From Cystobacter fuscus (GTDB lineage Bacteria > Myxococcota > Myxococcia > Myxococcales > Myxococcaceae), in assembly GCF_002305875.1 (NCBI RefSeq), contig NZ_CP022098.1, forward strand, positions 1,674,001 through 1,738,000: a stretch of 64,000 nt of DNA. The letters run 5' to 3'. Shown in pieces: positions 1 to 64,000 of this stretch. Position 1 is the stretch's first letter, and every line of letters begins with the position of its first letter. A model generated the notes under the pieces. That model saw nothing but the letters and a program-made list of their open reading frames with translations. It did not search any database and had not been told where the DNA came from. The position numbers were made by a program, and so were the translations under genes.

Positions 1-940
1 CCGGCAGCGCGAGCACCTGGGAGTTGAACGGGTAGGCCTTCACCGCGTCGCGCACGGGCAGCTCGTCCTCGGTGGCGAGCGCGTACGTGAAGCCCTCGCC
101 GAGCCGTTCGCCCAGCGTGCGCAACAGCCCCGGCGCGTCCACGAAGGCCAGCTCGTGCAGCATGAGGAAGCCCCCACTGCCCACCGCCAGCACGTCCGTG
201 TGGAAGGCGCCCGCGTCGATGCCCTCGGGGGCTTGCTGGGGCAGGAGCACCTGGGCGGGAGCGAGCTGGTTCAACCGCGCCAGTGCCTCGCTGGCCTCCA
301 GCGTCTGCCGGGCGGGAAAGCGGGTGGGGTGGCGCACGTCGCCGCGCCACGCGCTGCGGCCCCACGCGAGCAGGTGCACGGCGCGATGGCCGGGCGTGAC
401 GAGCCGGGTGTGGTTGGCCGCGCCCTCGTCCGCGAAGTGCCCGCCTCCGGGCAGCGGCGCGTGGATGGCGAAGTGGCGCTCGTCCGCGAAGATGGCACGC
501 AGCACCGCGTGCGTCGTCTCCGCCTCCAGGGCCCGGTGGAACATCTGCTGGAGGTTGGCCACCGTCAGGTGCATGCGCCCGTCCGCGGTGTCCTCGCTCG
601 GCGCCCCCGTGGCCGCGTTCGCCGTCCACATGGCGGCGCTGCTGGAGGTGAGCCGCAACAGGTGCTCCGCCTCGCGGGCCGCCCGGGTGATGAGCTCCTC
701 GTCCGTGCCGGTGAAGCCCAGCGCGCGCAGCGTCTTGAGCGAGGGCCGGGGATGGGGGGGCAACACCGCCTGGCCGACACCCAGGCCCGCGACGAAGCGC
801 ATCTTCTCCAACCCCTGCAGCGCCGCCGTGCGGGGATGGCTCACCGTGCCGCCATGCTGGGCCGAGGCGAGGTTGCCGGGCGAGAGACCGCCGTAATTGT
901 GCGTGGGACCGACGAGGCCGTCGAAGTTGTATTCGCGCAT
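1..940 (-). CDS. astB: N-succinylarginine dihydrolase, 3' end cut by window edge
   Basis: Translating the minus strand from the ATG at 940 gives MREYNFDGLVGPTHNYGGLS, the characteristic AstB N-terminus. The reading frame stays open to the window edge, where it reads AYPFNSQVLALP, another AstB signature. AstB is the second enzyme of the arginine succinyltransferase pathway. It hydrolyses N2-succinylarginine to succinylornithine, CO2 and two ammonia, and belongs to the amidinotransferase (pentein) fold. About 313 of the family's roughly 440 residues are visible, so the C-terminus is missing. Its start codon is only 5 bp from the divergent start of the acyltransferase at 946, so the two genes must have overlapping promoters. 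Other ast genes, if linked, would lie to the left of the window. Confidence 0.93.
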   Translation of the reverse strand, partial: MREYNFDGLVGPTHNYGGLSPGNLASAQHGGTVSHPRTAALQGLEKMRFVAGLGVGQAVLPPHPRPSLKTLRALGFTGTDEELITRAAREAEHLLRLTSSSAAMWTANAATGAPSEDTADGRMHLTVANLQQMFHRALEAETTHAVLRAIFADERHFAIHAPLPGGGHFADEGAANHTRLVTPGHRAVHLLAWGRSAWRGDVRHPTRFPARQTLEASEALARLNQLAPAQVLLPQQAPEGIDAGAFHTDVLAVGSGGFLMLHELAFVDAPGLLRTLGERLGEGFTYALATEDELPVRDAVKAYPFNSQVLALP

Positions 941-945
941 GAGGT

Positions 946-1872
946 ATGGACACGCTCGTGGAGCGTCCTCCCCTAACAAAGCGCCTCAAGCGCTTCCTCC
1001 GCTACCTCCTCGTGCGCGCCGCCCTCGCCCTGGTGGGGGCCCTGCCGCTCGGTTTCGCCCGGTGGCTCGGCGCGGGCTTCGGCCGCCTCGCCTTCGCCAT
1101 GGCCGGGGGGGAGCGGCGCAAGGCCTTGAAGTCCCTCGCCCGCGCCTTCCCGGAGAAGCCCGACGCGGAGCGTCATGCGCTCGCCCGCGCCTCCTTCCGG
1201 CACCTGGGCATGGCCGCCTTCGAGGTGGGGGCCACTTCGTCCATGGATAGACAGTTGGAGCGGCTGGTGCGCTGGGGGGACGCGGACCGGCGCGTGCTCG
1301 ACGCGGCGCTCGCCCGGGGCAAGGGAGTCGTCTTCGTCTCGGGGCACGTGGGCAACTGGGAGCTTCTGGCGCGGCGGGTGTCGCGCGCGGGCTACCCGAG
1401 CCAGAGCATCGCCAAGGAGACGACGGACCCGCGCCTCACCGCGCTCGTCGGACGCTTCCGGGAGCTGGGCGGGGTGCGCAGCATCTGGCGCGGCCAGGAA
1501 GGCGCGGCGCGCGCCATGCTGCGCGCGCTCAAGGCGGGGGAGATTCTCGGGCTGCTCATCGACCAGGACACGCGGGTGCAGTCGCTCTTCGTGCCCTTCT
1601 TCGGGGAGCTGGCGGCCACGCCCCGGGCGGCGGCGGACCTGGCGCTGCGCACGGGCGCGGCGGTGGTGGTGGGTTTCTGCCAGCGCGAGGGCGAGGGCTA
1701 CCGCTTGTGGATGGAGGAGGTGGCGTGGCGGGCGGGGACGGACCGCGAGGCGGACGCCCTGGCGCTCACCGCGGCGCTCTCCGAGCGCATCGAGGCCGCC
1801 ATCCGCCGTGCTCCCGAGCAATGGGTGTGGATGCACCAGCGCTGGAAGACCCGGCCTCCCCCGGCCTCCTGA
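946..1872 (+). CDS. Lipid A biosynthesis lauroyl/myristoyl-type acyltransferase (LpxL/HtrB family)
   Basis: This 308-residue protein has the length and organisation of LpxL/LpxM acyltransferases, which transfer acyl chains to Kdo-lipid A at the inner membrane. A hydrophobic N-terminal stretch at about residues 22-40 would anchor it. The catalytic HX4-D/E-type motif is visible as GHVGNWELL (about residues 133-141). The downstream blocks GLLIDQD and VPFFGE match the substrate-binding region of the family, and the C-terminal PEQWVWMHQRWKTRP is the usual family ending. The ATG at 946 is the only good start and lies 5 bp from the divergent astB start. No other lipid A gene is adjacent. Which acyl position it modifies cannot be told from sequence. 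Confidence 0.9.
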   Translation: MDTLVERPPLTKRLKRFLRYLLVRAALALVGALPLGFARWLGAGFGRLAFAMAGGERRKALKSLARAFPEKPDAERHALARASFRHLGMAAFEVGATSSMDRQLERLVRWGDADRRVLDAALARGKGVVFVSGHVGNWELLARRVSRAGYPSQSIAKETTDPRLTALVGRFRELGGVRSIWRGQEGAARAMLRALKAGEILGLLIDQDTRVQSLFVPFFGELAATPRAAADLALRTGAAVVVGFCQREGEGYRLWMEEVAWRAGTDREADALALTAALSERIEAAIRRAPEQWVWMHQRWKTRPPPAS

Positions 1873-1873
1873 C

Positions 1874-2239
1874 TCACGCGCGCGCGAGCACCACCAGCGC
1901 CAGCGCGATGGTCGCGGGCACCGTCTGCACGAAGAGGATGCGCCGGCTCACCGTGGCCGCTCCGTACAGGCCCGCGATCATCACGCACGCCAGGAAGAAG
2001 ACCTTGGCCTGGAACGCCACCGGCTCCGCGGCCACCAGGCCCCAGATGAGGCCCGCGGCGAGGAAGCCGTTGTACAGCCCCTGGTTGGCGGCGAGCGTCG
2101 CCGACTGCGCGGCGAACGCCGGCTCCGTCTTGAACACCTTCATTCCCAGGGGCTTCGTCCAGAGAAACATCTCCAGCACCACGATGTAGACATGGATGGC
2201 GGCGACCAGTCCCACGAACAGCACGGCGAGCAGACTCAT
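1874..2239 (-). CDS. DUF1304 family small integral membrane protein
   Basis: This 121-residue protein is mostly hydrophobic with four likely membrane segments. Its N-terminus is followed by the family-typical block IHVYIVVLEMFLW, and then FAAQSATLAANQGLYNGFLA. These match DUF1304, a family of small bacterial membrane proteins of unknown function often found next to HxlR or MarR regulators. It is transcribed divergently from the HxlR gene at 2352, with two matching inverted repeats in the 112-bp gap, so it is probably the regulator's target. The stop codon lies just after the end of the upstream acyltransferase gene (convergent). Confidence 0.85.
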   Translation of the reverse strand: MSLLAVLFVGLVAAIHVYIVVLEMFLWTKPLGMKVFKTEPAFAAQSATLAANQGLYNGFLAAGLIWGLVAAEPVAFQAKVFFLACVMIAGLYGAATVSRRILFVQTVPATIALALVVLARA

Positions 2240-2289
2240 GCGGCTTTCCTCGAGTGGCCCCGGTGCGTTCTCGGACGTCTCCCGGAGTC

Positions 2290-2340
2290 AGTTGGATTTT
2301 CCAACTATGTACCGTAGCACATGGGTTGGGATTTCCAACT
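2290..2340. promoter_or_regulatory. Pair of inverted-repeat operators between DUF1304 and hxlR-type genes
   Basis: Two 17-bp elements occupy 2290-2306 and 2324-2340. The first is a perfect inverted repeat, AGTTGGA-TTT-TCCAACT. The second, GGTTGGGATTTCCAACT, differs at two positions and keeps the GTTGG/CCAAC dyad. Their centres are 34 bp apart, close to three helical turns, so two dimers could bind the same DNA face. The second element ends 12 bp before the regulator's start codon. This is the expected geometry for an HxlR repressor controlling itself and the divergent DUF1304 gene; binding is inferred. Confidence 0.6.
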
Positions 2341-2351
2341 GATTCGTTAGG

Positions 2352-2822
2352 ATGGAGGGCATGCCGAAGAAGGAGGCCGGTCCTCGGGTGTGCTCGATGG
2401 CCGATGCGCTGGAAGTGGTGGGAGAGAAGTGGTCCCTGCTGGTGGTGCGCGAGGTGTTCTATGGCGTGAGGCGCTTCGAGGGCATTGCCCAGAACACCGG
2501 GGCGCCGAGGGACGTGCTCACCGCGCGGCTGCGCAAGCTGTCGGAGGCGGGCGTGCTGCGCCGGGTGCAGTACTCGGAGCGGCCCGCGAGGAGCGAGTAC
2601 CACCTCACCGAGGCCGGACTGGACCTGGCGCCCACGCTGCTCTGCCTGCTGCAGTGGGGGCGGCGGTGGACGTCGGATGCGCCCGCCACGCCGGGGGCGC
2701 TCGTGCATGACTGTGGGGAGCCCCTGCACGCGGTGCTGACGTGCCGCGCATGCGGGCGCCGCGTCACCGGGACGGACCTGAGCATCCATCAGATACCCAT
2801 CCGTCCCGTGGAGCCGCGCTGA
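2352..2822 (+). CDS. HxlR-family winged-helix transcriptional regulator
   Basis: This 156-residue protein has the HxlR layout: a cysteine near the N-terminus (RVCSMADALEVVGEKWSLLV), then a winged helix with IAQNTGAPRDVLTARLRKL as the recognition region and a wing ending SEYHLTEAG. HxlR proteins are small dimeric regulators that often sense electrophiles or oxidants through the N-terminal cysteine. The C-terminal tail adds CRACGRRV, a CxxC pair that could bind metal. It is divergent from the DUF1304 gene and probably binds the dyads at 2290-2340. ATG 2361 is an alternative start with GGAGG upstream. Confidence 0.88.
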   Translation: MEGMPKKEAGPRVCSMADALEVVGEKWSLLVVREVFYGVRRFEGIAQNTGAPRDVLTARLRKLSEAGVLRRVQYSERPARSEYHLTEAGLDLAPTLLCLLQWGRRWTSDAPATPGALVHDCGEPLHAVLTCRACGRRVTGTDLSIHQIPIRPVEPR

Positions 2823-2918
2823 ATCGGCTGGAGATGCATTGTCGGAACGGGTGCGGGTGGAGTTGCGGCCCCCTGGCGTGGAGGGGTGGAGAAGCCGTTA
2901 GGATACGGGTGAGCCGCC

Positions 2919-5579
2919 ATGTCCCATCGCGACGAAGCCACGCCCCCACCCGCGCCGCACGGAGAGGAGAAGACCGAGACGGAGCCGAAGCTGGCCTCCA
3001 CCGGGATTCCGGCCGTGGAGCAGGCCCAGCGAGAGCCGCTCCCCGAGCGGCAGCCGCCGCGGCAGGTGGGCCGCTTCCTGCTGCTCAAGCAGTTGGGACA
3101 GGGCGGCATGGGCATGGTGTACGCGGCGTATGATCCAGACCTGGATCGCAAGGTGGCCCTCAAGCTGTTGCTCGTGAAGAACGAGGGCACGAACCTGGAG
3201 GAGGGCAGGGAGCGGCTGGTGCGCGAGGCCCAGGCCATGGCCCGTGTCTCCCATCCCCACGTCATCCCCGTCTTCGAGGTGGGCTCCTGGGACGATCAGG
3301 TCTTCGTGGCCATGGAGCTGGTGGAGGGAGGCACGCTGCGCGAATGGCTGCGCGAGCGGCCACGCTCCTGGCGCGAGGTGCTGGAGAAGTTCGTCGCGGC
3401 GGGCAAGGGCCTGGCGGCCGCGCACGCGGCGGGACTGGTCCACCGCGACTTCAAACCCGCCAACGTCCTGGTGGGCCACAACGGCCGCGTCTACGTCACC
3501 GACTTCGGCCTGGCCCGGCGTGACGCCCGGTTCACTCCCTCGCGGGGACTGACCCAGGAGGAACTGCCGCTGCCGAGGCCGGTGTCGGTGTTGCGGCGGT
3601 CGCTCACCCAGGTGGGCGTGGTGCATGGGACGCCGCACTACATGTCGCCGGAGCAGTTCCGGGGGGACGCGCTGGACGCGCGCTCGGACCAGTTCAGCTT
3701 CTGCGCCGCGCTCTACCGGGCGCTGTTCAACACGCGTCCCTTCGATCCCGAGGAGATGACTCGGGTCGCGGCGCACCGGGGGGCCTCGCCGTCCGTCATC
3801 CAGGAGCCGCCGCGCGGGGTGAAGGTACCCGTCTGGGTGCGGCGCGCGGTGATGCGGGGCCTGTCGCTCGAGCCCGGTGCGCGCTTCGCCTCCATGGATG
3901 CGCTGCTGGGGGCGCTCTCCCAGGAGCGGAGGCTGACGCGGTGGCGCTGGCTGGGCGTGGGGGCCCTGACGGGACTGGCGCTCGTGGCGGTGGGGGGCGC
4001 GGCCGTCTGGCGCTCACGGCTGTGCACGGGCGCCGAGCGGCAGATGGCGGAGGTGTGGGGGGCGCCGGAGCGTCAACGAGTGGAGGCCGCCTTCGAGAAG
4101 GCCGGGGGCGCCGTGGCGGGGCAGATGTTCCGCCGGGCCTCGGCGGTGCTCGATGCGTATTCCGTGGCGTGGTCCCGGCAGAGCACCGAGGCTTGCGAGG
4201 CCACGCGCCTGCGCGATGAGCGCACGGAGCTCTTGTTGTCCCAGCAGGTGGTGTGCCTGGAGCTGCGGCGCGAGAGCCTGCGCGCGCTCGTGAAGGTGCT
4301 GGGCGAGGTGGATGCCCGGGGCGTGGAGAAGTCGCTGGACGCGGTGTACGCGCTGCCCGCTCCCTCGGATTGCGCGAACGTGGGGACGTTGTCCGAGCAG
4401 CAGCCCCGGCCCCTGGATCCCTCCCGGCGCGCGGATCTGGAGCGGTTGGAGACGCGGGTGGCCGAGCTCAAGGCCCTGCTCGACGTGAGCCGCTATCCGG
4501 CGGCGCTCGAGGAGGCCGAGGCGCTCGCGCCGCGGGTGCTGGCCAGCGGCTATCTGCCCCTGCTGGCGGAGATGCGCTTGCATCAGGGCTGGCTCCTGGC
4601 GCTCATGGGCAGGACGGAGGAAGGCGCCTCGCTGCTGGAGCAGGCCGTGTATGACGCCGCGGCGGGAAGGGCGGACCGCCTGCAGGTGTCCATCCTCAAC
4701 AAGCTGCTCTTCGTGACGGGGCAGTTGGAGCACTACGCGGACGCGGAGCGCTGGGGCCGGTTGGGGGAGGCGATGGTGCGGCGGCTCGGCGGAGACGCGC
4801 TCCTGGAGAGTGACTTGCTGATGAACCGCGCCAACCTGGCCCTCTGGCAGGAGAAGCCCCAGCAGGCGCGCGTCTTGTTGGAGCGGTCGCTGTCGCTGCT
4901 GGGAGGGCTGCCACCCGGGCATCCGAAGCGGGCGCGGGTGACGTACACCCTCGGGCGGGCGCTGTTGGACCTGGGCGAGACGCGGCAGGCGGTGGAGATG
5001 TTGGAGGAAGCGCTGCGGCAGATGGAATCGGCGGTGGGCCCGCGGCACCTGGAGCTGGCGTGGTTTCACGGGGCGCTGTCGCGCGCGCTGCGCGAGAACG
5101 CGGAGCCGGCTCGCGCCCTGGAGCACGTGCGTTTCGCGGCGGACCTCTACCGAGCCGCCGCGGTGGATCCGCTGGCGCTGGCCGATGCCCTGGATTCGCA
5201 GGGCATGTGCCTGCTGGCCCTGGAGCGCAACGAGGACGCCCTGCGTGTCTTCCGCGAGGCGCTCGGACTCAAGCTCCAGAACCTGCGGCCCGATGACAGC
5301 GAGTTGCAGTATTCCTATGACGGAGTCGGCCAGGCGCTGCTGGCCCTGGGCCACACGCGCGAGGCCATCGCCATCCTGCGGCGCGCCGGCACCTTCGAGA
5401 ACGTGCCCGAGAAGGTCCTCGGCGGCACGGGTTTCGTCCTGGCCCAGGCGTTGTGGCGCGACGGCCGCGTCAAGGAGGCCCAGCTCGAGGCGGCCCGGGC
5501 CCTCGAGCGCTTCACCCGGGCGGGCAGTTCCCAGCGCGCGGCCGAGGTGAAGTCATGGATGGGGATGCTCGCGCGCTGA
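2919..5579 (+). CDS. Ser/Thr protein kinase with transmembrane segment and TPR-like sensor region
   Basis: This 886-residue protein has an active PknB-type kinase domain at about residues 50-320. The nucleotide loop is LGQGGMGMVY, the invariant lysine lies in VALKLL (about residue 82), the catalytic loop is HRDFKPANV, the magnesium site is DFGLARR, and SPEQ stands in for APE. A single membrane helix follows at about 343-365 (WRWLGVGALTGLALVAVGG). The rest is alpha-helical and contains tetratricopeptide-like repeats from about residue 500 onwards. The expected arrangement is a cytoplasmic kinase with an external protein-interaction region, common in myxobacterial signalling. Its 3' end overlaps the convergent LysR gene by 27 bp. 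Substrates are unknown. Confidence 0.92.
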   Translation: MSHRDEATPPPAPHGEEKTETEPKLASTGIPAVEQAQREPLPERQPPRQVGRFLLLKQLGQGGMGMVYAAYDPDLDRKVALKLLLVKNEGTNLEEGRERLVREAQAMARVSHPHVIPVFEVGSWDDQVFVAMELVEGGTLREWLRERPRSWREVLEKFVAAGKGLAAAHAAGLVHRDFKPANVLVGHNGRVYVTDFGLARRDARFTPSRGLTQEELPLPRPVSVLRRSLTQVGVVHGTPHYMSPEQFRGDALDARSDQFSFCAALYRALFNTRPFDPEEMTRVAAHRGASPSVIQEPPRGVKVPVWVRRAVMRGLSLEPGARFASMDALLGALSQERRLTRWRWLGVGALTGLALVAVGGAAVWRSRLCTGAERQMAEVWGAPERQRVEAAFEKAGGAVAGQMFRRASAVLDAYSVAWSRQSTEACEATRLRDERTELLLSQQVVCLELRRESLRALVKVLGEVDARGVEKSLDAVYALPAPSDCANVGTLSEQQPRPLDPSRRADLERLETRVAELKALLDVSRYPAALEEAEALAPRVLASGYLPLLAEMRLHQGWLLALMGRTEEGASLLEQAVYDAAAGRADRLQVSILNKLLFVTGQLEHYADAERWGRLGEAMVRRLGGDALLESDLLMNRANLALWQEKPQQARVLLERSLSLLGGLPPGHPKRARVTYTLGRALLDLGETRQAVEMLEEALRQMESAVGPRHLELAWFHGALSRALRENAEPARALEHVRFAADLYRAAAVDPLALADALDSQGMCLLALERNEDALRVFREALGLKLQNLRPDDSELQYSYDGVGQALLALGHTREAIAILRRAGTFENVPEKVLGGTGFVLAQALWRDGRVKEAQLEAARALERFTRAGSSQRAAEVKSWMGMLAR

Positions 5580-6491
5580 ACCGCCGGGCCCCTCGCTCCA
5601 GCCCGTCTCCTTCTCGAAGCGACGCACCAGGAAATCCACCCACGCGCGCACCTTCGGCGTGACGGTGCGTCCCGAGGCGTGAACGGCCCAGATGGTCAGA
5701 CGCGGGAGCGTGTAGTCCTCGAGCACGGAAACCAGCCGGCCGCTGCGCAGCTCCTCGAAGACCACGAACAGGGGGAACTGACCAATCCCGATGTTCGCGA
5801 GCACCGCGGCCTTGAGGGCCAGACTGCTGTTGGCCTGCAGCGGTCCTCCCACCGGAACGAGGAAGTCCTCTCCGTGGCCGCTCATCCGCCACGTCGTTCC
5901 CGAGGCGAGATAGGTGTATTGCAGGCACCGGTGCTGGCGCAATTCCTCGGGCTTGCGCGGCGTGCCGTGGCGCTTGAGGTACTCGGGCGTCGCGCACACC
6001 ACGCGGCGGCTGGTGGCGAGCTTCCTGACGGTGAGGGACGAGTCGGGCAGCTCGGCGATCCGCACCGACACGTCGAAGCCCTGCTCGACGAGATCCACCA
6101 CGCGGTCATCGAGCTGGAGATCGAACTCGATCTCCGGATGGCGGTTGAGGAACTCCGGCACGGCCGGGACGATGTGCTGCAGCCCGAACGTCATGGGCAC
6201 GCTCACGCGCAGCCGGCCCCGGGGCTTGCTGCGCAGGTGCATGACCTCGGCCTCCGCCGCCTCCAGCTCCTCGGCCATGCGCCGGCAGCGCACGTACAGC
6301 GCCTCGCCCTCGGCCGTCGGGGACAGCTTGCGCGTCGTGCGGTGCAGCAGCCGCATGCCCAGCGTGTTTTCCAGGTGCATCACCTGCTTGCTGACCGTTG
6401 CCTTGGTGACCCCAAGCGCTCGGGCGGCGGCTGTGAAACTTCCGGTTCGCACGACCTCCGCGAAGGTGAAGTAACACCCCACGTCCTTCAT
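5553..6491 (-). CDS. LysR-family transcriptional regulator
   Basis: This 312-residue protein begins with a LysR helix-turn-helix (FTFAEVVRTGSFTAAARALG, then VTKATVSKQVMHLE). It continues into a periplasmic-binding-like effector domain (RGRLRVSVPMTFG). The sequence resembles the CrgA/DsdC-like LysR subgroup, whose members often sit beside oxidoreductase genes. It is divergent from the lipoprotein and reductase genes at 6613-8132, and three GAAACAA-type half-sites lie in the gap next to its start. It therefore probably controls itself and that group. The effector is unknown. Confidence 0.92.
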   Translation of the reverse strand: MKDVGCYFTFAEVVRTGSFTAAARALGVTKATVSKQVMHLENTLGMRLLHRTTRKLSPTAEGEALYVRCRRMAEELEAAEAEVMHLRSKPRGRLRVSVPMTFGLQHIVPAVPEFLNRHPEIEFDLQLDDRVVDLVEQGFDVSVRIAELPDSSLTVRKLATSRRVVCATPEYLKRHGTPRKPEELRQHRCLQYTYLASGTTWRMSGHGEDFLVPVGGPLQANSSLALKAAVLANIGIGQFPLFVVFEELRSGRLVSVLEDYTLPRLTIWAVHASGRTVTPKVRAWVDFLVRRFEKETGWSEGPGGSAREHPHP

Positions 6492-6503
6492 TGGTCTTCT
6501 CCT

Positions 6504-6554
6504 GGAAACAATCCTTTTCCATTCCCCTCATTGTTTCTACCCCGGGGAAACAAA
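6504..6554. promoter_or_regulatory. Probable LysR operator: three GAAACAA/TTGTTTC half-sites
   Basis: The LysR-to-lipoprotein gap contains GGAAACAAT at 6504, its inverse ATTGTTTCT at 6530, and GGAAACAAA at 6546. The last two form an inverted repeat around a CG-rich spacer. Multiple half-sites of this kind just upstream of a LysR gene usually represent its regulatory and activation sites. A related block, ATTGTTTCT followed shortly by GGAAA, occurs at 8886 upstream of the pirin operon. Confidence 0.5.
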
Positions 6555-6612
6555 TAAACGCTGCTGGAAGGTGACCTCCCAGACCCTCACGCGGCGCGGC
6601 AGAGATCAAGAT

Positions 6613-7230
6613 ATGACCTCAAAGAGGTGGGTGTTCGTGCTCGTCGCGGCTCAGCTCCTCGTGCTGGTGGCCTGCACCTCGGCCACGCGCGAGCCCCCCG
6701 CCAAGGAAGCCCCCGCCGCGCCCGCCACCCAGGGGGTCCTCCTGGAGACGGCCTTCCGCTTGGGCAGACGGCAGGGGCCGGCACCCGAGGTCAGTGACGC
6801 GCCGCCAGGCACGCCGCTCGCGCACCGGCAGCTCAGCCAGCAATCCCCCATCGACATGCAGGAGGCGCTCTTCACCCGGGCCGCGGCCCTGACGGATGTG
6901 GTGGTGGCACCCAGCGGCATCTCGGTCCCGGGCGCTCGTGCCTTCTGGCTCCGGCCCGAGGCGGTCCTCGGGCCCCGCGCGGCCTTCCAGGTGGGAACCG
7001 AGTTCGCTCACATCCACCCGGCGCACGATGGCAGCCTTCACATGAAGTTTCCTCCCGGCCTGGCGGAGAAGGTGTACCAGCAGGGCTGGGGCGCGCCTCA
7101 TCCCCGCTCCGGGACTCCCATGGTCTTCGGGCCACGTGACGCGGCCGAGCTCGAGGTGGTGTGGCAACTGCTGTTGCGCTCCTACGTCTGGGCCCATGAG
7201 GGCCAGGCCGTGGACGTCCAGGTCGATTGA
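6613..7230 (+). CDS. Lipoprotein with luciferase-family (DUF5519-like) domain
   Basis: The start at 6613 is chosen because it gives a proper lipoprotein signal peptide, MTSKRWVFVLVAAQLLVLVA followed by Cys. An upstream ATG at 6571 would bury this signal behind 14 polar residues. The mature part (205 residues in total) contains EFAHIHPAHDGSLHM, GWGAPHPRSG and MVFGPRDAAELEVVW. This conserved core belongs to small proteins annotated as luciferase domain or DUF5519; the biochemical role is unknown and the name does not imply light emission. The histidines in the first block could bind a metal. It leads a group with the NmrA-like reductase 26 bp downstream. Confidence 0.75.
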   Translation: MTSKRWVFVLVAAQLLVLVACTSATREPPAKEAPAAPATQGVLLETAFRLGRRQGPAPEVSDAPPGTPLAHRQLSQQSPIDMQEALFTRAAALTDVVVAPSGISVPGARAFWLRPEAVLGPRAAFQVGTEFAHIHPAHDGSLHMKFPPGLAEKVYQQGWGAPHPRSGTPMVFGPRDAAELEVVWQLLLRSYVWAHEGQAVDVQVD

Positions 7231-7256
7231 TTCAACAGACGCGAAAGAGGACGAAC

Positions 7257-8132
7257 ATGAAGATTCTGGTCACTGGAGCAACGGGTTACATCGGCTCGGC
7301 CGTCGCCGGGGCGCTCGCCAAGGCCGGCCATCAGGTCAAGGGACTCGCCCGCTCCGACGACGCGCAGCGCAAGCTCGAGTCGCTGGCCATCCAGCCCGTG
7401 CGGGGCGACCTCACGAATGCCGCGGGCCTGTCCGCCCTCGTGCAGGACTTCGACGCGATCGTCTGGACCGCCACCGCGAACAGCGAGGCCGTGGACGCGC
7501 CCGCGGTCGCGGCGGTGCTCGGCAAGCTGGCGGGCACGGGCAAGACCTTCCTCTACACGAGCGGTGTGTGGGTGCATGGTGGCACGCGCGGCGGTGTGGC
7601 GGATGAGGACAGCCCGCTCAACGCGGCCGAGCTCGTCGCCTGGCGCCCGGCCGTGGAGAAGCGGGTGCTTGCCACGCAGGGCATCCGGGGCATCGTCATC
7701 CGCCCGGGCATCGTCTACGGGCGCGCGGGTGGAATCCCCGGGATGCTCGGCGCGTCCGCGCGAGAGGGGGGCGCCGCGCGCTTCGTGGGCACCGGCGAGA
7801 ACCACTGGCCGGTGGTGTTCATCGATGATCTCGCGGACCTGTATGTGCGCGCCGTCGAGCGGGCGTCCGCGGGCGCCATCCTCCTGGCCGTCCAGGGCCC
7901 CTCCTTCACGGTGAAGGAGATCGCCGCCGCGGCGAGCGAGGGCGCCGGGGCGGGAGGCAAGACCGTGGCCTGGCCCCTGGAGGAGGCCCGGACGCAGTTC
8001 GGCGCGTTCGCCGATGCGCTGGCGCTCGACCAGAAGTTCTCCGCCCGCCGGGCGGAGCAGTCCCTGGGCTGGTCGCCCCGCGGACCCAGCATCATCGACG
8101 AGCTGCGCAGCGGCTCCTACGCGCGGCGCTGA
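7257..8132 (+). CDS. NAD(P)-dependent epimerase/NmrA-like oxidoreductase
   Basis: The protein starts MKILVTGATGYIGSAVAGAL, a textbook GxxGxxG Rossmann motif, so the ATG at 7257 with AAGAGG upstream is preferred to a start 30 bp earlier. It is 291 residues long and follows the atypical or extended short-chain dehydrogenase pattern (NAD-dependent epimerase/dehydratase family). The usual YxxxK is not clearly present; WRPAVEKRVL occupies the region. It lies in the putative LysR-controlled group, 26 bp after the lipoprotein and 41 bp before the YceI gene. The substrate cannot be predicted. Confidence 0.85.
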   Translation: MKILVTGATGYIGSAVAGALAKAGHQVKGLARSDDAQRKLESLAIQPVRGDLTNAAGLSALVQDFDAIVWTATANSEAVDAPAVAAVLGKLAGTGKTFLYTSGVWVHGGTRGGVADEDSPLNAAELVAWRPAVEKRVLATQGIRGIVIRPGIVYGRAGGIPGMLGASAREGGAARFVGTGENHWPVVFIDDLADLYVRAVERASAGAILLAVQGPSFTVKEIAAAASEGAGAGGKTVAWPLEEARTQFGAFADALALDQKFSARRAEQSLGWSPRGPSIIDELRSGSYARR

Positions 8133-8173
8133 GCGCGTTCCTTCCCCGTTGTTCCCACTTGGAGAAAAACCCC

Positions 8174-8794
8174 ATGAAGCAGTTCCTGAAGCCCGCCGTT
8201 GCCGCCCTGGTGTTCGCCGCCCCGTCGTTCGCCTTCGCCACCGAGTACGACATCGACGCGGCCCACTCGAGCGCCCAGTTCGCCGTGAAGCACATGATGG
8301 TGTCCAACGTGCGCGGCTCCTTCTCGAAGGTGACGGGCACCGCCAACATCGACGAGAAGGACATCACCAAGTCGACCATCGAGGCGAGCATCGACGCCAC
8401 GACCTTCAACACCAACGATACCGCCCGTGATGAGCACATGCGCGGCCCGGAGTTCTTCGACACCGCGAAGTATCCCGCCCTCACCTTCAAGTCGACGAAG
8501 GTGGTGAAGGCGGGCAAGAACCTGAAGGTGTCCGGTGAGCTCACCATGCACGGCGTGACGAAGCCGGTGGTGCTGGACGTGGAGGGCTTCACCACCGAGT
8601 CGAAGGATCCCTGGGGGAACTTCAAGCGTGGCGGCACGGCCACCACGAAGATCAACCGCAAGGACTTCGGCCTGAGCTGGAACAAGGTGCTGGAGACGGG
8701 CGGCGTGGCCGTGGGCGAGGAGGTCTCCATCACCATCGACCTGCAGCTCACCAAGAAGCAGGCGCCGGCCCAGACGTCCACCGACACCAAGTAG
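8174..8794 (+). CDS. YceI-family periplasmic lipocalin-like protein
   Basis: This 206-residue protein has a cleavable signal peptide (MKQFLKPAVAALVFAAPSFA, cleaved after Ala). The YceI domain then begins at EYDIDAAHSSAQFAVKHMMV. YceI proteins are extracytoplasmic beta-barrels that bind polyisoprenoid or amphiphilic ligands. The features FNTNDTARDEHMRGPEFFD and KINRKDFGLSWN are strongly conserved in the family. ATG 8174 has GGAGA at the right distance and gives the signal peptide, so an earlier start at 8159 is rejected. A rho-independent terminator follows at 8824. Confidence 0.93.
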   Translation: MKQFLKPAVAALVFAAPSFAFATEYDIDAAHSSAQFAVKHMMVSNVRGSFSKVTGTANIDEKDITKSTIEASIDATTFNTNDTARDEHMRGPEFFDTAKYPALTFKSTKVVKAGKNLKVSGELTMHGVTKPVVLDVEGFTTESKDPWGNFKRGGTATTKINRKDFGLSWNKVLETGGVAVGEEVSITIDLQLTKKQAPAQTSTDTK

Positions 8795-8823
8795 TCCGTC
8801 GCGAGCGCAGTGGGTTGTCCGAA

Positions 8824-8848
8824 GGGGCCCGGTGACGGGCCCCTTTTT
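8824..8848 (+). terminator. Intrinsic terminator after yceI-like gene
   Basis: A perfect 7-bp GGGGCCC/GGGCCCC stem with a 6-nt loop is followed at once by five T residues. It ends the 6613-8794 transcription group. Confidence 0.85.
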
Positions 8849-8885
8849 CCATGCGGGGGGCTCCCCCTTTCAATTTCAATAGGGG

Positions 8886-8908
8886 ATTGTTTCTCCTTGG
8901 AAATTGAC
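8886..8908. promoter_or_regulatory. AT-rich promoter region with LysR-like site upstream of pirin operon
   Basis: The 130 bp between the terminator at 8824-8848 and the leader frame at 8980 are unusually AT-rich. They carry ATTGTTTCT followed by CCTT and GGAAATTGA, resembling the ATTGTTTCT/GGAAA half-sites in front of the LysR gene at 5553-6491. This suggests a shared regulator. The -10 and -35 boxes were not assigned. Confidence 0.35.
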
Positions 8909-8979
8909 TGTTTTCTTTTTCAGCCGAATTTAGGGTTGCGAAAGCCGGTACATTGAATTCCGCTCGATGGGGGAGTTCG

Positions 8980-9084
8980 TTGAAAACCGGATTTCGTCTG
9001 GACCCGAGGCTGCGTCAGCTCGGCGATTCGCCGCTGTTGTTGCTGCTCGCCATGGGGGCGTTGCTCGAAGAGGCACGCACATGA
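8980..9084 (+). CDS. Possible 34-residue leader peptide translationally coupled to pirin
   Basis: A short frame starts with TTG at 8980, four bases after a strong GGGGGAG ribosome-binding sequence. It encodes a 34-residue peptide whose middle reads LRQLGDSPLLLLLAMGALLE. It ends TGA inside the overlapping ATGA that starts the pirin gene. The strong ribosome-binding site, the 4-nt stop/start overlap and the codon bias toward G/C at third positions support translation. No homology is recognised. It could be a small amphipathic or membrane peptide, or simply a device for coupling translation. Confidence 0.4.
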   Translation: MKTGFRLDPRLRQLGDSPLLLLLAMGALLEEART

Positions 9085-9848
9085 GCGCCATCGCTGTTTC
9101 CCTTCCTCCTGAGTCGCGGCGGGTGACGCTGCGGCGCGCGCAGGACCGTGGACACGCCAACTTCGGCTGGCTCGACGCGCGCTTCAGCTTCTCGTTCGCC
9201 TCGTACCAGGATCCGGCGCACGAGAATTTTGGCCCCCTGCGCGCGCTGAACGAGGACGTGATCCTTCCTGGGACCGGCTTTGGCCCTCATGGCCATAGCG
9301 ACATGGAAATCGTGCTGTATCCGCTGTCCGGCGTCATCGAGCACCGTGACAGCCTGGGCACCCACGCCCTCGTACGCCCCGGCGACGTGCAGCGCATGAG
9401 TGCCGGCCATGGCATCACGCACAGCCAGATGAACGCATCGCAGAGCAAGCTGGATCACCACCTGCAGATCTGGCTCCTTCCCTCCGTGAGCGGTCTGCCA
9501 CCCAGCGTCGAGCAGGCGCACTTCGACGACGCCGCCAAACACAATCGCTTCTGTCTGATCGCGTCGCCGGACCGTCAGGACGGCTCGGTCAAGCTGCATC
9601 AGGACGCGCGCATTTCCGCCGCGATCATGGAGCCTGGCATCCGTCTTTCCCGCCAACTGGCGGCGGGACGTGGTGGCTATCTGCACGTGGCCCGGGGCCG
9701 GCTGGAGGCTCGTCCCGAGGGAGAGCAGCCGCTGCTCCTGCGCGCCGGCGATGCGCTGAAGCTGGTGGAGACACCCTCCGTGGAGCTCGTGGCGGAAGAG
9801 GAGACCGAGGTGTTGTTCTTCGATCTCCCCCTCTCGCCCCAGCTCTGA
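9081..9848 (+). CDS. Pirin family protein (YhhW-type bicupin)
   Basis: This 255-residue protein aligns with pirin/YhhW. The N-terminal cupin holds FGWLDARFSFSFASYQDP and the metal-ligand block GFGPHGHSDMEIV, followed by EHRDSLGTHALVRPGDVQRM and SAGHGITHSQMN. YhhW members are iron-binding cupins, some with quercetinase activity, and pirins are linked to redox control. The C-terminal cupin is less conserved, as usual. ATG 9081 is chosen over one 114 bp upstream because family members begin shortly before the GH-FGWLD block, and because it overlaps the small leader frame by ATGA. Confidence 0.92.
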   Translation: MSAIAVSLPPESRRVTLRRAQDRGHANFGWLDARFSFSFASYQDPAHENFGPLRALNEDVILPGTGFGPHGHSDMEIVLYPLSGVIEHRDSLGTHALVRPGDVQRMSAGHGITHSQMNASQSKLDHHLQIWLLPSVSGLPPSVEQAHFDDAAKHNRFCLIASPDRQDGSVKLHQDARISAAIMEPGIRLSRQLAAGRGGYLHVARGRLEARPEGEQPLLLRAGDALKLVETPSVELVAEEETEVLFFDLPLSPQL

Positions 9849-10662
9849 GTCCGTGTCCCCCCGGGCGCGCCCGTCCCGCTCCGAGAAGGGCGGCCGGTGT
9901 TCCGCCTGGGCGGCACCTGCCTCGAATCCCTGACGGAATCCTCGAGACGCCTGGCTTCGGGAGATGGCGTCGTCGGTGAGAGGGGTTGCTCGTCGCCCGA
10001 CGTGTGACGGCGGGGTCTTCATGGTTTGGCGTCCTGGTGGAAGCGGTTGGCGGTTGTAGGAAAGCAGGCGTCTCGCAATCAGGGCAATCAGTGGATTCCA
10101 CGATACCGCTCGGTGCCGAGAGATCGCCATGAACGCAATTGCCCTGACTCATGCCAGACAGCCGAGGACGCGATTCTCCGAGTCATGGAGCTCGGTGGCG
10201 TACTCAGCTCATCCGTCAGGACATGGCTTCGACCGCGTTGCTGGTTTCCTGTGTGTCAATTTCTGGAAATCGGTCGTGGTGTGTCTGTGACATTTCCCCG
10301 CTTTGAATTTCTCCTAAAGAATGGTATGTACGCCGCGAATCATTTTGGGACGACACATCGCGGTATGTGTCAATCGAGCCGAGTTTCACGAGAGTTGTAA
10401 AGGGCGCCTTGCGGAGTCTGGAGATCCACGATGTCCTGCCTTGAGAACAACTGCCGTGGAATGAGTGTCTGAGCGCGTGCCCGCGTCAAGGGCTGATTCG
10501 GTCATCCAAGCGTTTCAATAGAGTGCTGACCGGATGGGGAGTCCCGTCCTGTCTTGTTGTGTCTGATCTGTCAACCATGGTCGCGCCGTGGCGGTGAGTG
10601 CTCACCAGCCTCGCGTCCCTGGCGCCGATGGAACATCTGCATTCGCGAGGAAGAGACATCTT
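9849..10662. other. 814-bp non-coding region upstream of the asparagine-synthetase cassette
   Basis: No convincing gene was found. Between about 10240 and 10400 the base composition drops to near 50 percent G+C, well below the surroundings, which suggests a promoter or transferred DNA. A frame at 10026-10400 lacks the third-position G/C bias of real genes here and resembles no family. The last 25 bases hold the ribosome-binding site GCGAGGAAG for the gene at 10663. A minute 13-codon frame at 10431 was not considered real. Confidence 0.6.
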
Positions 10663-12612
10663 ATGTGCGGCTTCATTGGCGTCTATCAACGCAACCCCGC
10701 TGTCATTGATGAACACTCCCTGCTCAATGCCTTGAGCAGTATCAGCCACAGGGGTCCCGACGAGCGCAGTGTGTGGCATGATCCGTCGGGCCGCGCGGCG
10801 CTCGGACATGTGCGTCTGAGCATCATCGGGTTGAACAATGGCAGTCAGCCCATTGTCGCGGAGCAGGGGGATCTGTCCCTGGTGGTCAATGGGGAGTTCT
10901 ATGACCATGAGCGGATCCGCCGCGAGCTGGAGGCCGAGGGGTGTGTCTTCAAGACCGCCTCGGACAGCGAGATCGCGCTGCATCTCTACCGCCGCTCCGG
11001 CGTGGCGGGGCTCAAGCAGTTGCGTGGCGAGTTCGCCATCGTGCTGTTCGACCGGAGGCGCCGGCTGATGATGGCGGTGCGCGACCGGATGGGCATCAAG
11101 CCGTTGTTCTATGCCCAGCACGGTGGCGCCTGGTATTTCGCGTCGGAAATCAAGGCGTTGCTCGCCGCCGGCATCCCCGCGGAGTGGGATGAGGATGCGT
11201 ACGCGAGCCGTGCCTTCTACCTGCGCGATCACACCCTGTTCAAGGGCGTGCGCAGCGTGCAGCCAGGCTGTTGGGTGATGGTCGACAACGGCGGCCTGCA
11301 CAACGGCCGCTACTGGGACATGGAGTTCGCCCGTCAGGACGCCGTCTATCCGGCCGACGAGAAGGGAATGATCGAGGCCGTGCGCGCGGCGGTGGAGGAG
11401 TCGGTGCGCCTGCGCCTGCGGGCGGATGTGCCCATGGGTGTCTACCTCAGTGGTGGCATCGACTCCTCGGCCATGCTGGGCATGGCCACGCACCTGTCCA
11501 GCCAGCCGCTGAACGCCTTCAACCTGTCCTTCACGGACATGGATGATTATGACGAGAACCGGTTCGCCCGGCTCGCCGCGGAGCACAACGGCGCGCGCTT
11601 CCACACCATCGCCGTCTCCCAGGACAACCTCGCCGATTTCTTCGAGCAGGCCCTGTGGCACAACGAGACGCCGTTCTTCAACGCGCACGGCGTGGCCAAG
11701 TACATCCTCAGCCAGCAGGTGCGCGAGGCCGGGATGAAGGTGGTGCTCACCGGCGAGGGCGCCGACGAGGTGTTCGCCGGCTACCCGCACTTCCGCCGGG
11801 ACATGCTGCTGTACAACTCCGAGCAGCAGGACCCGGAGGTGGTCAGCAAGCTGCGCCAGCGCATCCAGGAAAGCGAGCAGGGTTATGTGCAGCCGGACAT
11901 GCCCCAGGACATCCACTGGATGATCCAGCAGCTGCGCCATGGCGTCTCCTGGCTGGACAACCAGGCCGGTTGGTTCAAGGCCCTGGAGTCGCTCTACCGC
12001 GTGGACTTCCACGACCGTTTCCAGGGCGTGGACCCCTACCGCCAGTTCTTCGATCGGCTGGATCACCGCAACCTCGAGGGCCGGGATCCGGTGCACAAGT
12101 CCATGTACCTGTGGGCCAAGTCCTATCTGCCCAACTTCGTCCTGACCACGCTGGGCGACCGCATGGAGATGGCCAACAGCATCGAGGGGCGTGTGCCGTT
12201 GCTGGACCACCACGTGGTCGAGCTGGCCTGCCGGCTGCCGGTGTGGATGAAGGTGCGGGGCTCCACGGAGAAGTACGTGTTCCGTGAGGCGATGCGGCCG
12301 TACCTGCCGGATGCCCTGTACAAGCGCAAGAAGCACTACTTCCGCGCTCCGCCCGCGACCCTGCAGCAGCAGGGCCGGCTGTACCAGTTGGTCCAGGACG
12401 TGCTCCGCGGCGGGGAGCTGGACGCGCTGCCGTTCTTCGAGCCGGCGAAGGTCCGCTCGCTGCTGGAGAAGCTGCCGCAACTGTCGGCCCAGGAGCAGGG
12501 TCTGCTCGATCCGATGTTGATGGAGCTGACGAGTCTCTGCCTGTTGCAGCGCCGCTTCGCCATGGGGTCTTCCGGAGCTTCCGCTCACTGGAACTCGCGA
12601 GTCGCGGCATGA
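10663..12612 (+). CDS. Asparagine synthetase (glutamine-hydrolysing) type amidotransferase
   Basis: This 649-residue protein begins MCGFIGVYQ with the catalytic Cys2 of class II glutamine amidotransferases, which fixes the start at 10663. The N-terminal domain (about 1-210) carries ISHRGPDE and NGEFYDHERIR. The C-terminal synthetase domain carries the ATP-pyrophosphatase loop VYLSGGIDSSAML (around residue 265) and GEGADEVFAGYPHF. It is therefore an intact AsnB homologue that amidates a carboxylate using glutamine and ATP. Its position at the head of a cassette with redox and acyl-CoA enzymes suggests amidation of a special acyl substrate rather than plain asparagine synthesis. That is inference. 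Confidence 0.88.
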   Translation: MCGFIGVYQRNPAVIDEHSLLNALSSISHRGPDERSVWHDPSGRAALGHVRLSIIGLNNGSQPIVAEQGDLSLVVNGEFYDHERIRRELEAEGCVFKTASDSEIALHLYRRSGVAGLKQLRGEFAIVLFDRRRRLMMAVRDRMGIKPLFYAQHGGAWYFASEIKALLAAGIPAEWDEDAYASRAFYLRDHTLFKGVRSVQPGCWVMVDNGGLHNGRYWDMEFARQDAVYPADEKGMIEAVRAAVEESVRLRLRADVPMGVYLSGGIDSSAMLGMATHLSSQPLNAFNLSFTDMDDYDENRFARLAAEHNGARFHTIAVSQDNLADFFEQALWHNETPFFNAHGVAKYILSQQVREAGMKVVLTGEGADEVFAGYPHFRRDMLLYNSEQQDPEVVSKLRQRIQESEQGYVQPDMPQDIHWMIQQLRHGVSWLDNQAGWFKALESLYRVDFHDRFQGVDPYRQFFDRLDHRNLEGRDPVHKSMYLWAKSYLPNFVLTTLGDRMEMANSIEGRVPLLDHHVVELACRLPVWMKVRGSTEKYVFREAMRPYLPDALYKRKKHYFRAPPATLQQQGRLYQLVQDVLRGGELDALPFFEPAKVRSLLEKLPQLSAQEQGLLDPMLMELTSLCLLQRRFAMGSSGASAHWNSRVAA

Positions 12613-13733
12613 GAATCGCCATCATTGGCGCGGGCCTCAATGGCCTGGCCTGCGCCATCATGTTGAAGCGCTTCGGTCTGGAGTGCACCGTCTTCGAGCG
12701 CGGTCAGGGGCCACGCGACTCGGGGACGGGCATCTATGTCTGGCCGCAAGCCATGCAGGTCCTGCGCTTCGTGTTGAAGAACCGGGACTTCCTCGGCCGG
12801 GGCCAGCCCATCGAGTTCCTGGACACCCATGACAAGCAGGGCCGGCTGATTCACAGCCAGCCGGTGCGTCCGGAGGGGCTCGGCATTCCGGCGCCGGCGA
12901 TGATGTTCCTGCGCACGGAGCTGTTCCGTCTGCTGGCGGCCAGCCTGGAGGAGGGGGACATCCGCTACGGCATGGGCTGCGAGCGGCTGGAGGACCTGGG
13001 GGACCAGGTCCGGGTCACCTTCGGCAATGGGCAGGTGGCGGACTTCGATCTGCTCATCGGTGCCGACGGCGTCTCCTCCACCGTGCGGAGCTTCGTCGAC
13101 CCGAGCATGATCCCCTATGACACCGGGCTGGTGGCGAGCCGGGGCGTGGTGGCCTTCCGCTCGCCGCTGCTGCATGCCGACCGGTGCCAGATCTTCACCT
13201 CCACGCACTCCCGGGTGGTCACCTATCCGCTCAACGAGGCCACCTCGCTGCGCTACTGGTTCGCCGCCTACCAGCATCGCAATCAGCCGTTGCTCGACCG
13301 CGCGGGCCTGCTGGAGCTGTTCGCTCCCCTGCCGGAGGAGCTGCTGCGGATGATCGGGGTGACCGAGGAGAAGGATATCCTCACCCACAAGCTCAAGGCC
13401 CTGACGGGTGAGGGGCACTGGTTCCGGGGACGGGTCGTGATGCTCGGCGATAGCATCCACGCGATGCTGCCGACGCTGGGCTATGGACTGACGCTCGGAC
13501 TGGAGAACGGCTTCATGCTGGCCCAGGCGTTGGTCGGCCACTGCGACAACAGCCTGGAGTCCGCCCTGAGACGCTACGAGCTGCGCGCGGCGCAGCGCTC
13601 GCGCGACATGTTGAAGGTGATGCGGGACATGACGGACCTGTATTACTTCGAGCGCGAAGGCGAGGTCAGCAAGGCGCGGCTCACCCCCATCGTCCAGCGC
13701 TTCCACCACCTCGCGCAGAGCACGGTGTTCTAG
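12609..13733 (+). CDS. FAD-dependent monooxygenase (PHBH-like)
   Basis: This 374-residue protein starts MRIAIIGAGLNGLACAIMLK, the GxGxxG FAD-binding fold. Further in it has the DG motif (LLIGADGVSSTVRSFV) and the GD motif (RVVMLGDSIHAMLPTLG), the three fingerprints of group A flavoprotein hydroxylases. Such enzymes hydroxylate or epoxidise aromatic or enolic substrates with NAD(P)H and O2. Its ATG overlaps the end of the amidotransferase gene by 4 nt, so translation is coupled. The substrate is unknown; salicylate-, zeaxanthin- or polyketide-type hydroxylases all share this architecture. Confidence 0.9.
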   Translation: MRIAIIGAGLNGLACAIMLKRFGLECTVFERGQGPRDSGTGIYVWPQAMQVLRFVLKNRDFLGRGQPIEFLDTHDKQGRLIHSQPVRPEGLGIPAPAMMFLRTELFRLLAASLEEGDIRYGMGCERLEDLGDQVRVTFGNGQVADFDLLIGADGVSSTVRSFVDPSMIPYDTGLVASRGVVAFRSPLLHADRCQIFTSTHSRVVTYPLNEATSLRYWFAAYQHRNQPLLDRAGLLELFAPLPEELLRMIGVTEEKDILTHKLKALTGEGHWFRGRVVMLGDSIHAMLPTLGYGLTLGLENGFMLAQALVGHCDNSLESALRRYELRAAQRSRDMLKVMRDMTDLYYFEREGEVSKARLTPIVQRFHHLAQSTVF

Positions 13734-13742
13734 GCAAGGACC

Positions 13743-14819
13743 ATGACTGATCATCTTCGAGACGCGGTCCGCGCCTTCGTCAATGATTTCGTGCGGCCCC
13801 ACGTGGCGGAGTGGGAGCGCGACGGGGCCTATCCGATGGAACTGCACCGGCGGGCCGGCGAGGCCGGTCTGCTGGCGCTGGGGCACTCGCCGGAGCGGCT
13901 TCCGGAGGATCCCGCGGCGCTGGCGGTGCTGGTGGAGCAGCTCACCCTGGGGGGCTCGCAGGGCATCACCATGGGGCTGGCCTCGCATTTCGTCAGCCTG
14001 AAGGCGGTGCAGGGCGGCGATCCCCAGGTGGCGGCCCGTGTGATTCCCTCCGTGCTCAAGGGAGAGCGAAGCATCGTCCTGGCGCTCACCGAGCCCCAGG
14101 CGGGCTCGGATCTCCGGGCATTCCAGTGCCGGGCGGACTTCATCGACGGCGAGTACCGGCTCACCGGCGACAAGGCCTTCATCTGCAATGGCACCCGCGC
14201 GGATTGGCTCCTGGTGGGCGCGCTCCTCGAGGGCAAGCTGGAGCTGTTCCTGGTGGACGGCGATGCGGCGGGGTCGCGCGGTACGCGTCAGGCCTGCCTC
14301 GGCTGGCGCTGCCTGCCCCTGGCCGATCTGCGCTTCGAGCGGACGGTCGCACGCCGTCTGACCCAGGGCAACGGGGTGGGGCGGCTCTTGCAGCAATGCC
14401 TGCAACAGGAGCGGTTGAACCTGGCGGTGATGGCGATGGCCTCGGCGGAGCTGGCCCTGCGCGCGGCCATCGAGCACTGCCGCGGGCGCCAGGTGGGTGG
14501 AGAGGCGTTGCTGGACAAGTCGGTGATCCGCCAGCGGCTCGCGGAGAGGCACTCGGAGCTGAGTCTGGTGCGCGTGTATGTCGAGCAGGCCGTACGCTGG
14601 CAGGCGGCAGGCGAGCTGAGCGCGGCCCAGGTCGCCATCGCGAAGAACACGGCCGTGGACGTCCTCGAGCGCATTGCCCACGACGCCGTGCAGGTGCATG
14701 GCGCTCACGGCTGCGTGGAGCCCTCGGTGGTCGAGCGCATCTACCGCGATGCGCGGCTGCTCGGCATCGGTGGGGGGGCCCGGGAAGTCATGTTGGAAAT
14801 CATCGGAAGGACTTTGTGA
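13743..14819 (+). CDS. Acyl-CoA dehydrogenase family protein
   Basis: This 358-residue protein has the acyl-CoA dehydrogenase features LALTEPQAGSDLRAFQ, YRLTGDKAFICNG and, near the end, VHGAHGCVEPSVVERIYRDA. The position of the usual medium-chain catalytic glutamate near the C-terminus (the E of YEGT in the classical enzyme) is GIGGGAREVM here. However, QQERLNLAVMAMA in the helix-G region offers a glutamate at the place used by isovaleryl-CoA and long-chain enzymes. So it may still be catalytic, with the alternative base. In secondary-metabolite cassettes such proteins oxidise carrier-bound acyl chains. It starts 9 bp after the monooxygenase. Confidence 0.88.
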   Translation: MTDHLRDAVRAFVNDFVRPHVAEWERDGAYPMELHRRAGEAGLLALGHSPERLPEDPAALAVLVEQLTLGGSQGITMGLASHFVSLKAVQGGDPQVAARVIPSVLKGERSIVLALTEPQAGSDLRAFQCRADFIDGEYRLTGDKAFICNGTRADWLLVGALLEGKLELFLVDGDAAGSRGTRQACLGWRCLPLADLRFERTVARRLTQGNGVGRLLQQCLQQERLNLAVMAMASAELALRAAIEHCRGRQVGGEALLDKSVIRQRLAERHSELSLVRVYVEQAVRWQAAGELSAAQVAIAKNTAVDVLERIAHDAVQVHGAHGCVEPSVVERIYRDARLLGIGGGAREVMLEIIGRTL

Positions 14820-15292
14820 TGGGGCACACCGTGACAAGCATCAGTGAACATGCCCAGGCACACTCGCGGGCGCTGCTGGAGCATGCATACCAACGCTACT
14901 GTGGCCTGCGCCTGATCGAGCAGCGTCCCGGCTTCTGTCAGTGCCGGCTGCGGGTGACGGAGGCGATCGACAACCTCAGCCATACCCTGCACGGCGGGGT
15001 GCTGTATTCCATGCTCGACGTGGTGAGCATGCTGGCCACGTTGCCGTTGCTCGGGCCGGACGAGTACGCGCTGACCAACAGCTTCAACAGCATGATGATG
15101 TCGGCCACGCCGCTGGGCACCGAGGTGCTGTTCGAAGCCGAGGTCGTGCGCTCCGGGCGCAACCTCATCTTCACGCACAGCCAGGCCTGGAAGCTCGTGG
15201 AGGACGGCAAGCGGGTCCAGGTCGCCTCCGCCCAGTTGAGCAAGTTCCGCATGCGCTACGACTGGAAGGCCGACGCGGCCAGGACGGGCTGA
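14819..15292 (+). CDS. PaaI-type hotdog thioesterase
   Basis: This 157-residue protein starts at ATG 14819, sharing its first base with the TGA of the preceding gene (TGATG). The centre reads NLSHTLHGGVLYSMLDVVSM, which carries the HGGxxxxxxD motif of PaaI/hotdog thioesterases, followed by ALTNSFNSMMMSATPLG. These enzymes hydrolyse acyl-CoA or acyl-carrier thioesters. It is the fourth gene of the tightly spaced cassette and probably releases or edits the product of the preceding dehydrogenase. Homotetramers are usual for the family. Confidence 0.88.
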   Translation: MGHTVTSISEHAQAHSRALLEHAYQRYCGLRLIEQRPGFCQCRLRVTEAIDNLSHTLHGGVLYSMLDVVSMLATLPLLGPDEYALTNSFNSMMMSATPLGTEVLFEAEVVRSGRNLIFTHSQAWKLVEDGKRVQVASAQLSKFRMRYDWKADAARTG

Positions 15293-15320
15293 CCCGCTCT
15301 GGGTTAGGGTCGGGCGCGTG

Positions 15321-15764
15321 ATGTCGTTCTTCTCGCGCTTCTTCCGCTTCCTGCGTTCCAGCTTCGTCGGCATCCTGGCCACGGTGGCCGACTTCGTCGC
15401 GTTGGAGATCTGCGTGCGGCTGCTGCACGTCGAGCCCTCCACCGCGAAGATCATCTCCTTCCTGGTGGGGCTCTCGGTCCAGTTCTTCGGCAACCGCACG
15501 TTCGCCTTCCACGCCACCGGCGGCAGCCTGCGTCGCCAGGCCCTGCTGTTCTGCTGCGTCGAGTCGATCACGCTCACGCTCAACTGGCTGCTCTTCCGCT
15601 TCCTGATCAGATCGCTGCACCTGCCCATCGAGCTGGCCAACCTCATCGTGACGTTCGTCATCTACGTGGGCTTCAGCTACCCCGCGTGGCGGATCGTCTT
15701 CCGCGTGTCCAAGCCCCACGGGCAGGAGCCGGGCGGGCCCGGGGCACCCTCCGGCGCCGCGTGA
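15321..15764 (+). CDS. GtrA-family membrane protein
   Basis: This 147-residue protein has four hydrophobic segments and matches the GtrA/DPMS domain: FVGILATVADFVALEICVRL, then FFGNRTFAFH, then a final segment ending YPAWRIVF. GtrA-like proteins are thought to move lipid-linked sugars across the inner membrane in O-antigen or cell-envelope glycosylation. GTG 15318, immediately before the ATG, is an alternative start. The gap to the thioesterase gene is 28 bp, so it may belong to the same operon. Its stop is 19 bp from the stop of the convergent glycosyltransferase gene. Confidence 0.85.
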   Translation: MSFFSRFFRFLRSSFVGILATVADFVALEICVRLLHVEPSTAKIISFLVGLSVQFFGNRTFAFHATGGSLRRQALLFCCVESITLTLNWLLFRFLIRSLHLPIELANLIVTFVIYVGFSYPAWRIVFRVSKPHGQEPGGPGAPSGAA

Positions 15765-15783
15765 GCCCGCCGGGCCGCCGCGT

Positions 15784-17079
15784 TCAGGACGTGCTGTCGG
15801 CCTGCGCGCGCCGCCGGGCGCGTGCCGGCTCGAGCAGCAGGGACGTCTGAGGCTCGCGCCCCGCCAGCCGCTCCAGGAACGTGCCCAGTTGCGAGGCTCG
15901 CTCCATGTGGGTGGAGCGCAGGGTGCGCATGCGCTCGGGGCACACGCGCAGCAGCCGCGTCATGGCGGGCCCCGGCGGGGTGATGCCCGTGGCCTGCGCC
16001 AGCAGGTTGAGCATGGCATCCGGGTTCGTCTCGTACACGCCGATCTCCTGCTCCTGGATGTAGGCGGGATGGGCGTCCTCGCTGCCCGGGATGATGTGGA
16101 AGAGCATGAGCGGGCCGCAGCGCGTCTCCATCAGCTCGTGCATGGACGCGGGCGCCAGGCTGCCGAGCACGGGCAGGTCCGCCAGTGCCATCAGCCGCGC
16201 CATCAGCGAGGCGTTGACGAAGCCGAAGAGCGCGACGCGCGGCACACCCTGGACCCGGGCCTTCAAGGCTTCATGGAAGCGCTCGTTGCGCCCACACACC
16301 ACCATCACGTTGAGGCGCTCCATCAGCGCGGGCGTGCGCAGCAGCCGCTCCAGCACGGGCATCGTCTTGCTCGTCCAGGCGGAGCCCCCGAGGAACAGCA
16401 GCGTCGGGCGCGAGGGATCCACACCCTCGAGTTGGGGGTGTTCGGCGCGCAGCGTCTCCAGCAGGGCACGGCGGCGCGTCTCCGACAGCCGGCCCCGCGC
16501 GCCCATCTCCCGGCCCACCTCCAGGAAGGGGGCCTTGGGGATGAACCCGGACAGGTGCACGCGCGAGAGCGGATAGTGGCCACGCACCCGGAGCCGCTCA
16601 CGCACCTGGGGCACCATCACGATGAGGGCATCGAGCCGGTAGGCTTCCTGCGACGGGGCGAAGATCTCCGTCGGCTCGCCATAGTCGGGGATGGCGCTGA
16701 CGATGGGCACGTCCAGCCCGAGCTGGCGCCGGGCGCGCACGAACATCGCCGACTGGAGGAAGTGCGTGGAGACCACGAGATCCGGCCGGTGCTGCACCAG
16801 GGCCTGCCGGGCCTCGGTCTCCAGCTGCGGATTGAGCAACACGGGGGGGGTCAGGGCTCCCCGGGCGTGGCCCAGGCTGAACAGGAGCGCCTGTATCCAG
16901 GGCGCGCGATGGATGCAGAAGTCATAGAAGCCGCTGACCCGGGTGTCCTGGCTGTCGAAGCTGAGGAGTTCGTAGTCGCGGTTTCCGGGATCCAGGGAGG
17001 CCAACGCCGTCCGCAGTGAGTCGCGTAGTGCGGTGTGGCCTCCTCCGACAGGCATGGTGGCGAGCAGGATGCGTTTCAT
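15784..17079 (-). CDS. MGDG-synthase/MurG-like glycosyltransferase
   Basis: This 431-residue protein starts MKRILLATMPVGGGHTALRD. The GGGH motif and the downstream HRPDLVVSTHFLQS block fit the N-terminal domain of the monogalactosyldiacylglycerol synthase/UgtP family (GT28 clan). The C-terminal half carries the donor-binding pattern (LFLGGSAWTSKTMPVL, GFVNASLMARLMALADLPV, and then a serine-rich turn before MHELMETRCGPL). Such enzymes add sugar from a nucleotide-sugar to diacylglycerol or a related lipid. The initiator was chosen at 17079 because homologues begin with this basic-hydrophobic strand; an in-frame ATG 47 codons earlier has no support. The acceptor is not known. Confidence 0.82.
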   Translation of the reverse strand: MKRILLATMPVGGGHTALRDSLRTALASLDPGNRDYELLSFDSQDTRVSGFYDFCIHRAPWIQALLFSLGHARGALTPPVLLNPQLETEARQALVQHRPDLVVSTHFLQSAMFVRARRQLGLDVPIVSAIPDYGEPTEIFAPSQEAYRLDALIVMVPQVRERLRVRGHYPLSRVHLSGFIPKAPFLEVGREMGARGRLSETRRRALLETLRAEHPQLEGVDPSRPTLLFLGGSAWTSKTMPVLERLLRTPALMERLNVMVVCGRNERFHEALKARVQGVPRVALFGFVNASLMARLMALADLPVLGSLAPASMHELMETRCGPLMLFHIIPGSEDAHPAYIQEQEIGVYETNPDAMLNLLAQATGITPPGPAMTRLLRVCPERMRTLRSTHMERASQLGTFLERLAGREPQTSLLLEPARARRRAQADSTS

Positions 17080-17291
17080 AGAATCCACGAGGAAGACCGG
17101 CCCAGGAGCTTCCGACCCGAGGTGCGGACGGGGGGCCGGCCGCGGTCGGAGAGCGCGCCGAGATGTGATGGACGCGACAGCCAAATGTCCAGGGAGTTCG
17201 TGCACCCTTCCCTGGATCATTCATGAACCAGACCACCAGCCGGGCGCTCGGATGCCACAACCTTTTCTCATGGGGTGATAGAGAGGAAGCC

Positions 17292-17813
17292 GTGACACGC
17301 GCCGTCATTTTCCTAGGTTGTGTCCTCTTCCTTGGGTCGGCTTGTACTCCCCCCCAGGGGCAGGCGGATGCCTCCGCGCCGCCCGCGGTGGTGATGCACG
17401 GGGTGCGCTTGCGCTCGTTCGAGGGAGATACCCCCTCGCTGGAGGGTCAGGCGCGCAGTGCCACCTATGAGCGCAGTGGCGAGCTCACGGCCTCCGAGGC
17501 CACGATCCGAGTGCCCGGCAAGACGCCCGGGGACGTCACGGTGGTGACCGCGCGGGAGCTGGAGGGCCACCTGGGCACCCGGCAGCTCGTGGCCTCCGGG
17601 GACGTGGTGGTGCGCAACCCCTCCGGCATGGTGGCGCGCACCCCCCGGGTCGCCTATGACGCGGTCCAACAAACGGCGCGCGGCTCCGAGGGCGTCCAGG
17701 TCCAGGGCCCCGACTACCGCCTGAGCGCCGAGACATTCCTGATTTCCATGCCCGACGGGCAATTCACCTTCGAAGGCTCGGTGCACACCGTGTTGGAGGC
17801 CGCGGATGATTGA
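17292..17813 (+). CDS. lptC: LPS export protein LptC-like lipoprotein
   Basis: Starting at GTG 17292, preceded by GAGAGGAAG, the 173-residue protein has a lipobox signal (FLGCVLFLGSAC). It continues with a beta-rich body containing VVMHGVRLRSFEGDTPSLEG and ending QFTFEGSVHTVLE. This is the pattern of the LptC/OstA-like fold, which relays LPS from the LptBFG extractor to LptA. Its product would be an inner-membrane-anchored lipoprotein rather than the single-helix anchor of E. coli LptC. It overlaps lptA by 8 nt and precedes lptB, supporting the assignment. An upstream ATG at 17223 would bury the signal sequence and was rejected. Confidence 0.8.
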   Translation: MTRAVIFLGCVLFLGSACTPPQGQADASAPPAVVMHGVRLRSFEGDTPSLEGQARSATYERSGELTASEATIRVPGKTPGDVTVVTARELEGHLGTRQLVASGDVVVRNPSGMVARTPRVAYDAVQQTARGSEGVQVQGPDYRLSAETFLISMPDGQFTFEGSVHTVLEAADD

Positions 17814-18780
17814 GTACCTCCTGACGGCCTTCTTCGTGGCCCAGCCCGTGCCGGTGGCCAGCGCCGCCCCGGGTCCCTCCTCCGCGCCCCGCAAGGAGGA
17901 GCCGCGGCTGAAGGATCCGGTGGAGATCACCTCCAAGCGGGTGAGGGGCTCGCGCGATCAGGCCATCTTCTCCGGCGACGTGGTGGTCAAGCAGCGCACC
18001 ATGGACCTGCGCTGTGACGAGATGACCGCCTTCTACACGGGCCCGCGCGAGGTGACGCGCGTGGAGTGCGCGGGGAACATGCGTCTGGTGGACGAGGGGC
18101 GCACCGCCCAGGGCGAGCGCGCCGTGCTCGACGTGCCCAGCGGCAGGCTCGTGGTGACGGGCAACCCCGAGGCGAGGGATCCCACCACCCACCTGCGCGG
18201 CTCCGAGGTGCGCCTGCTCATGGGCGCGCGGGGCATGGAGTACGAGGTGGACGAGGCCGTCGTCACCCTCGAGGCGGCTCCGCTGCGCACGCCGCGCAAG
18301 GGTGGGGGCAAGGAGGGCGGCGCGCAGCGGTTTCCCGCGGAGATCACCGCCCGCCGGGTCGTCGGCTCGTCCACCCAGGCCGTCTTCACGGGTGACGTGG
18401 TGGTGAAGCACCGGACGTTGGAGTTGCGGTGCGACAAGATGATCACCTACTTCAGCGCGACGCGGGAGGTGAGCCGGGCCGAGTGCGTGGGGCACGTGCG
18501 CGCCCAGGACGGGGCGCGGCAGGCGCGGGGCGAGCGGGCCGAGTTCAACGTCCCCACCGGGGTGCTGTGGCTGACGGGCAACCCCGAGGCGCGCGACGCC
18601 ACCACCCACCTGCGCGGCTCGGAAGTGCGGATGACGATCGGCGACGCGAATTTCGAGGTGAAGGACGCCGTTGTGACGGTCGAGTCCGCGCCGTCCGCGC
18701 CCCAGGGCAAGGGGGCGGGCAAGAGGCCTCCAGGCAAGTCGCCTGACAACTCGCAGACGGGGAGTACCAGGCAACCATGA
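17806..18780 (+). CDS. lptA: LptA/OstA-like periplasmic LPS-transport protein with duplicated domain
   Basis: This 324-residue protein carries an N-terminal signal sequence and two OstA/LptA domains in tandem, at about residues 38-160 and 180-300. The repeats share near-identical blocks: [20 protein letters not shown] against [20 protein letters not shown], and [20 protein letters not shown] against [20 protein letters not shown]. LptA forms a periplasmic beta-jelly-roll bridge that carries LPS to the outer membrane. An internally doubled version could be a covalent dimer of that bridge. It is embedded between lptC (8-nt overlap) and lptB (4-nt overlap). Confidence 0.85.
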
Positions 18781-19514
18781 GTGGCCGGTTGTTCGCGGAG
18801 GGTCTCCAGAAGACCTTCAACAAGCGTCAGGTGGTGCGGGGCGTGTCCTTCGAGGTCGCGCAGGGCGAGGTGGTGGGGCTGTTGGGCCCCAACGGCGCCG
18901 GCAAGACGACGAGCTTCAACATGGTGGTGGGCCTGGTGCGGCCCGACGCCGGCCGCGTGCGCATGGAGGGCGCGGATCTCACCGGACTGCCCATGCACCG
19001 GCGCACCGTCCACGGCCTGGGCTACCTCCCCCAGGAGTCCTCCATCTTCCGCAAGCTCACCGTGCGGCAGAACTTCCTGTCCGTGCTCGAGCTGCAGAAG
19101 GGCCTGGACCGCGCCGCCCGCGAGCGCCGGGCCGAGCAGCTGCTGGAGGAGTTCGACCTGCGCCACGTGGCCGAGGCTCCCGGCGAGGTGCTCTCCGGGG
19201 GCGAGCGCCGCCGCACGGAGATCGCCCGTTCGCTCATCCCCGAGCCTCGCTTCATCCTCTTCGACGAGCCCTTCGCCGGCGTGGACCCCATCAACGTGGG
19301 CGACATCCAGGCGCAGATCTCCCTGCTCAAGTCCCGGGGCCTGGGCGTGCTCATCACCGACCACAACGTCCAGGAGACCCTGGGTATCTGTGATCGGGCG
19401 TACATCATCGCACAGGGGCAGATCCTCGAGGAGGGGACTCCCGAGCGGCTCGTTGCTTCACCCCGAGCGCGAGCGGTGTATCTCGGCGAGCGGTTTCGCT
19501 TGCAGTCCGGGTGA
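18777..19514 (+). CDS. lptB: LPS export ABC transporter ATPase
   Basis: This 245-residue ATPase has Walker [11 protein letters not shown], the signature [13 protein letters not shown], Walker [14 protein letters not shown] and the switch histidine in [14 protein letters not shown]. These are the LptB fingerprints. With LptF and LptG (not in the window) it extracts LPS from the inner membrane and pushes it through the LptC-LptA chain encoded just upstream. ATG 18777 overlaps the lptA stop codon. It is followed 263 bp downstream by rpoN, an order (lptB-rpoN) found in many proteobacteria. Confidence 0.95.
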
Positions 19515-19712
19515 GGGCCGATCGTCCGCCCCCGCGGGGCCGCCGGCCCGTTCGCGTCCGCCTCGTCGCCTGGTGTCCACTCGTCCATTCCTGAACGTCT
19601 CCTGCGGCTCGCGAGATTGGCTAAACTCGCGGAATAAAAGGAGAAATTCACGCACTGCAAGGGATGCGCCGGACCCGGGGGCACTGGACGAAGTCGGGGG
19701 GCCTTGTTAGCT

Positions 19713-19728
19713 TGGCACGGTCCTTGAT
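19713..19728 (+). promoter_or_regulatory. Candidate sigma-54 promoter upstream of rpoN
   Basis: The sequence TGGCACG-GTCC-TTGAT fits the -24 element exactly. At the -12 element it has TTGA in place of TTGC. The GG-to-G spacing is the required 12 bases. It lies 50 bp upstream of the rpoN start, so rpoN may be transcribed in part by its own product. The -12 deviation keeps confidence moderate. Confidence 0.4.
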
Positions 19729-19777
19729 GGCGGGTCGCCGTCAAGTCGAGCATTGAAAAGGGCGGGAGACCCCAGAA

Positions 19778-21289
19778 ATGGCGATGGAACTCAAGCAGAG
19801 CCTGAAGCTTTCGCAGCAGCTGGTGATGACGCCCCAGCTGCAGCAGGCCATCAAGCTGCTGCAACTCTCGCGCATGGAGCTGTTGGAGCAGGTCCGGGAA
19901 GAGATGGATCAGAACCCGCTCCTGGAGCAGCCAGACGAGGCGCCCTTCGGTGACTTGACGGACAAGGAGCCGGGCGAGGCCTCCATGGAGGCGGCGAATA
20001 CCGAGATTCCCCGGGATCTGGAGCCCCGCACCCCGGACACGGCGACGGAGTTCAAGGCCGACAAGGACGGCCCGCCGGAGATCGACTGGGAGGCGTACCT
20101 CAACAGCTACCAGTTCAACGAGCCGACCACGGCGTCCAACAAGGGCAACGTGGCCACGGACGACATGCCCTCCTTCGAAGCCAACATGGTGGAGAAGGAG
20201 GATCTGGTCGACCACCTGCAGGAGCAACTGGGCACGCTGCGGCTCAACGACGCCGAGCGCCGCATCGGCATGCTCATCCTCGGCAACCTGGACCACGACG
20301 GCTACCTCAAGCTGGAGGAGGTGGAGGGAGACCCCCTCATCCGTCTGGCCAACGAGGCGGACGTGCCCATGAGCGTGGCCGAGCGCACCCTGCGCCGCAT
20401 CCAGAACCTGGAGCCCAAGGGCTGCGCCGCGCGCGACTTGCAGGAGTGCCTGCTCATCCAGGTGGCCGCGCTCAAGGACAAGCACGCTCCGCTGCTCGGC
20501 CTCATCATCAAGCGCCACATGAAGTACCTGGAGAGCAAGAACCTCCCGGCGATCGCCAAGGATCTCAAGGTGTCGCTCGAGGAGGTGGTGGAGGCCTCCA
20601 AGCTCCTGCCGCGCCTGGACCCGAAGCCGGGCCGCAACTTCAGCGGCGACGACGCGCAGTTCATCACCCCGGACGTGTTCGTCTACAAGATGGAGGACGA
20701 CTACACGGTGGTGCTCAACGACGACGGCCTGTCCAAGCTGCGCATCTCCGGCATGTACCGCAACGCGCTCAAGGCGGGCGGGGTGGGCCCCGGGCAGACC
20801 AAGGAGTTCATCCAGGAGAAGCTGCGCAGCGCCCAGTGGCTCATCCGCTCCATCCACCAGCGCCAGCGCACCATCTACAAGGTCACCGAGAGCATCGTGA
20901 AGTTCCAGCGCGAGTTCCTCGACCAGGGCATCGCGCACCTCAAGCCGCTCATCCTGCGCGACGTGGCCGAGGACATCGGCATGCACGAGTCCACCGTGTC
21001 GCGCGTGACGACGAACAAGTACGTGCACACGCCCCAGGGCATCTTCGAGCTGAAGTACTTCTTCAACTCGTCCATCGCCCGCGTGTCCGGAGACGACACC
21101 GCGAGCGAGGCCGTCAAGCACCACATCAAGCAGCTCGTCAGCCAGGAAGATCCGCGCAACCCCTACTCGGATCAGAAGATCGTCGAGCTGCTCAAGGCCC
21201 AGGGCACGGAGATCGCCCGGCGCACCGTGGCCAAGTACCGCGAGGTGCTCAACATCCTCCCGAGCAGCAAGCGCAAGCGCTACTTCTAG
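19778..21289 (+). CDS. rpoN: RNA polymerase sigma-54 factor
   Basis: This 503-residue protein begins MAMELKQSLKLSQQLVMTPQ LQQAIKLLQL, the region I glutamine-rich helix that contacts enhancer-binding proteins and the -12 DNA. An acidic region II follows (about residues 60-110), then the core-binding domain. Near the C-terminus a helix-turn-helix reads ESTVSRVTTNKYVHTPQGIF, and the RpoN box is ARRTVAKYRE. Sigma-54 recognises -24/-12 promoters and needs AAA+ activators such as the NtrC-type protein at 45672. It is the expected sigma factor for the small-RNA array at 47.3-48.7 kb. The start at 19778 has GGGAGA upstream. Confidence 0.97.
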   Translation: MAMELKQSLKLSQQLVMTPQLQQAIKLLQLSRMELLEQVREEMDQNPLLEQPDEAPFGDLTDKEPGEASMEAANTEIPRDLEPRTPDTATEFKADKDGPPEIDWEAYLNSYQFNEPTTASNKGNVATDDMPSFEANMVEKEDLVDHLQEQLGTLRLNDAERRIGMLILGNLDHDGYLKLEEVEGDPLIRLANEADVPMSVAERTLRRIQNLEPKGCAARDLQECLLIQVAALKDKHAPLLGLIIKRHMKYLESKNLPAIAKDLKVSLEEVVEASKLLPRLDPKPGRNFSGDDAQFITPDVFVYKMEDDYTVVLNDDGLSKLRISGMYRNALKAGGVGPGQTKEFIQEKLRSAQWLIRSIHQRQRTIYKVTESIVKFQREFLDQGIAHLKPLILRDVAEDIGMHESTVSRVTTNKYVHTPQGIFELKYFFNSSIARVSGDDTASEAVKHHIKQLVSQEDPRNPYSDQKIVELLKAQGTEIARRTVAKYREVLNILPSSKRKRYF

Positions 21290-21342
21290 CCCCGCGCCCC
21301 CCTTCCCGGACAGGCCTTGTCCGGATGCGCCGGAGGGGGTTC

Positions 21343-21999
21343 ATGATGCGGCCCATGTCCGCCATGAGCCCCGAGTCCGACCCCGTCCCCACGCGTGAAC
21401 TCACGCCGCTCGTCGTCCCCCCGGTGACCCTGGAGGGCGAGCGCGTGCGCCTCGAGCCGCTCGCCTCCGCGCATACCCCCGGGCTCGTGGCGCTGCTCGA
21501 GCCGGAGATCTTCGAGCACTTCAACCTGGTGCTGCGCACGCCCGCGGACGTGGAGGCCTACGTCGCCGCCGCGCTGAAGGCCGCGGAGGCGGGGGTGGAG
21601 CGGCCCTTCGTCATCCTCGAGCGCGAGACGGGCACCCCGGTGGGCACCACGCGCTACCTGGACATCCAACGCACGCACCGCACGCTGGAGATTGGCAGCA
21701 CGTGGCTGGCCCGGCGCGTCTGGCGCTCGCGGGTGAACACCGAGTGCAAGTTCCTCCTGCTGCGGCATGCCTTCGAGACGCTCGGGGTGATGCGCGTGCA
21801 GTTCAAGACCGATCGGCGCAACACCCGCTCGCGCACGGCCATCGAGCGGCTCGGCGCGCGCTTCGAGGGCATCCTGCGTCACCACATGCTGGTGCGCGGC
21901 GGTCAGGTGCGCGACTCGGCCTACTACAGCATCGTCGACACCGAGTGGCCCGAGGTGAAGGCGGGCCTCGCGCGCAAGCTGGACGTCACCGGTCGCTGA
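21343..21999 (+). CDS. GNAT-family N-acetyltransferase
   Basis: This 218-residue protein shows the GNAT (RimJ/RimL-like) pattern: VRLEPLASAHTPGLVALLEP at the N-terminus, VGTTRYLDI and LEIGSTWLA in the central strands, and NTRSRTAIERLGARFEG at the acetyl-CoA-binding end. The family acetylates amines on proteins or small molecules; this subgroup resembles ribosomal-protein acetyltransferases. The gene starts at one of several closely spaced ATG codons at 21343-21364, of which 21343 or 21346 best fit GGAGG at 21332. It is 53 bp after rpoN. Confidence 0.85.
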   Translation: MMRPMSAMSPESDPVPTRELTPLVVPPVTLEGERVRLEPLASAHTPGLVALLEPEIFEHFNLVLRTPADVEAYVAAALKAAEAGVERPFVILERETGTPVGTTRYLDIQRTHRTLEIGSTWLARRVWRSRVNTECKFLLLRHAFETLGVMRVQFKTDRRNTRSRTAIERLGARFEGILRHHMLVRGGQVRDSAYYSIVDTEWPEVKAGLARKLDVTGR

Positions 22000-22100
22000 G
22001 CCCGCCCGCCTCCCGGGCGTGGGGTCCTCACGCGTTGGTTGCCAGTCACACCCGGCCTCCCCACCGTGGGCTGGGTACACCCAACCCGAGGATTTCCCAC

Positions 22101-22979
22101 ATGGCTCAGAAAGATCCGCGTTCCGCCGGCAACCCGCCCCCGCAGCCTCCGCAGGAGCAGTCGGCCCCGGCGCTCGAATCCAAGATGACGCCCGAGCCCG
22201 ATTACGGGCTGACCTCGTACAAGGGGCTCGGCCGATTGAAGGGCCGCGTGGCGCTCGTCACCGGCGGCGACAGTGGCATTGGCCGCGCGGTGTGCCTCGC
22301 GTTCGCCCGCGAGGGCGCCGACGTGGCCTTCGGCTACCTCAACGAGGATCAGGACGCCGAGGTGACCCGGCGCGCCGTCGAGGAGTCCGGCCACCAGGTG
22401 GTGTCCTTCCGGGGAGATCTCACGGACGAGGCCGTGTGCCGCCGCCTCATCGAGGACACGGTGAAGCGCTTCGGCCGCATCGACATCCTCGTCAACAACG
22501 CCGCCTACCAGGGCAAGGCGGTGGAGAAGTTCGAGGAGATCTCCTCCGAGCGGCTCGAGCGCACCTTCCGCACCAACATCCTCGCGATGTTCCACCTGGT
22601 GCGCTACGCGCTGCCGCACATGAAGAAGGGCTCCACCATCATCAACACGGCCTCCATCCAGGCCTATCAGCCCTCGCCCAACATCCTCGACTACGCGTGC
22701 ACCAAGGGCGCCATCGTCACCTTCACCAAGGGGCTGGCGCAGGAGCTCATCGAGCGGGGCATCCGCGTCAACTGCGTGGCGCCCGGCCCCGTGTGGACGC
22801 CCATCATCCCCGCCTCCTTCGACGCGGAGAAGGTGAAGTCCTTCGGCGAGGGCAACCCCACCGGCCGCGCCGGTCAGCCCGTCGAGCTGGCGCCCTCCTA
22901 CGTGTTCCTCGCCTCGGACGAGTCCACCTACGTCAATGGCGAGGTGCTCGGCGTCACCGGCGGCAAGCTGCTCGCCTGA
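22101..22979 (+). CDS. Short-chain dehydrogenase/reductase (YhdF/YhxC-type)
   Basis: This 292-residue protein has a proline-rich N-terminal extension, then the SDR core: the cofactor motif VALVTGGDSGIGRAVCLAFA, DILVNNAAYQ, the catalytic serine in TIINTASIQAYQ, and YACTKGA with Tyr and Lys. The C-terminus reads YVNGEVLGVTGG. The extended N-terminus is typical of stress-associated oxidoreductases of the YhdF/GsiB-linked subgroup in many soil bacteria. The start at 22101 is the only ATG before the conserved core. The substrate is unknown. Confidence 0.9.
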   Translation: MAQKDPRSAGNPPPQPPQEQSAPALESKMTPEPDYGLTSYKGLGRLKGRVALVTGGDSGIGRAVCLAFAREGADVAFGYLNEDQDAEVTRRAVEESGHQVVSFRGDLTDEAVCRRLIEDTVKRFGRIDILVNNAAYQGKAVEKFEEISSERLERTFRTNILAMFHLVRYALPHMKKGSTIINTASIQAYQPSPNILDYACTKGAIVTFTKGLAQELIERGIRVNCVAPGPVWTPIIPASFDAEKVKSFGEGNPTGRAGQPVELAPSYVFLASDESTYVNGEVLGVTGGKLLA

Positions 22980-23054
22980 GTTCCCTCCGCCGCGCTGTCC
23001 TCCCCCGTCTCCGGGCCCGCGTAAGTCTTACCGGCTCGGGGACGGGTCATTCCT

Positions 23055-23069
23055 CGCTTGGAACCCAAG
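23055..23069. promoter_or_regulatory. Short inverted repeat upstream of candidate sigma-54 promoter
   Basis: GCTTGG-AAC-CCAAGC at 23055-23069 is a perfect 6-bp inverted repeat. It lies 38 bp upstream of the candidate -24 element at 23107. A second one, GTAAG-T-CTTAC, lies at 23020. These could be activator sites, but the distance is shorter than usual for sigma-54 enhancers, so the assignment is weak. Confidence 0.3.
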
Positions 23070-23106
23070 CACTTGAAATCCCAGGACTTTCTGGCCGTGG
23101 ACCCCT

Positions 23107-23122
23107 TGGCACGCGCGATGCT
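23107..23122 (+). promoter_or_regulatory. Candidate sigma-54 promoter in the SDR-rpiA intergenic region
   Basis: TGGCACG-CGCG-ATGCT has an exact -24 element, the right 12-base spacing from GG to GC, and a one-base mismatch at -12 (ATGC for TTGC). It would start a transcript near 23133. The transcript would pass through a G-rich tract and reach a 13-bp hairpin at 23279-23310 before rpiA. It may drive a non-coding RNA or, by read-through, rpiA. Confidence 0.45.
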
Positions 23123-23132
23123 TTATCTCCGC

Positions 23133-23318
23133 TCACGCAGGGGCGGGGAAGGGTGGGCAGGTGGGGGGCGGGCAGGTCGGGTCGAGGGGCGTGGGGCAGG
23201 TCGGGGGCGGGGGGTCGAAGGGTTGTTGGAGGGGAGTGCCAGTCAGGGGCGGTAGTGGGGGGTAGTTCGTTGTTCGTTGGGGAGGAGCCGCTGGGGGGCG
23301 GCTCCTCCCCAAACCTTT
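23133..23318 (+). ncRNA. Possible G-rich small RNA or rpiA leader
   Basis: The predicted transcript from the candidate sigma-54 promoter is about 185 nt. Positions 23140-23215 are exceptionally G-rich on the plus strand and contain at least three GGGCAGGT-like units and many G3-G6 runs that could form G-quadruplexes. No reading frame here looks coding. It ends in a perfect stem with a short T-containing tail. Whether it is a separate RNA or the regulatory 5' leader of rpiA cannot be decided from sequence. Confidence 0.3.
23279..23318 (+). terminator. Strong 13-bp hairpin before rpiA
   Basis: GGGGAGGAGCCGC at 23279-23291 pairs perfectly with GCGGCTCCTCCCC at 23298-23310 around a 6-nt loop. 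It is followed by AAACCTTTT. It could terminate the upstream transcript or act as an attenuator 87 nt before the rpiA start. Confidence 0.55.
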
Positions 23319-23404
23319 TGCGGGCTGGAGCGCGGGGCTCGGGGCAGGCTGCACACCTTGTCTGAAGGACTTCCCCCCGCGTCGGGAACACGAGGAGCCC
23401 CGCC

Positions 23405-24124
23405 ATGAGCCCATCCGTCGAGAAGGGTGCCGCCAACGACATCGACCGGCACAAGCGAGAGGCCGCCGAGCGCGCGGTGGAGTCCATGCAGCCGGGCATG
23501 GTGGTGGGGCTGGGCACGGGAAGCACCGCGGCCCACGTGGTGCACCGGCTGGCGGCCTTGCGGAGCGAGGGGAAGCTGCTGGACGTGAAGGGCGTGCCGA
23601 CGTCGCATCGAACGGCGGTCCTGGCGGAGTCGCTCGGCATTCCCCTCACCACGTTGGAGGCGCACCCCGTGTTGGATCTCTGCATCGACGGCGCGGACGA
23701 GGTGGACCCGGAGCTGCGGCTCATCAAGGGCGGGGGCGGCGCGCTGTTGCGCGAGAAGATCGTCGCCCAGGCGAGCCGTCGGGTGATCATCGTGGTGGAC
23801 GAGGGCAAGTTGTCTCCCCGGCTGGGCACGCGCTGGGCGGTGCCGGTGGAGGTGCTGCCGTTTGGCTGGCGCTCGCAGGCGCTCTACCTGGAAGGACTGG
23901 GCGCCCGGGTCACCCAGCGTCTGGGCCCCGGGGGCTCACCCTTCGTGACGGATCAGGGCCACTTCATCCTCGACTGCGCCTGGGGGGCCCTGGAGCAGCC
24001 GGAAGCGCTGGCCGCGCGGCTCCAGGCCCGGGCGGGGATCGTGGAGCATGGCCTGTTCCTCGGGCTGACGTCGGAGCTCATCGTGGCCGGTTCCGGGGGC
24101 GTGGAAGTTCGCCATCCCGGCTGA
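23405..24124 (+). CDS. rpiA: Ribose-5-phosphate isomerase A
   Basis: This 239-residue protein has the RpiA signatures: GMVVGLGTGSTAAHVVHRLA at the phosphate-binding loop, PTSHRTAVLAESLGIPL, DLCIDGADEVDPELRLIKGG with the catalytic aspartates, and GGGALLREKIVA. It interconverts ribose-5-phosphate and ribulose-5-phosphate in the pentose phosphate pathway. ATG 23405 follows GAGGAG. An 8-bp GGGGCTCG/CGAGCCCC dyad at 24137-24174 may be a weak terminator. The upstream region holds a candidate sigma-54 promoter and a large hairpin, so expression may be unusual for this housekeeping gene. Confidence 0.95.
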   Translation: MSPSVEKGAANDIDRHKREAAERAVESMQPGMVVGLGTGSTAAHVVHRLAALRSEGKLLDVKGVPTSHRTAVLAESLGIPLTTLEAHPVLDLCIDGADEVDPELRLIKGGGGALLREKIVAQASRRVIIVVDEGKLSPRLGTRWAVPVEVLPFGWRSQALYLEGLGARVTQRLGPGGSPFVTDQGHFILDCAWGALEQPEALAARLQARAGIVEHGLFLGLTSELIVAGSGGVEVRHPG

Positions 24125-24219
24125 AGGGATCGGAGGGGGGCTCGTCCGCCCGGCCGCCCCTCCCACCGAGCCCCAGGGTGCTTACCTCTTCGATGGTCAT
24201 CTCTTGGAGGGGTACTCAC

Positions 24220-24489
24220 ATGGGTCTCGAAACACTGGTGCTCTGGCTGTTCATCGGTCTCATCGCGGGTTGGTTGGCCTCGGCGGTCGTGGGCGGGGGC
24301 TATGGCCTCGTGGGCGACATCGTCGTGGGCATCGTGGGCGCGTTCCTGGGCGGATGGCTCTTCCGCGCCCTGGGGGTGGGCGCTCCGGGCAGCGGCATCG
24401 TCTCGACCATCATCGTGGCCTTCGTGGGTGCCGTCGTCCTGCTATTGATTCTGCGGGCCATCCATCGGACGACGTACCGGCGGGTTTGA
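24220..24489 (+). CDS. GlsB/YeaQ/YmgE family stress-response membrane protein
   Basis: This 89-residue protein is made of three hydrophobic helices with glycine-rich spacing: LVLWLFIGLIAGWLASAVVG, then DIVVGIVGAFLGGWLF, then IVSTIIVAFVGAVVLLLILR. It matches the transglycosylase-associated (GlsB/YeaQ) family of small inner-membrane proteins induced by general stress. GGAGGGG precedes the ATG at 24220, so the longer frame from 24178 is not used. A hairpin follows the stop at 24503. Confidence 0.9.
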   Translation: MGLETLVLWLFIGLIAGWLASAVVGGGYGLVGDIVVGIVGAFLGGWLFRALGVGAPGSGIVSTIIVAFVGAVVLLLILRAIHRTTYRRV

Positions 24490-24502
24490 TGCACCGGGTC
24501 GG

Positions 24503-24533
24503 CCGCACCGTCTGTTGAAGCCAGACGGTGTGG
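24503..24533 (+). terminator. Hairpin after glsB-like gene
   Basis: CCGCACCGTCTG pairs with CAGACGGTGTGG (one G-T wobble) around a 7-nt loop. This is a 12-bp stem directly after the stop of the preceding gene. There is no T-run, so it may be a factor-assisted terminator or an RNA-processing stop. It overlaps a possible early GTG start of the kinase gene, which argues for the later start. Confidence 0.5.
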
Positions 24534-24611
24534 TCCACCCGCGGCGTCTTCTTTCCTACCCGACCTGTCGCGGTGCTTGACGGCAACAGGCGCTCCAGCG
24601 ACCGTGAGGGG

Positions 24612-26138
24612 GTGAGCGCGCCCCTCGCTTCATCCGTGCCCGGTTCGCACCTGGCGCGTGACTCCACTTCCGACACCTCGCGTCCTCCGCAGGACGAGCG
24701 CTTCGCGCTGTTGCTCGAGCACATGGCCGAGGCCTTCCTGTCCCTGGACGAGCGGGGCCGGGTGCTGCGGTGCAACACGCGCGCGGCGGCGCTCTTGGGC
24801 GTGGAGGCCGAGCGGCTTCGGGGCCAGGAGCCGTGGACGGCGGCGCCCGGGCTGATGGGCCGCACGTTGCACGAGCGGCTCGTGGCCGCCCTGGAGTCGC
24901 GCCAGCCCGCGCGCTTTCTCGCCTCGCTGCCCCCGCGCACCTGGTTGGAGGTGTCGGTGGTGCCGGTGGGCGAGGAGCTGTGGGTGCTCGCCACCGACAT
25001 CACCCAGCGCGAGGAGGCCCAGGCGCTGGTGGAGCAGACGGAGAAGCGCTTCCGGCTGCTGGGCGAGCGCTTCCAGGTGGCGCTCGACTCCGCGCAGATG
25101 GCCGTCTGGGAGACGAACCTCGCCACCGGTCAGGTCTTCCGCTCCGAGGGGCATGATCGGCTCTACGGCTACCCCGAGCCCCTGCCCACGTGGACGCACG
25201 AGCGCTTCCTGGAGGCGCTGCATCCGGAGGACAGGCCCGAGGTGGAGGCGCAGGTCGCCACCGTCTTCTCCCAGGACGTGAAGGCCTATACCTCCACCTT
25301 CCGCGTCCGGGGCGTGGAGGGCTCGTGGCGCTGGCTCACCAGCCGGGCCCGGGTGCTGCGCGACGCGGAGGGGCGGCCCCTGGTGGTGCGCGGTGCCATC
25401 CTCGACATCACCCCGTTGAAGGAGACGGAGCTGGCGCTGCAGGAGTCGGTGCGCGTGCGCGAGGACTTCCTGTCGCTCGCGGGCCACGAGCTCAAGACGC
25501 CCCTGACGGGCCTGAACCTGCAGGTGCAGATGTTGCGGCGGCTGGGCGAGGAGGATGTCTCCACCCCCTTGAGGGCGCCCCGCGTCCAGGCGCGTCTGGA
25601 TGCCATCGATCGGGGCCTGCGGCGCCTGGGCACGCTGGGCGACAACCTGTTGGACGTCAGCCGCATCCGCCACGGCCAGCTCGACTTCATCTTCACCACC
25701 GGAGACCTGTCGGCGCTGGTGTCCGAGGTGGTGGCGCGCACCGAGGACGAGGCGCGCACGGCCGGCGTGTCGCTCGTCGGCTTCATCGAGCCGCGCGTGG
25801 TGGGACGCTTCGATCGGCTGCGGATGGAGCAGGTGCTCGTCAACCTGCTGTTCAACGCCCTGCGCCACGGCGGGGGACACCCGGTGGAAGTCGTGCTGGA
25901 GCGCTACGCCGGGGGCGCGCGGCTGGTGGTGAGCGACGAGGGACCCGGGGTGCCGGAGGCGGATCGCGAGCGCATCTTCGCGCGCTTCGAGCAGGTGCAG
26001 GGGGGGGCGCGCGCGGGAGGACTCGGCCTGGGACTCTTCGTCGTGCGCCAGTGCGTCGAGGGCCACCGGGGCCGCGTGTACGTGCGGCCCGGACCGGGCG
26101 GACGAGGCGCGGCGTTCGTCGTCGAGTTGCCCCTCTAA
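24612..26138 (+). CDS. PAS-domain sensor histidine kinase
   Basis: This cytoplasmic kinase of about 508 residues has no membrane segment. Two PAS-type domains occupy about residues 35-145 (FALLLEHMAEAFLSLDERGR) and 160-290 (with the PAS-fold core VWETNLATGQ and a PAC-like segment VRGAILDITPLKETELAL). The HisKA histidine is in FLSLAGHELKTPLTGLN. The ATP-binding domain has QVLVNLLFNALRHGG (N box), SDEGPGVPEADRERIF (G1/F) and GGLGLGLFVVRQC (G2). No response-regulator gene is next to it, so its partner is unknown. GTG 24612 is preferred to GTG 24528, which lies in the upstream hairpin. Confidence 0.88.
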   Translation: MSAPLASSVPGSHLARDSTSDTSRPPQDERFALLLEHMAEAFLSLDERGRVLRCNTRAAALLGVEAERLRGQEPWTAAPGLMGRTLHERLVAALESRQPARFLASLPPRTWLEVSVVPVGEELWVLATDITQREEAQALVEQTEKRFRLLGERFQVALDSAQMAVWETNLATGQVFRSEGHDRLYGYPEPLPTWTHERFLEALHPEDRPEVEAQVATVFSQDVKAYTSTFRVRGVEGSWRWLTSRARVLRDAEGRPLVVRGAILDITPLKETELALQESVRVREDFLSLAGHELKTPLTGLNLQVQMLRRLGEEDVSTPLRAPRVQARLDAIDRGLRRLGTLGDNLLDVSRIRHGQLDFIFTTGDLSALVSEVVARTEDEARTAGVSLVGFIEPRVVGRFDRLRMEQVLVNLLFNALRHGGGHPVEVVLERYAGGARLVVSDEGPGVPEADRERIFARFEQVQGGARAGGLGLGLFVVRQCVEGHRGRVYVRPGPGGRGAAFVVELPL

Positions 26139-26359
26139 TCCCTCGCTTCTCCCTGGCTTCGACGCGCGGTGGTCTCGCCCACACATCGCGTGTTGGAAAT
26201 CCAGCCCAATTGGAAAGTCCAGGCGAGACTGCCTGTCGAGTGGTGTACGGGCAGCCATCCTGTGAAGTGGGTGGGTTGCATTCGATGCGGTGGAGCGTTT
26301 CTGATCGGGGTGCGGTCCCGGTCGTCTCACTTCGGCCCCAACACAGGAGGCAGAAACGC

Positions 26360-27010
26360 ATGCAGCTCAACATCACCTTCCGCCAGTTCGGTTCGTCCGA
26401 TTCCCTCAAGGAGTACGCGAAGGAGAAGGTCGAGCGGGTGAACAAGTACCTGGATCGAGCCGGAGAGGCCCACGTGGTGTTGTCGCTCGAGCGTCACCTG
26501 CACCACGCGGACATCACCATCCACTCGGGCGCCTGGGTGCTGCGCGGCAGGGAGAAGAGCGAGGACATGTACGCGTCCATCGACAGCGCGATGGACAAGA
26601 TCGAGGCGCAGCTGCGCAAGTACAAGGAGAAGATCAAGAACCACCACGGACGCGAGCGCGTGCACCACCGGCAGGAGCTGGTGAACAACTTCAAGGTGCG
26701 CCACAAGGTGTTCGAGCTGCCCGAGGAGGAGGCGCTCGCGGACGCCGCGGACACCGCCGAGGCCCTGCGCTCGGCCACGCCCGCGGCCGCTCCGGCCACC
26801 CCGGCCCCCGCGCAGCGCATCGTGCGCACCTCGGAGATCACCGTGAAGCCCATGTCGGTGGACGAGGCGGTGATGCAGATGAACCTGCTCAACCAGGACT
26901 TCTACGTCTTCCAGCACGCGACGACGCACGAGGTGTGCGTGGTGTACCGGCGCAAGGACGACGGGCAGTTCGGCCTCATCGGCGTGCACGCGCCGCCCAA
27001 CGCCGGCTAG
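26360..27010 (+). CDS. hpf: Ribosome hibernation promoting factor, long form
   Basis: This 216-residue protein has the N-terminal S30AE/YfiA domain (MQLNITFRQFGSSDSLKEYA, then KVERVNKYLDRAGEAHVVLS, about residues 1-100). A linker follows, and then the C-terminal dimerisation domain found only in long HPF (ITVKPMSVDEAVMQMNLLNQ and ending VVYRRKDDGQFGLIGVH). Long HPF drives formation of inactive 100S ribosome dimers in stationary phase. ATG 26360 has an excellent AGGAGG. Its stop codon interlocks with that of the convergent GH3 gene within GCTAGC. In other proteobacteria hpf sits by rpoN and ptsN; here rpoN and ptsN lie within 10 kb. Confidence 0.93.
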   Translation: MQLNITFRQFGSSDSLKEYAKEKVERVNKYLDRAGEAHVVLSLERHLHHADITIHSGAWVLRGREKSEDMYASIDSAMDKIEAQLRKYKEKIKNHHGRERVHHRQELVNNFKVRHKVFELPEEEALADAADTAEALRSATPAAAPATPAPAQRIVRTSEITVKPMSVDEAVMQMNLLNQDFYVFQHATTHEVCVVYRRKDDGQFGLIGVHAPPNAG

Positions 27011-28800
27011 CGCTGGCGGCCGCCTCCCGCCTCTCCCCGAGGGGCGGGTGGGGCGGCGGCCTGTTGACGGCGTGGCACCTCCAGGCCGTACCCGAAGGTG
27101 AGCCGGCCAAGTCCCACGGGCAGCCGGCCCGGCGTGCCAATCTCCCCGAAGAGCGCGGCCGCGGCGGCCTCGGTGGCGGTGGGTTGGTACGAGTAGACGG
27201 CGAGCACCGCCCGCGCCGCGGTGGCTCGCTCGGCCAGGTAGGGCAGGCCCATGGACACGAGCACCACGGGCCGTCCGAGCGAGGCGGCCAGGGTGACGAG
27301 CTCCAGCTGGCGCGAGTTGATCATCCCCACCACCACCACGTCCGACTGGAGCGCGAGGGCGCGGGCCCGCTGCCGCACGCGTGCGCGCTGGGCACGCGAG
27401 GGCCACGCGGGCACGTCCAGCACCCGGGCACCCGGCATCCGCTCGCGGATGGCGTCTCCGAGCGAGTCCTCGGCGGTGATGACGCCCAGGCGCACGCCGG
27501 AGGGCAGGGGGAAGTGCTCGCCGTCGGTGCGCAGCAGGGTGACGGCGGCGCGGGCGATGCGGTGGGCGACCTCCTCGTGCTCGGCCGAGCGCGGGGTGGC
27601 CAGCCGCTCCTCCACGGGGCGGGGCGGGGCGAACAGCCCCCGGCGCACCTTGGTGGCGAGGATGTGACGCACCGCTTCATCCAGGCGGGCGGCGGACAGC
27701 TCGCCACCGCGCACCGCGGACAGGAGCGCCGCGTGCACCTCGCGCTTCTTCTCCGAGTGCCAGGGCACGAGCACCATGTCCGCGCCGGCGTTCACCGCCA
27801 GCACCGCGGCCTGACCCACGCCGTAGCGTCGGGCGATGGGCTCCATCTCCAGCTCGTCGGTGAGGACCAGACCCTGGAAGTCGAGCCGCTCGCGCAAGAG
27901 GCCGCGCAGCACCCGGGGGTGGACGGTGGCGGGCGCGTCGTCTCCGGTGAGGGCGGGCACGGCGACGTGCGCGGTCATCAACCCGTCCAGTCCCTCGCGG
28001 ATGACGGCCCGGAAGGGCTCCATCTGGGCGAGCACCTCCTCGCGCGACTCGAGCATGACGGGCAGCGCGCGGTGGCTGTCGGCGTCCGTGGCGCCATGGC
28101 CGGGGAAGTGCTTGGCCACGGTGACGAGCCCCGCGTCCTGCTGGCCGCGCACGAAGGCGCGCCCCAGCTCGGACACGAGGGGAATCGAGTCCCCATAGGA
28201 GCGGCTGCCGATGACGGGGTTGCGCGGGTTGAGGTTGACGTCCAGCACCGGCGCCAGGTTCATGTTGAAGCCCAGCCGCCGCAGGTCCTCCGCCTGGGCA
28301 TGCCCCGCCGCGTAGGCGAGCTGTGCCGAGCGCGTGGCCCCCAGGGCCATGTTGCCCGGCAGCACCACCACGTCGTCCTTCACCCGCACGACGTTGCCCC
28401 CCTCCTGGTCCAGCGCGAGGAAGGGGGGGATGCCATCGGACAGCAGCCCGCGCAGGTCCCGGTTGAGCCGGGCCACCTGTTCGCCGTCCGAGATGTTGTG
28501 TTTGAAGAGGCAGACGCCCCCCACCCGGTGGCCGCGCACCAACGCCTCCACGGCGCCATCCACCTCGCGTCCCCCGATGCCCACCATCATCAGTTGTCCC
28601 ACCTTGTCCTCGACGGAGAGGCTGGTGAGCAGCCGCTCCACCTCGTCGGCGAGCGCGTCCACCGGGACGGGGACGACCAGGGGGAGCGCGAGCGGCGGCG
28701 GGGGAGGGGATGGGGCCGGGCGCGGGGCCGGCGCCAGGGTACACGCCCCCAGCAGCAGGGCGAGGGAGAGCGCGAGGGCGTGCGAGGGCCGGAGGGACAC
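27007..28800 (-). CDS. Glycoside hydrolase family 3 lipoprotein (beta-N-acetylglucosaminidase-like)
   Basis: The GTG at 28800 gives a lipoprotein signal (LALSLALLLGAC) and a 597-residue product; the open frame further upstream is not coding. A proline-rich linker leads into the GH3 core. The core carries LALDQEGGNVVRVKD, AVAKHFPGHGATDADSHRAL with the NagZ-type KHFPGHG, and VLTDELEMEPIARRYG carrying the nucleophile aspartate. A C-terminal GH3 domain follows from about residue 430. It probably removes N-acetylglucosamine from cell-wall or exogenous glycans at the outer surface or periplasm. It ends convergent with hpf, with the stop codons interlocked. Confidence 0.9.
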   Translation of the reverse strand: MSLRPSHALALSLALLLGACTLAPAPRPAPSPPPPPLALPLVVPVPVDALADEVERLLTSLSVEDKVGQLMMVGIGGREVDGAVEALVRGHRVGGVCLFKHNISDGEQVARLNRDLRGLLSDGIPPFLALDQEGGNVVRVKDDVVVLPGNMALGATRSAQLAYAAGHAQAEDLRRLGFNMNLAPVLDVNLNPRNPVIGSRSYGDSIPLVSELGRAFVRGQQDAGLVTVAKHFPGHGATDADSHRALPVMLESREEVLAQMEPFRAVIREGLDGLMTAHVAVPALTGDDAPATVHPRVLRGLLRERLDFQGLVLTDELEMEPIARRYGVGQAAVLAVNAGADMVLVPWHSEKKREVHAALLSAVRGGELSAARLDEAVRHILATKVRRGLFAPPRPVEERLATPRSAEHEEVAHRIARAAVTLLRTDGEHFPLPSGVRLGVITAEDSLGDAIRERMPGARVLDVPAWPSRAQRARVRQRARALALQSDVVVVGMINSRQLELVTLAASLGRPVVLVSMGLPYLAERATAARAVLAVYSYQPTATEAAAAALFGEIGTPGRLPVGLGRLTFGYGLEVPRRQQAAAPPAPRGEAGGGRQR

Positions 28801-28972
28801 GTTCCCGTGGAGACTAGACGAGCCCTTCCACCCCCTCCATCTTCCGGCCGCCAGGGCGCGGGAACACACGAAGACGGACAAGGAGTTGCGAAGGAGGGCA
28901 GGCGACCCTTGCGCGAATGAAGGGCCAGGAGTAATTGCCCGCGCAGGGAGCGCCACCGCCGGGAGCGCCAGC

Positions 28973-29434
28973 TTGCGAATCTCCGAGTTCCTCAGCCCAC
29001 CAGCCGTCGTCTCGGACCTGAAGGCCCGGGACAAGCAAGAGGTGTTGCGCGAATTGAGCGCGGCACTCGCCCATGCCCATCCGACCCTGAAGGCCGAGCG
29101 GCTGGTGGAGGTGCTGCGCGAGCGCGAGAAGCTCGGCTCCACCGGCATCGGCGAGGGCGTGGCCATTCCCCACGGCAAGCTGCCGGGGCTCGGCCAGCTC
29201 GTGGCCGCCTTCGGCGTGTCCCGTCAGGGCGTCGACTTCGAGGCCATCGACGGCAAGTCCACGCACCTCTTCTTCGCCCTGGTGGCCCCGGAGAACAGCG
29301 CGGGCGTGCACCTCAAGGCCCTCGCGCGGATCTCGCGTCTCTTCAAAAATCCGCGCTTCCGCGCTTCCATCCTCGAAGCGCCCACCGTCGAGGCCATTCA
29401 CGCCCTCATCGTGCAGGAAGACGCTCGGCCCTGA
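28973..29434 (+). CDS. ptsN: PTS IIA-Ntr-type protein
   Basis: Beginning at TTG 28973, preceded by CGGGAG, the 153-residue product matches PtsN (EIIA-Ntr): LRISEFLSPPAVVSDLKARD at the start, EKLGSTGIGEGVAIPHGKLP with the phosphorylated histidine, and FFALVAPENSAGVHLKALAR at the end. PtsN regulates transport and nitrogen or potassium metabolism through its phosphorylation state. The length is right for the family (about 150). No ATG occurs in frame nearby. No NPr or EI-Ntr gene is in this window. Confidence 0.88.
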   Translation: MRISEFLSPPAVVSDLKARDKQEVLRELSAALAHAHPTLKAERLVEVLREREKLGSTGIGEGVAIPHGKLPGLGQLVAAFGVSRQGVDFEAIDGKSTHLFFALVAPENSAGVHLKALARISRLFKNPRFRASILEAPTVEAIHALIVQEDARP

Positions 29435-29457
29435 GGGGCCGTGGTAGGCTGGCGGGG

Positions 29458-30333
29458 ATGGATCTGGTCCTTCGGCCGGTCAACGACCGCTTCTTCCATG
29501 AGCAGGTGCTGTCCTTCCTGTCGCTCGCGATGAGTGACTCGGCCAGCGCGTTGCAGTCGCTGCTGGGGCAGCTCGACGACGACGAGTCGAGCCTGCTGGC
29601 CGGCAAGCTGCTCGCCTCGCATATCGGCGGTGGGCTCGGGGGCGTGGAGCAGACGTCCTGGGTGGCGCTGGTGGACAGGCTCACGCGGATGCAGTGGGGG
29701 CCTGGCCCCTCGGGCTGGCGGGTGCTGGGCGAGCGTGCGGGCTACGTGGGGGACTGGGACGAGGCCCTGCACCTGGCGCTGATGCTGGAGGATCCCTCCT
29801 ATCCCTACGCCCAGGCGCGCGCCTCGCATGGCCGGCGCGAGGGCTTCCGGCGCTACCCGATGGCGGACCTGGGACTCGCGTCGCTGATTGGCGGCCAGTG
29901 GGAGCCCTTCCCCTCCTTCCCGCCAGATCGCGTCTTCTCCACCCTGGGGCGGGGCGAGTACGCGTCGCGCCAGCAGTATGCCTTCGCGGACTGGGCGTGG
30001 CGGCCGGCGAGCACGGTGGTGCAATGGAGCGCGCAGCTGGAGTCCAAGCTGGAGCGGCTGCTGGAGCGCGAGCGCGAGCGGCTCGAGTCGGCGCAGCCTC
30101 CGGAGTGGGAGGCGGTCCGGGCCTGGTTGCTGGGCCACTCCACCGAGTGTCCGGCGTTGTCGGAGCCGCTGGCGGGGTCCCAGGGCGGCGCATGGGTGGA
30201 GCGCATCGGTCTGCTGGCGTCGCTCGTGCGCGAGGCGGCCCGGGAGGAAGCGGGCCTGGTGGCGCACGTGGTGCGCCCGCTCAACGAGAAGCCGGAGCAG
30301 GCGCCTTCGGAGGAGTCTCCAGCAGGATCGTGA
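29458..30333 (+). CDS. Uncharacterised protein, 291 residues
   Basis: No family was recognised. The protein is soluble, without a signal peptide or clear repeats, and rich in Trp, Leu and acidic residues. Distinct blocks are MDLVLRPVNDRFFHEQVLSF at the N-terminus and RREGFRRYPMADLGLASLIG in the centre. A helical, coiled-coil-like stretch with ERLLERERERLES lies at about residues 195-215. Third-position G/C bias and an in-operon position 23 bp after ptsN support a real gene. Its 3' end overlaps the convergent dtd gene by 53 bp. Confidence 0.75.
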   Translation: MDLVLRPVNDRFFHEQVLSFLSLAMSDSASALQSLLGQLDDDESSLLAGKLLASHIGGGLGGVEQTSWVALVDRLTRMQWGPGPSGWRVLGERAGYVGDWDEALHLALMLEDPSYPYAQARASHGRREGFRRYPMADLGLASLIGGQWEPFPSFPPDRVFSTLGRGEYASRQQYAFADWAWRPASTVVQWSAQLESKLERLLERERERLESAQPPEWEAVRAWLLGHSTECPALSEPLAGSQGGAWVERIGLLASLVREAAREEAGLVAHVVRPLNEKPEQAPSEESPAGS

Positions 30334-30748
30334 CGGGGCCGTCGTTGACGAGCGCCACCTTCATGTCCGCGGCGAAGACGCCGGTGCCCACGGTGAGGCC
30401 GCGGGCGCGCAGCACCTCGCACACGCGCTCGTAGAGCGCCTTGGCCCCCACCGGCTCCATGGCCTCGATGAAGCTGGGCCGGCGGCCCTTGCGCGTGTCG
30501 CCATGGAGGGTGAACTGGCTGACGACGATGAGCTGGCGCGAGGTGTCCTCCAGCGACAGGTTCATCTTGCCCGCGGCGTCCTCGAAGATGCGCAGGGTGG
30601 CGAGCTTGTCCGCCATCCATGCCACCTCCGCCTCGCTGTCTCCCTGGCCCACGCCGAGCAGGACCAGCAGCCCCGGCCCCATCTGACTCACGCGCTCGCC
30701 CGCCACCGTGACGGAGGCCTCGAGCACCCGCTGCACCACTGCCTTCAT
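30281..30748 (-). CDS. dtd: D-aminoacyl-tRNA deacylase
   Basis: This 155-residue protein is a typical Dtd: MKAVVQRVLEASVTVAGERV at the start, LLVLLGVGQGDSEAEVAWMA, the catalytic SQFTLHGDTRKGRRPSF, and GVFAADMKVALVNDGPVTI near the end. It cleaves D-amino acids from mischarged tRNA and recycles glycyl-tRNA(Ala). It follows the acetyltransferase gene on the minus strand and overlaps the convergent gene at 29458 over its last codons. Confidence 0.96.
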   Translation of the reverse strand: MKAVVQRVLEASVTVAGERVSQMGPGLLVLLGVGQGDSEAEVAWMADKLATLRIFEDAAGKMNLSLEDTSRQLIVVSQFTLHGDTRKGRRPSFIEAMEPVGAKALYERVCEVLRARGLTVGTGVFAADMKVALVNDGPVTILLETPPKAPAPASR

Positions 30749-30778
30749 CGTGTCTCTCCTTTCCTCTCGCGGCGTGGC

Positions 30779-31231
30779 TCAGCGCACCATGTCGACATGG
30801 GGGATGCCGTCCTCGTCGTAGACGTCTCCCATGGCCCGGAAGCCGAAGTCCTCGTAGAAGGCGCGCAGGTGGTTCTGGGCACCGATGCGGATGGGCACGC
30901 GCGGGTAGCGCGCCTCGATGAAGTCGATCCCCTTCTGCACCAGCACCCGTCCATGGCCATGACGCCGCGCCTCGGGGGCGACCACCACCCGGCCCAGGCT
31001 CGCCTGCGGGTACTTCGTCTTGGGGGGCAGCACGCGCAGGTAGGCCGCGAGCCAGGGCGCCTCCGGTTGGTCCTCCATCCCGAGCAGGTGGTAGGCGCTT
31101 CGATCATAGCCATCCGCGTCCAGGTAGATGGAGCGCTGCTCCACCACGAACACCTGCTGGCGCAGCTCGAGCGCCAGGTACAGCTCGTCGGGCGTCAGCT
31201 CCGCGAAGTTCTTCCACTTCCACGTCAGCAT
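30779..31231 (-). CDS. ElaA-like GNAT acetyltransferase
   Basis: This 150-residue protein resembles ElaA: it begins WKWKNFAELTPDELYLALEL, continues RQQVFVVEQRSIYLDADGYD and carries the acetyl-CoA loop LGRVVVAPEARRHGHGRVLV. The ATG at 31231, with ACAGGAG upstream, is the real start. It follows the permease gene on the minus strand by only 10 bp and precedes dtd by 30 bp, so the three probably share a transcript. The substrate of ElaA is not established. Confidence 0.88.
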   Translation of the reverse strand: MLTWKWKNFAELTPDELYLALELRQQVFVVEQRSIYLDADGYDRSAYHLLGMEDQPEAPWLAAYLRVLPPKTKYPQASLGRVVVAPEARRHGHGRVLVQKGIDFIEARYPRVPIRIGAQNHLRAFYEDFGFRAMGDVYDEDGIPHVDMVR

Positions 31232-31241
31232 GGCTCTCCTG

Positions 31242-32060
31242 TCATCGGCGTTCCGCATGCCGGGGATCCAGCGTATCGCGCACCGCGTCGCCGAGCAGGT
31301 GAAAGCCGAGCACCGCGAGCGCCAGGGCGAGTCCGGGAAAGAGCGCCACGTGGGGCGCCACGAGGAGGTACTGGGTGCCCTGATCCACCAGCGCCCCCCA
31401 GGAGGGCGTCCCCGGAGACGCGCCGAGCCCGAGGAAGCTCAGCGAGGACTCGGCGAGGAGGGTGCCCGGCAGGGCGGAGGTGGCCTGGATGAGCAGCGGC
31501 CCCGCGGCATTGGGCAGCAGGTGGTACCAGAGGATGCGCGCGTCACTGGCCCCGAGCGCACGCGCGGCCTGCACGTAGTCGCGCTCGCGCAGGGTGAGCA
31601 CCTGGGCGCGTGCCAGCCGGGCGTAGCCGGTCCACCCGGTGAGGCTCAAGGCGAGCACGACGTGCGCGAGCGAGGGTCCGAGCACGGCGGTGAGGAAGAG
31701 CGCGAGCAGCAGGCCGGGAAAGGCGAGCAGCACGTCGGTCAGGCGCATGAGGACCTCGTCCACGAGCCCGCCCACCCAGCCGGCGATTCCTCCGAGCACG
31801 GTGCCCACCGCGGCCGAGAGCGCCACGGTGAACACGGCGACGGTGAGCGACAGGCGGGCGCCGTGGAGCACGTGGGTGAGCAGATCAATCCCATTCTCCC
31901 CCGCGCCCAGGGGGTGGCCGGGGCCGGGCGGGGACAGCTCGGCGGCCAGATCGATGGCCTCGGGCGTCGAGGGACTGAGCACGGGGGCCAGCAGCGCGGC
32001 GAACACGAGCGTGCCCGTGAGCGCCAGGCCGAGGCGTCCTCCGGGGGACAGCCGCCTCAT
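31242..32060 (-). CDS. Peptide/nickel-type ABC transporter permease, DppC-like
   Basis: This 272-residue protein has about six membrane helices. The BPD_transp_1 signature for DppC/OppC is visible in ARALGASDARILWYHLLPNA. HPLGAGENGIDLLTHVLHGA near the N-terminus is the usual OppC sequence following the first helix. It forms the translocation channel with the DppB-like permease encoded immediately upstream (4-nt overlap). No ATP-binding subunit gene is present nearby, so the ATPases must be encoded elsewhere or shared. The ATG at 32060 follows in-frame sequence belonging to the other permease. Confidence 0.92.
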   Translation of the reverse strand: MRRLSPGGRLGLALTGTLVFAALLAPVLSPSTPEAIDLAAELSPPGPGHPLGAGENGIDLLTHVLHGARLSLTVAVFTVALSAAVGTVLGGIAGWVGGLVDEVLMRLTDVLLAFPGLLLALFLTAVLGPSLAHVVLALSLTGWTGYARLARAQVLTLRERDYVQAARALGASDARILWYHLLPNAAGPLLIQATSALPGTLLAESSLSFLGLGASPGTPSWGALVDQGTQYLLVAPHVALFPGLALALAVLGFHLLGDAVRDTLDPRHAERR

Positions 32061-32968
32061 GCGCGCCTCCGCAGCCTCGGGTCGGCGAGCGCGTAGGCCA
32101 TGTCGGTGAGCGCGTTGACGAGCAGGAAGCAGCCGGTGAAGACGAGCACGGTGGCGCGCACGGTGTTGTAGTCGCGCCGCTCGATGGCGGACAGCAGCAG
32201 GGTGCCCATGCCGGGCCAGGCGAACACCTTCTCGGTGACGATGGCCCCGCCCAGCAGGGCGCCGAACTCGAGCCCCAGCACGGTGAGCAGCGGCAGGAGG
32301 GCATTGCGCAGGGCGTGGCGCCAGAGCACGCGCCGGGCGCTGAGTCCCTGGGCCCGGGCGACGGTGATGTAGTCCTCGCGCAGCGCTTCCAGGAGGCTCG
32401 CGCGCGTCATGCGTGCGAGGAAGGCGGCGAGCGCGGTGCCCAGCGTGAAGGCGGGCAACACGAGGTGGCGCCAGGAGCCGGCTCCGGACACGGGCAGCCA
32501 GTCGAGCCGCAGGGAGAAGACGAGCAGCAGCACGGGCCCGAGCCAGAAGCGAGGCAGGGCCACGCCCACCACCGCCGCGCTCATGGCGGCGGCGTCCACC
32601 CAGGTACCCCGGCGCGACGCGGCGAGCACCCCGAGCGGAAGGGCCAGCACGCAAGCCACGCAAAGGGCCGCGAGCGCGAGCACCAGCGTGAAGGGCAGGG
32701 CCGCGCCAATGGCGGGCATCACCTTCTTCTGGAAGGGAGGCAGCGAGGTGCGCAGCTCGCCGGTGAACAGCTCCCTCGTGAAGTGCCAGAGCTGCACGGG
32801 GATGGGCTCGTCGAGGCCCACCGCGCGGCGCAGCGCCTCGCGGTCCACCTGGGTGGCCTGCTCGCCGAGCATCACGTCGATGGGGTCTCCCGGCACGAGG
32901 TGGAGGAAGAGCGAGACGAGCAGCAGCGCGCCCACGCCCGAGAGCAGCGTGGAGATGAGCCGCCTCAT
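32057..32968 (-). CDS. Peptide-type ABC transporter permease, DppB-like
   Basis: This 303-residue protein starts MRRLISTLLSGVGALLLVSL and HLVPGDPIDVMLG, the standard OppB/DppB beginning. The EAA-type loop reads TVARAQGLSARRVLWRHALR, and six helices are predicted. It pairs with the DppC-like permease and the substrate-binding lipoprotein (overlap of 4 nt on both sides), giving an A-B-C order on the minus strand. The extensive frame further upstream belongs to the binding-protein gene in another frame. Confidence 0.92.
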   Translation of the reverse strand: MRRLISTLLSGVGALLLVSLFLHLVPGDPIDVMLGEQATQVDREALRRAVGLDEPIPVQLWHFTRELFTGELRTSLPPFQKKVMPAIGAALPFTLVLALAALCVACVLALPLGVLAASRRGTWVDAAAMSAAVVGVALPRFWLGPVLLLVFSLRLDWLPVSGAGSWRHLVLPAFTLGTALAAFLARMTRASLLEALREDYITVARAQGLSARRVLWRHALRNALLPLLTVLGLEFGALLGGAIVTEKVFAWPGMGTLLLSAIERRDYNTVRATVLVFTGCFLLVNALTDMAYALADPRLRRRA

Positions 32969-34536
32969 GGCCCCACCTGGCGGGCGCGCGCGAGCGGGGT
33001 GAAGAAGCCATGGGGGCTCGGCTCGAAGTCCTGGAGGCGCCGGGAGACGACGGCCACCGAGTCCTCGTGCCACAGCGGCACCACGGGGACGAGTTCGTCC
33101 AGGCGCTCCTGGGCGCGGGCGTAGAGGCGCAGGCGCTCGGGAGTGGGGACTCGGCTGGCCTCGTCGAGCAGGGCGTCGAGCGCCGCGTCCTCGAGCGCCC
33201 CCCGGTTGAGCCCGCCGAAGTGGTTCTTCTCCGAGGGCACGTTGGCCGAGTGGTACGCGCCGCGCATCAGGTCCGGCTCGACGACGGAGGCCCACTTGAG
33301 GGTGAAGAGCTCGAAGTTGCCCCGGCGCACGTCGTTGAAGAAGGTGGCGAACTCGAGCGAGCGCACCTCCACGGCCACGCCGCCGCGGCCCAGTTGCTCG
33401 CGCAGCACGAGCGCGATGGAGCGGCGCAGCCGGTCGGTGCTCGTCTTGAGCTGGAGCGTGAGCCGGGGAGCGCCGCCGGGGCCATCCGGATCCGGGTAGC
33501 CCGCTTCGTCGAGCAGCCGGGCCGCCTCCTCCGGGGCGTATCGGCAGCCGGAGACGGGGGCCCAGGCCCAGTTCGTGCGCGGCAGCAGGCCCTGGGCGGG
33601 CCGGGCGAGGCCGTGCAGCTTGTAGGTGACGAGCGGCTCCACGTCGATGAGGTGGCAGAGGGCGCGGCGCACGCGCGCGTCGGCGAGGGCCCCCTCGCGC
33701 AGGTTCATGCCCAGGTAGGCGAGGCCCGTGCCCGGCCGGGTGAGCACGCGCAGGGAGGGCTCTCGCTCCAGGGCGGGCAGGGTGGCGGGGGAGAGCGCGT
33801 TGAGGACGAGGTCCGCGCGGCCCTTGAGCAGCTCCAGCACGCGGGTCGTCTCGTCGCGCACCACGCGGAAGTGCAGCCGGGGGATGGCGGGCGCGCCCCG
33901 GAAGTAGCCCGCGAAGGGCACGAGCGCCAGGTGCTCCTCGTCCGGCTGGGACTCGAAGCGGAAGGGGCCCGCGCCCACGGGAGCCTCGTCCTGGGCCTGC
34001 TTGAAGGCGGCCGACGCGCGCCGGGCCGGGAGGATGCCCAGGGACAGGTCCGCCAGCAGGGGCGCGAAGGGCTGGCGCAGGTGGAAGCGCACCGTGCGCG
34101 CGTTCTTCACCTCCACCCACTCGAGTGCCGAGTAGCGCTCGGCCCGGGGGCTCGCGAGCGCGGGCTCCCTCACGCTGTCATAGGTGGCCTTCACGTCCCA
34201 GGCGGTGAGGGGGTTGCCGTCGTGGAAGGTGAGTCCCGGTCGCAGGGTGAACTCCACGAGCGTGGGGCTCAGCTCCTGGAAGGACTCGGCGAGGTCGGGC
34301 ACGGGCCTGCCGCTGTCATCGACGGTGACGAGGCCCGGGGTGAGCAACTGGGACAGACGCTGGCCCATCGCCGTGAGCGCGAGCCGGCTGTCGAGGCTGT
34401 CCGGCGGCGCCTCGATGAGCACGGTGATGCCCTCGAGGGGAGGCTCGGCGCGGCAGCCGCTCCCGAGCGTGACGACGAGCGCCATGACGAACGCCATGAC
34501 GAGCCCCAGGTGGGCGGATCGGAGTGGCGGGAGCAT
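32965..34536 (-). CDS. Solute-binding lipoprotein of a peptide ABC transporter (SBP family 5)
   Basis: This 523-residue protein has a lipoprotein signal (VMALVVTLGSGC) and the SBP_bac_5 pattern: ITVLIEAPPDSLDSRLALTA, VPDLAESFQELSPTLVEFTL, FTLRPGLTFHDGNPLTAWDV, and DEVLSMVKD-type regions less clearly. It would capture oligopeptides or similar solutes at the inner membrane surface for the two permeases downstream. The transporter operon lacks the usual DppD/DppF ATPase genes. The gene is divergent from the SDR at 34633. Confidence 0.9.
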   Translation of the reverse strand: MLPPLRSAHLGLVMAFVMALVVTLGSGCRAEPPLEGITVLIEAPPDSLDSRLALTAMGQRLSQLLTPGLVTVDDSGRPVPDLAESFQELSPTLVEFTLRPGLTFHDGNPLTAWDVKATYDSVREPALASPRAERYSALEWVEVKNARTVRFHLRQPFAPLLADLSLGILPARRASAAFKQAQDEAPVGAGPFRFESQPDEEHLALVPFAGYFRGAPAIPRLHFRVVRDETTRVLELLKGRADLVLNALSPATLPALEREPSLRVLTRPGTGLAYLGMNLREGALADARVRRALCHLIDVEPLVTYKLHGLARPAQGLLPRTNWAWAPVSGCRYAPEEAARLLDEAGYPDPDGPGGAPRLTLQLKTSTDRLRRSIALVLREQLGRGGVAVEVRSLEFATFFNDVRRGNFELFTLKWASVVEPDLMRGAYHSANVPSEKNHFGGLNRGALEDAALDALLDEASRVPTPERLRLYARAQERLDELVPVVPLWHEDSVAVVSRRLQDFEPSPHGFFTPLARARQVGP

Positions 34537-34632
34537 GGAAGGAGCGTTGTGTCACAGAACACGTCGCGCGCGTGCCCCTACCCGTGCTTCCGTCCATCAT
34601 TACTTTTCCCTTCTCATCAGAGGAGCGGGTTC

Positions 34633-35424
34633 ATGGACAAGGCAACGGGAGTGGCGCTCGTGACGGGCGGCAACCGGGGACTGGGGTTCGAGGTCTGCCG
34701 GCAGCTCGGTCAGCGGGGCATGCGGGTGTTGCTCTCGGCTCGGGACATCGCCGAGGGGGCCAGGGCCACCGCCGCGCTGCGTGAGGAGGGCCTCGAGGTG
34801 AGCTTCGAGCCCCTGGACGTCACCTCCGAGGAGAGCATCGCCCAGCTCACGGATCGGCTCGGACGTCAGGAACTGCGGCTCGCGGCGCTCGTCAACAACG
34901 CGGGCATCGCCCTGGAGGGCTTCAACGCGGATGTCGTCGAGCGCACGATCGCCGTGAACTTCACGGGCGTGTTGCGCGTCACCGAACACCTGCTGCCGCT
35001 CATGGGGGAACACGGCCGCATCGTCATGGTGTCCAGTGGGATGGGCGTGCTGGAGGGCCTGGCTCCCGCCCTGCGCCAGCGCATCGATCCACCCCCCTCG
35101 AAGGACGCGCTGGTCGCCTGGGTGGACGAGTTCGCCGAGGCCGTGCGCGCCGGCCAGTATGAGCAGAAGGGCTGGCCAGGCTCGGCCTACCGCGTCTCGA
35201 AGTTGGGCCTCAACGCGCTTACCCGGCTGCTCGCCGAGGAGTTGAGACCCCGGCACCTGCTCGTCAACGCCGTCTGTCCGGGCTGGGTGCGCACGCGCAT
35301 GGGCGGACCCCGGGCCACGCGGGATGTGGAACAGGGAGCCGACACCCTCGTGTGGGCGGCGCTCCTCCCTCCCGATGGACCCACCGGACGGCTGTTCCGG
35401 GATCGCCAGCCCATCGCCTGGTAG
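34633..35424 (+). CDS. Short-chain dehydrogenase/reductase
   Basis: This 263-residue SDR has the cofactor motif VALVTGGNRGLGFEVCRQLG, LAALVNNAGIAL, the catalytic serine in IVMVSSGMG, and YRVSKLGLN with Tyr and Lys. The sequence resembles the carbonyl-reductase (CBR1-like) branch, which has an extended insert before the active-site tyrosine (about residues 147-172, ALRQRIDPPPSKDALVAWVD). It uses GAGGAG before ATG 34633. It is divergent from the peptide-binding lipoprotein gene. The substrate is unknown. Confidence 0.9.
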   Translation: MDKATGVALVTGGNRGLGFEVCRQLGQRGMRVLLSARDIAEGARATAALREEGLEVSFEPLDVTSEESIAQLTDRLGRQELRLAALVNNAGIALEGFNADVVERTIAVNFTGVLRVTEHLLPLMGEHGRIVMVSSGMGVLEGLAPALRQRIDPPPSKDALVAWVDEFAEAVRAGQYEQKGWPGSAYRVSKLGLNALTRLLAEELRPRHLLVNAVCPGWVRTRMGGPRATRDVEQGADTLVWAALLPPDGPTGRLFRDRQPIAW

Positions 35425-35581
35425 CCGATTGCTTCCGCTCGGCGGTGGGCTCCTCGCGTTGGCCAGCGATCAATTCCCGGCCTCGCGCGAGCATGCTTTG
35501 CCGCCTGGTGGAAGGCCGGGCACCCCGGAGCCGGGGTGCTCGGGTGTGTCTCCCTTGCCGCCCCAGACTCCCCCTTTCATA

Positions 35582-37834
35582 ATGCCCAACACCTTCCCCG
35601 GAGAGTGTGTGCAGGTCCCCCGAGCCAGAACCCTCTTGGCCGTGACGATTGCCATTTTCGTCGCCCATCCGCGCGTGAGTGCCGCCGCGGATGACAAGAA
35701 GCGCGCCGAGCGCGAGGCCCTCAAGGCGTCGTTGTTGCAGGTGCTGCAGCGCGACCCCCTCAACGCCAGCCGTGTGGGCGTCCACATGATGAGCCTCGAC
35801 GACGGCTCGGTGGTGTTCAGCCACAACGCGGACGAGCTGCTCAACCCCGCCTCCAACGTGAAGCTCGTCACCTCGGCGGCGGCGCTCTCCACGCTCGGGC
35901 CCGAGTTCCGTTTCGAGACCGAGTTCCTCGTGGAGGCGGAGTCCGATGGTCTCAAGGCCAAGACGCTCTACGTGCGAGGCAAGGGAGACCCCTCCATCAC
36001 CACCGAGCGCCTGTACGGCATGGTGGGCGACCTGTTCCACACGGGCCTGCGCGAGGTGCAGGACATCGTCGTGGACGAGGCGTGGTTCGACGACGAGCGC
36101 ACCCCGCCGGGGTATGACCAGGAGGACTCGGACCGGGCCTACATGGCTCCCACGGGAGCCCTGAGCCTGAACTGGAACGCGGTGGGTGTCTTCCTGCGTC
36201 CCGGTGAGCGCCTGGGCGCCAAGGGCGTGGTGGAGATCGAGCCGCCCAGCGACTACTTCGTGGTGGAGAACGCGCTCACCACGGGCGACCGGCGGGCGCG
36301 CCGCTTCTCGGTGTCGTCGGACGCGGCGGGCGCGCAGCAGAAGATCATCGTGCGCGGCCTGGTGCCCGAGGCCGGCGGCGCCATGAGCGTGTACAAGAAG
36401 ATCGACAACCCGCCGCTCTACTTCGGCCAGACGCTCAAGCAGATGCTGGTGGCGCGGGGCGTCAAGGTGAAGGGCAAGGTGAAGGCGGGGCTGACGCCGC
36501 AGCGCGCGAAGCTCGTGTTCGTGGCGCACTCGGACACCTTCGACATCGTGCTCAAGCGGCTCAACAAGCTGTCGAGCAACTTCATCGCCGAGACGCTCCT
36601 CAAGACGATGGGCGCGGAGGCGCGGGGCGCTCCGGGCTCGTTCGCCAAGGGGCTGGACGTGGTGGAGGACTTCCTCGCGCGCGAGGTGGGCATCCCCCGT
36701 GGCACCTACGTGATGAAGAACGGCAGCGGACTCAACGACGCCAACCGCTTCTCCGCCACGCAGCTCGACCGGATCCTCCGCTACATGTACGAGCGCTTCC
36801 CGCTCGCGCCCGAGTACCTGTCCTCGCTGGGCATCGCCGGCAAGGACGGCACGCTCAGGTACCGCTTCGATGGCACCGAGGCGGTGGGCCGGCTGCGCGC
36901 CAAGACGGGCACGCTGGAGAACGTGTCGGCGCTCAGTGGCTACGTGCAGGCGGCGGGCGGCGAGAAGTTCATCTTCTCCATGATGGTGAACGACTACCCG
37001 GGCCGCTCGGGACCGGTGGTGCGGGGCCTGGACGCGCTGGGCACGGCGGTGGCCTCGGTGGGCTCGACGATGGGCCCCGGGCGCGCGGTGGCCGAGCTCG
37101 CCAGCGGCGAGAAGTCCAGCAGCCCCATGGGCGAGATGAGCAGCCGGGTGAAGACGTACCTCGCCCTGAGCAGCCAGCATGATCCGCGCAACATCGGCTT
37201 CCTGCGCACGGCGTGGCGCAGCGAGCGCGACCCGGCGGTGCGCGCGGTGGTGGCCGAGGGCCTCTACCAGTCCAATCCCCAGGATTACCTCGGGGTGCGC
37301 ACGCTCCTGGACAGCTACTCGGCGGGCTCGGAGGTGTACGGCCGGCTGCGCACGGTGGCGCGGGAGTTGTCGGTGGGGGTGCCGGGGCTGGGCAGCCTCG
37401 TGGAGCTCGCCGCGAGCGGCAACGTCGAGGCGCTCTCGCGCGTCGCCGAGCTGGCCGGGGCGTCCGCCGGCGACAACCTCGCCGAGGGGGAGATGGCCGA
37501 GGGCCTGGGTGCCATCGCCCGCTCGGCGCCCGAGGATCTGGTGCAGGCGCTGCGCGTCGCGAGCGACAAGGATCGCGAGGCGGCCACCACGCTGCTCGCG
37601 CGCGGCCTCGTGCAGACCGGCGAGGCGGAGCACCCCTTCTGGAAGGCGCTGCGCAAGAGCCTGGGCGCGTCGGATCCCAAGGTGGCGGAGTTCTCCCGCT
37701 CGCTCGAGGGCCTGATGTCGCGCAAGGTCGCCGAGGCCAAGGCCCCCCGGGCCGAGCCGCCCCTGGGCAACCCTGTCCTGGCCTCGCCGCCCGTCATCGG
37801 CAGCGGCCTCTCGGAGACCCGTCCCGGCGGGTGA
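35582..37834 (+). CDS. dacB: D-alanyl-D-alanine carboxypeptidase/endopeptidase (PBP4 type) with C-terminal extension
   Basis: This protein of about 750 residues has a signal peptide and the class C PBP (S13) triad: [13 protein letters not shown] (Ser and Lys), the SSN of [10 protein letters not shown], and KTG in [14 protein letters not shown]. These span about residues 50-470, a normal PBP4 size. It should trim or hydrolyse peptidoglycan cross-links in the periplasm. Beyond this lies an unusual helical tail of about 270 residues (from about 480) with HEAT-like periodicity and the ending LSETRPGG, which is not part of known PBP4s. The start codon could also be GTG 35609, nine codons downstream. 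Confidence 0.88.
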
Positions 37835-38015
37835 GGGCCCGCCCGCTCGCCCTCCCTCCTTCCCTTCTTCCGACCGTCCGGGAAGGGCGGGGGCTGAAGC
37901 CCTGTTCAGGTGCTTGTCAGCCCCTTATGGTAGGGAAGTGGCGCGAGCGGCATTCCCGCTCTTGGATGTAGGTAACCGGCCCGTGGTGGGCCGGTGCTCG
38001 AGAAAGGACGGCATC

Positions 38016-38546
<531 letters not shown>

Positions 38547-38564
38547 GCCTTCCCGCTGAAACAC

Positions 38565-38599
38565 CAACGGCCGCTCCCGGGAGACCGGGGCGGCCGTTG
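38565..38599. terminator. Hairpin between convergent ssb and sdhC
   Basis: CAACGGCCGC and GCGGCCGTTG form a perfect 10-bp stem around an inner CCCGG/CCGGG pair. There is no T-run on either strand, but the position between two convergent genes fits a bidirectional terminator. Confidence 0.65.
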
Positions 38600-38637
38600 T
38601 CGTTGCGGGCGCTCGGGGGGAGCGCCCTGCGCGCCAC

Positions 38638-39351
38638 TCAGTGCATGTCGCCCTGCGTCTGGACGATGGCGTTGCGCGCGTCGATGACGGCCTGGGTGCC
38701 ACCGGCCTGGTACATGGCGAAGAGCACGCCCCAGCCCATGGCGAGCAGCACCAGGAAGAGGACGATGGACCACGGCTCGAAGCGGCGCATGGAGCGCTCA
38801 CTGGCCAAGAGGCCCCAGCCCATGGCGAAGCCCTGGAGGCCGTTGGCCAGGTGGTACGCGGTGCCGAGGATGCCGAGCACGTAGACGACGATGGTGGGCG
38901 TGTGCCAGCGCATCTCGTAGGCGATGGCGGCGAAGGGCTCGGCCGCGCCGTGCACCAGCCGCGGCTGGAGGAAGGCCAGCCACATGTGGGCCCCGATGAA
39001 GCCGAGCACGCCCAGGGCCGCGGCGCGCTGGAGGATGTACTTGAGGTTGCCGTAGTTGGGGTAGGCGCCCAGGTTGGGCCGGAAGCTGAACAGCCGCGCC
39101 ACGCCCCACGCGGTGTGGATGAGCAGCGGCAGCAGCACGATGATGAAGGTGAAGATCATCGAGTACGGGTGCTTGTACTCGGTCACCGCGGACTGCCAGG
39201 CCTGGGCGCCCTGGAACGCGGCGAGGTTGTCCCACAGGTGGTTCACCACCCAGATGCTCAGCGGCACCACGGCGAGGAACGAGCCCAGACGGGACTGGAT
39301 GAAGGGCGTCTTCTGGGGAAGGGCGTCGGCGGTAGCGGCTTGGGTGCTCAT
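38638..39351 (-). CDS. sdhC: Succinate dehydrogenase/fumarate reductase cytochrome b subunit, not accompanied by sdhA/B
   Basis: This 237-residue protein has five membrane helices and the histidines expected to ligate haem b. The N-terminal STQAATADALPQKTPFIQSR leads into LGSFLAVVPLSIWVVNHLWD, as in the b558/FrdC-type family of Bacteroidetes and Deltaproteobacteria. The anchor passes electrons between the Fe-S subunit and quinone. The flavoprotein and iron-sulfur genes that normally follow are absent; the gene is flanked by ssb (convergent) and hslO (divergent). Start: ATG 39351 with GGAGTT upstream. Confidence 0.88.
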   Translation of the reverse strand: MSTQAATADALPQKTPFIQSRLGSFLAVVPLSIWVVNHLWDNLAAFQGAQAWQSAVTEYKHPYSMIFTFIIVLLPLLIHTAWGVARLFSFRPNLGAYPNYGNLKYILQRAAALGVLGFIGAHMWLAFLQPRLVHGAAEPFAAIAYEMRWHTPTIVVYVLGILGTAYHLANGLQGFAMGWGLLASERSMRRFEPWSIVLFLVLLAMGWGVLFAMYQAGGTQAVIDARNAIVQTQGDMH

Positions 39352-39601
39352 CGGAACTCCGGACGTCGCGCGGGCCCGAGGGGACCGCGCCAGGAAGTCA
39401 GTCGGACGGGGTGTTATAGCCGGTCCTGGGACCGGGGTAGGATTTTCCGCCATGGGAAGACGCCTCCGGGCCACAGGGAGGTATCAGCGGGGGTGATGAC
39501 CGGGTCCGGCTCCGCTCCTGGCGGGGGAGCCACCGGGGGAGCGCCCGGGTGCGTATTGTCATTGGCGAGCGCCCCGGGGGACGGCAGGCTATTGCCCCCT
39601 C

Positions 39602-40501
39602 ATGGCCGATGAACTCGTCAGTGGTTTGTTGAAGGAGACCGACCTGCGCGTGGTGCTCGTCACCGCGAGCGACCTGGCCCGCCGGGCGCGCGAGCTGCAC
39701 CGCTCGGCGTCGGCGTCGGCCTCGCTGATGGCGCAGGCCCTCACCGCCGGGGCCCTGCTCGGCTCGTTGCAGAAGAATGACTCGCGCATCAACCTCCAGG
39801 TGGAGTGCGATGGCCCCCTGCGCGGCCTCTTCGTGGATGGGGATGGGGCGGGGGTGGTGCGGGGCTACGCCAAGAATCCCCTCGTGTCGCACGTGGGCGC
39901 CGAGGGCGAGTACCATTGGCGTCCGGCGCTCGGGAACAAGGGCTTCCTGTCCGTGCTGCGCGACCTGGGGGGGGGCGAACAGTACCGCTCGGCGGTGGAG
40001 CTGGAGAGCTTCGACCTGGGGAGTGACCTGGAGCGCTACTTCCGCATCTCGGATCAGCTCCCCACGCGGGTCTACCTCTCGGTGCAGCCGCTGTCCCAGG
40101 GCGGGCAGGTCGAGCCGCTGGGACTCGTGGCCGGCATGCTCCTGCAGCCGCTGCCGCAGGGGGACATGGAGGCCTTCCGGACACTGGGGGAGCGGCTCGC
40201 CCGGGACTTCGAGTCCGCGGTGCGGGCGCACGCCTCCCAGGGCACGAGCGCGCTGCTCAAGGCGCTGGTGGCCCAGCCGGACCTGGAGGTGATGTCGCGC
40301 TACCCGGTGTCCTTCACGTGCAGTTGTAGCAAGGAGCGGGTCAAGCGCGCGCTGATGACCCTGGGCCAGGCGGAGCTGGAGGACATCCTCGCCACGGATG
40401 GCAAGGCCGAGGCCGACTGCCACTTCTGCACGATGCACTACGTCATCACCGGGGAGGAGATTCGCGGCCTGCTCGGGGAGATGGAGGCCTCCACGAGCTG
40501 A
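39602..40501 (+). CDS. hslO: Hsp33 redox-regulated chaperone
   Basis: This 299-residue protein has the Hsp33 fold (MADELVSGLLKETDLRVVLV start, LTAGALLGSLQKNDSRINLQ, PLRGLFVDGDG) and the four cysteines: CSCSKERV at about residue 240, and CHFC at about residue 280. In family members they bind zinc when reduced and form disulphides on oxidation, which switches on chaperone activity. It is divergent from sdhC. Motif spacing is normal. Confidence 0.95.
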   Translation: MADELVSGLLKETDLRVVLVTASDLARRARELHRSASASASLMAQALTAGALLGSLQKNDSRINLQVECDGPLRGLFVDGDGAGVVRGYAKNPLVSHVGAEGEYHWRPALGNKGFLSVLRDLGGGEQYRSAVELESFDLGSDLERYFRISDQLPTRVYLSVQPLSQGGQVEPLGLVAGMLLQPLPQGDMEAFRTLGERLARDFESAVRAHASQGTSALLKALVAQPDLEVMSRYPVSFTCSCSKERVKRALMTLGQAELEDILATDGKAEADCHFCTMHYVITGEEIRGLLGEMEASTS

Positions 40502-40596
40502 GCGAGGAGGCGGGCGCGGGGTTGCTGCCGGGAGTGGCGGTAGCGCACGGCCCGGGGTATGACGCGGGCCCCGCCTCTCACACTGGAGTCCGCGCC

Positions 40597-41238
40597 GTGG
40601 CCACCAAGCGGGCAACACCCAAGGTCACCAAGGGCAAGCCCTCCCAGAAACAGGTGGAGAAACTCGTCTCCATTCCACCCGACGTGGTGCTCGCGCCCCA
40701 GGTGGAAGCCCCCCGTCATGCCACCGGGCGCGACCAGTCGCGTGCCAGGACCCAGGTGCAGGAGCTGACGTGGGCGCAGTTCGATCGCGCCGTGCAGACG
40801 CTCGCGCTCGCCATCCGCCAGTCGTACTCGCCCGCGGCCGTGGTGGGCGTGGCGCATGGGGGCGTGTTCGTGGGCGGGGCGCTGTCCAGCGCCCTGGGCG
40901 CCGAGTTCTTCCCGGTGCGCATCAGCCGCCGCAGCCGGGACAAGGGCCAGGCCAAGCCGAAGCTGAGCGGGGAGATGCCGCGCGAGCTCAAGGGCAAGCG
41001 GGTGCTCATCGTGGACGACGTGGTGGCCAGCGGCGACACGCTGGCGCTGGCCGTGGCGATGGCGCGCAAGGTGGGGGCCCGCGAGGTGAGCACCGCGGCG
41101 CTGGTGTCCCGGCCGGGTGGCTTCGAGCCGGACTTCTTCGCGCTGTCCACCGACGCCCTGGTCGTCTTTCCGTGGGACTACGAGGACGTCGCCGAGGACG
41201 GGCGCTTCGACGTGGACCCGGACAAGGCGGGGGCGTGA
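40597..41238 (+). CDS. Phosphoribosyltransferase family protein
   Basis: This 213-residue protein (GTG start at 40597, TGGAG upstream) has a basic N-terminal extension rich in Lys (residues 1-40). The phosphoribosyltransferase core then reads VVGVAHGGVFVGGALSSALG, and its PRPP loop is RVLIVDDVVASGDTLALAVA. The family transfers phosphoribose to purine or pyrimidine bases. The closest known types are hypoxanthine/xanthine or pyrimidine regulators (PyrR-like). It ends 25 bp before selB, so it may be part of the selB-pxrK-pxrR transcript. The substrate is not known. Confidence 0.8.
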   Translation: MATKRATPKVTKGKPSQKQVEKLVSIPPDVVLAPQVEAPRHATGRDQSRARTQVQELTWAQFDRAVQTLALAIRQSYSPAAVVGVAHGGVFVGGALSSALGAEFFPVRISRRSRDKGQAKPKLSGEMPRELKGKRVLIVDDVVASGDTLALAVAMARKVGAREVSTAALVSRPGGFEPDFFALSTDALVVFPWDYEDVAEDGRFDVDPDKAGA

Positions 41239-41263
41239 AGGCCGCGGGGGGGCGCGGAGCACG

Positions 41264-43180
41264 ATGATCATCGGCACCGCGGGGCACATCGATCACGGCA
41301 AGACGTCCCTGGTCAAGGCGCTTACCGGAATCGACACGGATCGGCTGAAGGAGGAGAAGCGCCGGGGCATCACCCTGGAGCTGGGCTTCGCGCACCTCGC
41401 GCTGGGCGAGGGGCAGGTGGCGGGCGTGGTGGACGTGCCCGGCCACGAGCGCTTCGTGAAGGCGATGGCGGCGGGGGCCGGCGGGGTGGACCTGGCGGTG
41501 CTGGTGGTGGCGGCGGACGAGGGGGTGATGCCCCAGACGCGCGAGCACCTGGACATCTGCCGGCTGCTGGGCGTGAAGGCCGGAGTGGTGGCGCTCACCA
41601 AGGCGGATCTGCTTCCGGGGCTGGGCGCGGAGTGGCGCGCGCTGGTGGACGCGGACGTGGCCACGCTGGTGGCGGGCACCTTCCTCGAGGGCCGTCCCGT
41701 GGTGCCCGTCTCGTCGCGCACGGGCGAGGGGCTCGAGGCGCTGCGGGCCGCGCTCGTCGAGGTCTCCAGGGACGTGCCCGCGCGCGGCGTGGACGGCCCC
41801 GCCTTCCTGCCGGTGGACCGGGCCTTCAGCTTGAAGGGCTTTGGCACGGTGGTGACGGGCACGCTCTTGTCGGGGGCCTTCGCGGCGGAGGACTCCGCTT
41901 CCCTGCTGCCGGGCCTCGCCGGACCCTGGCGTGTGCGCGGAGTGCAGCGGCATGGCGAGGGGGTGCCGCGGGTGGTGGCCGGGCAGCGCGCGGCGGTGAA
42001 CCTCGTGGGCGTGGAGGCCGAGGCCGTCGCGCGGGGCGCGGTGTTGGTGCACGCGGGCGAGGTGTCCGAGACGTCCATGTTGGACGTGGAGCTGAGCCTG
42101 TTGGCCGCGGCGCCCGAGGCGCTGCCCCGGCGCCGCAAGCTCCTCCTTCACCTGGGCACGGCGCAGGCGGAGGCCACGGTGGCGCTGTTGGACCTGGAGC
42201 GGTTGGAGCCGGGCGAGACGGGGCTCGCGCAGCTACGGCTGGCGACGCCCGTGGCGGCGCTGCCCGGCCAGCGCTTCATCCTCCGGGGTCCGCGCGCGCT
42301 GCCGGGCCGGGGTGCCACGCTGGCCGGGGGGCGGGTGTTGTCCATCTCGCCTCCGCGCCGGCGCAGGGGCGGGGCCGGGGTGGTGGCGCCCCTGCTGGAG
42401 GCGGACCCGGGCACCCAGGTGGCGTGGCTCTTGAGACAGGCGGGCTACCGGGGCCTCACCTGGAAGGAACTCTTCGCCCGCTCCGCCCTGGCGTCCCGGG
42501 TGTTGTCGCGGGCGCTGGAGACGCTCGGCGCGCGGGGCGCGGCGCTACTGGTGGACAAGGAGCGGCGGCTCTACCTTTCGGGCGAGGTGTTCGAGGGGAT
42601 GCGGGCGCGGGCCCTGGCGCTGCTCGACGCCTTCCACGAGCGCGAGCCCTTGCGCGAGGGGCTGTCGAGGGAGGAGCTGCGCCAGCGCCTGTCGGGCGAG
42701 CTCGAGGCCCGGGTGTTCTCCCGGCTGGTGCAGACGTTGGTGGAGGCGGGCAAGGTGGAGGTGGAGCGCGAGACGGTGAGGCGGGTGGGGCGGGGCCGCA
42801 CGTTGTCCCTGGATGAGGACGCGGCGCGCACGCGGCTGGTGGCGGACCTGGGGGCGGCGGGGCTCGCTCCGCCCACGCTCCACGAGCTGGCCGAGCGGCT
42901 GCGCCTGCCCGTGCCCCGGGTGAGGGAGCTGCTGCGGGTGGCGGTGGCGGAGGGCCGGGCGGTGGGGGTGAGCGAGGAACTCTACTTCGACGCGGGCGCG
43001 CTGGCTGGCCTCAAGGAGAGGCTCGTTGCCTACCTGCGCGACAAGAGCGACATTTCCACCCAGGCGTTCAAGGAGTTGGTGGGGCAGAGCCGGAAGTTCG
43101 TCATTCCCCTCTCGGAGTACTTCGATCGCGAGAAGGTCACGCTTCGTGTCGGAGAGAAACGGGTGCTGCGGCGCGCATGA
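41264..43180 (+). CDS. selB: Selenocysteine-specific elongation factor
   Basis: This 638-residue protein is SelB. It starts [20 protein letters not shown] (P-loop), has [29 protein letters not shown] (the PGH switch, with conserved GHE) and NKAD-type [10 protein letters not shown]. Beta-barrel domains follow to about residue 360. Four winged helices (about 380-638, ending [15 protein letters not shown]) bind the SECIS hairpin. It delivers Sec-tRNA to UGA. No selA, selD or Sec-tRNA gene is present in the window. Its stop codon overlaps the kinase gene by 4 nt, linking selenoprotein translation with the pxrK-like kinase in one transcript. Confidence 0.94.
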
Positions 43181-45675
43181 CGAGGAATCTCTACAACGAG
43201 GCGACCCTGCGCAGCCTCATCGACCACTTCACCAATCCCATCTCCGTGGTCCAGGATGGTCGGATCCGGATGGCCAACGACGCCTACCTGGCGATGCACG
43301 GGTTGTCGCGCGAGCAGGTCGAGGGCCGCTCCTTCTTCGACTTCCTCCACCCGGAGGACCTGGCGAGGCTGCGCACGCGCTACCGCCTGCGGGAGCAGGG
43401 GATGCTGGCGGAGAGCGATCCCCGGCGCTACGTGCTCCCGTCGCGTCCGGGCGTGGGGCCGCGGGAGCTGGCGGTGCACGTGCAGGAGGTGGAGCTGGAG
43501 GGCAGTGGCTTCGCGCTGCTGTGCAACCACCTGGTGCTGGGCGATCGTCCGAGCGAGCTGGAGATGGCCGAGCGCCTGGTGGAGACGTCCGCGAAGCTCG
43601 TCGCGGCGCGCTCCGAGGAGGCGGTGCGGCGCATCGCCCTGGAGGGCTTCCAGGGGGTGGGGCTCGTCGCGCGCTTCCTGGCGCGGGACGGGGAGCGCTT
43701 CAGCCCCTTCGAGGGTTTCGAGGAGGCGCTGGCCTGGCGGGCCCTGACCGAGGGACGCCCCGTCTTCGGCCACTTCGAGAACGAGTCCACGGCCGTCTAC
43801 CTCGCGCTGGGCACCACGTCGTCGGAGATGCTGTGGGTGGCGGGCCCGGAGGTGCGGCCCTCGTACGGTCCGGTGCTGGAGCTCTTCGCCAAGGTGGTGG
43901 GGGCGGCGCTCACCGACGCGCGGCTGTTGGCGGACGTGGAGCGCAGCCGCTGGGAGCTGTCGTCCGTGGCCGAGGTGGCGCGCTTCGTCGCGCTGCCCGA
44001 GCCTCCCTCGCCCGAGGACTTCCTCGCGCGGCTGTCGCTGCTGGTGGGCGCGGAGGCCGTGGTGTTGTACGGGTCGGACTCGCCGGAGGGGCCTCCTGGG
44101 CTCGTGGCGCAGGTGGGTCTGGAGCCGGCCCAGGTGGAGGCACTCCCGATGCCGCGGGAGGAGTGGCTGTCGGCGGAGCTGTCGGCTCGGGGCGTGGTGC
44201 TCTCCAGCGAAGCGGAGGAGCGCGAGTGGAGCGCGCTGTCCGCGGGCCGTCTGGTCCGGAGCGCGGCGGTGCCGTTGTTGCTGGGAGGTCAGCCCGGGGG
44301 GCTCTTGCAGGTGCTGCGCGGCGCGGACCCTCCCTTCAGCGCGGAGGAGCTGCGGCTGCTGGGCACGCTGGCCGAGCTGTTGATGATGTTGCTGGAGCAG
44401 CGCCGGCTGCGGGCCGAGTCCGCGCGCCAGCTCACCGACTCGCGCCTGCTGTTGGATCTGGCGCGCACCACCGCCACCACGTTGGAGGTGGCGAGCATCC
44501 TGGACGTGGCCTCGGACTTCCTCGTCAAGCTGCTGGATGTCTCCAACTGCTTCATCCTCCTGCATGACGAGCAGGCGGGGGTGCTGCGGGGCGCCGCGGC
44601 CTCCGTCACCCATCGCGACTTCTTCCGGGGTCTGGTGGTGCCGGTGGATGACCCCGAGAGCCTCGCGGCGCGCGTGGCGCGCGAGCGCCGGTCCATCTCC
44701 GTACCGGACCTGTCGAAGGCCGGGTCCATCGGGCGGCGCTCGCTCGTGCAGCAGCTCGAGCAGAAGGCGATGCTGGCGCTGCCACTCACCTCGCGCGAGC
44801 AGCTCATCGGCGTGGTGTTGCTGGACGACATCCGCCGGCCCCGGATCTTCCCCACGGCGTTCATCGAACTGGCCGAGGCCACGTGCGGGCAGATCGCCCT
44901 GGCCATCACCAACGCGCGTCTGTACGAGTCTCTGTGGGCGTCCTACGCGGAGCTGGCCGCCGCGCGCGCGGAGATGGTCAAGCGCGAGCGCCTGGCGGCC
45001 CTGGGCGAGCTGTCGGCCATCGTGGCCCACGAGGTGCGCAATCCCCTGGGTGCCATCTTCAACGCCGTGGCCTCGTTGCGCCACCTGCTCAAGCCGGATG
45101 GCGACACGGCCATGCTCCTGGACATCCTCGCCGAGGAGAGTGACCGGTTGGACCGGATGGTGAGCGACCTGCTCGACTACACGCGGCCGCGCGAGCCCAT
45201 CCGCCAGCTCGAGGACGTGGCGCGCATGCTGCAGGACGCGGTGGAGGCGGCGTGGAAGCAGCAGGGCAGCCCGAGCCACATCACGCCCACCATCGAGGTG
45301 GAGCCGCAGTTGCCCCGGGTGCCGTTGGATCGGCGCCACATCCGCCAGGTGCTCATCAACATGCTGGTCAACGCCATGCAGGCGATGCCCCAGGGCGGCG
45401 GGGTGCGGGTGCTCGCCCGCCGCGAGCTGCATGAGGACCGGGAGCTCTTGCGCATCGACGTGGTGGACCAGGGGAGCGGCATTCCCACCGAGCTCATCCA
45501 CCGCGTCTTCGAGCCCTTCTTCACCACCAAGGCCCAGGGCACCGGCCTGGGGCTCGCGGTGGTCAAACGCATCATCGAGGAGCACCACGGGGAACTCTCC
45601 CTGGAGAGCACTCCGGGCCGTGGCACCACCTTCTCCATCCGTCTCCCCCTCAACCAGCCGACGAGTCCGCCGTGA
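43177..45675 (+). CDS. pxrK: PAS/GAF histidine kinase, PxrK-like
   Basis: This 832-residue cytoplasmic kinase has an N-terminal PAS domain (about 15-105, SLIDHFTNPISVVQDGRIRM). Two GAF-like regions follow (about 265-400 and 430-590, the second starting LLDLARTTATTLEVASILDV). The HisKA domain carries the phospho-acceptor histidine in IVAHEVRNPLGAIFNAVASL, and the HATPase has INMLVNAMQAMPQGGG, DQGSGIPTELIH and GTGLGLAVVKRI. Overlaps of 4 nt at both ends couple it to selB and to the response regulator. In Myxococcus xanthus, PxrK and PxrR are reported regulators of the Pxr sRNA; the order kinase, NtrC-type regulator, sRNA is preserved here, which is why I use the name. Confidence 0.85.
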   Translation: MTRNLYNEATLRSLIDHFTNPISVVQDGRIRMANDAYLAMHGLSREQVEGRSFFDFLHPEDLARLRTRYRLREQGMLAESDPRRYVLPSRPGVGPRELAVHVQEVELEGSGFALLCNHLVLGDRPSELEMAERLVETSAKLVAARSEEAVRRIALEGFQGVGLVARFLARDGERFSPFEGFEEALAWRALTEGRPVFGHFENESTAVYLALGTTSSEMLWVAGPEVRPSYGPVLELFAKVVGAALTDARLLADVERSRWELSSVAEVARFVALPEPPSPEDFLARLSLLVGAEAVVLYGSDSPEGPPGLVAQVGLEPAQVEALPMPREEWLSAELSARGVVLSSEAEEREWSALSAGRLVRSAAVPLLLGGQPGGLLQVLRGADPPFSAEELRLLGTLAELLMMLLEQRRLRAESARQLTDSRLLLDLARTTATTLEVASILDVASDFLVKLLDVSNCFILLHDEQAGVLRGAAASVTHRDFFRGLVVPVDDPESLAARVARERRSISVPDLSKAGSIGRRSLVQQLEQKAMLALPLTSREQLIGVVLLDDIRRPRIFPTAFIELAEATCGQIALAITNARLYESLWASYAELAAARAEMVKRERLAALGELSAIVAHEVRNPLGAIFNAVASLRHLLKPDGDTAMLLDILAEESDRLDRMVSDLLDYTRPREPIRQLEDVARMLQDAVEAAWKQQGSPSHITPTIEVEPQLPRVPLDRRHIRQVLINMLVNAMQAMPQGGGVRVLARRELHEDRELLRIDVVDQGSGIPTELIHRVFEPFFTTKAQGTGLGLAVVKRIIEEHHGELSLESTPGRGTTFSIRLPLNQPTSPP

Positions 45676-47105
45676 CAGACCCATCGACGACTACTCTTCC
45701 TCGTGGCCGCATCCTGGTGGTGGATGACCAGCGCAACATGCGCGCCACCACCGCGCTGCTCCTGCGCTCCGAGGGCTACTTCGTGCTCGAGGCCGCCACG
45801 GGCGAGGAGGCGCTGCAGATCCTGTCGGGCGGCCGCGTGGAGCTGATGCTGACCGACCTCAAGATGGAGCCCATGGATGGGCTCACCCTGCTCAAGAAGG
45901 CGCTGGAGGTGTCGCCGCGCCTGCAGGTCATCATGATGACGGCGTTTGGCTCCATCGAGAGCGCCGTGGAGGCCATGCGCCAGGGGGCGTTCGACTACGT
46001 CACCAAGCCCTTCAAGGAAGGGGAGCTGCGCTACCGGGTGGAGCGGGCGCAGGAGCGGGCGCGGTTGCAGGCCACGGTGGACATGCTGGCGGGCGAGTTC
46101 AACGAGCGTCACGGCTTGAGCGCGCTGGTGGGCCGCAGTCCGGCGATGCTCGAGCTGACGTCGCGGCTGATGCGCGTGGCGCAGAGTGACGCCACGGTGC
46201 TGGTGCAGGGCGAGAGCGGCACGGGCAAGGAGCTCGTCGCGCGCGCGGTGCACGCGCACAGCCGGCGCAAGGCCCTGCCCTTCGTGCCCGTCAACTGCGC
46301 CGCCATTTCCGAGTCGCTGCTCGAGAGCGAGCTGTTCGGCCACGCCAAGGGCGCCTTCACGGGTGCGGTGCGGGCCCGCCGGGGTCTGGTGGAGGAGGCG
46401 GACGGGGGCACGCTCTTCATCGACGAGGTGACGGAGACGACGCCCGCCTTCCAGTCCAAGCTGCTGCGCACGTTGCAGGACGGCGAGGTGCGGCGCGTGG
46501 GCGAGTCCACCGCGGTGAAGGTGGACGTGCGCATCGTCGCCGCCACCAACCGGGACATCGAGCTGGAGGTGCAGGAGAAGCGCTTCCGGCAGGATCTCTA
46601 CTACCGGCTCAACGTGGTGACCCTGCGAGTGCCCCCGCTGCGCGAGCGACTGGAGGACGTGCCCGCGCTGGCCGAGCACTTCCTCAAGCGCGCCAATGCG
46701 CGCAGCCCCAACCCCAAGCGCCTGTCGGCGGCGGCGGTGGAGCACCTGATGGGCCACAACTTCCCGGGCAACGTCCGGGAGCTGGAGAACCTGGTGGAGC
46801 AGGCGGCGGCGCTGTCCGAGGGCGAGGAGCTGCTCCCGGAGGACTTTCCCCTGCGTCCGCACACCCGGGTGGGGGGGACGCCGGATGCGCCGCCCGCGCC
46901 GCTCACCACGGACCTCAGCTCCCGCGTGCCCACGCTGGCAGAAGCGGTGGAGGAGGCCGAGCGGCGGGCGATCGCCCAGGCCTTGGAGCGCTACGCGATG
47001 GACCTGGGCCGCGTGGCCGAGGAACTGGCCGTCTCCTCCACCACGCTGTGGCGGAAGATGAAGCGCCTCAACCTCCGTCCACCTGGGGGAGAACATCGGG
47101 AGTGA
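45672..47105 (+). CDS. pxrR: NtrC-type sigma-54 response regulator, PxrR-like
   Basis: The 477-residue product (GTG start at 45672) has a receiver domain with acceptor region MLTDLKMEPMDG and the Lys in VTKPFK (about 8-125). An AAA+ domain follows (Walker A GESGTGKELVARAVHAHSRR, the sigma-54-contacting GAFTGA, and DGGTLFIDEV). Last is a Fis-type helix-turn-helix (about 435-465, LGRVAEELAVSSTTLWRKMK). It overlaps the kinase gene by 4 nt. Its 3' end lies 200 bp from the first of five sRNA units, each with sigma-54 promoters and dyads. It is the obvious candidate for the enhancer-binding protein that drives them, in line with PxrR in M. xanthus. Confidence 0.9.
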   Translation: MTDPSTTTLPRGRILVVDDQRNMRATTALLLRSEGYFVLEAATGEEALQILSGGRVELMLTDLKMEPMDGLTLLKKALEVSPRLQVIMMTAFGSIESAVEAMRQGAFDYVTKPFKEGELRYRVERAQERARLQATVDMLAGEFNERHGLSALVGRSPAMLELTSRLMRVAQSDATVLVQGESGTGKELVARAVHAHSRRKALPFVPVNCAAISESLLESELFGHAKGAFTGAVRARRGLVEEADGGTLFIDEVTETTPAFQSKLLRTLQDGEVRRVGESTAVKVDVRIVAATNRDIELEVQEKRFRQDLYYRLNVVTLRVPPLRERLEDVPALAEHFLKRANARSPNPKRLSAAAVEHLMGHNFPGNVRELENLVEQAAALSEGEELLPEDFPLRPHTRVGGTPDAPPAPLTTDLSSRVPTLAEAVEEAERRAIAQALERYAMDLGRVAEELAVSSTTLWRKMKRLNLRPPGGEHRE

Positions 47106-47124
47106 CAGCGGAGCTGCAAGGGCC

Positions 47125-47138
47125 GTTCAATGATGAAA
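47125..47138. promoter_or_regulatory. Possible third, upstream half-matching regulator site
   Basis: GTTCA-ATGA-TGAAA matches the TTKCA-N4-TGMAA dyad consensus in all but the first base. It lies 42 bp (about four helical turns) upstream of the first conserved dyad of unit 1. It could be an additional enhancer site for the PxrR-like protein. Confidence 0.4.
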
Positions 47139-47165
47139 ACTGGAACCCCCCGGGATGACAGCGGA

Positions 47166-47202
47166 TTTGCAGCGCTGAAAACGCATTGCAGCCCTGCAAT
47201 GC
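47166..47202 (+). promoter_or_regulatory. Paired enhancer dyads of sRNA unit 1
   Basis: Two dyads lie at 47167-47180 (TTGCA-GCGC-TGAAA) and 47186-47199 (TTGCA-GCCC-TGCAA, inside a perfect 20-bp palindrome at 47183-47202). Their centres are 19 bp apart, the same spacing as in units 2-5. The second centre is 85.5 bp upstream of the -24 GG, ten bases closer than in the other units, which keeps the helical phase. Confidence 0.75.
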
Positions 47203-47276
47203 CGGAAGGTGTCCCTTGGAGAGGGGAGTGCCGCTCAAGTCCTTGAAATGACGGGGCTTTGAGGCGCCGGGAGAGC

Positions 47277-47292
47277 TGGCATGCAGCGTGCT
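47277..47292 (+). promoter_or_regulatory. Sigma-54 promoter of sRNA unit 1
   Basis: TGGCATG-CAGC-GTGCT keeps the essential GG and GC 12 bases apart. The -24 is TGGCAT instead of TGGCAC. Transcription should begin near 47303. Confidence 0.75.
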
Positions 47293-47302
47293 AAAGGTTG
47301 GA

Positions 47303-47427
47303 GTCAGAATGCGCTGATGTGGCGCTGAAGAGGTTCCCCCCCACCGCTTCAGTGTCTCCGGTGTGTTTTCTTTAGAAGAACCCGCGGCCCGGTCCCCTCT
47401 TCGAGGGGTCCGGGCCGCCTTCTTTTT
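47303..47427 (+). ncRNA. pxr: Pxr-like sRNA unit 1 (divergent copy)
   Basis: The predicted transcript of about 125 nt runs from the sigma-54 start to the terminator T-run. Its core is a hairpin, CTGAAG-A-GGT / ACC-G-CTTCAG, with an apical loop TCCCCCCC (47335-47342, seven C). The reported M. xanthus Pxr has a seven-cytosine run in a stem-loop, and an altered C there changes developmental control. A 3' terminator hairpin follows. The transcript shares only the core and the terminator framework with units 2-5, so this is probably the ancestral or a functionally separate paralogue next to the regulator gene. Confidence 0.85.
47386..47427 (+). terminator. Terminator of sRNA unit 1
   Basis: GGCCCGG-T-CCCCTC pairs with GAGGGG-T-CCGGGCC (a single T-T mismatch) with a 3-nt loop, followed by GCCTTCTTTTT. 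The stem arms differ from those of units 2-5, showing independent sequence with conserved pairing. Confidence 0.9.
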
Positions 47428-47480
47428 GGGCCTCGGGCGCTGATCCAACTCCGCCTCCCGGGAAGGAAGGGCTGGGGGTT

Positions 47481-47514
47481 TTTCACATGTGAAAGGCGAT
47501 TGCAGGGTTGCAAT
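47481..47514 (+). promoter_or_regulatory. Paired enhancer dyads of sRNA unit 2
   Basis: TTTCA-CATG-TGAAA (47481-47494) and TTGCA-GGGT-TGCAA (47500-47513) have centres 19 bp apart. The second centre is 95.5 bp upstream of the -24 GG. Both fit the shared TTKCA-N4-TGMAA consensus. Confidence 0.75.
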
Positions 47515-47600
47515 GCAGAGCTGAAAGCGGCCCGGCTCCCGCGTCTCTCGCCCAGGAGCCAAGTCACTGGAATCCTTGGAGTTCTGGTGGAGGAGAGGAG

Positions 47601-47616
47601 TGGCACGGGGAGTGCT
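47601..47616 (+). promoter_or_regulatory. Sigma-54 promoter of sRNA unit 2
   Basis: TGGCACG-GGGA-GTGCT has an exact -24 element and correct 12-base GG-GC spacing, with a G for T at the first -12 base. The predicted start is near 47627. Confidence 0.8.
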
Positions 47617-47626
47617 AAAGCATGGA

Positions 47627-47751
47627 GACGGAGCACGTCGGAGCTGGTCGAAGGAGGTTCCCCCCCACCGCCTTCAGCCCTCCAGATGGCTTCCTGAGAA
47701 GAACCCGCGGCCCGGTAGCCCTTTCTGAGGGCTCCGGGCCGTCTTCTTTTT
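47627..47751 (+). ncRNA. pxr: Pxr-like sRNA unit 2
   Basis: This is a predicted transcript of 125 nt, the same length as in unit 1. It contains a 5' stem (GACG/CGTC near the start) and the central hairpin GAAGG-A-GGT / ACC-G-CCTTC with loop TCCCCCCC (seven C at 47660-47666). A 13-bp terminator stem at 47709-47740 ends it. Compared with unit 1, the hairpin pairs GG/CC where unit 1 has G/C, and the mismatch A-G is preserved, so structure is conserved though sequence varies. Units 2-5 are identical from the promoter to the terminator. Confidence 0.85.
47709..47751 (+). terminator. Terminator of sRNA unit 2
   Basis: GGCCCGG-T-AGCCCT pairs with AGGGCTCCGGGCC (13 bp, one bulged T) with a 5-nt loop, then GTCTTCTTTTT. 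Confidence 0.92.
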
Positions 47752-47805
47752 GCGCCTCGAGAGCCAGCCGGCACCCCACCTCCCGGGAGGAAAGGGCTGG
47801 GGGCT

Positions 47806-47839
47806 TTTCACATGTGAAAGGTGATTGCAGGGTTGCAAT
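47806..47839 (+). promoter_or_regulatory. Paired enhancer dyads of sRNA unit 3
   Basis: The two dyads (TTTCA-CATG-TGAAA and TTGCA-GGGT-TGCAA) are at 47806-47819 and 47825-47838, with the same 19-bp spacing and the same distance to the promoter as in unit 2. The flanking bases differ slightly. Confidence 0.75.
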
Positions 47840-47925
47840 GCAGAGCTGAAAGCGGCCCGGCCCCTGCGTCTCCCTCTCGGAAGCCAAACCCTCGGAATCC
47901 CTGGGCTTTCCATGGCGGGGAAGGG

Positions 47926-47941
47926 TGGCACGGGGAGTGCT
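47926..47941 (+). promoter_or_regulatory. Sigma-54 promoter of sRNA unit 3
   Basis: TGGCACG-GGGA-GTGCT is identical to unit 2, 325 bp downstream. The DNA between the dyads and this promoter differs from that of unit 2 at many positions. Confidence 0.8.
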
Positions 47942-47951
47942 AAAGCATGGA

Positions 47952-48076
47952 GACGGAGCACGTCGGAGCTGGTCGAAGGAGGTTCCCCCCCACCGCCTTC
48001 AGCCCTCCAGATGGCTTCCTGAGAAGAACCCGCGGCCCGGTAGCCCTTTCTGAGGGCTCCGGGCCGTCTTCTTTTT
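47952..48076 (+). ncRNA. pxr: Pxr-like sRNA unit 3
   Basis: The predicted transcript is identical to unit 2 over its whole length. It lies 325 bp downstream of unit 2 and has its own promoter and terminator, so it would be expressed independently. Its upstream spacer (47851-47925) differs from that of unit 2, while promoter, enhancers and transcript are the same. Confidence 0.85.
48034..48076 (+). terminator. Terminator of sRNA unit 3
   Basis: The same 13-bp bulged stem and T-run as in unit 2. Confidence 0.92.
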
Positions 48077-48130
48077 GCGCCTCGAGAGCCAGGCGGCACC
48101 CCGCCTCCCGGGAAGGAAGGGCTGGGGGTT

Positions 48131-48164
48131 TTTCACATGTGAAAGGCGATTGCAGGGTTGCAAT
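48131..48164 (+). promoter_or_regulatory. Paired enhancer dyads of sRNA unit 4
   Basis: Dyads at 48131-48144 and 48150-48163 are identical to those of unit 2. Confidence 0.75.
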
Positions 48165-48250
48165 GCAGAGCTGAAAGCGGCCCGGCTCCCGCGTCTCTCG
48201 CCCAGGAGCCAAGTCACTGGAATCCTTGGAGTTCTGGTGGAGGAGAGGAG

Positions 48251-48266
48251 TGGCACGGGGAGTGCT
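48251..48266 (+). promoter_or_regulatory. Sigma-54 promoter of sRNA unit 4
   Basis: Identical to unit 2, including the spacer upstream. Confidence 0.8.
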
Positions 48267-48276
48267 AAAGCATGGA

Positions 48277-48401
48277 GACGGAGCACGTCGGAGCTGGTCG
48301 AAGGAGGTTCCCCCCCACCGCCTTCAGCCCTCCAGATGGCTTCCTGAGAAGAACCCGCGGCCCGGTAGCCCTTTCTGAGGGCTCCGGGCCGTCTTCTTTT
48401 T
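48277..48401 (+). ncRNA. pxr: Pxr-like sRNA unit 4
   Basis: Identical in transcript and promoter region to unit 2. As an independent promoter-terminator cassette it adds gene dosage to the array. Confidence 0.85.
48359..48401 (+). terminator. Terminator of sRNA unit 4
   Basis: The same 13-bp bulged stem and T-run as in unit 2. Confidence 0.92.
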
Positions 48402-48455
48402 GCGCCTCGAGAGCCAGCCGGCACCCCACCTCCCGGGAGGAAAGGGCTGGGGGCT

Positions 48456-48489
48456 TTTCACATGTGAAAGGTGATTGCAGGGTTGCAAT
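48456..48489 (+). promoter_or_regulatory. Paired enhancer dyads of sRNA unit 5
   Basis: Dyads at 48456-48469 and 48475-48488 are identical to those of unit 3. Confidence 0.75.
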
Positions 48490-48575
48490 GCAGAGCTGAA
48501 AGCGGCCCGGCCCCTGCGTCTCCCTCTCGGAAGCCAAACCCTCGGAATCCCTGGGCTTTCCATGGCGGGGAAGGG

Positions 48576-48591
48576 TGGCACGGGGAGTGCT
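48576..48591 (+). promoter_or_regulatory. Sigma-54 promoter of sRNA unit 5
   Basis: Identical to unit 3. Confidence 0.8.
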
Positions 48592-48601
48592 AAAGCATGG
48601 A

Positions 48602-48726
48602 GACGGAGCACGTCGGAGCTGGTCGAAGGAGGTTCCCCCCCACCGCCTTCAGCCCTCCAGATGGCTTCCTGAGAAGAACCCGCGGCCCGGTAGCCCTTTC
48701 TGAGGGCTCCGGGCCGTCTTCTTTTT
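48602..48726 (+). ncRNA. pxr: Pxr-like sRNA unit 5
   Basis: The last unit of the array, with a transcript identical to units 2-4. After its terminator the repeat pattern stops abruptly at 48727 and ordinary intergenic DNA follows. Confidence 0.85.
48684..48726 (+). terminator. Terminator of sRNA unit 5
   Basis: The same 13-bp bulged stem and T-run as in unit 2. It closes the array. Confidence 0.92.
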
Positions 48727-49025
48727 CATCGCCCTGGGTTCGTCGTGAGGGCTCCTTCACCCACGCGCTGCTCCGGCCCTTCCTGGTGCTCGAGGCGAGG
48801 CCGCTGGCGGGGTCTGCCCGCAGTGGACACCTTTCGTCGGATTGGCGCCAAGCTGGATCGATTCCCCTCGCGTCCGTTCACGTCCTCACTGTGGCATCTG
48901 ACGGCTCCGTGAGATCCGGGCGGTGCGGAATGGGGAGGGCGTCCGGCCGTGCGCGCTCGAGTGCCGGAACGAAAACGCCCGGGCGAGAGCCGCCCGGGCG
49001 TGGGTGAAACGAAGGCCGCGCGACT
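48727..49025. other. Non-repetitive gap between the sRNA array and nuoN
   Basis: This 299-bp stretch lacks the array motifs. It contains no sigma-54 promoter or convincing frame, apart from the nuo terminator near its end. Confidence 0.6.
48971..49001 (-). terminator. Terminator of the nuo operon
   Basis: ACGCCCGGGC/GCCCGGGCGT form a perfect 10-bp stem around a 7-nt loop. On the minus strand it is followed by TTTTCGTT. It lies 24 bp after the nuoN stop. Confidence 0.85.
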
Positions 49026-50585
49026 TCAGCGATTGAGCAGGCTGCCGGCCTGGGCGATCCACTCGGTGAGGGGCCCGGGCAGGATGCCCAGCAGCACCAC
49101 GGCCGCGGTGGAGATGATGAGCGCCAGCTCCGTCATCCAGGCCCGCTCCAGCGGGTGGGCGCCTTCGGGAACCGGGCGCATGTACATGTAGACGACCACG
49201 CGCAGGTAGTAATAGGCGCCAGCCGCGCTGGAGAGCACCGCGACGATGGTGAGCCCGACGAGGCCCACGTCCACCGCGGCGCGGAAGAGCAGGAGCTTGC
49301 CGATGAAGCCGACGGTGGGAGGAATGCCGGCGAGCGACAGCATGAAGGCGGCCATGGCGAAGGCCCAACCCGGCCGGCGCTGGGCCAGTCCGCTCAGGCG
49401 CTCCAGGTCCCACGCGGTGCCCCGCTCCTCGTCCTCGCGGCGCTCCAGGAGGGAGACGATGCCGAAGGCCCCGATCGCGGTGACGGCGTAGGCGAGCAGG
49501 TAGAAGAGGATGCCGCGCAGGGCCTCGACGCGTGCGGTGGCCTCGACACTGGCGCCGGTGAGCGACGTGGGCCCGAGCAGCTGGAACTGCTGGCCGGGCT
49601 GCACGACGAAGAGGGCGGCCACGCCCAGCATCAGATAGCCGGCGTGGGCGATGGAGGAGTAGGCCAGCATGCGCTTGATGTTGCGCTGCGGGATGGCGAG
49701 CAGGTTGCCGCCCACCATGGTGAGCAACGCCAGGGTGGAGAACAGGGCGAAGGGCAGCTTGCCGTTGATGCCGCTGCCCACGGTGACGAACACGCGCACG
49801 AGCGCCACGAAGGCGGCGGCCTTCACGCCCGCGCTCATGAGCGCGGTGACGGGAGTGGGAGCGCCCTCGTAGACGTCCGGCGTCCACATGTGGAAGGGCA
49901 CCGCGGCCACCTTGAAGGCGAAGCCCGCGGCCACCAGCACCGCGCCCGCGTAGACGAGCGCCGCGTGGGTCTCCATCGCATCGCGCAGCGGCTGCGCCAT
50001 GTGCGACAGCAGCGTGGTGCCCGTGGCGCCGTACAAGAGCGCCGCGCCGTAGAGCAGCACCGCCGAGGAGAAGGCGCCGAGGATGAAGTACTTGAAGCCC
50101 GCCTCGCTCGGCCGCGTGCCACGTCGCAGGAAGCTCGTGAGCGCGTACGTGGAGATGGACAGCACCTCGATGTTGATGAAGACGGTGATGAGCTCGTTGG
50201 ACACACCCAACAGGCTCATGCCCGCGCCCGCGAAGAGCATCAGCGCGTAGAACTCACCGCGCTCGGCGCCCCGGCGCCGCAGGAAGCCCGCCGAGGTGAG
50301 CGTGGCCAGCGCCAGCGACACGCAGACGATGAAGGTCAGGAAGCTGGAGAAGGGATCCAACGCGCCGAAGCCGAGGAACACCTCGCGCGCGGGCTCGAAC
50401 AAGAGCTGCAGCGACACGCCGCCGGCGATGACGGCGGTGAGGCTGGCCAGCACCGCCTGGTAGCCGCGGGTGGAGCTCGCGGAGAGGAACACCTCCGAGA
50501 GCAGCAGGATGCACGCGCCCAGCACCAGGATGAACGCGGGAATCAGGGGGAGGAAGTCTGCCGAGGTGAGGGTGGGCAGGTTCAT
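49026..50585 (-). CDS. nuoN: NADH-quinone oxidoreductase subunit N
   Basis: This 519-residue antiporter-like membrane subunit of complex I starts MNLPTLTSADFLPLIPAFIL. The conserved core includes NIEVLSISTYALTSFLR, GFKYFILGAFSSAVLLYGAA, and FKVAAVPFHMWTPDVYEGAP with the lysine/proline discontinuous helix. It belongs to the proton-pumping arm. It is the last gene of the minus-strand operon, 16 bp after nuoM. ATG 50585 was chosen over an upstream frame because family N-termini match it. Confidence 0.96.
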   Translation of the reverse strand: MNLPTLTSADFLPLIPAFILVLGACILLLSEVFLSASSTRGYQAVLASLTAVIAGGVSLQLLFEPAREVFLGFGALDPFSSFLTFIVCVSLALATLTSAGFLRRRGAERGEFYALMLFAGAGMSLLGVSNELITVFINIEVLSISTYALTSFLRRGTRPSEAGFKYFILGAFSSAVLLYGAALLYGATGTTLLSHMAQPLRDAMETHAALVYAGAVLVAAGFAFKVAAVPFHMWTPDVYEGAPTPVTALMSAGVKAAAFVALVRVFVTVGSGINGKLPFALFSTLALLTMVGGNLLAIPQRNIKRMLAYSSIAHAGYLMLGVAALFVVQPGQQFQLLGPTSLTGASVEATARVEALRGILFYLLAYAVTAIGAFGIVSLLERREDEERGTAWDLERLSGLAQRRPGWAFAMAAFMLSLAGIPPTVGFIGKLLLFRAAVDVGLVGLTIVAVLSSAAGAYYYLRVVVYMYMRPVPEGAHPLERAWMTELALIISTAAVVLLGILPGPLTEWIAQAGSLLNR

Positions 50586-50601
50586 GATGGAAGGCTTTCG
50601 G

Positions 50602-52281
50602 CTAACGCCGGTCGGCGAGCGGACCCGCCGGCTGGGCATGAGGGGCGGCGGCCTCGCCGGAGGAGGGCAGGCCCATCACGTTGATGCGCACGTCGGCGGG
50701 CTGGATCTGGCTGCCGGGCGCGCCCAGGCTGGCGCGGCTGACGAAGCGCTCGGTGGCGGGGTTGATGCGATCGAGGAAGGGCTGGGGCTTGAGGCCCATG
50801 ACGACCACGAGCACCACGAAGGGCAGCACCGTGACGAGCTCGCGCGCGTTGAGGTCCGTCAGGTTCTGATTGTCGCGGTGGGTGAGGGGCCCGAAGAAGA
50901 CCTTCTGCACCATCCACAGCATGTACGCCGCGCCCAGGATGACACCCAGCGTGGCGAAGACGCCGAAGCCCAGGCCCAGGTTGCTCTTGAAGGTCCCCAG
51001 CAGCACGAGGAACTCGCCCACGAAGCTGTTGGTGCCCGGCACCGCCACGGACGAGAACGTCATGATGAGGAAGGCCGCCGTGTACACCGGCACCACCTTG
51101 GCGATGCCGCCGTAGTCGGACATCAGGCGCGTCTGCCGCCGCTCGTGGAGCAGGCCGAACAGGAGGAAGAGCGCGCCGGTGGCCACACCGTGGTTGAGCA
51201 TCTGGTAGGCGCTTCCACTGGCACCCTCGCTGGTGAGCGCCACGAGGCCCAGCATGCAGTAGCCCAGGTGGCTCACCGACGAGTAGGCGATGAGCTTCTT
51301 GATGTCGCGCTGCGCCAGGCACATGAGCGCGCCGTAGACGATGCCCACCACCGCGAGCGCCGCCAGCACGGGCCGCACCTGGTGCATCGCCGCGGAGAAG
51401 AAGGGGATGGCGTAGCGCCAGAAGCCATAGACGCCGATCTTCGCCATGACGGCGGACAGGAGGACGGTGCCCCCGGTGGGCGCCTGCACGTAGGCATCCG
51501 GCAGCCAGGTGTGCAGCGGCCACATGGGCACCTTGATGGCGAACGCCAGCGCGAAGGCCGCGAACATCCAGGGGCCCCAGCGGTACAGCGCGCCCGCCAT
51601 GCCGGTGAGCCGCCCACAGTCCTCGCCGCACGTGGCGAGCTGCCGGTTGGCCTCCGCCAGGCTGTTGTAGATCGCGGCGTAGTCGAAGGAGCGGGTGCCG
51701 GCCGTGCCGCTGATGAAGTACAGGGCGACGATGGCCACCAGCATGAGCAGCGAGCCCGCCAGCGTGTAGAGGAAGAACTTCACCGCCGCCGCCTGGCGAT
51801 CCTCGCCTCCCCACACCCCCACCAGCAGGTACATGGGGATGAGCATGGCCTCCCAGAAGACGTAGAAGAGCAGCACGTCCAGCGACACCAGCGCGCCCAT
51901 CATCGCCACCTGCAGGAGCAGCAGGGCGATGTGGAACTCCTTCACGCGCTCGGTGATGGCCGTGCGTGACGCCAGCACCACCAGGGGCCCGATGAACACG
52001 GTGAGCAGCACGAGGCTGATGGACAGGCCATCCACGCCGACGTGGTAGCTCACGCCCAGTTGCTCCAGCCACCGCACGCGGTGCTCGAGCTGGAACTCGG
52101 GACCGGCGGGCTCGAAGCGCAGGTAGGCCCAGACGCCGAGCGCCAGGTCCACCAGCATGCCGATGAGCGTGACCGCGCGCACCTGTCCGCGCTCGCCCGC
52201 GGGCAGCAGGCACAGGAGCGCCACGAAGAGCAGCGGCAGGTAGACGACGATGTTGAGCAGATGGGTGTCGAAGAGGCTCAC
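50602..52281 (-). CDS. nuoM: NADH-quinone oxidoreductase subunit M
   Basis: This 559-residue membrane subunit starts at GTG 52281, which overlaps the nuoL stop by 4 nt. Clear signatures are FYVFWEAMLIPMYLLVGVWG, FAIKVPMWPLHTWLPDAYV with the antiporter lysine, and CMLGLVALTSEG. It is part of the ion-translocating arm of complex I. The early part is shorter than in E. coli, but this is common in Deltaproteobacteria. Confidence 0.96.
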   Translation of the reverse strand: MSLFDTHLLNIVVYLPLLFVALLCLLPAGERGQVRAVTLIGMLVDLALGVWAYLRFEPAGPEFQLEHRVRWLEQLGVSYHVGVDGLSISLVLLTVFIGPLVVLASRTAITERVKEFHIALLLLQVAMMGALVSLDVLLFYVFWEAMLIPMYLLVGVWGGEDRQAAAVKFFLYTLAGSLLMLVAIVALYFISGTAGTRSFDYAAIYNSLAEANRQLATCGEDCGRLTGMAGALYRWGPWMFAAFALAFAIKVPMWPLHTWLPDAYVQAPTGGTVLLSAVMAKIGVYGFWRYAIPFFSAAMHQVRPVLAALAVVGIVYGALMCLAQRDIKKLIAYSSVSHLGYCMLGLVALTSEGASGSAYQMLNHGVATGALFLLFGLLHERRQTRLMSDYGGIAKVVPVYTAAFLIMTFSSVAVPGTNSFVGEFLVLLGTFKSNLGLGFGVFATLGVILGAAYMLWMVQKVFFGPLTHRDNQNLTDLNARELVTVLPFVVLVVVMGLKPQPFLDRINPATERFVSRASLGAPGSQIQPADVRINVMGLPSSGEAAAPHAQPAGPLADRR

Positions 52282-54515
52282 TGCAGCACCTGGATGATCG
52301 CGTAAACCGCGCCGCCGAGCAGGGCCAGGGCCATTACCGCGGCATAGGCCTGGGCATCTCCCGTCTGCGCGTAGCGCAGCGCGCCGCCCACGCGGGCCGT
52401 GACCCACGCCGTGCCGCGCACCAACACTGTGTCGATGAGCATGGTGTCCACCAGCTTGAACAGCAGGACACCGAGGTTCTTCACCGGCCGGATGATCAGG
52501 AAGGTGTAGACCTCATCCACATAGAACTTGTTCTGCGTGAAGCGGCGCACCGCGCGGGCGAACGCCGGCGCCGGCTGACCCACCCGGCTCGGGTAGTACT
52601 TCAGGTAGGCGAACGCCGCCGCGCCGCCGCCCACCAGCGCCACGACCCACGCGATGAGGTAGTCGGCCATCGTGGGCAGGCTGTGGTCCAGCGACACCAA
52701 CGCGCCCCGCGTGGCGATGCGCTCGGCGCTGGCGAACACCGGGCCGAGGAAGTTCTCCATCACCGGCTGCGGGCCGTTGCGGCTGGGCATGAGGGGCAGC
52801 GCGTACACGAGCGACACCACGCTCAGGATGGCCAGGATGACCAGGGGCACCGTCATGTACCCGGAGCTCTCGTGGGCGTGCTCGGTCTTCGCCTCGGGCG
52901 AGCGCTTGCCCTCGAAGGTGAGCACGTACAGGCGGGTCATGTAGAAGGCCGTGCACGCCGCGATGACGAGCCCCACCGCGTAGAGCAGCGTGGAGGCCGA
53001 CTCGAAGCCGTGCAGGTGGTTGTGGTGCACGCCGTGCAGCAGGGCGTCCTTGGAGAAGAAGCCGGAGAAGGGGGCGATGCCGGTGATGGCCAGGGTGGCG
53101 ATGAGGAAGGTGGACCACGTCCACGTCATCTCTTGGCGCAGCCCGCCCAGCTTCTTGATGTCCGTCTCGTCGCCGTTGCCGTGCATCACGCTGCCGGCGC
53201 CCAGGAAGAGGCAGGCCTTGAAGAAGGCGTGGGTGACCAGGTGCAGCACCGCCGCCCAGAAGATGCCCGTGCCCACGCCCATGAACATCAGGCCGAGCTG
53301 CGACACCGTGGAGTAGGCGAGCACCTTCTTGATGTCGTCCTGCGCGAACGCGATGAGCGCCGCGATGAGGGCGGTGAAGGCGCCGATGCTGGCCACCACC
53401 AGCATGGCCGTGGGGCTGAGCACCAGCAGGTAGCTCATGCGGCAGAACAGGTAGACGCCCGCGGTCACCATCGTCGCCGCGTGGATGAGGGCGGAGACGG
53501 GCGTGGGGCCGGCCATGGCGTCCGGCAGCCACACGTACAGCGGGAACTGGGCGCTCTTGCCCGCCGCGCCCAGCAGGAACAACAGCAGCGCCGCCGTCAG
53601 CACGCCGCCGAAGGTGCGGCCCGCCAGCGGACCCGCCTGGATGGGCGTCTGCAGGGTGAGCGCGTTGGGCGCCTTGTCGCTCGAGGCGGGCACCGAGTTG
53701 GCCATCACCTCCAGCCCCTGGAAGGTCAGCGGGCCCTTCATCGCCAGGCCCTCGCGGAAGCGCACCTGGGCGGCCTCGGGGTTGATGCCCACCGGAGCGA
53801 AGTTGCTCGTGCTCGCCTGGCTGTTGAACGCCCCCACCAGCAACACGATGAGGAAGGAGCCGATGAGGAAGGCGAAGTCGCCGATGCGGTTGGCGATGAA
53901 CGCCTTGCGGCCCGCCCACGCCTTGGCCGCGTCGGTGTACCAGAAGCCGATGAGCAGGTAGCTGGCGAGACCCACCCCCTCCCAGCCCACGAAGAGCAGG
54001 ACGAGGTTGTCGGCGAGCACCAGCGTGAGCATCGCCGCGATGAAGAGGTTGAGGTAGGCGAAGTAGCGCCAGGGGCTCTCGTCGTGCTCCATGTAGCTCG
54101 TGGAGTACACGTGGATGAGGAAGCCCACGCCGGTGATGACCAGCAGCATGATGCCCGACAGGTGGTCCACCAGCAGAGCGAGGTTCACCCGGAAGTCACC
54201 GGCGGCGAACCAGATGCCGTAGTCGTACCCGAGCGCGTAGCGGATGGCGCTGGAGGAGAAGGCGTTCTCCATGGACACCGGCGTGCCGCCCGACGGCGCG
54301 TGGTTGACGCACCAGAAGGCCAGCACGGACAGCGCGAAGGAGCCGGCCACCATCGCGCACGCGATGAAGTTCACGTTGGCGCGGCCCAGCTTCTTGCCGA
54401 ACACGCCGCACACGAACGCGCCCAGCAGCGGCAGTGCGATGATGAGCCACAACGACTGCGCGAAGACGGCGGGCTCCACCGGCGCGGTCATGAAGAATGA
54501 CTTGAGGGCATCCAT
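52278..54515 (-). CDS. nuoL: NADH-quinone oxidoreductase subunit L
   Basis: This 745-residue protein is the largest membrane subunit, with WEGVGLASYLLIGFWYTDAA, KAFIANRIGDFAFLIG, SAQFPLYVWLPDAMAGPTPV and SALIHAATMVTAGVYLFCR. These are the standard NuoL/antiporter blocks. The length includes the C-terminal lateral helix that braces the proton-pumping arm. It follows nuoK by 46 bp on the minus strand and is coupled to nuoM. Confidence 0.97.
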   Translation of the reverse strand: MDALKSFFMTAPVEPAVFAQSLWLIIALPLLGAFVCGVFGKKLGRANVNFIACAMVAGSFALSVLAFWCVNHAPSGGTPVSMENAFSSSAIRYALGYDYGIWFAAGDFRVNLALLVDHLSGIMLLVITGVGFLIHVYSTSYMEHDESPWRYFAYLNLFIAAMLTLVLADNLVLLFVGWEGVGLASYLLIGFWYTDAAKAWAGRKAFIANRIGDFAFLIGSFLIVLLVGAFNSQASTSNFAPVGINPEAAQVRFREGLAMKGPLTFQGLEVMANSVPASSDKAPNALTLQTPIQAGPLAGRTFGGVLTAALLLFLLGAAGKSAQFPLYVWLPDAMAGPTPVSALIHAATMVTAGVYLFCRMSYLLVLSPTAMLVVASIGAFTALIAALIAFAQDDIKKVLAYSTVSQLGLMFMGVGTGIFWAAVLHLVTHAFFKACLFLGAGSVMHGNGDETDIKKLGGLRQEMTWTWSTFLIATLAITGIAPFSGFFSKDALLHGVHHNHLHGFESASTLLYAVGLVIAACTAFYMTRLYVLTFEGKRSPEAKTEHAHESSGYMTVPLVILAILSVVSLVYALPLMPSRNGPQPVMENFLGPVFASAERIATRGALVSLDHSLPTMADYLIAWVVALVGGGAAAFAYLKYYPSRVGQPAPAFARAVRRFTQNKFYVDEVYTFLIIRPVKNLGVLLFKLVDTMLIDTVLVRGTAWVTARVGGALRYAQTGDAQAYAAVMALALLGGAVYAIIQVLQ

Positions 54516-54561
54516 TGCTCTGAGGGCTCTCGTAGGGCGGGAAGGAAGGGGAGGGGGACCG

Positions 54562-54873
54562 TCAGTGCTTCATGGTCCGGATTTCTTCGATGTTGACGGT
54601 GCCTCGGCTGCGGAACACGGCGATGACGATGGCCAGCCCGATGGAGGCCTCCGCCGCCGCGACGGCGATCACGAAGAAGGCGGACACGTGGCCCGTGGCG
54701 TCGCCATTCAGCCGCGCGAAGGACAGGAACGTCAGGTTCGCCGCGTTGAGCATCAGCTCCACGCACATGAACACCACCAGGGCGTTGCGGCGCACCAGCA
54801 CGCCGAACATGCCCAGGCAGAACAGGACGGCGGCGAGGACGAGGTAGTACTTGATGTCGACGGAGTGGACCAT
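54562..54873 (-). CDS. nuoK: NADH-quinone oxidoreductase subunit K
   Basis: This 103-residue protein has three membrane helices and the conserved RNALVVFMCVELMLNAANLT, with glutamates in helices 2 and 3. The C-terminus reads IEEIRTMKH. Subunit K pumps or relays protons with J, L, M and N. It lies between nuoJ and nuoL. Confidence 0.96.
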   Translation of the reverse strand: MVHSVDIKYYLVLAAVLFCLGMFGVLVRRNALVVFMCVELMLNAANLTFLSFARLNGDATGHVSAFFVIAVAAAEASIGLAIVIAVFRSRGTVNIEEIRTMKH

Positions 54874-54935
54874 GACGCCGGGGGAAGGAGGGCGGACGCG
54901 GCCCGCCTTCTAGCAGAGGGTTGAAGGGGACGCGC

Positions 54936-55444
54936 TCAAATCCGCGACTTGGCCACCACCACCGCGCCCACCATGCCCACCAGCAGCAGCAGGCTGACGG
55001 CCTCGAAGGGCAGCAGCCATTGGGTGAAGATGGTCTGGCCGATGACCGCCAGGGTGCCAAAGCCCTGGCTCATCGCCTGGCTGCCCGTGAACGTGCTGGC
55101 CGATGGGATGCGCCAGATGGCCGTCACCAGCACCGCCAGCAGTCCCGCCGCCGCCACGCCTCCGGCCACGCGCGCCAGCGTCACCCGGGGGCCCGTCACG
55201 GTCGACTCGCCCAGGTTGAGCAGCATGATGACGAAGAGGAAGAGCACCATGATGGCGCCCGTGTAGACGAGCACCTGCAGCACCGCCACGGTGTGCGCCC
55301 ACAGCAGCACGTAGATGCCGGCCAGGAAGAAGAAGGTGGCCACCAGCGACATGGCGGAGCTGATGGGGCTCTTGGCGACGATGACCATCACCGCCGACGC
55401 CACCGTCAGCAGGGCGAAGACTCCGAAGAGGACGTGCTCGATGC

Positions 55445-55448
<4 letters not shown>
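54936..55448 (-). CDS. nuoJ: NADH-quinone oxidoreductase subunit J
   Basis: This 170-residue protein has five helices. LTVASAVMVIVAKSPISSAM, LVATFFFLAGIYVLLWAHTV and YTGAIMVLFLFVIMLLNL are the NuoJ signature. The start is TTG 55448, which forms a TTGA overlap with the nuoF stop; the longer frame through nuoF is not used. It directly follows F, with G, H and I missing from the usual order. Confidence 0.93.
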
Positions 55449-56779
<1,331 letters not shown>

Positions 56780-56805
56780 GAAATCAGGTTCCTTGATGGA
56801 GCGGG

Positions 56806-57294
56806 TCAGGAGAGCTTGTCGATCAACTCGTCGAGCTTGGCCCTCGAGAGGCTCTCGTGGTGGTCCTCATTGATTTGCAGGCACGGCGCGGTGCCGCACG
56901 AGGCCAGGCACTCCGTCTCGCGCAAGGTGAAGCGCTCGTTCGCCTCTCCGGCCTTCAACCCGAGCTTGTTCTCCAGGTGGGCGAGCATCTTCTCGGCTCC
57001 CCGGAGCGCGCAGGGCAGGTTGGTGCACACGTCGATGACGTACTTGCCGGGCTTCTTCAGGTGGTACATCACGTAGAAGCTGGCGACCTCATAGGCGCGC
57101 TCCGGCGTGACACCGAGGACCTGCGCGACGAGCTTGAGACCCTCGGGAGGCAACCACCCCTTGATGTCTTGCATCAACCGCAGCGCGGGAAGCATCGCGG
57201 CGCTCTTCCGGTCCGCGGGATAGTGCGACAGGATCTCCGCGATCTCCGTGTCGAACTTCTTCTGCTCTTCGGGGGTGAACAGGGACTCCGCCAT
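56806..57294 (-). CDS. nuoE: NADH-quinone oxidoreductase subunit E
   Basis: This 162-residue protein is the thioredoxin-like [2Fe-2S] subunit: FTPEEQKKFDTEIAEILSHY at the start, with the four cysteines of the cluster in VCTNLPCALRG and ETECLASCGTAPCLQI. It begins the operon. ATG 57294 is preferred to one at 57336 because homologues start with MAESLF-type N-termini. A TTGACA box on the minus strand lies upstream. Confidence 0.94.
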   Translation of the reverse strand: MAESLFTPEEQKKFDTEIAEILSHYPADRKSAAMLPALRLMQDIKGWLPPEGLKLVAQVLGVTPERAYEVASFYVMYHLKKPGKYVIDVCTNLPCALRGAEKMLAHLENKLGLKAGEANERFTLRETECLASCGTAPCLQINEDHHESLSRAKLDELIDKLS

Positions 57295-57303
57295 GGCGGG
57301 GGG

Positions 57304-57333
57304 TTCGTAAGTCTCTGACGCCCGCGTTGTCAA
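57304..57333 (-). promoter_or_regulatory. Possible sigma-70-type promoter of the nuo operon
   Basis: On the minus strand an exact TTGACA (57333-57328) is followed after 18 bp by TACGAA (57309-57304). The -10 match is weak (3 of 6), so this is only a candidate. Confidence 0.3.
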
Positions 57334-57398
57334 CATAAACCCTCGGCGCTACACTGCGCCGGCACCAGCAAAATTCCGAGCGATTTCAACCCCTTGTT

Positions 57399-58154
57399 AT
57401 GAATCGGGGATCAGACGACCAGCGTGAAGGACCCCGAGTGCCGCTCGTGTTACGCGTGCGCTTTCCGGACCAGGCACGGATGACGGAGGTGACGGAGAAC
57501 CTGTCACGAGGAGGAATCTTCGTGCAGACCGACCGTTCCTTCACCGTGGGCGAGTCCGTGGGGTTGGCACTTTCTTTCCCGGGGCTTCTGGATCCGGTAG
57601 AAGTCGTGGGAACGGTGGCGTGGGTCCGGCCCGTGTCGCCCGAAGCACCCGGGGGTGTCGGCATCCGGGTGCTCCAAGCGGAGGACCGGCAGCGATTGGG
57701 TGACATCTTGAGTGCGCCAGGACAGACCCGCGCGTCGGACCGGACGGCCGCCCCCGCGGAGGGCTATCGTGTCCTCATCGTCGAGGACAATCCCCACATC
57801 ATCGAGATGTACAGCTACGTGCTCAAGAAGCTGGCGAGCGGCGAGCTGGCGGGACGGGTGCCCCTGGAGGTGCACTTCTCTCCCGATGGGCATCACGCGT
57901 TGCAGGCGCTGCGCTCCAGCCGCTTCAGCCTGGTGATGACGGACCTGTACATGCCGGTGATGGACGGCTTCGCGCTCATCGAGCGCATCCGCGCCGAGGA
58001 GGCGCTCAAGTCCATTCCCGTGGTGGCCATCTCCGCGGGTGGCCCCGAGGCGCGCGAGCGCGCCATGCAGCTCGGGGTGGACATCTACCTGCGCAAGCCC
58101 GTGCGCTTCCAGGAAGTGTTGGAGACGGTGAAGCAGCTGCTCCACATCCCCTGA
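57399..58154 (+). CDS. PilZ-domain plus response-regulator receiver protein
   Basis: This 251-residue protein has an N-terminal PilZ-like domain (about 8-105, ending GVGIRVLQAEDRQRLGDIL). The core LRVRFPDQARMTEVTENLSR includes a modified RxxxR, so c-di-GMP binding is uncertain. A linker leads to a receiver domain (about 125-248) with YRVLIVEDNPHIIEMYSYVL, the acceptor Asp in LVMTDLYMPVMDGF, and LRKPVRF carrying the conserved lysine. PilZ-receiver fusions are common in myxobacterial motility signalling. Promoters of nuoE and this gene are back to back. Confidence 0.88.
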   Translation: MNRGSDDQREGPRVPLVLRVRFPDQARMTEVTENLSRGGIFVQTDRSFTVGESVGLALSFPGLLDPVEVVGTVAWVRPVSPEAPGGVGIRVLQAEDRQRLGDILSAPGQTRASDRTAAPAEGYRVLIVEDNPHIIEMYSYVLKKLASGELAGRVPLEVHFSPDGHHALQALRSSRFSLVMTDLYMPVMDGFALIERIRAEEALKSIPVVAISAGGPEARERAMQLGVDIYLRKPVRFQEVLETVKQLLHIP

Positions 58155-58217
58155 AGTCCTCTTCCGTTCCTCTCCTCCATTGGTCCCGGTGGCGTGAGCG
58201 CGTAGAGTCGCGCCCCC

Positions 58218-59675
58218 ATGCCCACGCCCGTCATCCAACGCGACACCATCTGCGGCGAGGCGCTGTTCATCCTCCAGAGCCTGAGGGAGAACGGCCGTCT
58301 GGGACGCTCGAACAAGCTGGCCGATGTGAAGGCCTCGCTCGAGCCGTCCGTTTCGCTGGAGTTCGACAGCTACTACCTCTTCCTGCGCAAGTACCACTAC
58401 ATCGCCCTGGACCCCCGGGAGGCGCAGCTGCGCCTGACCGACCTGGGCGAGCGCGTGGTGGACACCGGGATGCAGGACCAGTTCATCGCCGAGGTGGGGG
58501 AGTTCTTCGCCGAGCAACTGGGACTGGAGGCGCTCACCACCGAGGACACGGTCGCCCAGGCCCAGGCGCTCAAGCCTCCCCCCCCTCCCGATGACGAGTC
58601 GGAGGTCGCTCCCTCCGAGGTGCGGCCGTCCGCGGAGCCGCCGGCCCTGCCTCGCGCGCGTCCCGCCCAGGTCTCCACCGTGAGTGCGTCCCCCGCGGTG
58701 GAGCCGCCGGTTCCGGCCCCGTCTCCCGTGGCCAGCGCGCGCAACGAAGCCGTGCAGCTGCCGCCCCCCGCCGCGCCGGTGTCCCCGATGGCTTCCGCCT
58801 CGACTCCCGGCCCCAAGGCCGTGGAGGTGCTGGACCAGCGCTACCAGAAGCAGGAGGCCCTCGGCTCCGGTCCGCTGGGCATCGCGAGCAAGGGCCGCTT
58901 CAACGCGCTCGGGCTGGACGTCTGCATCAAGGAGCTCAAGGACATCTTCGGCTACTTCTCCTTCCTGCAGCGGGGCGAGGTGCTCAAGCGGCTCAAGCGC
59001 GAGCTGTGTGCCCAGGCCCAGGTGCGCCATCCGGGCATCGTCCAGGTGCTCGACCAGAACGTGGAGGCGGCGCGCCCCTACTACGTGCTCGAGTTGTTGC
59101 AGGGCAACCTCAAGTCCATGCTGGAGGAGGGGGGCGGCAAGGGCGTGCCCGTGTCCTTCGCGCTGCGCTGCTTCCTCCAAATGGCCTACGCGCTGCGCGC
59201 CGCGCACGCCGTGGGCCTCTCCCACCACAACCTCAAGCCGGAGAATGTCCTCTTCGACATCCACGGCAACGCGAAGCTCGGCGACTTCGGGCTGAGCCGC
59301 GTGGTGGAGCAGGATGCCTCCAAGGGGCTGCCCCAGGTCTTCGTGGGCGCCGGCGGCATGGTGTACCTGGCGCCGGAGCTCCTCCAGCCGCAGCGCGCGA
59401 AGGACGCGGGTCCCGCCTCCGATGTCTACGGGCTGGGCATCCTCCTCTACGAGATGCTCACCGGGCAGATTCCCGGCCGCCGCTCGCCCCTGCCTTCCGA
59501 GGTCAATCCCGAGGCGCCCTCCGGACTGGATGCGCTCTTCGACAAGATGACCCAGGACCGCGTGGACCAGCGCTACCCGGACCTCGACGCCCTGCTGGAG
59601 GACTTCTACAAGTCCCTCCCCGAGGCGCAGTTCCTCGCCAAGGGCGATCTCATCCTCTCCTCGGAGCCGCGGTAG
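58218..59675 (+). CDS. Ser/Thr pseudokinase with proline-rich linker
   Basis: The N-terminal 105 residues of this 485-residue protein form an uncharacterised module (TICGEALFILQSLRENGRLG). A proline/alanine-rich linker (about 120-205) precedes a kinase fold (about 210-475). The kinase retains CIKELKD with the ATP lysine and DFGLSRVVEQ. In the catalytic loop, however, the usual HRD is HHN (GLSHHNLKPENVLF), so the catalytic aspartate is lost and the glycine loop (GSGPLG) is atypical. It is therefore likely a pseudokinase acting as a scaffold or sensor. Its gene lies between a PilZ-receiver gene and serB. Confidence 0.85.
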   Translation: MPTPVIQRDTICGEALFILQSLRENGRLGRSNKLADVKASLEPSVSLEFDSYYLFLRKYHYIALDPREAQLRLTDLGERVVDTGMQDQFIAEVGEFFAEQLGLEALTTEDTVAQAQALKPPPPPDDESEVAPSEVRPSAEPPALPRARPAQVSTVSASPAVEPPVPAPSPVASARNEAVQLPPPAAPVSPMASASTPGPKAVEVLDQRYQKQEALGSGPLGIASKGRFNALGLDVCIKELKDIFGYFSFLQRGEVLKRLKRELCAQAQVRHPGIVQVLDQNVEAARPYYVLELLQGNLKSMLEEGGGKGVPVSFALRCFLQMAYALRAAHAVGLSHHNLKPENVLFDIHGNAKLGDFGLSRVVEQDASKGLPQVFVGAGGMVYLAPELLQPQRAKDAGPASDVYGLGILLYEMLTGQIPGRRSPLPSEVNPEAPSGLDALFDKMTQDRVDQRYPDLDALLEDFYKSLPEAQFLAKGDLILSSEPR

Positions 59676-59696
59676 TACCCCCCGGGCCGTGACACC

Positions 59697-60899
59697 ATGA
59701 CCTCCCCTTCCGCTTCGCACGAGTCCCTTCTCCTCACCCTCACCGGCAGGGACCATCCCGGCATCGCCTCGCGGCTGACGGGCCTGCTCGCCGACGCGGG
59801 CGCGGTGCTGCTCGACATCGAGCAGGTGGTGGTGCAGGGCCAGCTCACCCTGTGCCTGCTCGTGCGTGTGCCCGAGGGGCAGGACGTTCTCCAGCAACTG
59901 CGCTCCGCGGCCCAGGCGCTGGGCGTGTTCCTGGAGTCCCGAGCGGTGGGCGAGTCAGGAGCCCAGGCCGCAGCGTCTCCCAGCCGGCATGTCGTCACCG
60001 TGGTGGGTCGTTCCCTCGGCGCGCGCGAGCTGCACGCGGTGACCGGGTGCCTGGCCCGGCACGAGGCCAACATCGAGCGCATCCACCGCCTGTCCGAAGT
60101 GGAGCCCGGTTCGTTCGAGATCCACCTCGCCCTGCCGGCGAGCAAGGAGCCGGAGGAACTCCAGCGCTCCCTGCTGGAGCTGTCCATGGCCACGAGCGCC
60201 TTCGACGTGGCGTTGCAGCGCGAGAGCCTCTACCGGCGCGCCAAGCGCCTGGTGGTGATGGACATGGACTCCACGCTCATCCGCATCGAGGTCATCGACG
60301 AGCTGGCGCGGGCCCATGGCGTGGGCGAGCAGGTGTCGCGCATCACCGAGCGCGCCATGCACGGCGAGATGGACTACGACGAGTCGCTGCGTCAGCGCGT
60401 GGCGCTGCTCAAGGGGCTGGACGCGCGGGTGCTGCACGAGCTCGCCGCCCGCCTTCCCCTCACCGAGGGAGCGGAGACCCTCATCCGCGTGCTCAAGCGG
60501 CTGGGCTACCGCACCGCCATCATCAGCGGAGGCTTCTCCGTGGCGGCCGAGGCGCTCAAGGCCCGCCTGGGCATCGACTACGCCCACTCCAACCTGTTGG
60601 AGGAGGCGGACGGCAAGCTCACCGGCCGCACCCTGGGCGCCATCGTCAACGCGCGCCGCAAGGCGGAGCTGCTGGAGGACATCGCCCGGGCGGAGGGCAT
60701 CCTGCTCGACCAGGTCATCGCCGTGGGCGATGGCGCCAATGACTTGTTGATGCTGGAGCGCGCGGGGCTGGGCATCGCGTTCCGCGCCAAGCCCAAGCTG
60801 CGCCAGGCGGCCGACACCTCCATCTCCGCGGGCGGCCTGGACACCATCCTCTACTTCCTGGGGCTCACGGCCCGCGAGCTGCGCGAAGTGGGGGAGTAG
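59697..60899 (+). CDS. serB: Phosphoserine phosphatase with N-terminal ACT domains
   Basis: This 400-residue protein has two ACT-like domains (about 8-90 and 100-180, beginning LTGRDHPGIASRLTGLLADA). The HAD phosphatase core follows: VVMDMDSTLIRIEVIDELA with the nucleophile aspartate, ISGGFSVAAEALKA, and VIAVGDGANDLLMLERAG with the magnesium aspartates. It completes serine biosynthesis by hydrolysing phosphoserine. The ACT domains probably bind serine for feedback control. It starts 21 bp after the pseudokinase gene. Confidence 0.95.
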   Translation: MTSPSASHESLLLTLTGRDHPGIASRLTGLLADAGAVLLDIEQVVVQGQLTLCLLVRVPEGQDVLQQLRSAAQALGVFLESRAVGESGAQAAASPSRHVVTVVGRSLGARELHAVTGCLARHEANIERIHRLSEVEPGSFEIHLALPASKEPEELQRSLLELSMATSAFDVALQRESLYRRAKRLVVMDMDSTLIRIEVIDELARAHGVGEQVSRITERAMHGEMDYDESLRQRVALLKGLDARVLHELAARLPLTEGAETLIRVLKRLGYRTAIISGGFSVAAEALKARLGIDYAHSNLLEEADGKLTGRTLGAIVNARRKAELLEDIARAEGILLDQVIAVGDGANDLLMLERAGLGIAFRAKPKLRQAADTSISAGGLDTILYFLGLTARELREVGE

Positions 60900-60905
60900 G
60901 GCGGT

Positions 60906-61742
60906 TCAGGGCGCGCGCATGCGGGCCGCCAGCTCCCGCTGCTGGATGTGTCCCTTCTCCAGCAGCAGCTCGAGCAGGGCGCGCAAGATCTTCGAGCTCT
61001 TCTCCTGGTTCACCTGCACGGCCTGCAACCGCTGCATCTCCTCGGCGGAGAACGTCTCGGCGGGAGAGGCGTTGAGGATTTCATCGAGCAGATCCGCGGC
61101 GCTCGAGCCGATGCTCGGACGCGGCGGCATGGGGGCGGGGTTCTGCCGGGCCGCGTTCTCGCGCGCCAGGTTCGGCGCGATGTCGGCGATGGACTTCCTC
61201 ACCGTCTTGCCCGTCATGTCGACGATCTTGAACTCCTCCTCGTCTCCGGGCGTACCCGGGCGCCCGGTGGGCGCGGTGCGGGCGGTGGGGGAGACGGTGG
61301 GTTCCTGATTGCGGTAGTGCCGTTGGATGGCGTTCTGGATTTCCAGGTCGCCCGCCACCATCGGGATGACGCGGGTGCGGCTCAGTGCGGCCACCTGATC
61401 GATGGTCGCCAGGTCCGAGGGGTCCGCCATGGCCAGCACGAGCGTCTTGCCGTTGTCGCGCAGGGACACGGGGAAGATGCCCTTCTGCTCGGCCAGGTGG
61501 ACGTCCAGCCTGGCGAGCGCGCCGGCATCCCTGGTGGTGCCCAACTGGACGCGCTGCATGCCGAAGCCCTCGGCGATCGCCTGGGTGAGGGTCTCCTCCG
61601 AGGCGATCCCCATGTCACTGATGATGCGCGAGAGGCGCCCACCCCATTGATCATGCTGGGCGAGCGCGCTGCGCAGCTGCATCTCGTCGAGGACACGGGC
61701 CTTGACGAGGATTTCTCCAATCCGGTTGCGAGGTGCGGCCAT
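60906..61742 (-). CDS. GspE N-terminal (MshEN) domain protein without ATPase
   Basis: This 278-residue protein begins MAAPRNRIGEILVKARVLDE and continues QLRSALAQHDQWGGRLSRII. This is the T2SSE-N/MshEN fold found at the N-terminus of type II secretion and type IV pilus ATPases (about residues 1-150), which in some cases binds c-di-GMP. The rest is a disordered, proline-rich region and a helical end. No Walker motifs follow. It may be a c-di-GMP effector or an adaptor. Confidence 0.8.
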   Translation of the reverse strand: MAAPRNRIGEILVKARVLDEMQLRSALAQHDQWGGRLSRIISDMGIASEETLTQAIAEGFGMQRVQLGTTRDAGALARLDVHLAEQKGIFPVSLRDNGKTLVLAMADPSDLATIDQVAALSRTRVIPMVAGDLEIQNAIQRHYRNQEPTVSPTARTAPTGRPGTPGDEEEFKIVDMTGKTVRKSIADIAPNLARENAARQNPAPMPPRPSIGSSAADLLDEILNASPAETFSAEEMQRLQAVQVNQEKSSKILRALLELLLEKGHIQQRELAARMRAP

Positions 61743-61784
61743 GACCTCCAGTCTACGAAGGAAGGAGCCTGGAGTCGCGTTTCG

Positions 61785-62144
61785 ATGCCTCGTGCGTTCG
61801 CTACCTGTCTGGAGGAGGGGATGACGCTCTTCAACGCGGGCGCCTTCCACGCGGCCCATGAGGCGTGGGAGGAGGCCTGGCGGCACGAGCACGGCCCGCG
61901 CCGACTGTTGCTTCAAGGACTCATCCTCGCCGCGGCGGGCTGGCTCAAGCGCGACGCGGGCAACACTCGGGGCGCGTGGACACTCTTCTCGCGGGCCCTC
62001 GAGCGGATGGAGTCCCTGGCCCCCCTGTGCGAGGGCGTGGATGTGGACCGGTTGAGGCGGGACATCACCCGGTGGCGAGCGGGCGAGGGAGCCGACAGAC
62101 CCCTGCTCGTCTGGCCGCTGGACGCCTCGGGAGGAGAGCGCTGA
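61785..62144 (+). CDS. DUF309-family protein
   Basis: This 119-residue helical protein carries the DUF309 core LFNAGAFHAAHEAWEEAWR, then RRLLLQGLILAAAGWLKRDA. The conserved histidine, glutamates and arginines of the core suggest a metal site, but the function is unknown. ATG 61785 and the next ATG at 61821 (with GGAGGAGG) are both possible starts. It is divergent from the GspE-N gene and followed with a 1-nt TGATG overlap by the CPXCG gene. Confidence 0.8.
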   Translation: MPRAFATCLEEGMTLFNAGAFHAAHEAWEEAWRHEHGPRRLLLQGLILAAAGWLKRDAGNTRGAWTLFSRALERMESLAPLCEGVDVDRLRRDITRWRAGEGADRPLLVWPLDASGGER

Positions 62145-62338
62145 TGCAGCCCTTCGCCGATGACTCGTTGCAGCTCTGCCCCTACTGTGGGGAGCAGGTG
62201 GAGGTGGCCGCCGATGCACTGGGGGTCGCCTCGGAGACGTACGTGGAAGACTGCCCGGTGTGCTGCCGGCCGTGGGTCGTGCGCGTCACGCGTGAGGACG
62301 GCGAGGTCTTCGTTTCCCTCGGGCGCGAGGACGATTGA
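62144..62338 (+). CDS. CPXCG-motif cysteine-rich small protein
   Basis: This 64-residue protein has two CxxC-type pairs: LCPYCGEQVEV and DCPVCCRPWVVRV, the arrangement of the CPXCG family thought to bind zinc. The start overlaps the DUF309 stop codon by one base. Function unknown. Confidence 0.85.
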   Translation: MQPFADDSLQLCPYCGEQVEVAADALGVASETYVEDCPVCCRPWVVRVTREDGEVFVSLGREDD

Positions 62339-62410
62339 GGCGGCGGTCCGAGGCGCGCGGCGCGCTTCCTTGACACGCTCCAAACCATGGTTCTCTTGGA
62401 GTTGTGAGAG

Positions 62411-62442
62411 GCGCGGCGCCCCCGAGAGCGAGGGCGCCGCGC
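62411..62442. other. 11-bp GC hairpin in the hsp20 leader
   Basis: GCGCGGCGCCC and GGGCGCCGCGC form a perfect stem with a 10-nt loop. It lies about 80 nt upstream of the Hsp20 start. It may end the upstream transcript or be an RNA leader structure; being almost pure GC, it is too stable for a usual thermosensor. Confidence 0.4.
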
Positions 62443-62524
62443 GCGAGCAGACAACCCCTTTTCCGTTTCACCACAACCACGCGCCGTGGCTCCGCGAGGA
62501 GTCTGGCGCGCACAGGAGACGTCC

Positions 62525-62968
62525 ATGCAAAGCCGTTGGAACCCGTTCGAGATGAGCAATGGTGCCGTGGCGCTGGGCCCTCTGGTCATGAGGGAGTTCG
62601 ACCAGTTCTTCCGCGAGCGTCCGTCCGGCGCGCGTGAGTTCGCCCCCGCGGCGGACATCTACGAGACCGCCGAGGGCATCACCCTGCATGTGGACCTGCC
62701 GGGCCATGATGCGAAGTCCATCGAGGTGAAGGTGGAGAACGACACGCTCACCCTCAAGTCCGAGCGCAAGCGTCCGGAGTCGCTGAAGGACGAGGGCACC
62801 CGGCGTCTGGAGCGCAACTTCGGTGTGTTCACCCGCTCCTTCGTGCTGCCGCGCACGGTGGACGCGTCCCGGGTGGAGGCGCGCTACGAGAATGGCGTGC
62901 TGACGCTGGCGCTGCCCCGGCGTGAGGAGACCAAGCCGCGCGTCATCGAAGTGAAGGTGAATGGCTGA
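62525..62968 (+). CDS. Small heat-shock protein Hsp20
   Basis: This 147-residue protein contains the alpha-crystallin domain (about 38-140): ADIYETAEGITLHVDLPGHD, then IEVKVENDTLTLKSERK, ending YENGVLTLALPRREETKPRV. It prevents aggregation of unfolded proteins. ATG 62525 has AGGAGA upstream, so the earlier start at 62486 is not used. TTGACA at 62370 lies upstream with no good -10 partner, and a hairpin at 62411 separates it from the gene. In Stigmatella a related sHsp is heat- and development-induced. Confidence 0.93.
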   Translation: MQSRWNPFEMSNGAVALGPLVMREFDQFFRERPSGAREFAPAADIYETAEGITLHVDLPGHDAKSIEVKVENDTLTLKSERKRPESLKDEGTRRLERNFGVFTRSFVLPRTVDASRVEARYENGVLTLALPRREETKPRVIEVKVNG

Positions 62969-63089
62969 CGCACGAACGGCGCAACCGGTGGACTCGGGCC
63001 CCGAGGTCCGGGGTCCGACTCGTCCACCCGGGCACGCCGGGAGTGATTCGGGGGGCGGGGCGCATCACGGGCTCCGCCCTTCGTCGCGT

Positions 63090-63689
63090 CTAGCGCTTGA
63101 CGGCGGCGGGGGTGGTGCCCCCGAGCGCCAGCGGCACGCGGAACAGGTCGAGCACCTGCTGCACGTCCAGCGGCTTGGGCAGGCACGCCACGGCGCCCGC
63201 CTGCTTGGACTGCTCCACCACCTCGGGCGAGTGGGCGGACGTCATGGTGATGAGCCGCACGCCCTCCATCTGCTTGCGGGCGCGGATGCGGCGGCACACC
63301 TCGATACCGTCGATGTCCGGCATGTTCAGGTCGATGAGCATGCCGTGGGGCTTCTGCTCGGACACGAGCAGCAGCGCCTCGACGCCGCTGGTGGTCGTCT
63401 GCAGCTCCACCTGGTTGGCGTAGGGCTTGAACGCGCGCTTGATGGCGTCGAGCACCTGACGCTCGTCGTCCACCACGAGCAGGCGCACGGTGCTGCTGCC
63501 CAACTCCTCGGGCACCGGCATCTGGTGCGTGATGAGGAACGTGCGCAGGTCCGCCGAGCGCACCCGCCGGTGGCCGCCTGGCGTCCGGAACGCCATGAGG
63601 ATGCCGCGGTCGATCCACTTGCTCACCGTGGACGGGTCCACCTGGAGCAACCGGCTGATGTCGTGGGTCGTGTAGAGCTGATCCGTCAT
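63090..63689 (-). CDS. Excisionase-type HTH plus response-regulator receiver
   Basis: The 199-residue protein starts MTDQLYTTHDISRLLQVDPS with a MerR/excisionase-like helix-turn-helix (about residues 1-55, including GGHRRVRSADLRTFL). It is followed by a receiver domain (about 68-190, RLLVVDDERQVLDAIKRAFK, acceptor Asp in GMLIDLNMPDIDG, lysine in CLPKPLDV). The DNA-binding module before the receiver is a less common order. No partner kinase gene is adjacent. The ATG at 63689 has GAGGAAAG upstream. An AGG-ACA-CCT dyad lies at 63736-63750. Confidence 0.85.
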   Translation of the reverse strand: MTDQLYTTHDISRLLQVDPSTVSKWIDRGILMAFRTPGGHRRVRSADLRTFLITHQMPVPEELGSSTVRLLVVDDERQVLDAIKRAFKPYANQVELQTTTSGVEALLLVSEQKPHGMLIDLNMPDIDGIEVCRRIRARKQMEGVRLITMTSAHSPEVVEQSKQAGAVACLPKPLDVQQVLDLFRVPLALGGTTPAAVKR

Positions 63690-63735
63690 CGAACTTTCCT
63701 CATCTCTGCCCTGCTTCATTCCGGCACTCATAGGA

Positions 63736-63750
63736 TAGGACACCTAACCG
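63736..63750. promoter_or_regulatory. Short inverted repeat upstream of the excisionase-type regulator
   Basis: TAGG-ACA-CCTA and flanking bases form a dyad just upstream of the regulator's start region on the minus strand. It could be an operator; evidence is limited to the dyad. Confidence 0.3.
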
Positions 63751-63771
63751 GGAAGCGAAAATTCTTTGCTT

Positions 63772-64000
63772 TCACAACTTGACAGCCTGTAGGGCCTCGG
63801 CGGCTTTCATCTGTCGGACGGTGGCTTCCCAATGCCCCGCCGCCCGCAAGCACAGTTCCACCAGTTCGCGCGCTGCCCCGTGACCTCCCCGGTTGCGTGC
63901 GATGTAATGCACTTCCTGCCGAACTTCGAGCGCCGCGTCAGCCGGACAGGCCGACAGGCCCACCCGGCTCAAGGGACCCAGGTCGTTGAGGTCATCCCCC
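63772..64000 (-). CDS. kdsC: 3-deoxy-D-manno-octulosonate 8-phosphate phosphatase, 5' end outside window
   Basis: The visible C-terminal 75 residues read GDDLNDLGPLSRVGLSACPA and then RQEVHYIARNRGGHGAAREL, as in KdsC, a HAD phosphatase that makes Kdo from Kdo-8-phosphate. The DD of the HAD motif III is visible at the window edge. The gene begins outside the window. Kdo synthesis supplies LPS, consistent with the LPS genes elsewhere here. Confidence 0.85.
   Translation of the reverse strand, partial: GDDLNDLGPLSRVGLSACPADAALEVRQEVHYIARNRGGHGAARELVELCLRAAGHWEATVRQMKAAEALQAVKL

Follow-up and report, generated by a model that had tools for sequence, protein, structure and literature searches.

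Pxr is a small RNA that holds back fruiting-body development, blocks development in rich medium, and occurs in L and S forms. It is the gatekeeper of a bacterial model of multicellularity, and its targets are still unproven. Myxococcus xanthus requires PxrR to make Pxr (PMC10217877), and in this species pxr limits spores in a dosage-dependent manner, with one versus two copies affecting sporulation (PMC11928866). Within Cystobacter, C. minor Cbm6 and C. violaceus Cbvi34 carry three tandem pxr paralogues each (PMC5568312), in line with the statement of a preliminary description of the present locus that multiple paralogues are known from this genus. As two of four Cystobacter paralogues tried in M. 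xanthus gave no developmental block and accumulated poorly (PMC5568312), not every copy in an array need be active.

The window analyzed here, a 64,000-nt stretch of the Cystobacter fuscus genome, holds between 47125 and 48726 five tandem genes of this known RNA (RF01812), directly behind pxrK-pxrR and spaced 324-325 nt from unit to unit. As the literature already has three-copy tandem paralogues from two strains of Cystobacter, the five copies here enlarge a known arrangement. In all three, tandem pxr lies between pxrR and an NADH dehydrogenase gene, whereas the published arrays have three divergent copies and that of C. fuscus has five, four of them with identical RNA, in a complete genome. 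Five Rfam Pxr matches and five promoters confirm the earlier count of five self-contained units, and 5/5 units come with a separate -24/-12 promoter, a terminator, and three TTKCA-N4-TGMAA sites. The start first given for the array, 47277, was too late, the unit 1 enhancer already beginning at 47125. The features are as follows:

43177..45675, plus strand: pxrK (spdS), sensor kinase, PAS-GAF-HisKA-HATPase, 832 aa (Pfam)
45672..47105, plus strand: pxrR (spdR, nla19), NtrC-type response regulator, 477 aa, with receiver, sigma-54 activator, and Fis-type HTH (Pfam)
47125..47199, no strand: unit 1 enhancer, sites 47125 (one mismatch), 47167 and 47186 (perfect) (motif scan)
47277..47292, plus strand: unit 1 sigma-54 promoter TGGCATGCAGCGTGCT (sequence pattern)
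47303..47427, plus strand: unit 1 Pxr RNA, from the predicted +1 to the end of the terminator, with the C7 loop inside 47332-47345 (RF01812 80.7 bits, R1 117.4 bits, fold)
47451..48076, no strand: first copy of an exact 626-nt repeat, units 2 and 3 (sequence identity)
47481..47526, no strand: unit 2 enhancer, sites 47481 and 47500 (perfect), 47513 (one mismatch) (motif scan)
47601..47616, plus strand: unit 2 sigma-54 promoter TGGCACGGGGAGTGCT (sequence pattern)
47627..47751, plus strand: unit 2 Pxr RNA, leader 47630-47643 predicted to pair with 47680-47693 (helix P1), loop within 47656-47669 (RF01812 60.5 bits, R1 96.9 bits, fold)
47806..47851, no strand: unit 3 enhancer, sites 47806, 47825, 47838 (motif scan)
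47926..47941, plus strand: unit 3 sigma-54 promoter (sequence pattern)
47952..48076, plus strand: unit 3 Pxr RNA, equal to unit 2 RNA (RF01812, R1, repeat identity)
48101..48726, no strand: second copy of the exact 626-nt repeat, units 4 and 5 (sequence identity)
48131..48176, no strand: unit 4 enhancer, sites 48131, 48150, 48163 (motif scan)
48251..48266, plus strand: unit 4 sigma-54 promoter (sequence pattern)
48277..48401, plus strand: unit 4 Pxr RNA, equal to unit 2 RNA (RF01812, R1, repeat identity)
48456..48501, no strand: unit 5 enhancer, sites 48456, 48475, 48488 (motif scan)
48576..48591, plus strand: unit 5 sigma-54 promoter (sequence pattern)
48602..48726, plus strand: unit 5 Pxr RNA, equal to unit 2 RNA (RF01812, R1, repeat identity)
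49026..50639, minus strand: presumed nuoN, convergent neighbor about 300 nt past the array (ORF; used as NuoN query)

The regulator and kinase described directly before the array, in the order pxrK-pxrR-pxr, are both recognized by their Pfam domains. PxrR has one orthologue each in 130/195 Myxococcota genomes (E<=1e-140), and the C. fuscus protein is 81% identical to the match adjoining pxr in G062, from the genus with the named M. xanthus record. Among 58 family loci, 45 have pxrR upstream of pxr at a distance of 143-379 nt and in the same orientation, and 26 have a PxrK match, many loci ending inside or before the kinase. The downstream ORF is presumed to be nuoN; an NADH dehydrogenase gene has been described on the downstream side of the pxr locus (PMC5568312). 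The 300 nt between array and nuoN leave no room within that interval for PxrA, the proposed M. xanthus target, and in this the two loci differ. Ten ORFs of >=80 aa cross the array, several being repeats of one another; a Pfam scan of four of these found no match, which bears out, for the ORFs scanned, the view that the array holds no protein gene.

The Pxr identity of the five RNAs is supported by two covariance models. RF01812 matches unit 1 at 47317-47426 with 80.7 bits (gathering score 80) and units 2-5 from 47641, 47966, 48291, and 48616 (+109 each) with 60.5 bits and E 2e-9 each, below the gathering score, although units 2-5 have the same architecture as unit 1; apart from Pxr, no family reached its cut-off in the Rfam search of the window. 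The covariance search that the preliminary description had proposed as a check thus returns all five units (units 2-5 below the cut-off). Model R1, built here with the 5' leader included, gives 117.4 bits for unit 1 and 96.9 bits for each of units 2-5, units 1 and 2 being among its 23 training rows. The seven-cytosine hairpin loop compared earlier with that of Pxr is also borne out, as the C-rich SL1 loop GGTTCCCCCCCACC is present in 5/5 units, and CCCCCCAC is invariant among 81 distinct pxr copies. Predicted folds reach -68.6 kcal/mol (z -8.3) for the unit 1 RNA and -68.7 kcal/mol (z -5.1) for that of unit 2. Second Pxr loci reported by Rfam at G034:1410810 (38.4 bits) and G014:C46 (35.6 bits) have neither C loop nor promoter and were excluded from later counts.

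The claim of four identical cassettes holds for the promoter and 125-nt RNA of units 2-5 and fails for whole 325-nt units, which alternate A-B-A-B. Units 2 and 3 differ at 29/325 positions, 23 of the 29 within the spacer, the 75 nt that separate enhancers from promoter, and the exact 626-nt repeat (47451-48076 = 48101-48726) makes unit 2 identical to unit 4 and unit 3 to unit 5. Such a repeat implies recent duplication, and as read from the sequence, the A-B-A-B order follows a 650-bp duplication (units 2+3 and 4+5). An assembly artefact is an unlikely source of the array, because the C. fuscus genome is a single contig of 12,349,744 bp, the length given for DSM 52655 from PacBio and Illumina reads (PMC5658505), and because G002, G006, and G007, likewise single-contig genomes, have pxr arrays of 4-5 copies as well. 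The preliminary description had passed over this alternation, the third enhancer site, the fuller RNA structure, and the wider family.

GG-N10-GC promoters start at 47277, 47601, 47926, 48251, and 48576, so that the -24/-12 promoter proposed for each unit is found in 5/5, and the transcript starts first suggested (47303, 47627, 47952, 48277, and 48602) agree with the +1 expected from promoter spacing. Where two enhancer dyads per unit had been described, two perfect sites are indeed present; a third with one mismatch had been missed, and all belong to one motif. In the 64-kb window, 10/10 perfect TTKCA-N4-TGMAA sites (expected 0) and 15/15 with <=1 mismatch (expected 0.9, both from 20 first-order Markov sequences matched in dinucleotide content) lie inside the array, a count that is partly circular, as the motif was derived from the array itself; other genomes form the independent test. 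There, the box (<=1 mismatch) occurs within 260 nt in 87/88 pxr copies of PxrR-bearing genomes, the exception being cut by a contig end, and in 0/6 copies of genomes without a PxrR orthologue. As box presence tracks PxrR presence, TTKCA-N4-TGMAA is probably the PxrR binding site.

If the RNA starts at the +1 placed by promoter spacing, the published SL1-SL3 structure is altered: SL1 and SL3 are present, and SL2 is absorbed by a leader helix, P1. The first ~14 nt of this transcript, missing from Rfam's Pxr, are predicted to pair with SL2 (23 genera), giving two long hairpins. In an alignment-free partner-swap test at the genus level, 0/20,000 swaps were as stable as the real pairing; by copy, 49/53 beat the mean of other-genus partners and 4/53 did not. 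Both-side changes were seen at 10/10 P1 pairs in a structure-fitted alignment, which leans to its own structure and leaves one of the ten pairs unpaired in 38/83 rows. RNAalifold did not find P1 on the plain MAFFT alignment A2, in which leaders are one column out of register between groups; a global-pair alignment recovered it. Set against the M. xanthus leader, its own partner has a predicted duplex energy of -11.5, the Archangium unit-2 type -10.9 and -10.2, the unit-1 type -8.7, and later units -7.6, -7.4, and -6.1. Some native P1 pairings are weaker still (-6.3 to -6.8). Paralogues Cb.1 and Cb.3 failed in M. xanthus from constructs carrying the M. xanthus upstream region (PMC5568312), and a broken chimeric P1 may be a lead to these failures, the energy order agreeing with the published outcome for sequences taken from other strains.

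Anaeromyxobacter has, at its pxrK-pxrR-pxr-nuoN locus, a compact, one-hairpin RNA with a C-rich loop, and such RNAs are present in five more families, one of which belongs to a different class. In G109 the hairpin adjoining pxrR spans 489316-489403. RF01812 gave 0 matches in seven such loci even at E<=1, and 0 in 49 same-order genomes outside Myxococcaceae (E<=0.001). These hairpins could have acquired their C-rich loop by convergence, without kinship to Pxr, which would agree with their escape from the Rfam model, with first R1 scores of ~37 bits that are no better than inspected false matches (40.2, 39.2, 37.3, 36.9, and 36.8 bits), and with the lack of any match to R2, a model built from compact forms only, in 64/96 Myxococcaceae genomes, C. 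fuscus included. Convergence is nevertheless quite improbable, as R2 does match the other 32/96 (E<=1e-3) and 32/32 of these matches overlap known pxr; 16 compact genes begin 174-257 nt after pxrR; the compact genes examined have the promoter in 32/34 and the PxrR box in 31/34, both features outside the model; and nuoN follows the compact RNA in Anaeromyxobacter. Because RF01812 does not match them, while homology by covariance models in both directions (from R2 to Myxococcaceae in 32/96 genomes only), synteny, and a shared box and promoter were found, we class the compact RNAs on sequence grounds as Pxr-like relatives, not RF01812 members. Weak R1 matches in G071, G038, G055, G069, and G094 were inspected and rejected as Pxr, and pattern matches in Geobacteraceae, Microbulbifer, Polyangiaceae, Chloroflexi (two), and Nocardioides are chance, 6/6 loci having no R1 match (E<=0.01).

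With common descent as the favored reading, it is fairly likely that Pxr is no young developmental RNA and that it represents, in Myxococcaceae, an old family of C-loop sRNAs that are driven by PxrR and spread over Myxococcota. The ancestor would have been one hairpin with a base that also served as terminator, probably acting in growth or stress; Myxococcaceae would have gained a terminator hairpin distinct from it, leaving the base helix free to open or be cut (a long-to-short switch), and the RNA recruited to fruiting-body control. Copy number would have risen repeatedly, in two-hairpin form in Cystobacter and Archangium and in compact form in G136, G138, and G139. As simpler versions occur in relatives not known for fruiting bodies, control of development was probably not the original role of Pxr; PMC2330069 describes the Anaeromyxobacter 2CP-C genome as lacking devRS and fruCD and sporulation there as without experimental evidence.

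For the locus as a whole, we hold the following explanation with high confidence. PxrK would phosphorylate PxrR, which would bind the three sites before each copy and switch on all five RNAs together from their sigma-54 promoters. The primary RNAs would each form two long hairpins, the 5' leader pairing with SL2 to close around SL1 and its C-rich loop, with SL3 as terminator, and the loop would pair with G-rich stretches of target mRNAs, so holding back development while nutrients last. Copy number would raise total output, mostly of one RNA type (units 2-5) plus the divergent unit 1, additively as reported for the five LhrC copies of Listeria, "additive" being borrowed from that other sRNA. 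The array would stem from one old duplication before the Cystobacter/Archangium split, followed by separate tandem expansions, and the whole module from an older one-hairpin form still present in Anaeromyxobacter and other Myxococcota. The pxr tree places later units in one group, with modest support (87/66), and unit-1 rows outside it. A search by loop complementarity with GGTGGGGGGGAACC, allowing up to one mismatch, gave 20, 13, and 9 matches in G000 (C. fuscus), G034, and G062 against 3, 10, and 3 for a reversed-pattern control; in C. fuscus, 15 sites (1 perfect, 14 one-mismatch) lie beyond the five pxr copies. The perfect candidate at 6197717 and a near match 2 kb on were rejected, both being inside paralogous coding genes, and these two inspected sites of the 15 yielded no target.

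The earlier reading of the array as a dosage device is plausible by analogy, and it competes with other uses of the same units. It is conceivable, at somewhat less than even chance, that unit 1 and units 2-5 divide labor as different RNAs with different targets or times. Relative to the -24 GG, the boxes of unit 1 stand at about -153/-111/-92, an arrangement it has kept and that is common among single-copy pxr genes of closely related genera, and those of units 2-5 at -121/-102/-89. Cystobacter and Archangium have this split in common, and in M. xanthus the paralogues from two Cystobacter strains were not equally active (PMC5568312). Against this, 5/5 units have one and the same C-rich loop, which is likely the part that pairs, and four copies with identical RNA suit dosage better. 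That the 15 sites in 1.4 kb act as a sponge limiting free PxrR, the array tuning its own activator, recalls the promoter titration raised by the M. xanthus authors for an extra pxr promoter (PMC5684412), but it is very unlikely, as every set of sites goes together with a promoter, RNA, and terminator that are intact.

Copies might also be gained and lost by unequal exchange, with no benefit. The recent duplication seen in the 626-nt repeat, the range of 2-5 copies within the genus, and a similar A-B-A-B layout in G006 would all fit such a recombination by-product, which we regard as unlikely since at least two copies are kept in 10/10 genomes of Cystobacter and Archangium, and functional parts change less than the spacer between them. 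Summed over 11 within-array unit pairs, differences amount to 10% in enhancers, 8% in promoters, and 9% in the RNA against 26% in the spacer; in both unit pairs of G004 the spacer is less different than the enhancer. Because of the lower summed differences, the units look maintained by selection, not merely homogenized.

The leader-SL2 pairing, the box that tracks PxrR, and the compact Pxr-like RNA unseen by Rfam look new. With the probable PxrR site, the fuller structure and its covariation, and the Anaeromyxobacter relatives, questions about the origin of Pxr, the difference between Pxr-L and Pxr-S, and old shared targets become testable, and the five copies amount to a dosage experiment made by nature.

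Compared with known systems, the C. fuscus RNAs share with M. xanthus Pxr the sequence and structure family, the C-rich SL1 loop, the sigma-54 promoter, and pxrK-pxrR upstream, and differ in having five copies where M. xanthus has one; the Rfam model lacks the 5' leader helix of the full transcript proposed here. Vibrio harveyi Qrr1-5 resemble the array as five related sRNAs in one circuit, under sigma-54/LuxO control, but their genes are dispersed, not tandem, and the RNA is unrelated to Pxr. LhrC1-5 of Listeria monocytogenes are tandem and under two-component control. As PMC6794450 describes them, they are five copies of one sRNA with a C-rich pairing motif that appear to act additively, a close parallel in an RNA unrelated to Pxr.

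The array of five tandem Pxr copies in Cystobacter fuscus lies between pxrR and nuoN, among the following genes:

43177-45675, pxrK, sensor kinase gene, upstream of pxrR and the array
45672-47105, pxrR, gene for the NtrC-type sigma-54 activator, directly upstream of the array
49026-50639, nuoN, convergent, downstream of the array

The pxrK-pxrR-pxr order proposed in the preliminary description is thus borne out, and so is its assignment to the Pxr family, for which it had suggested a covariance search: all five units match the Rfam Pxr model, unit 1 (47317-47426) at 80.7 bits, over the cut-off of 80, and units 2-5 below it at 60.5 bits each (E 2e-9). In the rest of the genome, no further match to this model is better than E 3.4. 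Every copy has GG-N10-GC promoter elements and, at its end, a terminator hairpin followed by a T run. The published C. fuscus DSM 52655 genome, as described in the accessible text, comprises 12,349,744 bp from PacBio and Illumina reads (PMC5658505). In the genome analysed here, PF04552 (sigma-54) has a single match, at 20804-21280 of the window and thus 26 kb ahead of the array; for G062, of the Myxococcus xanthus genus, such a match lies about 19 kb from pxr.

The Rfam model finds Pxr in 93 of 96 Myxococcaceae genomes (E<=0.001; two of the 93 gave a false extra match). R1, a covariance model built here with the Pxr 5' leader, matches in 95 of 96, gaining G045 and G008, the latter through a fragment at the start of a contig; G093, which is 85% complete, has no R1 match. 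True copies number 5, 4, 2, and 5 in the four genomes of the window's genus and 4, 5, 4, 5, and 4 in Archangium, where the fragmented A. violaceum Cb vi76 carries two copies and, at the end of a contig, part of a third. G080 has four copies on three contigs; four genomes of genus g4, G046, and G051 have two each; and a single copy is found in every g19 genome (27, Myxococcus and relatives), in 16 g6 genomes, and in 7 g7 genomes. Of 58 family loci retrieved, 45 have pxrR on the same strand as pxr and 143-379 nt ahead of it. In three drafts (L054, L058, and L075, from G013, G009, and G088), pxr is inverted relative to pxrR with promoter and boxes kept, and ten loci contain no pxrR, namely five copies on separate contigs or contig ends and those of G081, G082, and G084-G086. 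Of the 58, 26 show a PxrK match and 37 a NuoN match, many loci being too short to contain them. In G084-G086, genomes of only 2.1-2.7 Mb, pxr (L071-L073) still sits beside nuoN; a PxrR orthologue and nearby boxes are both missing, and two of these three drafts yielded sigma-54. Locus L107 (BNCN01000002.1), titled Comamonas sp. KCTC 72670, also carries pxr; the label looks wrong, and the contig is the same size as one of the Myxococcus-genus genome G066.

An exact 626-nt repeat at shift 650 within the array shows that units 2 and 3 were copied to give units 4 and 5. The description of four identical cassettes holds for promoter and RNA and fails for the whole unit, as a comparison of unit 2 with unit 3 gives 29 differences over 325 positions: 2/48 in the enhancer block, 23/75 in the spacer, 0/26 in the promoter, and 0/125 in the RNA, with the remainder further upstream or past the terminator. 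Summed over 11 non-independent unit pairs from eight array genomes, differences are 53/528 in the enhancer, 211/825 in the spacer, 24/286 in the promoter, and 119/1378 in the RNA; two G004 pairs are reversed, with 7/75 in the spacer versus 9/48 and 7/48 in the enhancer. A tree was built from 51 rows of promoter plus RNA. Its 31 later units, which come from the window's genus, Archangium, and G080, all cluster together with modest support (87/66; the cluster recurs in 85% of bootstrap trees); nine single-copy rows and every one of the 11 unit-1 rows fall outside this cluster, with G080 unit 1 as its nearest neighbour. Because the later units form one group and are mostly sorted by species within it, the array history reads as one old duplication followed by separate expansions. 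Locus L046 of G006 (Archangium genus) has a similar A-B-A-B layout, with unit 2 equal to 4 and unit 3 to 5 in RNA, and its origin on the tree is separate from that in C. fuscus.

The enhancer dyads reported for the array are all copies of one motif, TTKCA-N4-TGMAA. All ten perfect sites of the window, and all 15 with at most one mismatch, fall inside the array. Across 59 loci, 159 perfect sites occur in the 23.9 kb directly upstream of pxr versus 7 in 315.8 kb elsewhere, and these seven are not far from pxr either: the position of two assigns them to a truncated second unit, a third is further upstream, and four are downstream in g6. In these single-copy g6 genomes the one extra perfect box lies 54-97 nt past the Pxr match end (L084 2351, L085 2773, L086 2863, L097 2114). 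PxrR orthologues (at least 508 bits, E<=1e-140, 54-100% identity) occur once per genome in 130 of 195 Myxococcota genomes, the next-best regulator reaching at most 385 bits in the ten genomes searched more deeply. No box with at most one mismatch lies within 260-300 nt upstream of pxr in G045 or in the five genomes with a Pxr match and no PxrR orthologue (G081, G082, G084-G086), several of these six being incomplete drafts; G086 has one box beyond that zone, and G045, G081, and G082 show no recognisable -24/-12 promoter either. Such a box lies within that zone at 87 of 88 copies in the remaining family genomes. As nearby boxes go with PxrR, we infer that TTKCA-N4-TGMAA is the PxrR site.

The inferred +1 lies 10-15 nt ahead of the Rfam Pxr start. 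Folded from there, nearly all of the copies listed are predicted to form two hairpins, with the leader pairing with 'SL2' (helix P1). When leaders were swapped, the mean duplex energy was -15.7 kcal/mol with the own partner versus -11.5 with other-genus partners, and when each of the 23 genera was represented by a single row, none of 20,000 permutations reached the observed mean. When 93 copies (87 of them distinct) are aligned by fitting them to the structure, P1 is paired in 90.2% of cells with two-sided changes at 10/10 pairs, and the whole structure in 92.6% versus 35-54% in slid controls. For unit 2, prediction leaves the C-rich loop unpaired whether or not the leader is included. Published accounts, in the portions available, give Pxr three stem-loops and a gene of 108 nt (PMC5568312, PMC5684412) and report a longer form trimmed by RNase D (PMC10217877); those portions of the three papers contain no 5' end mapping.

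Family membership, promoters, boxes, structure, synteny, and copy history are all read here from sequence. In M. xanthus, mutation of the Pxr loop is reported to abolish function; PxrR is described as required for Pxr synthesis (PMC10217877), and one versus two pxr copies as having a dosage effect (PMC11928866). We propose that PxrR binds TTKCA-N4-TGMAA, that five copies would give five additive outputs, that the array would impose a tighter developmental block in C. fuscus, and that the Pxr loop would base-pair with G-rich mRNA. A perfect and a near-perfect loop complement in the C. fuscus genome (L265, 3718 and 5705) fall within a pair of paralogous coding genes, 2 kb from each other, and are probably due to chance.

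In other families, R1 gives weak matches of about 37 bits, worthless by score alone, whose sequences are informative: the features present are a -24/-12 promoter, PxrR boxes, and a single long hairpin whose C-rich loop has 6-10 C. A T tract follows this compact hairpin directly, which makes the base helix of the hairpin double as terminator. In the genomes that agree in size with Anaeromyxobacter sp. Fw109-5 (G113, 5,277,990 bp; published as about 5.28 Mb, PMC4319575) and A. dehalogenans 2CP-C (G109, 5,013,479 bp; given as 5,013,482 bp in the available part of PMC2330069), a compact RNA lies between pxrR and nuoN, with a PxrK-matching kinase upstream. Seven compact loci have no Rfam family match even at E<=1. 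R2, a model built from nine compact RNAs, matches 58 of 147 class genomes at E<=1e-3; 32 are Myxococcaceae, all 32 overlapping known pxr, and the other 64 Myxococcaceae, the window's genome among them, have no R2 match. Over 195 phylum genomes at E<=1e-5 it adds one, G188, of another class, beside a PxrR with 61% identity.

We examined 34 of 35 compact matches, nine of them R2 training rows, for features; promoter and boxes lie outside the model. A promoter accompanies 32, a perfect box 24, and a box with at most one mismatch 31, and all 34 have at least six consecutive C; in G136 the box is absent at two of three copies. In sixteen genomes a compact copy follows pxrR on the same strand at a distance of 174-257 nt, in G111 one follows at 1.7 kb, and in ten the copy lies elsewhere in the genome. 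Outside the family, PxrR occurs in 43 genomes, 27 with a compact match and 16 with none; compact matches are absent from all genomes lacking PxrR. At E<=1e-5 the counts are 23/43 with PxrR versus 0/56 lacking it (Fisher p 5e-11, shared ancestry ignored). Most stretches downstream of pxrR from 26 genomes show nothing; those of G115, G126, G127, G143, and G144 have boxes and promoter and, in four, a C run behind. Some genomes have several compact genes: G136 has a tandem run of three, G139 a pair on one contig with another elsewhere, and G138 four spread over three contigs. In these genomes (L221-L226) they are partly close together and partly far from pxrR.

Pxr was proposed to have evolved within Cystobacterineae in a 2021 review (PMC8538405), and a 2025 paper likewise places its origin there (PMC11928866), according to the accessible text of each. 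A full-text literature search for Pxr with Anaeromyxobacter, whose coverage excludes most subscription papers, returned only that review. Judged by sequence, the compact form is compatible with an origin inside the order Myxococcales and puts the origin of Pxr below the fruiting lineages; if the G188 match is a true homologue, that origin would move further still.
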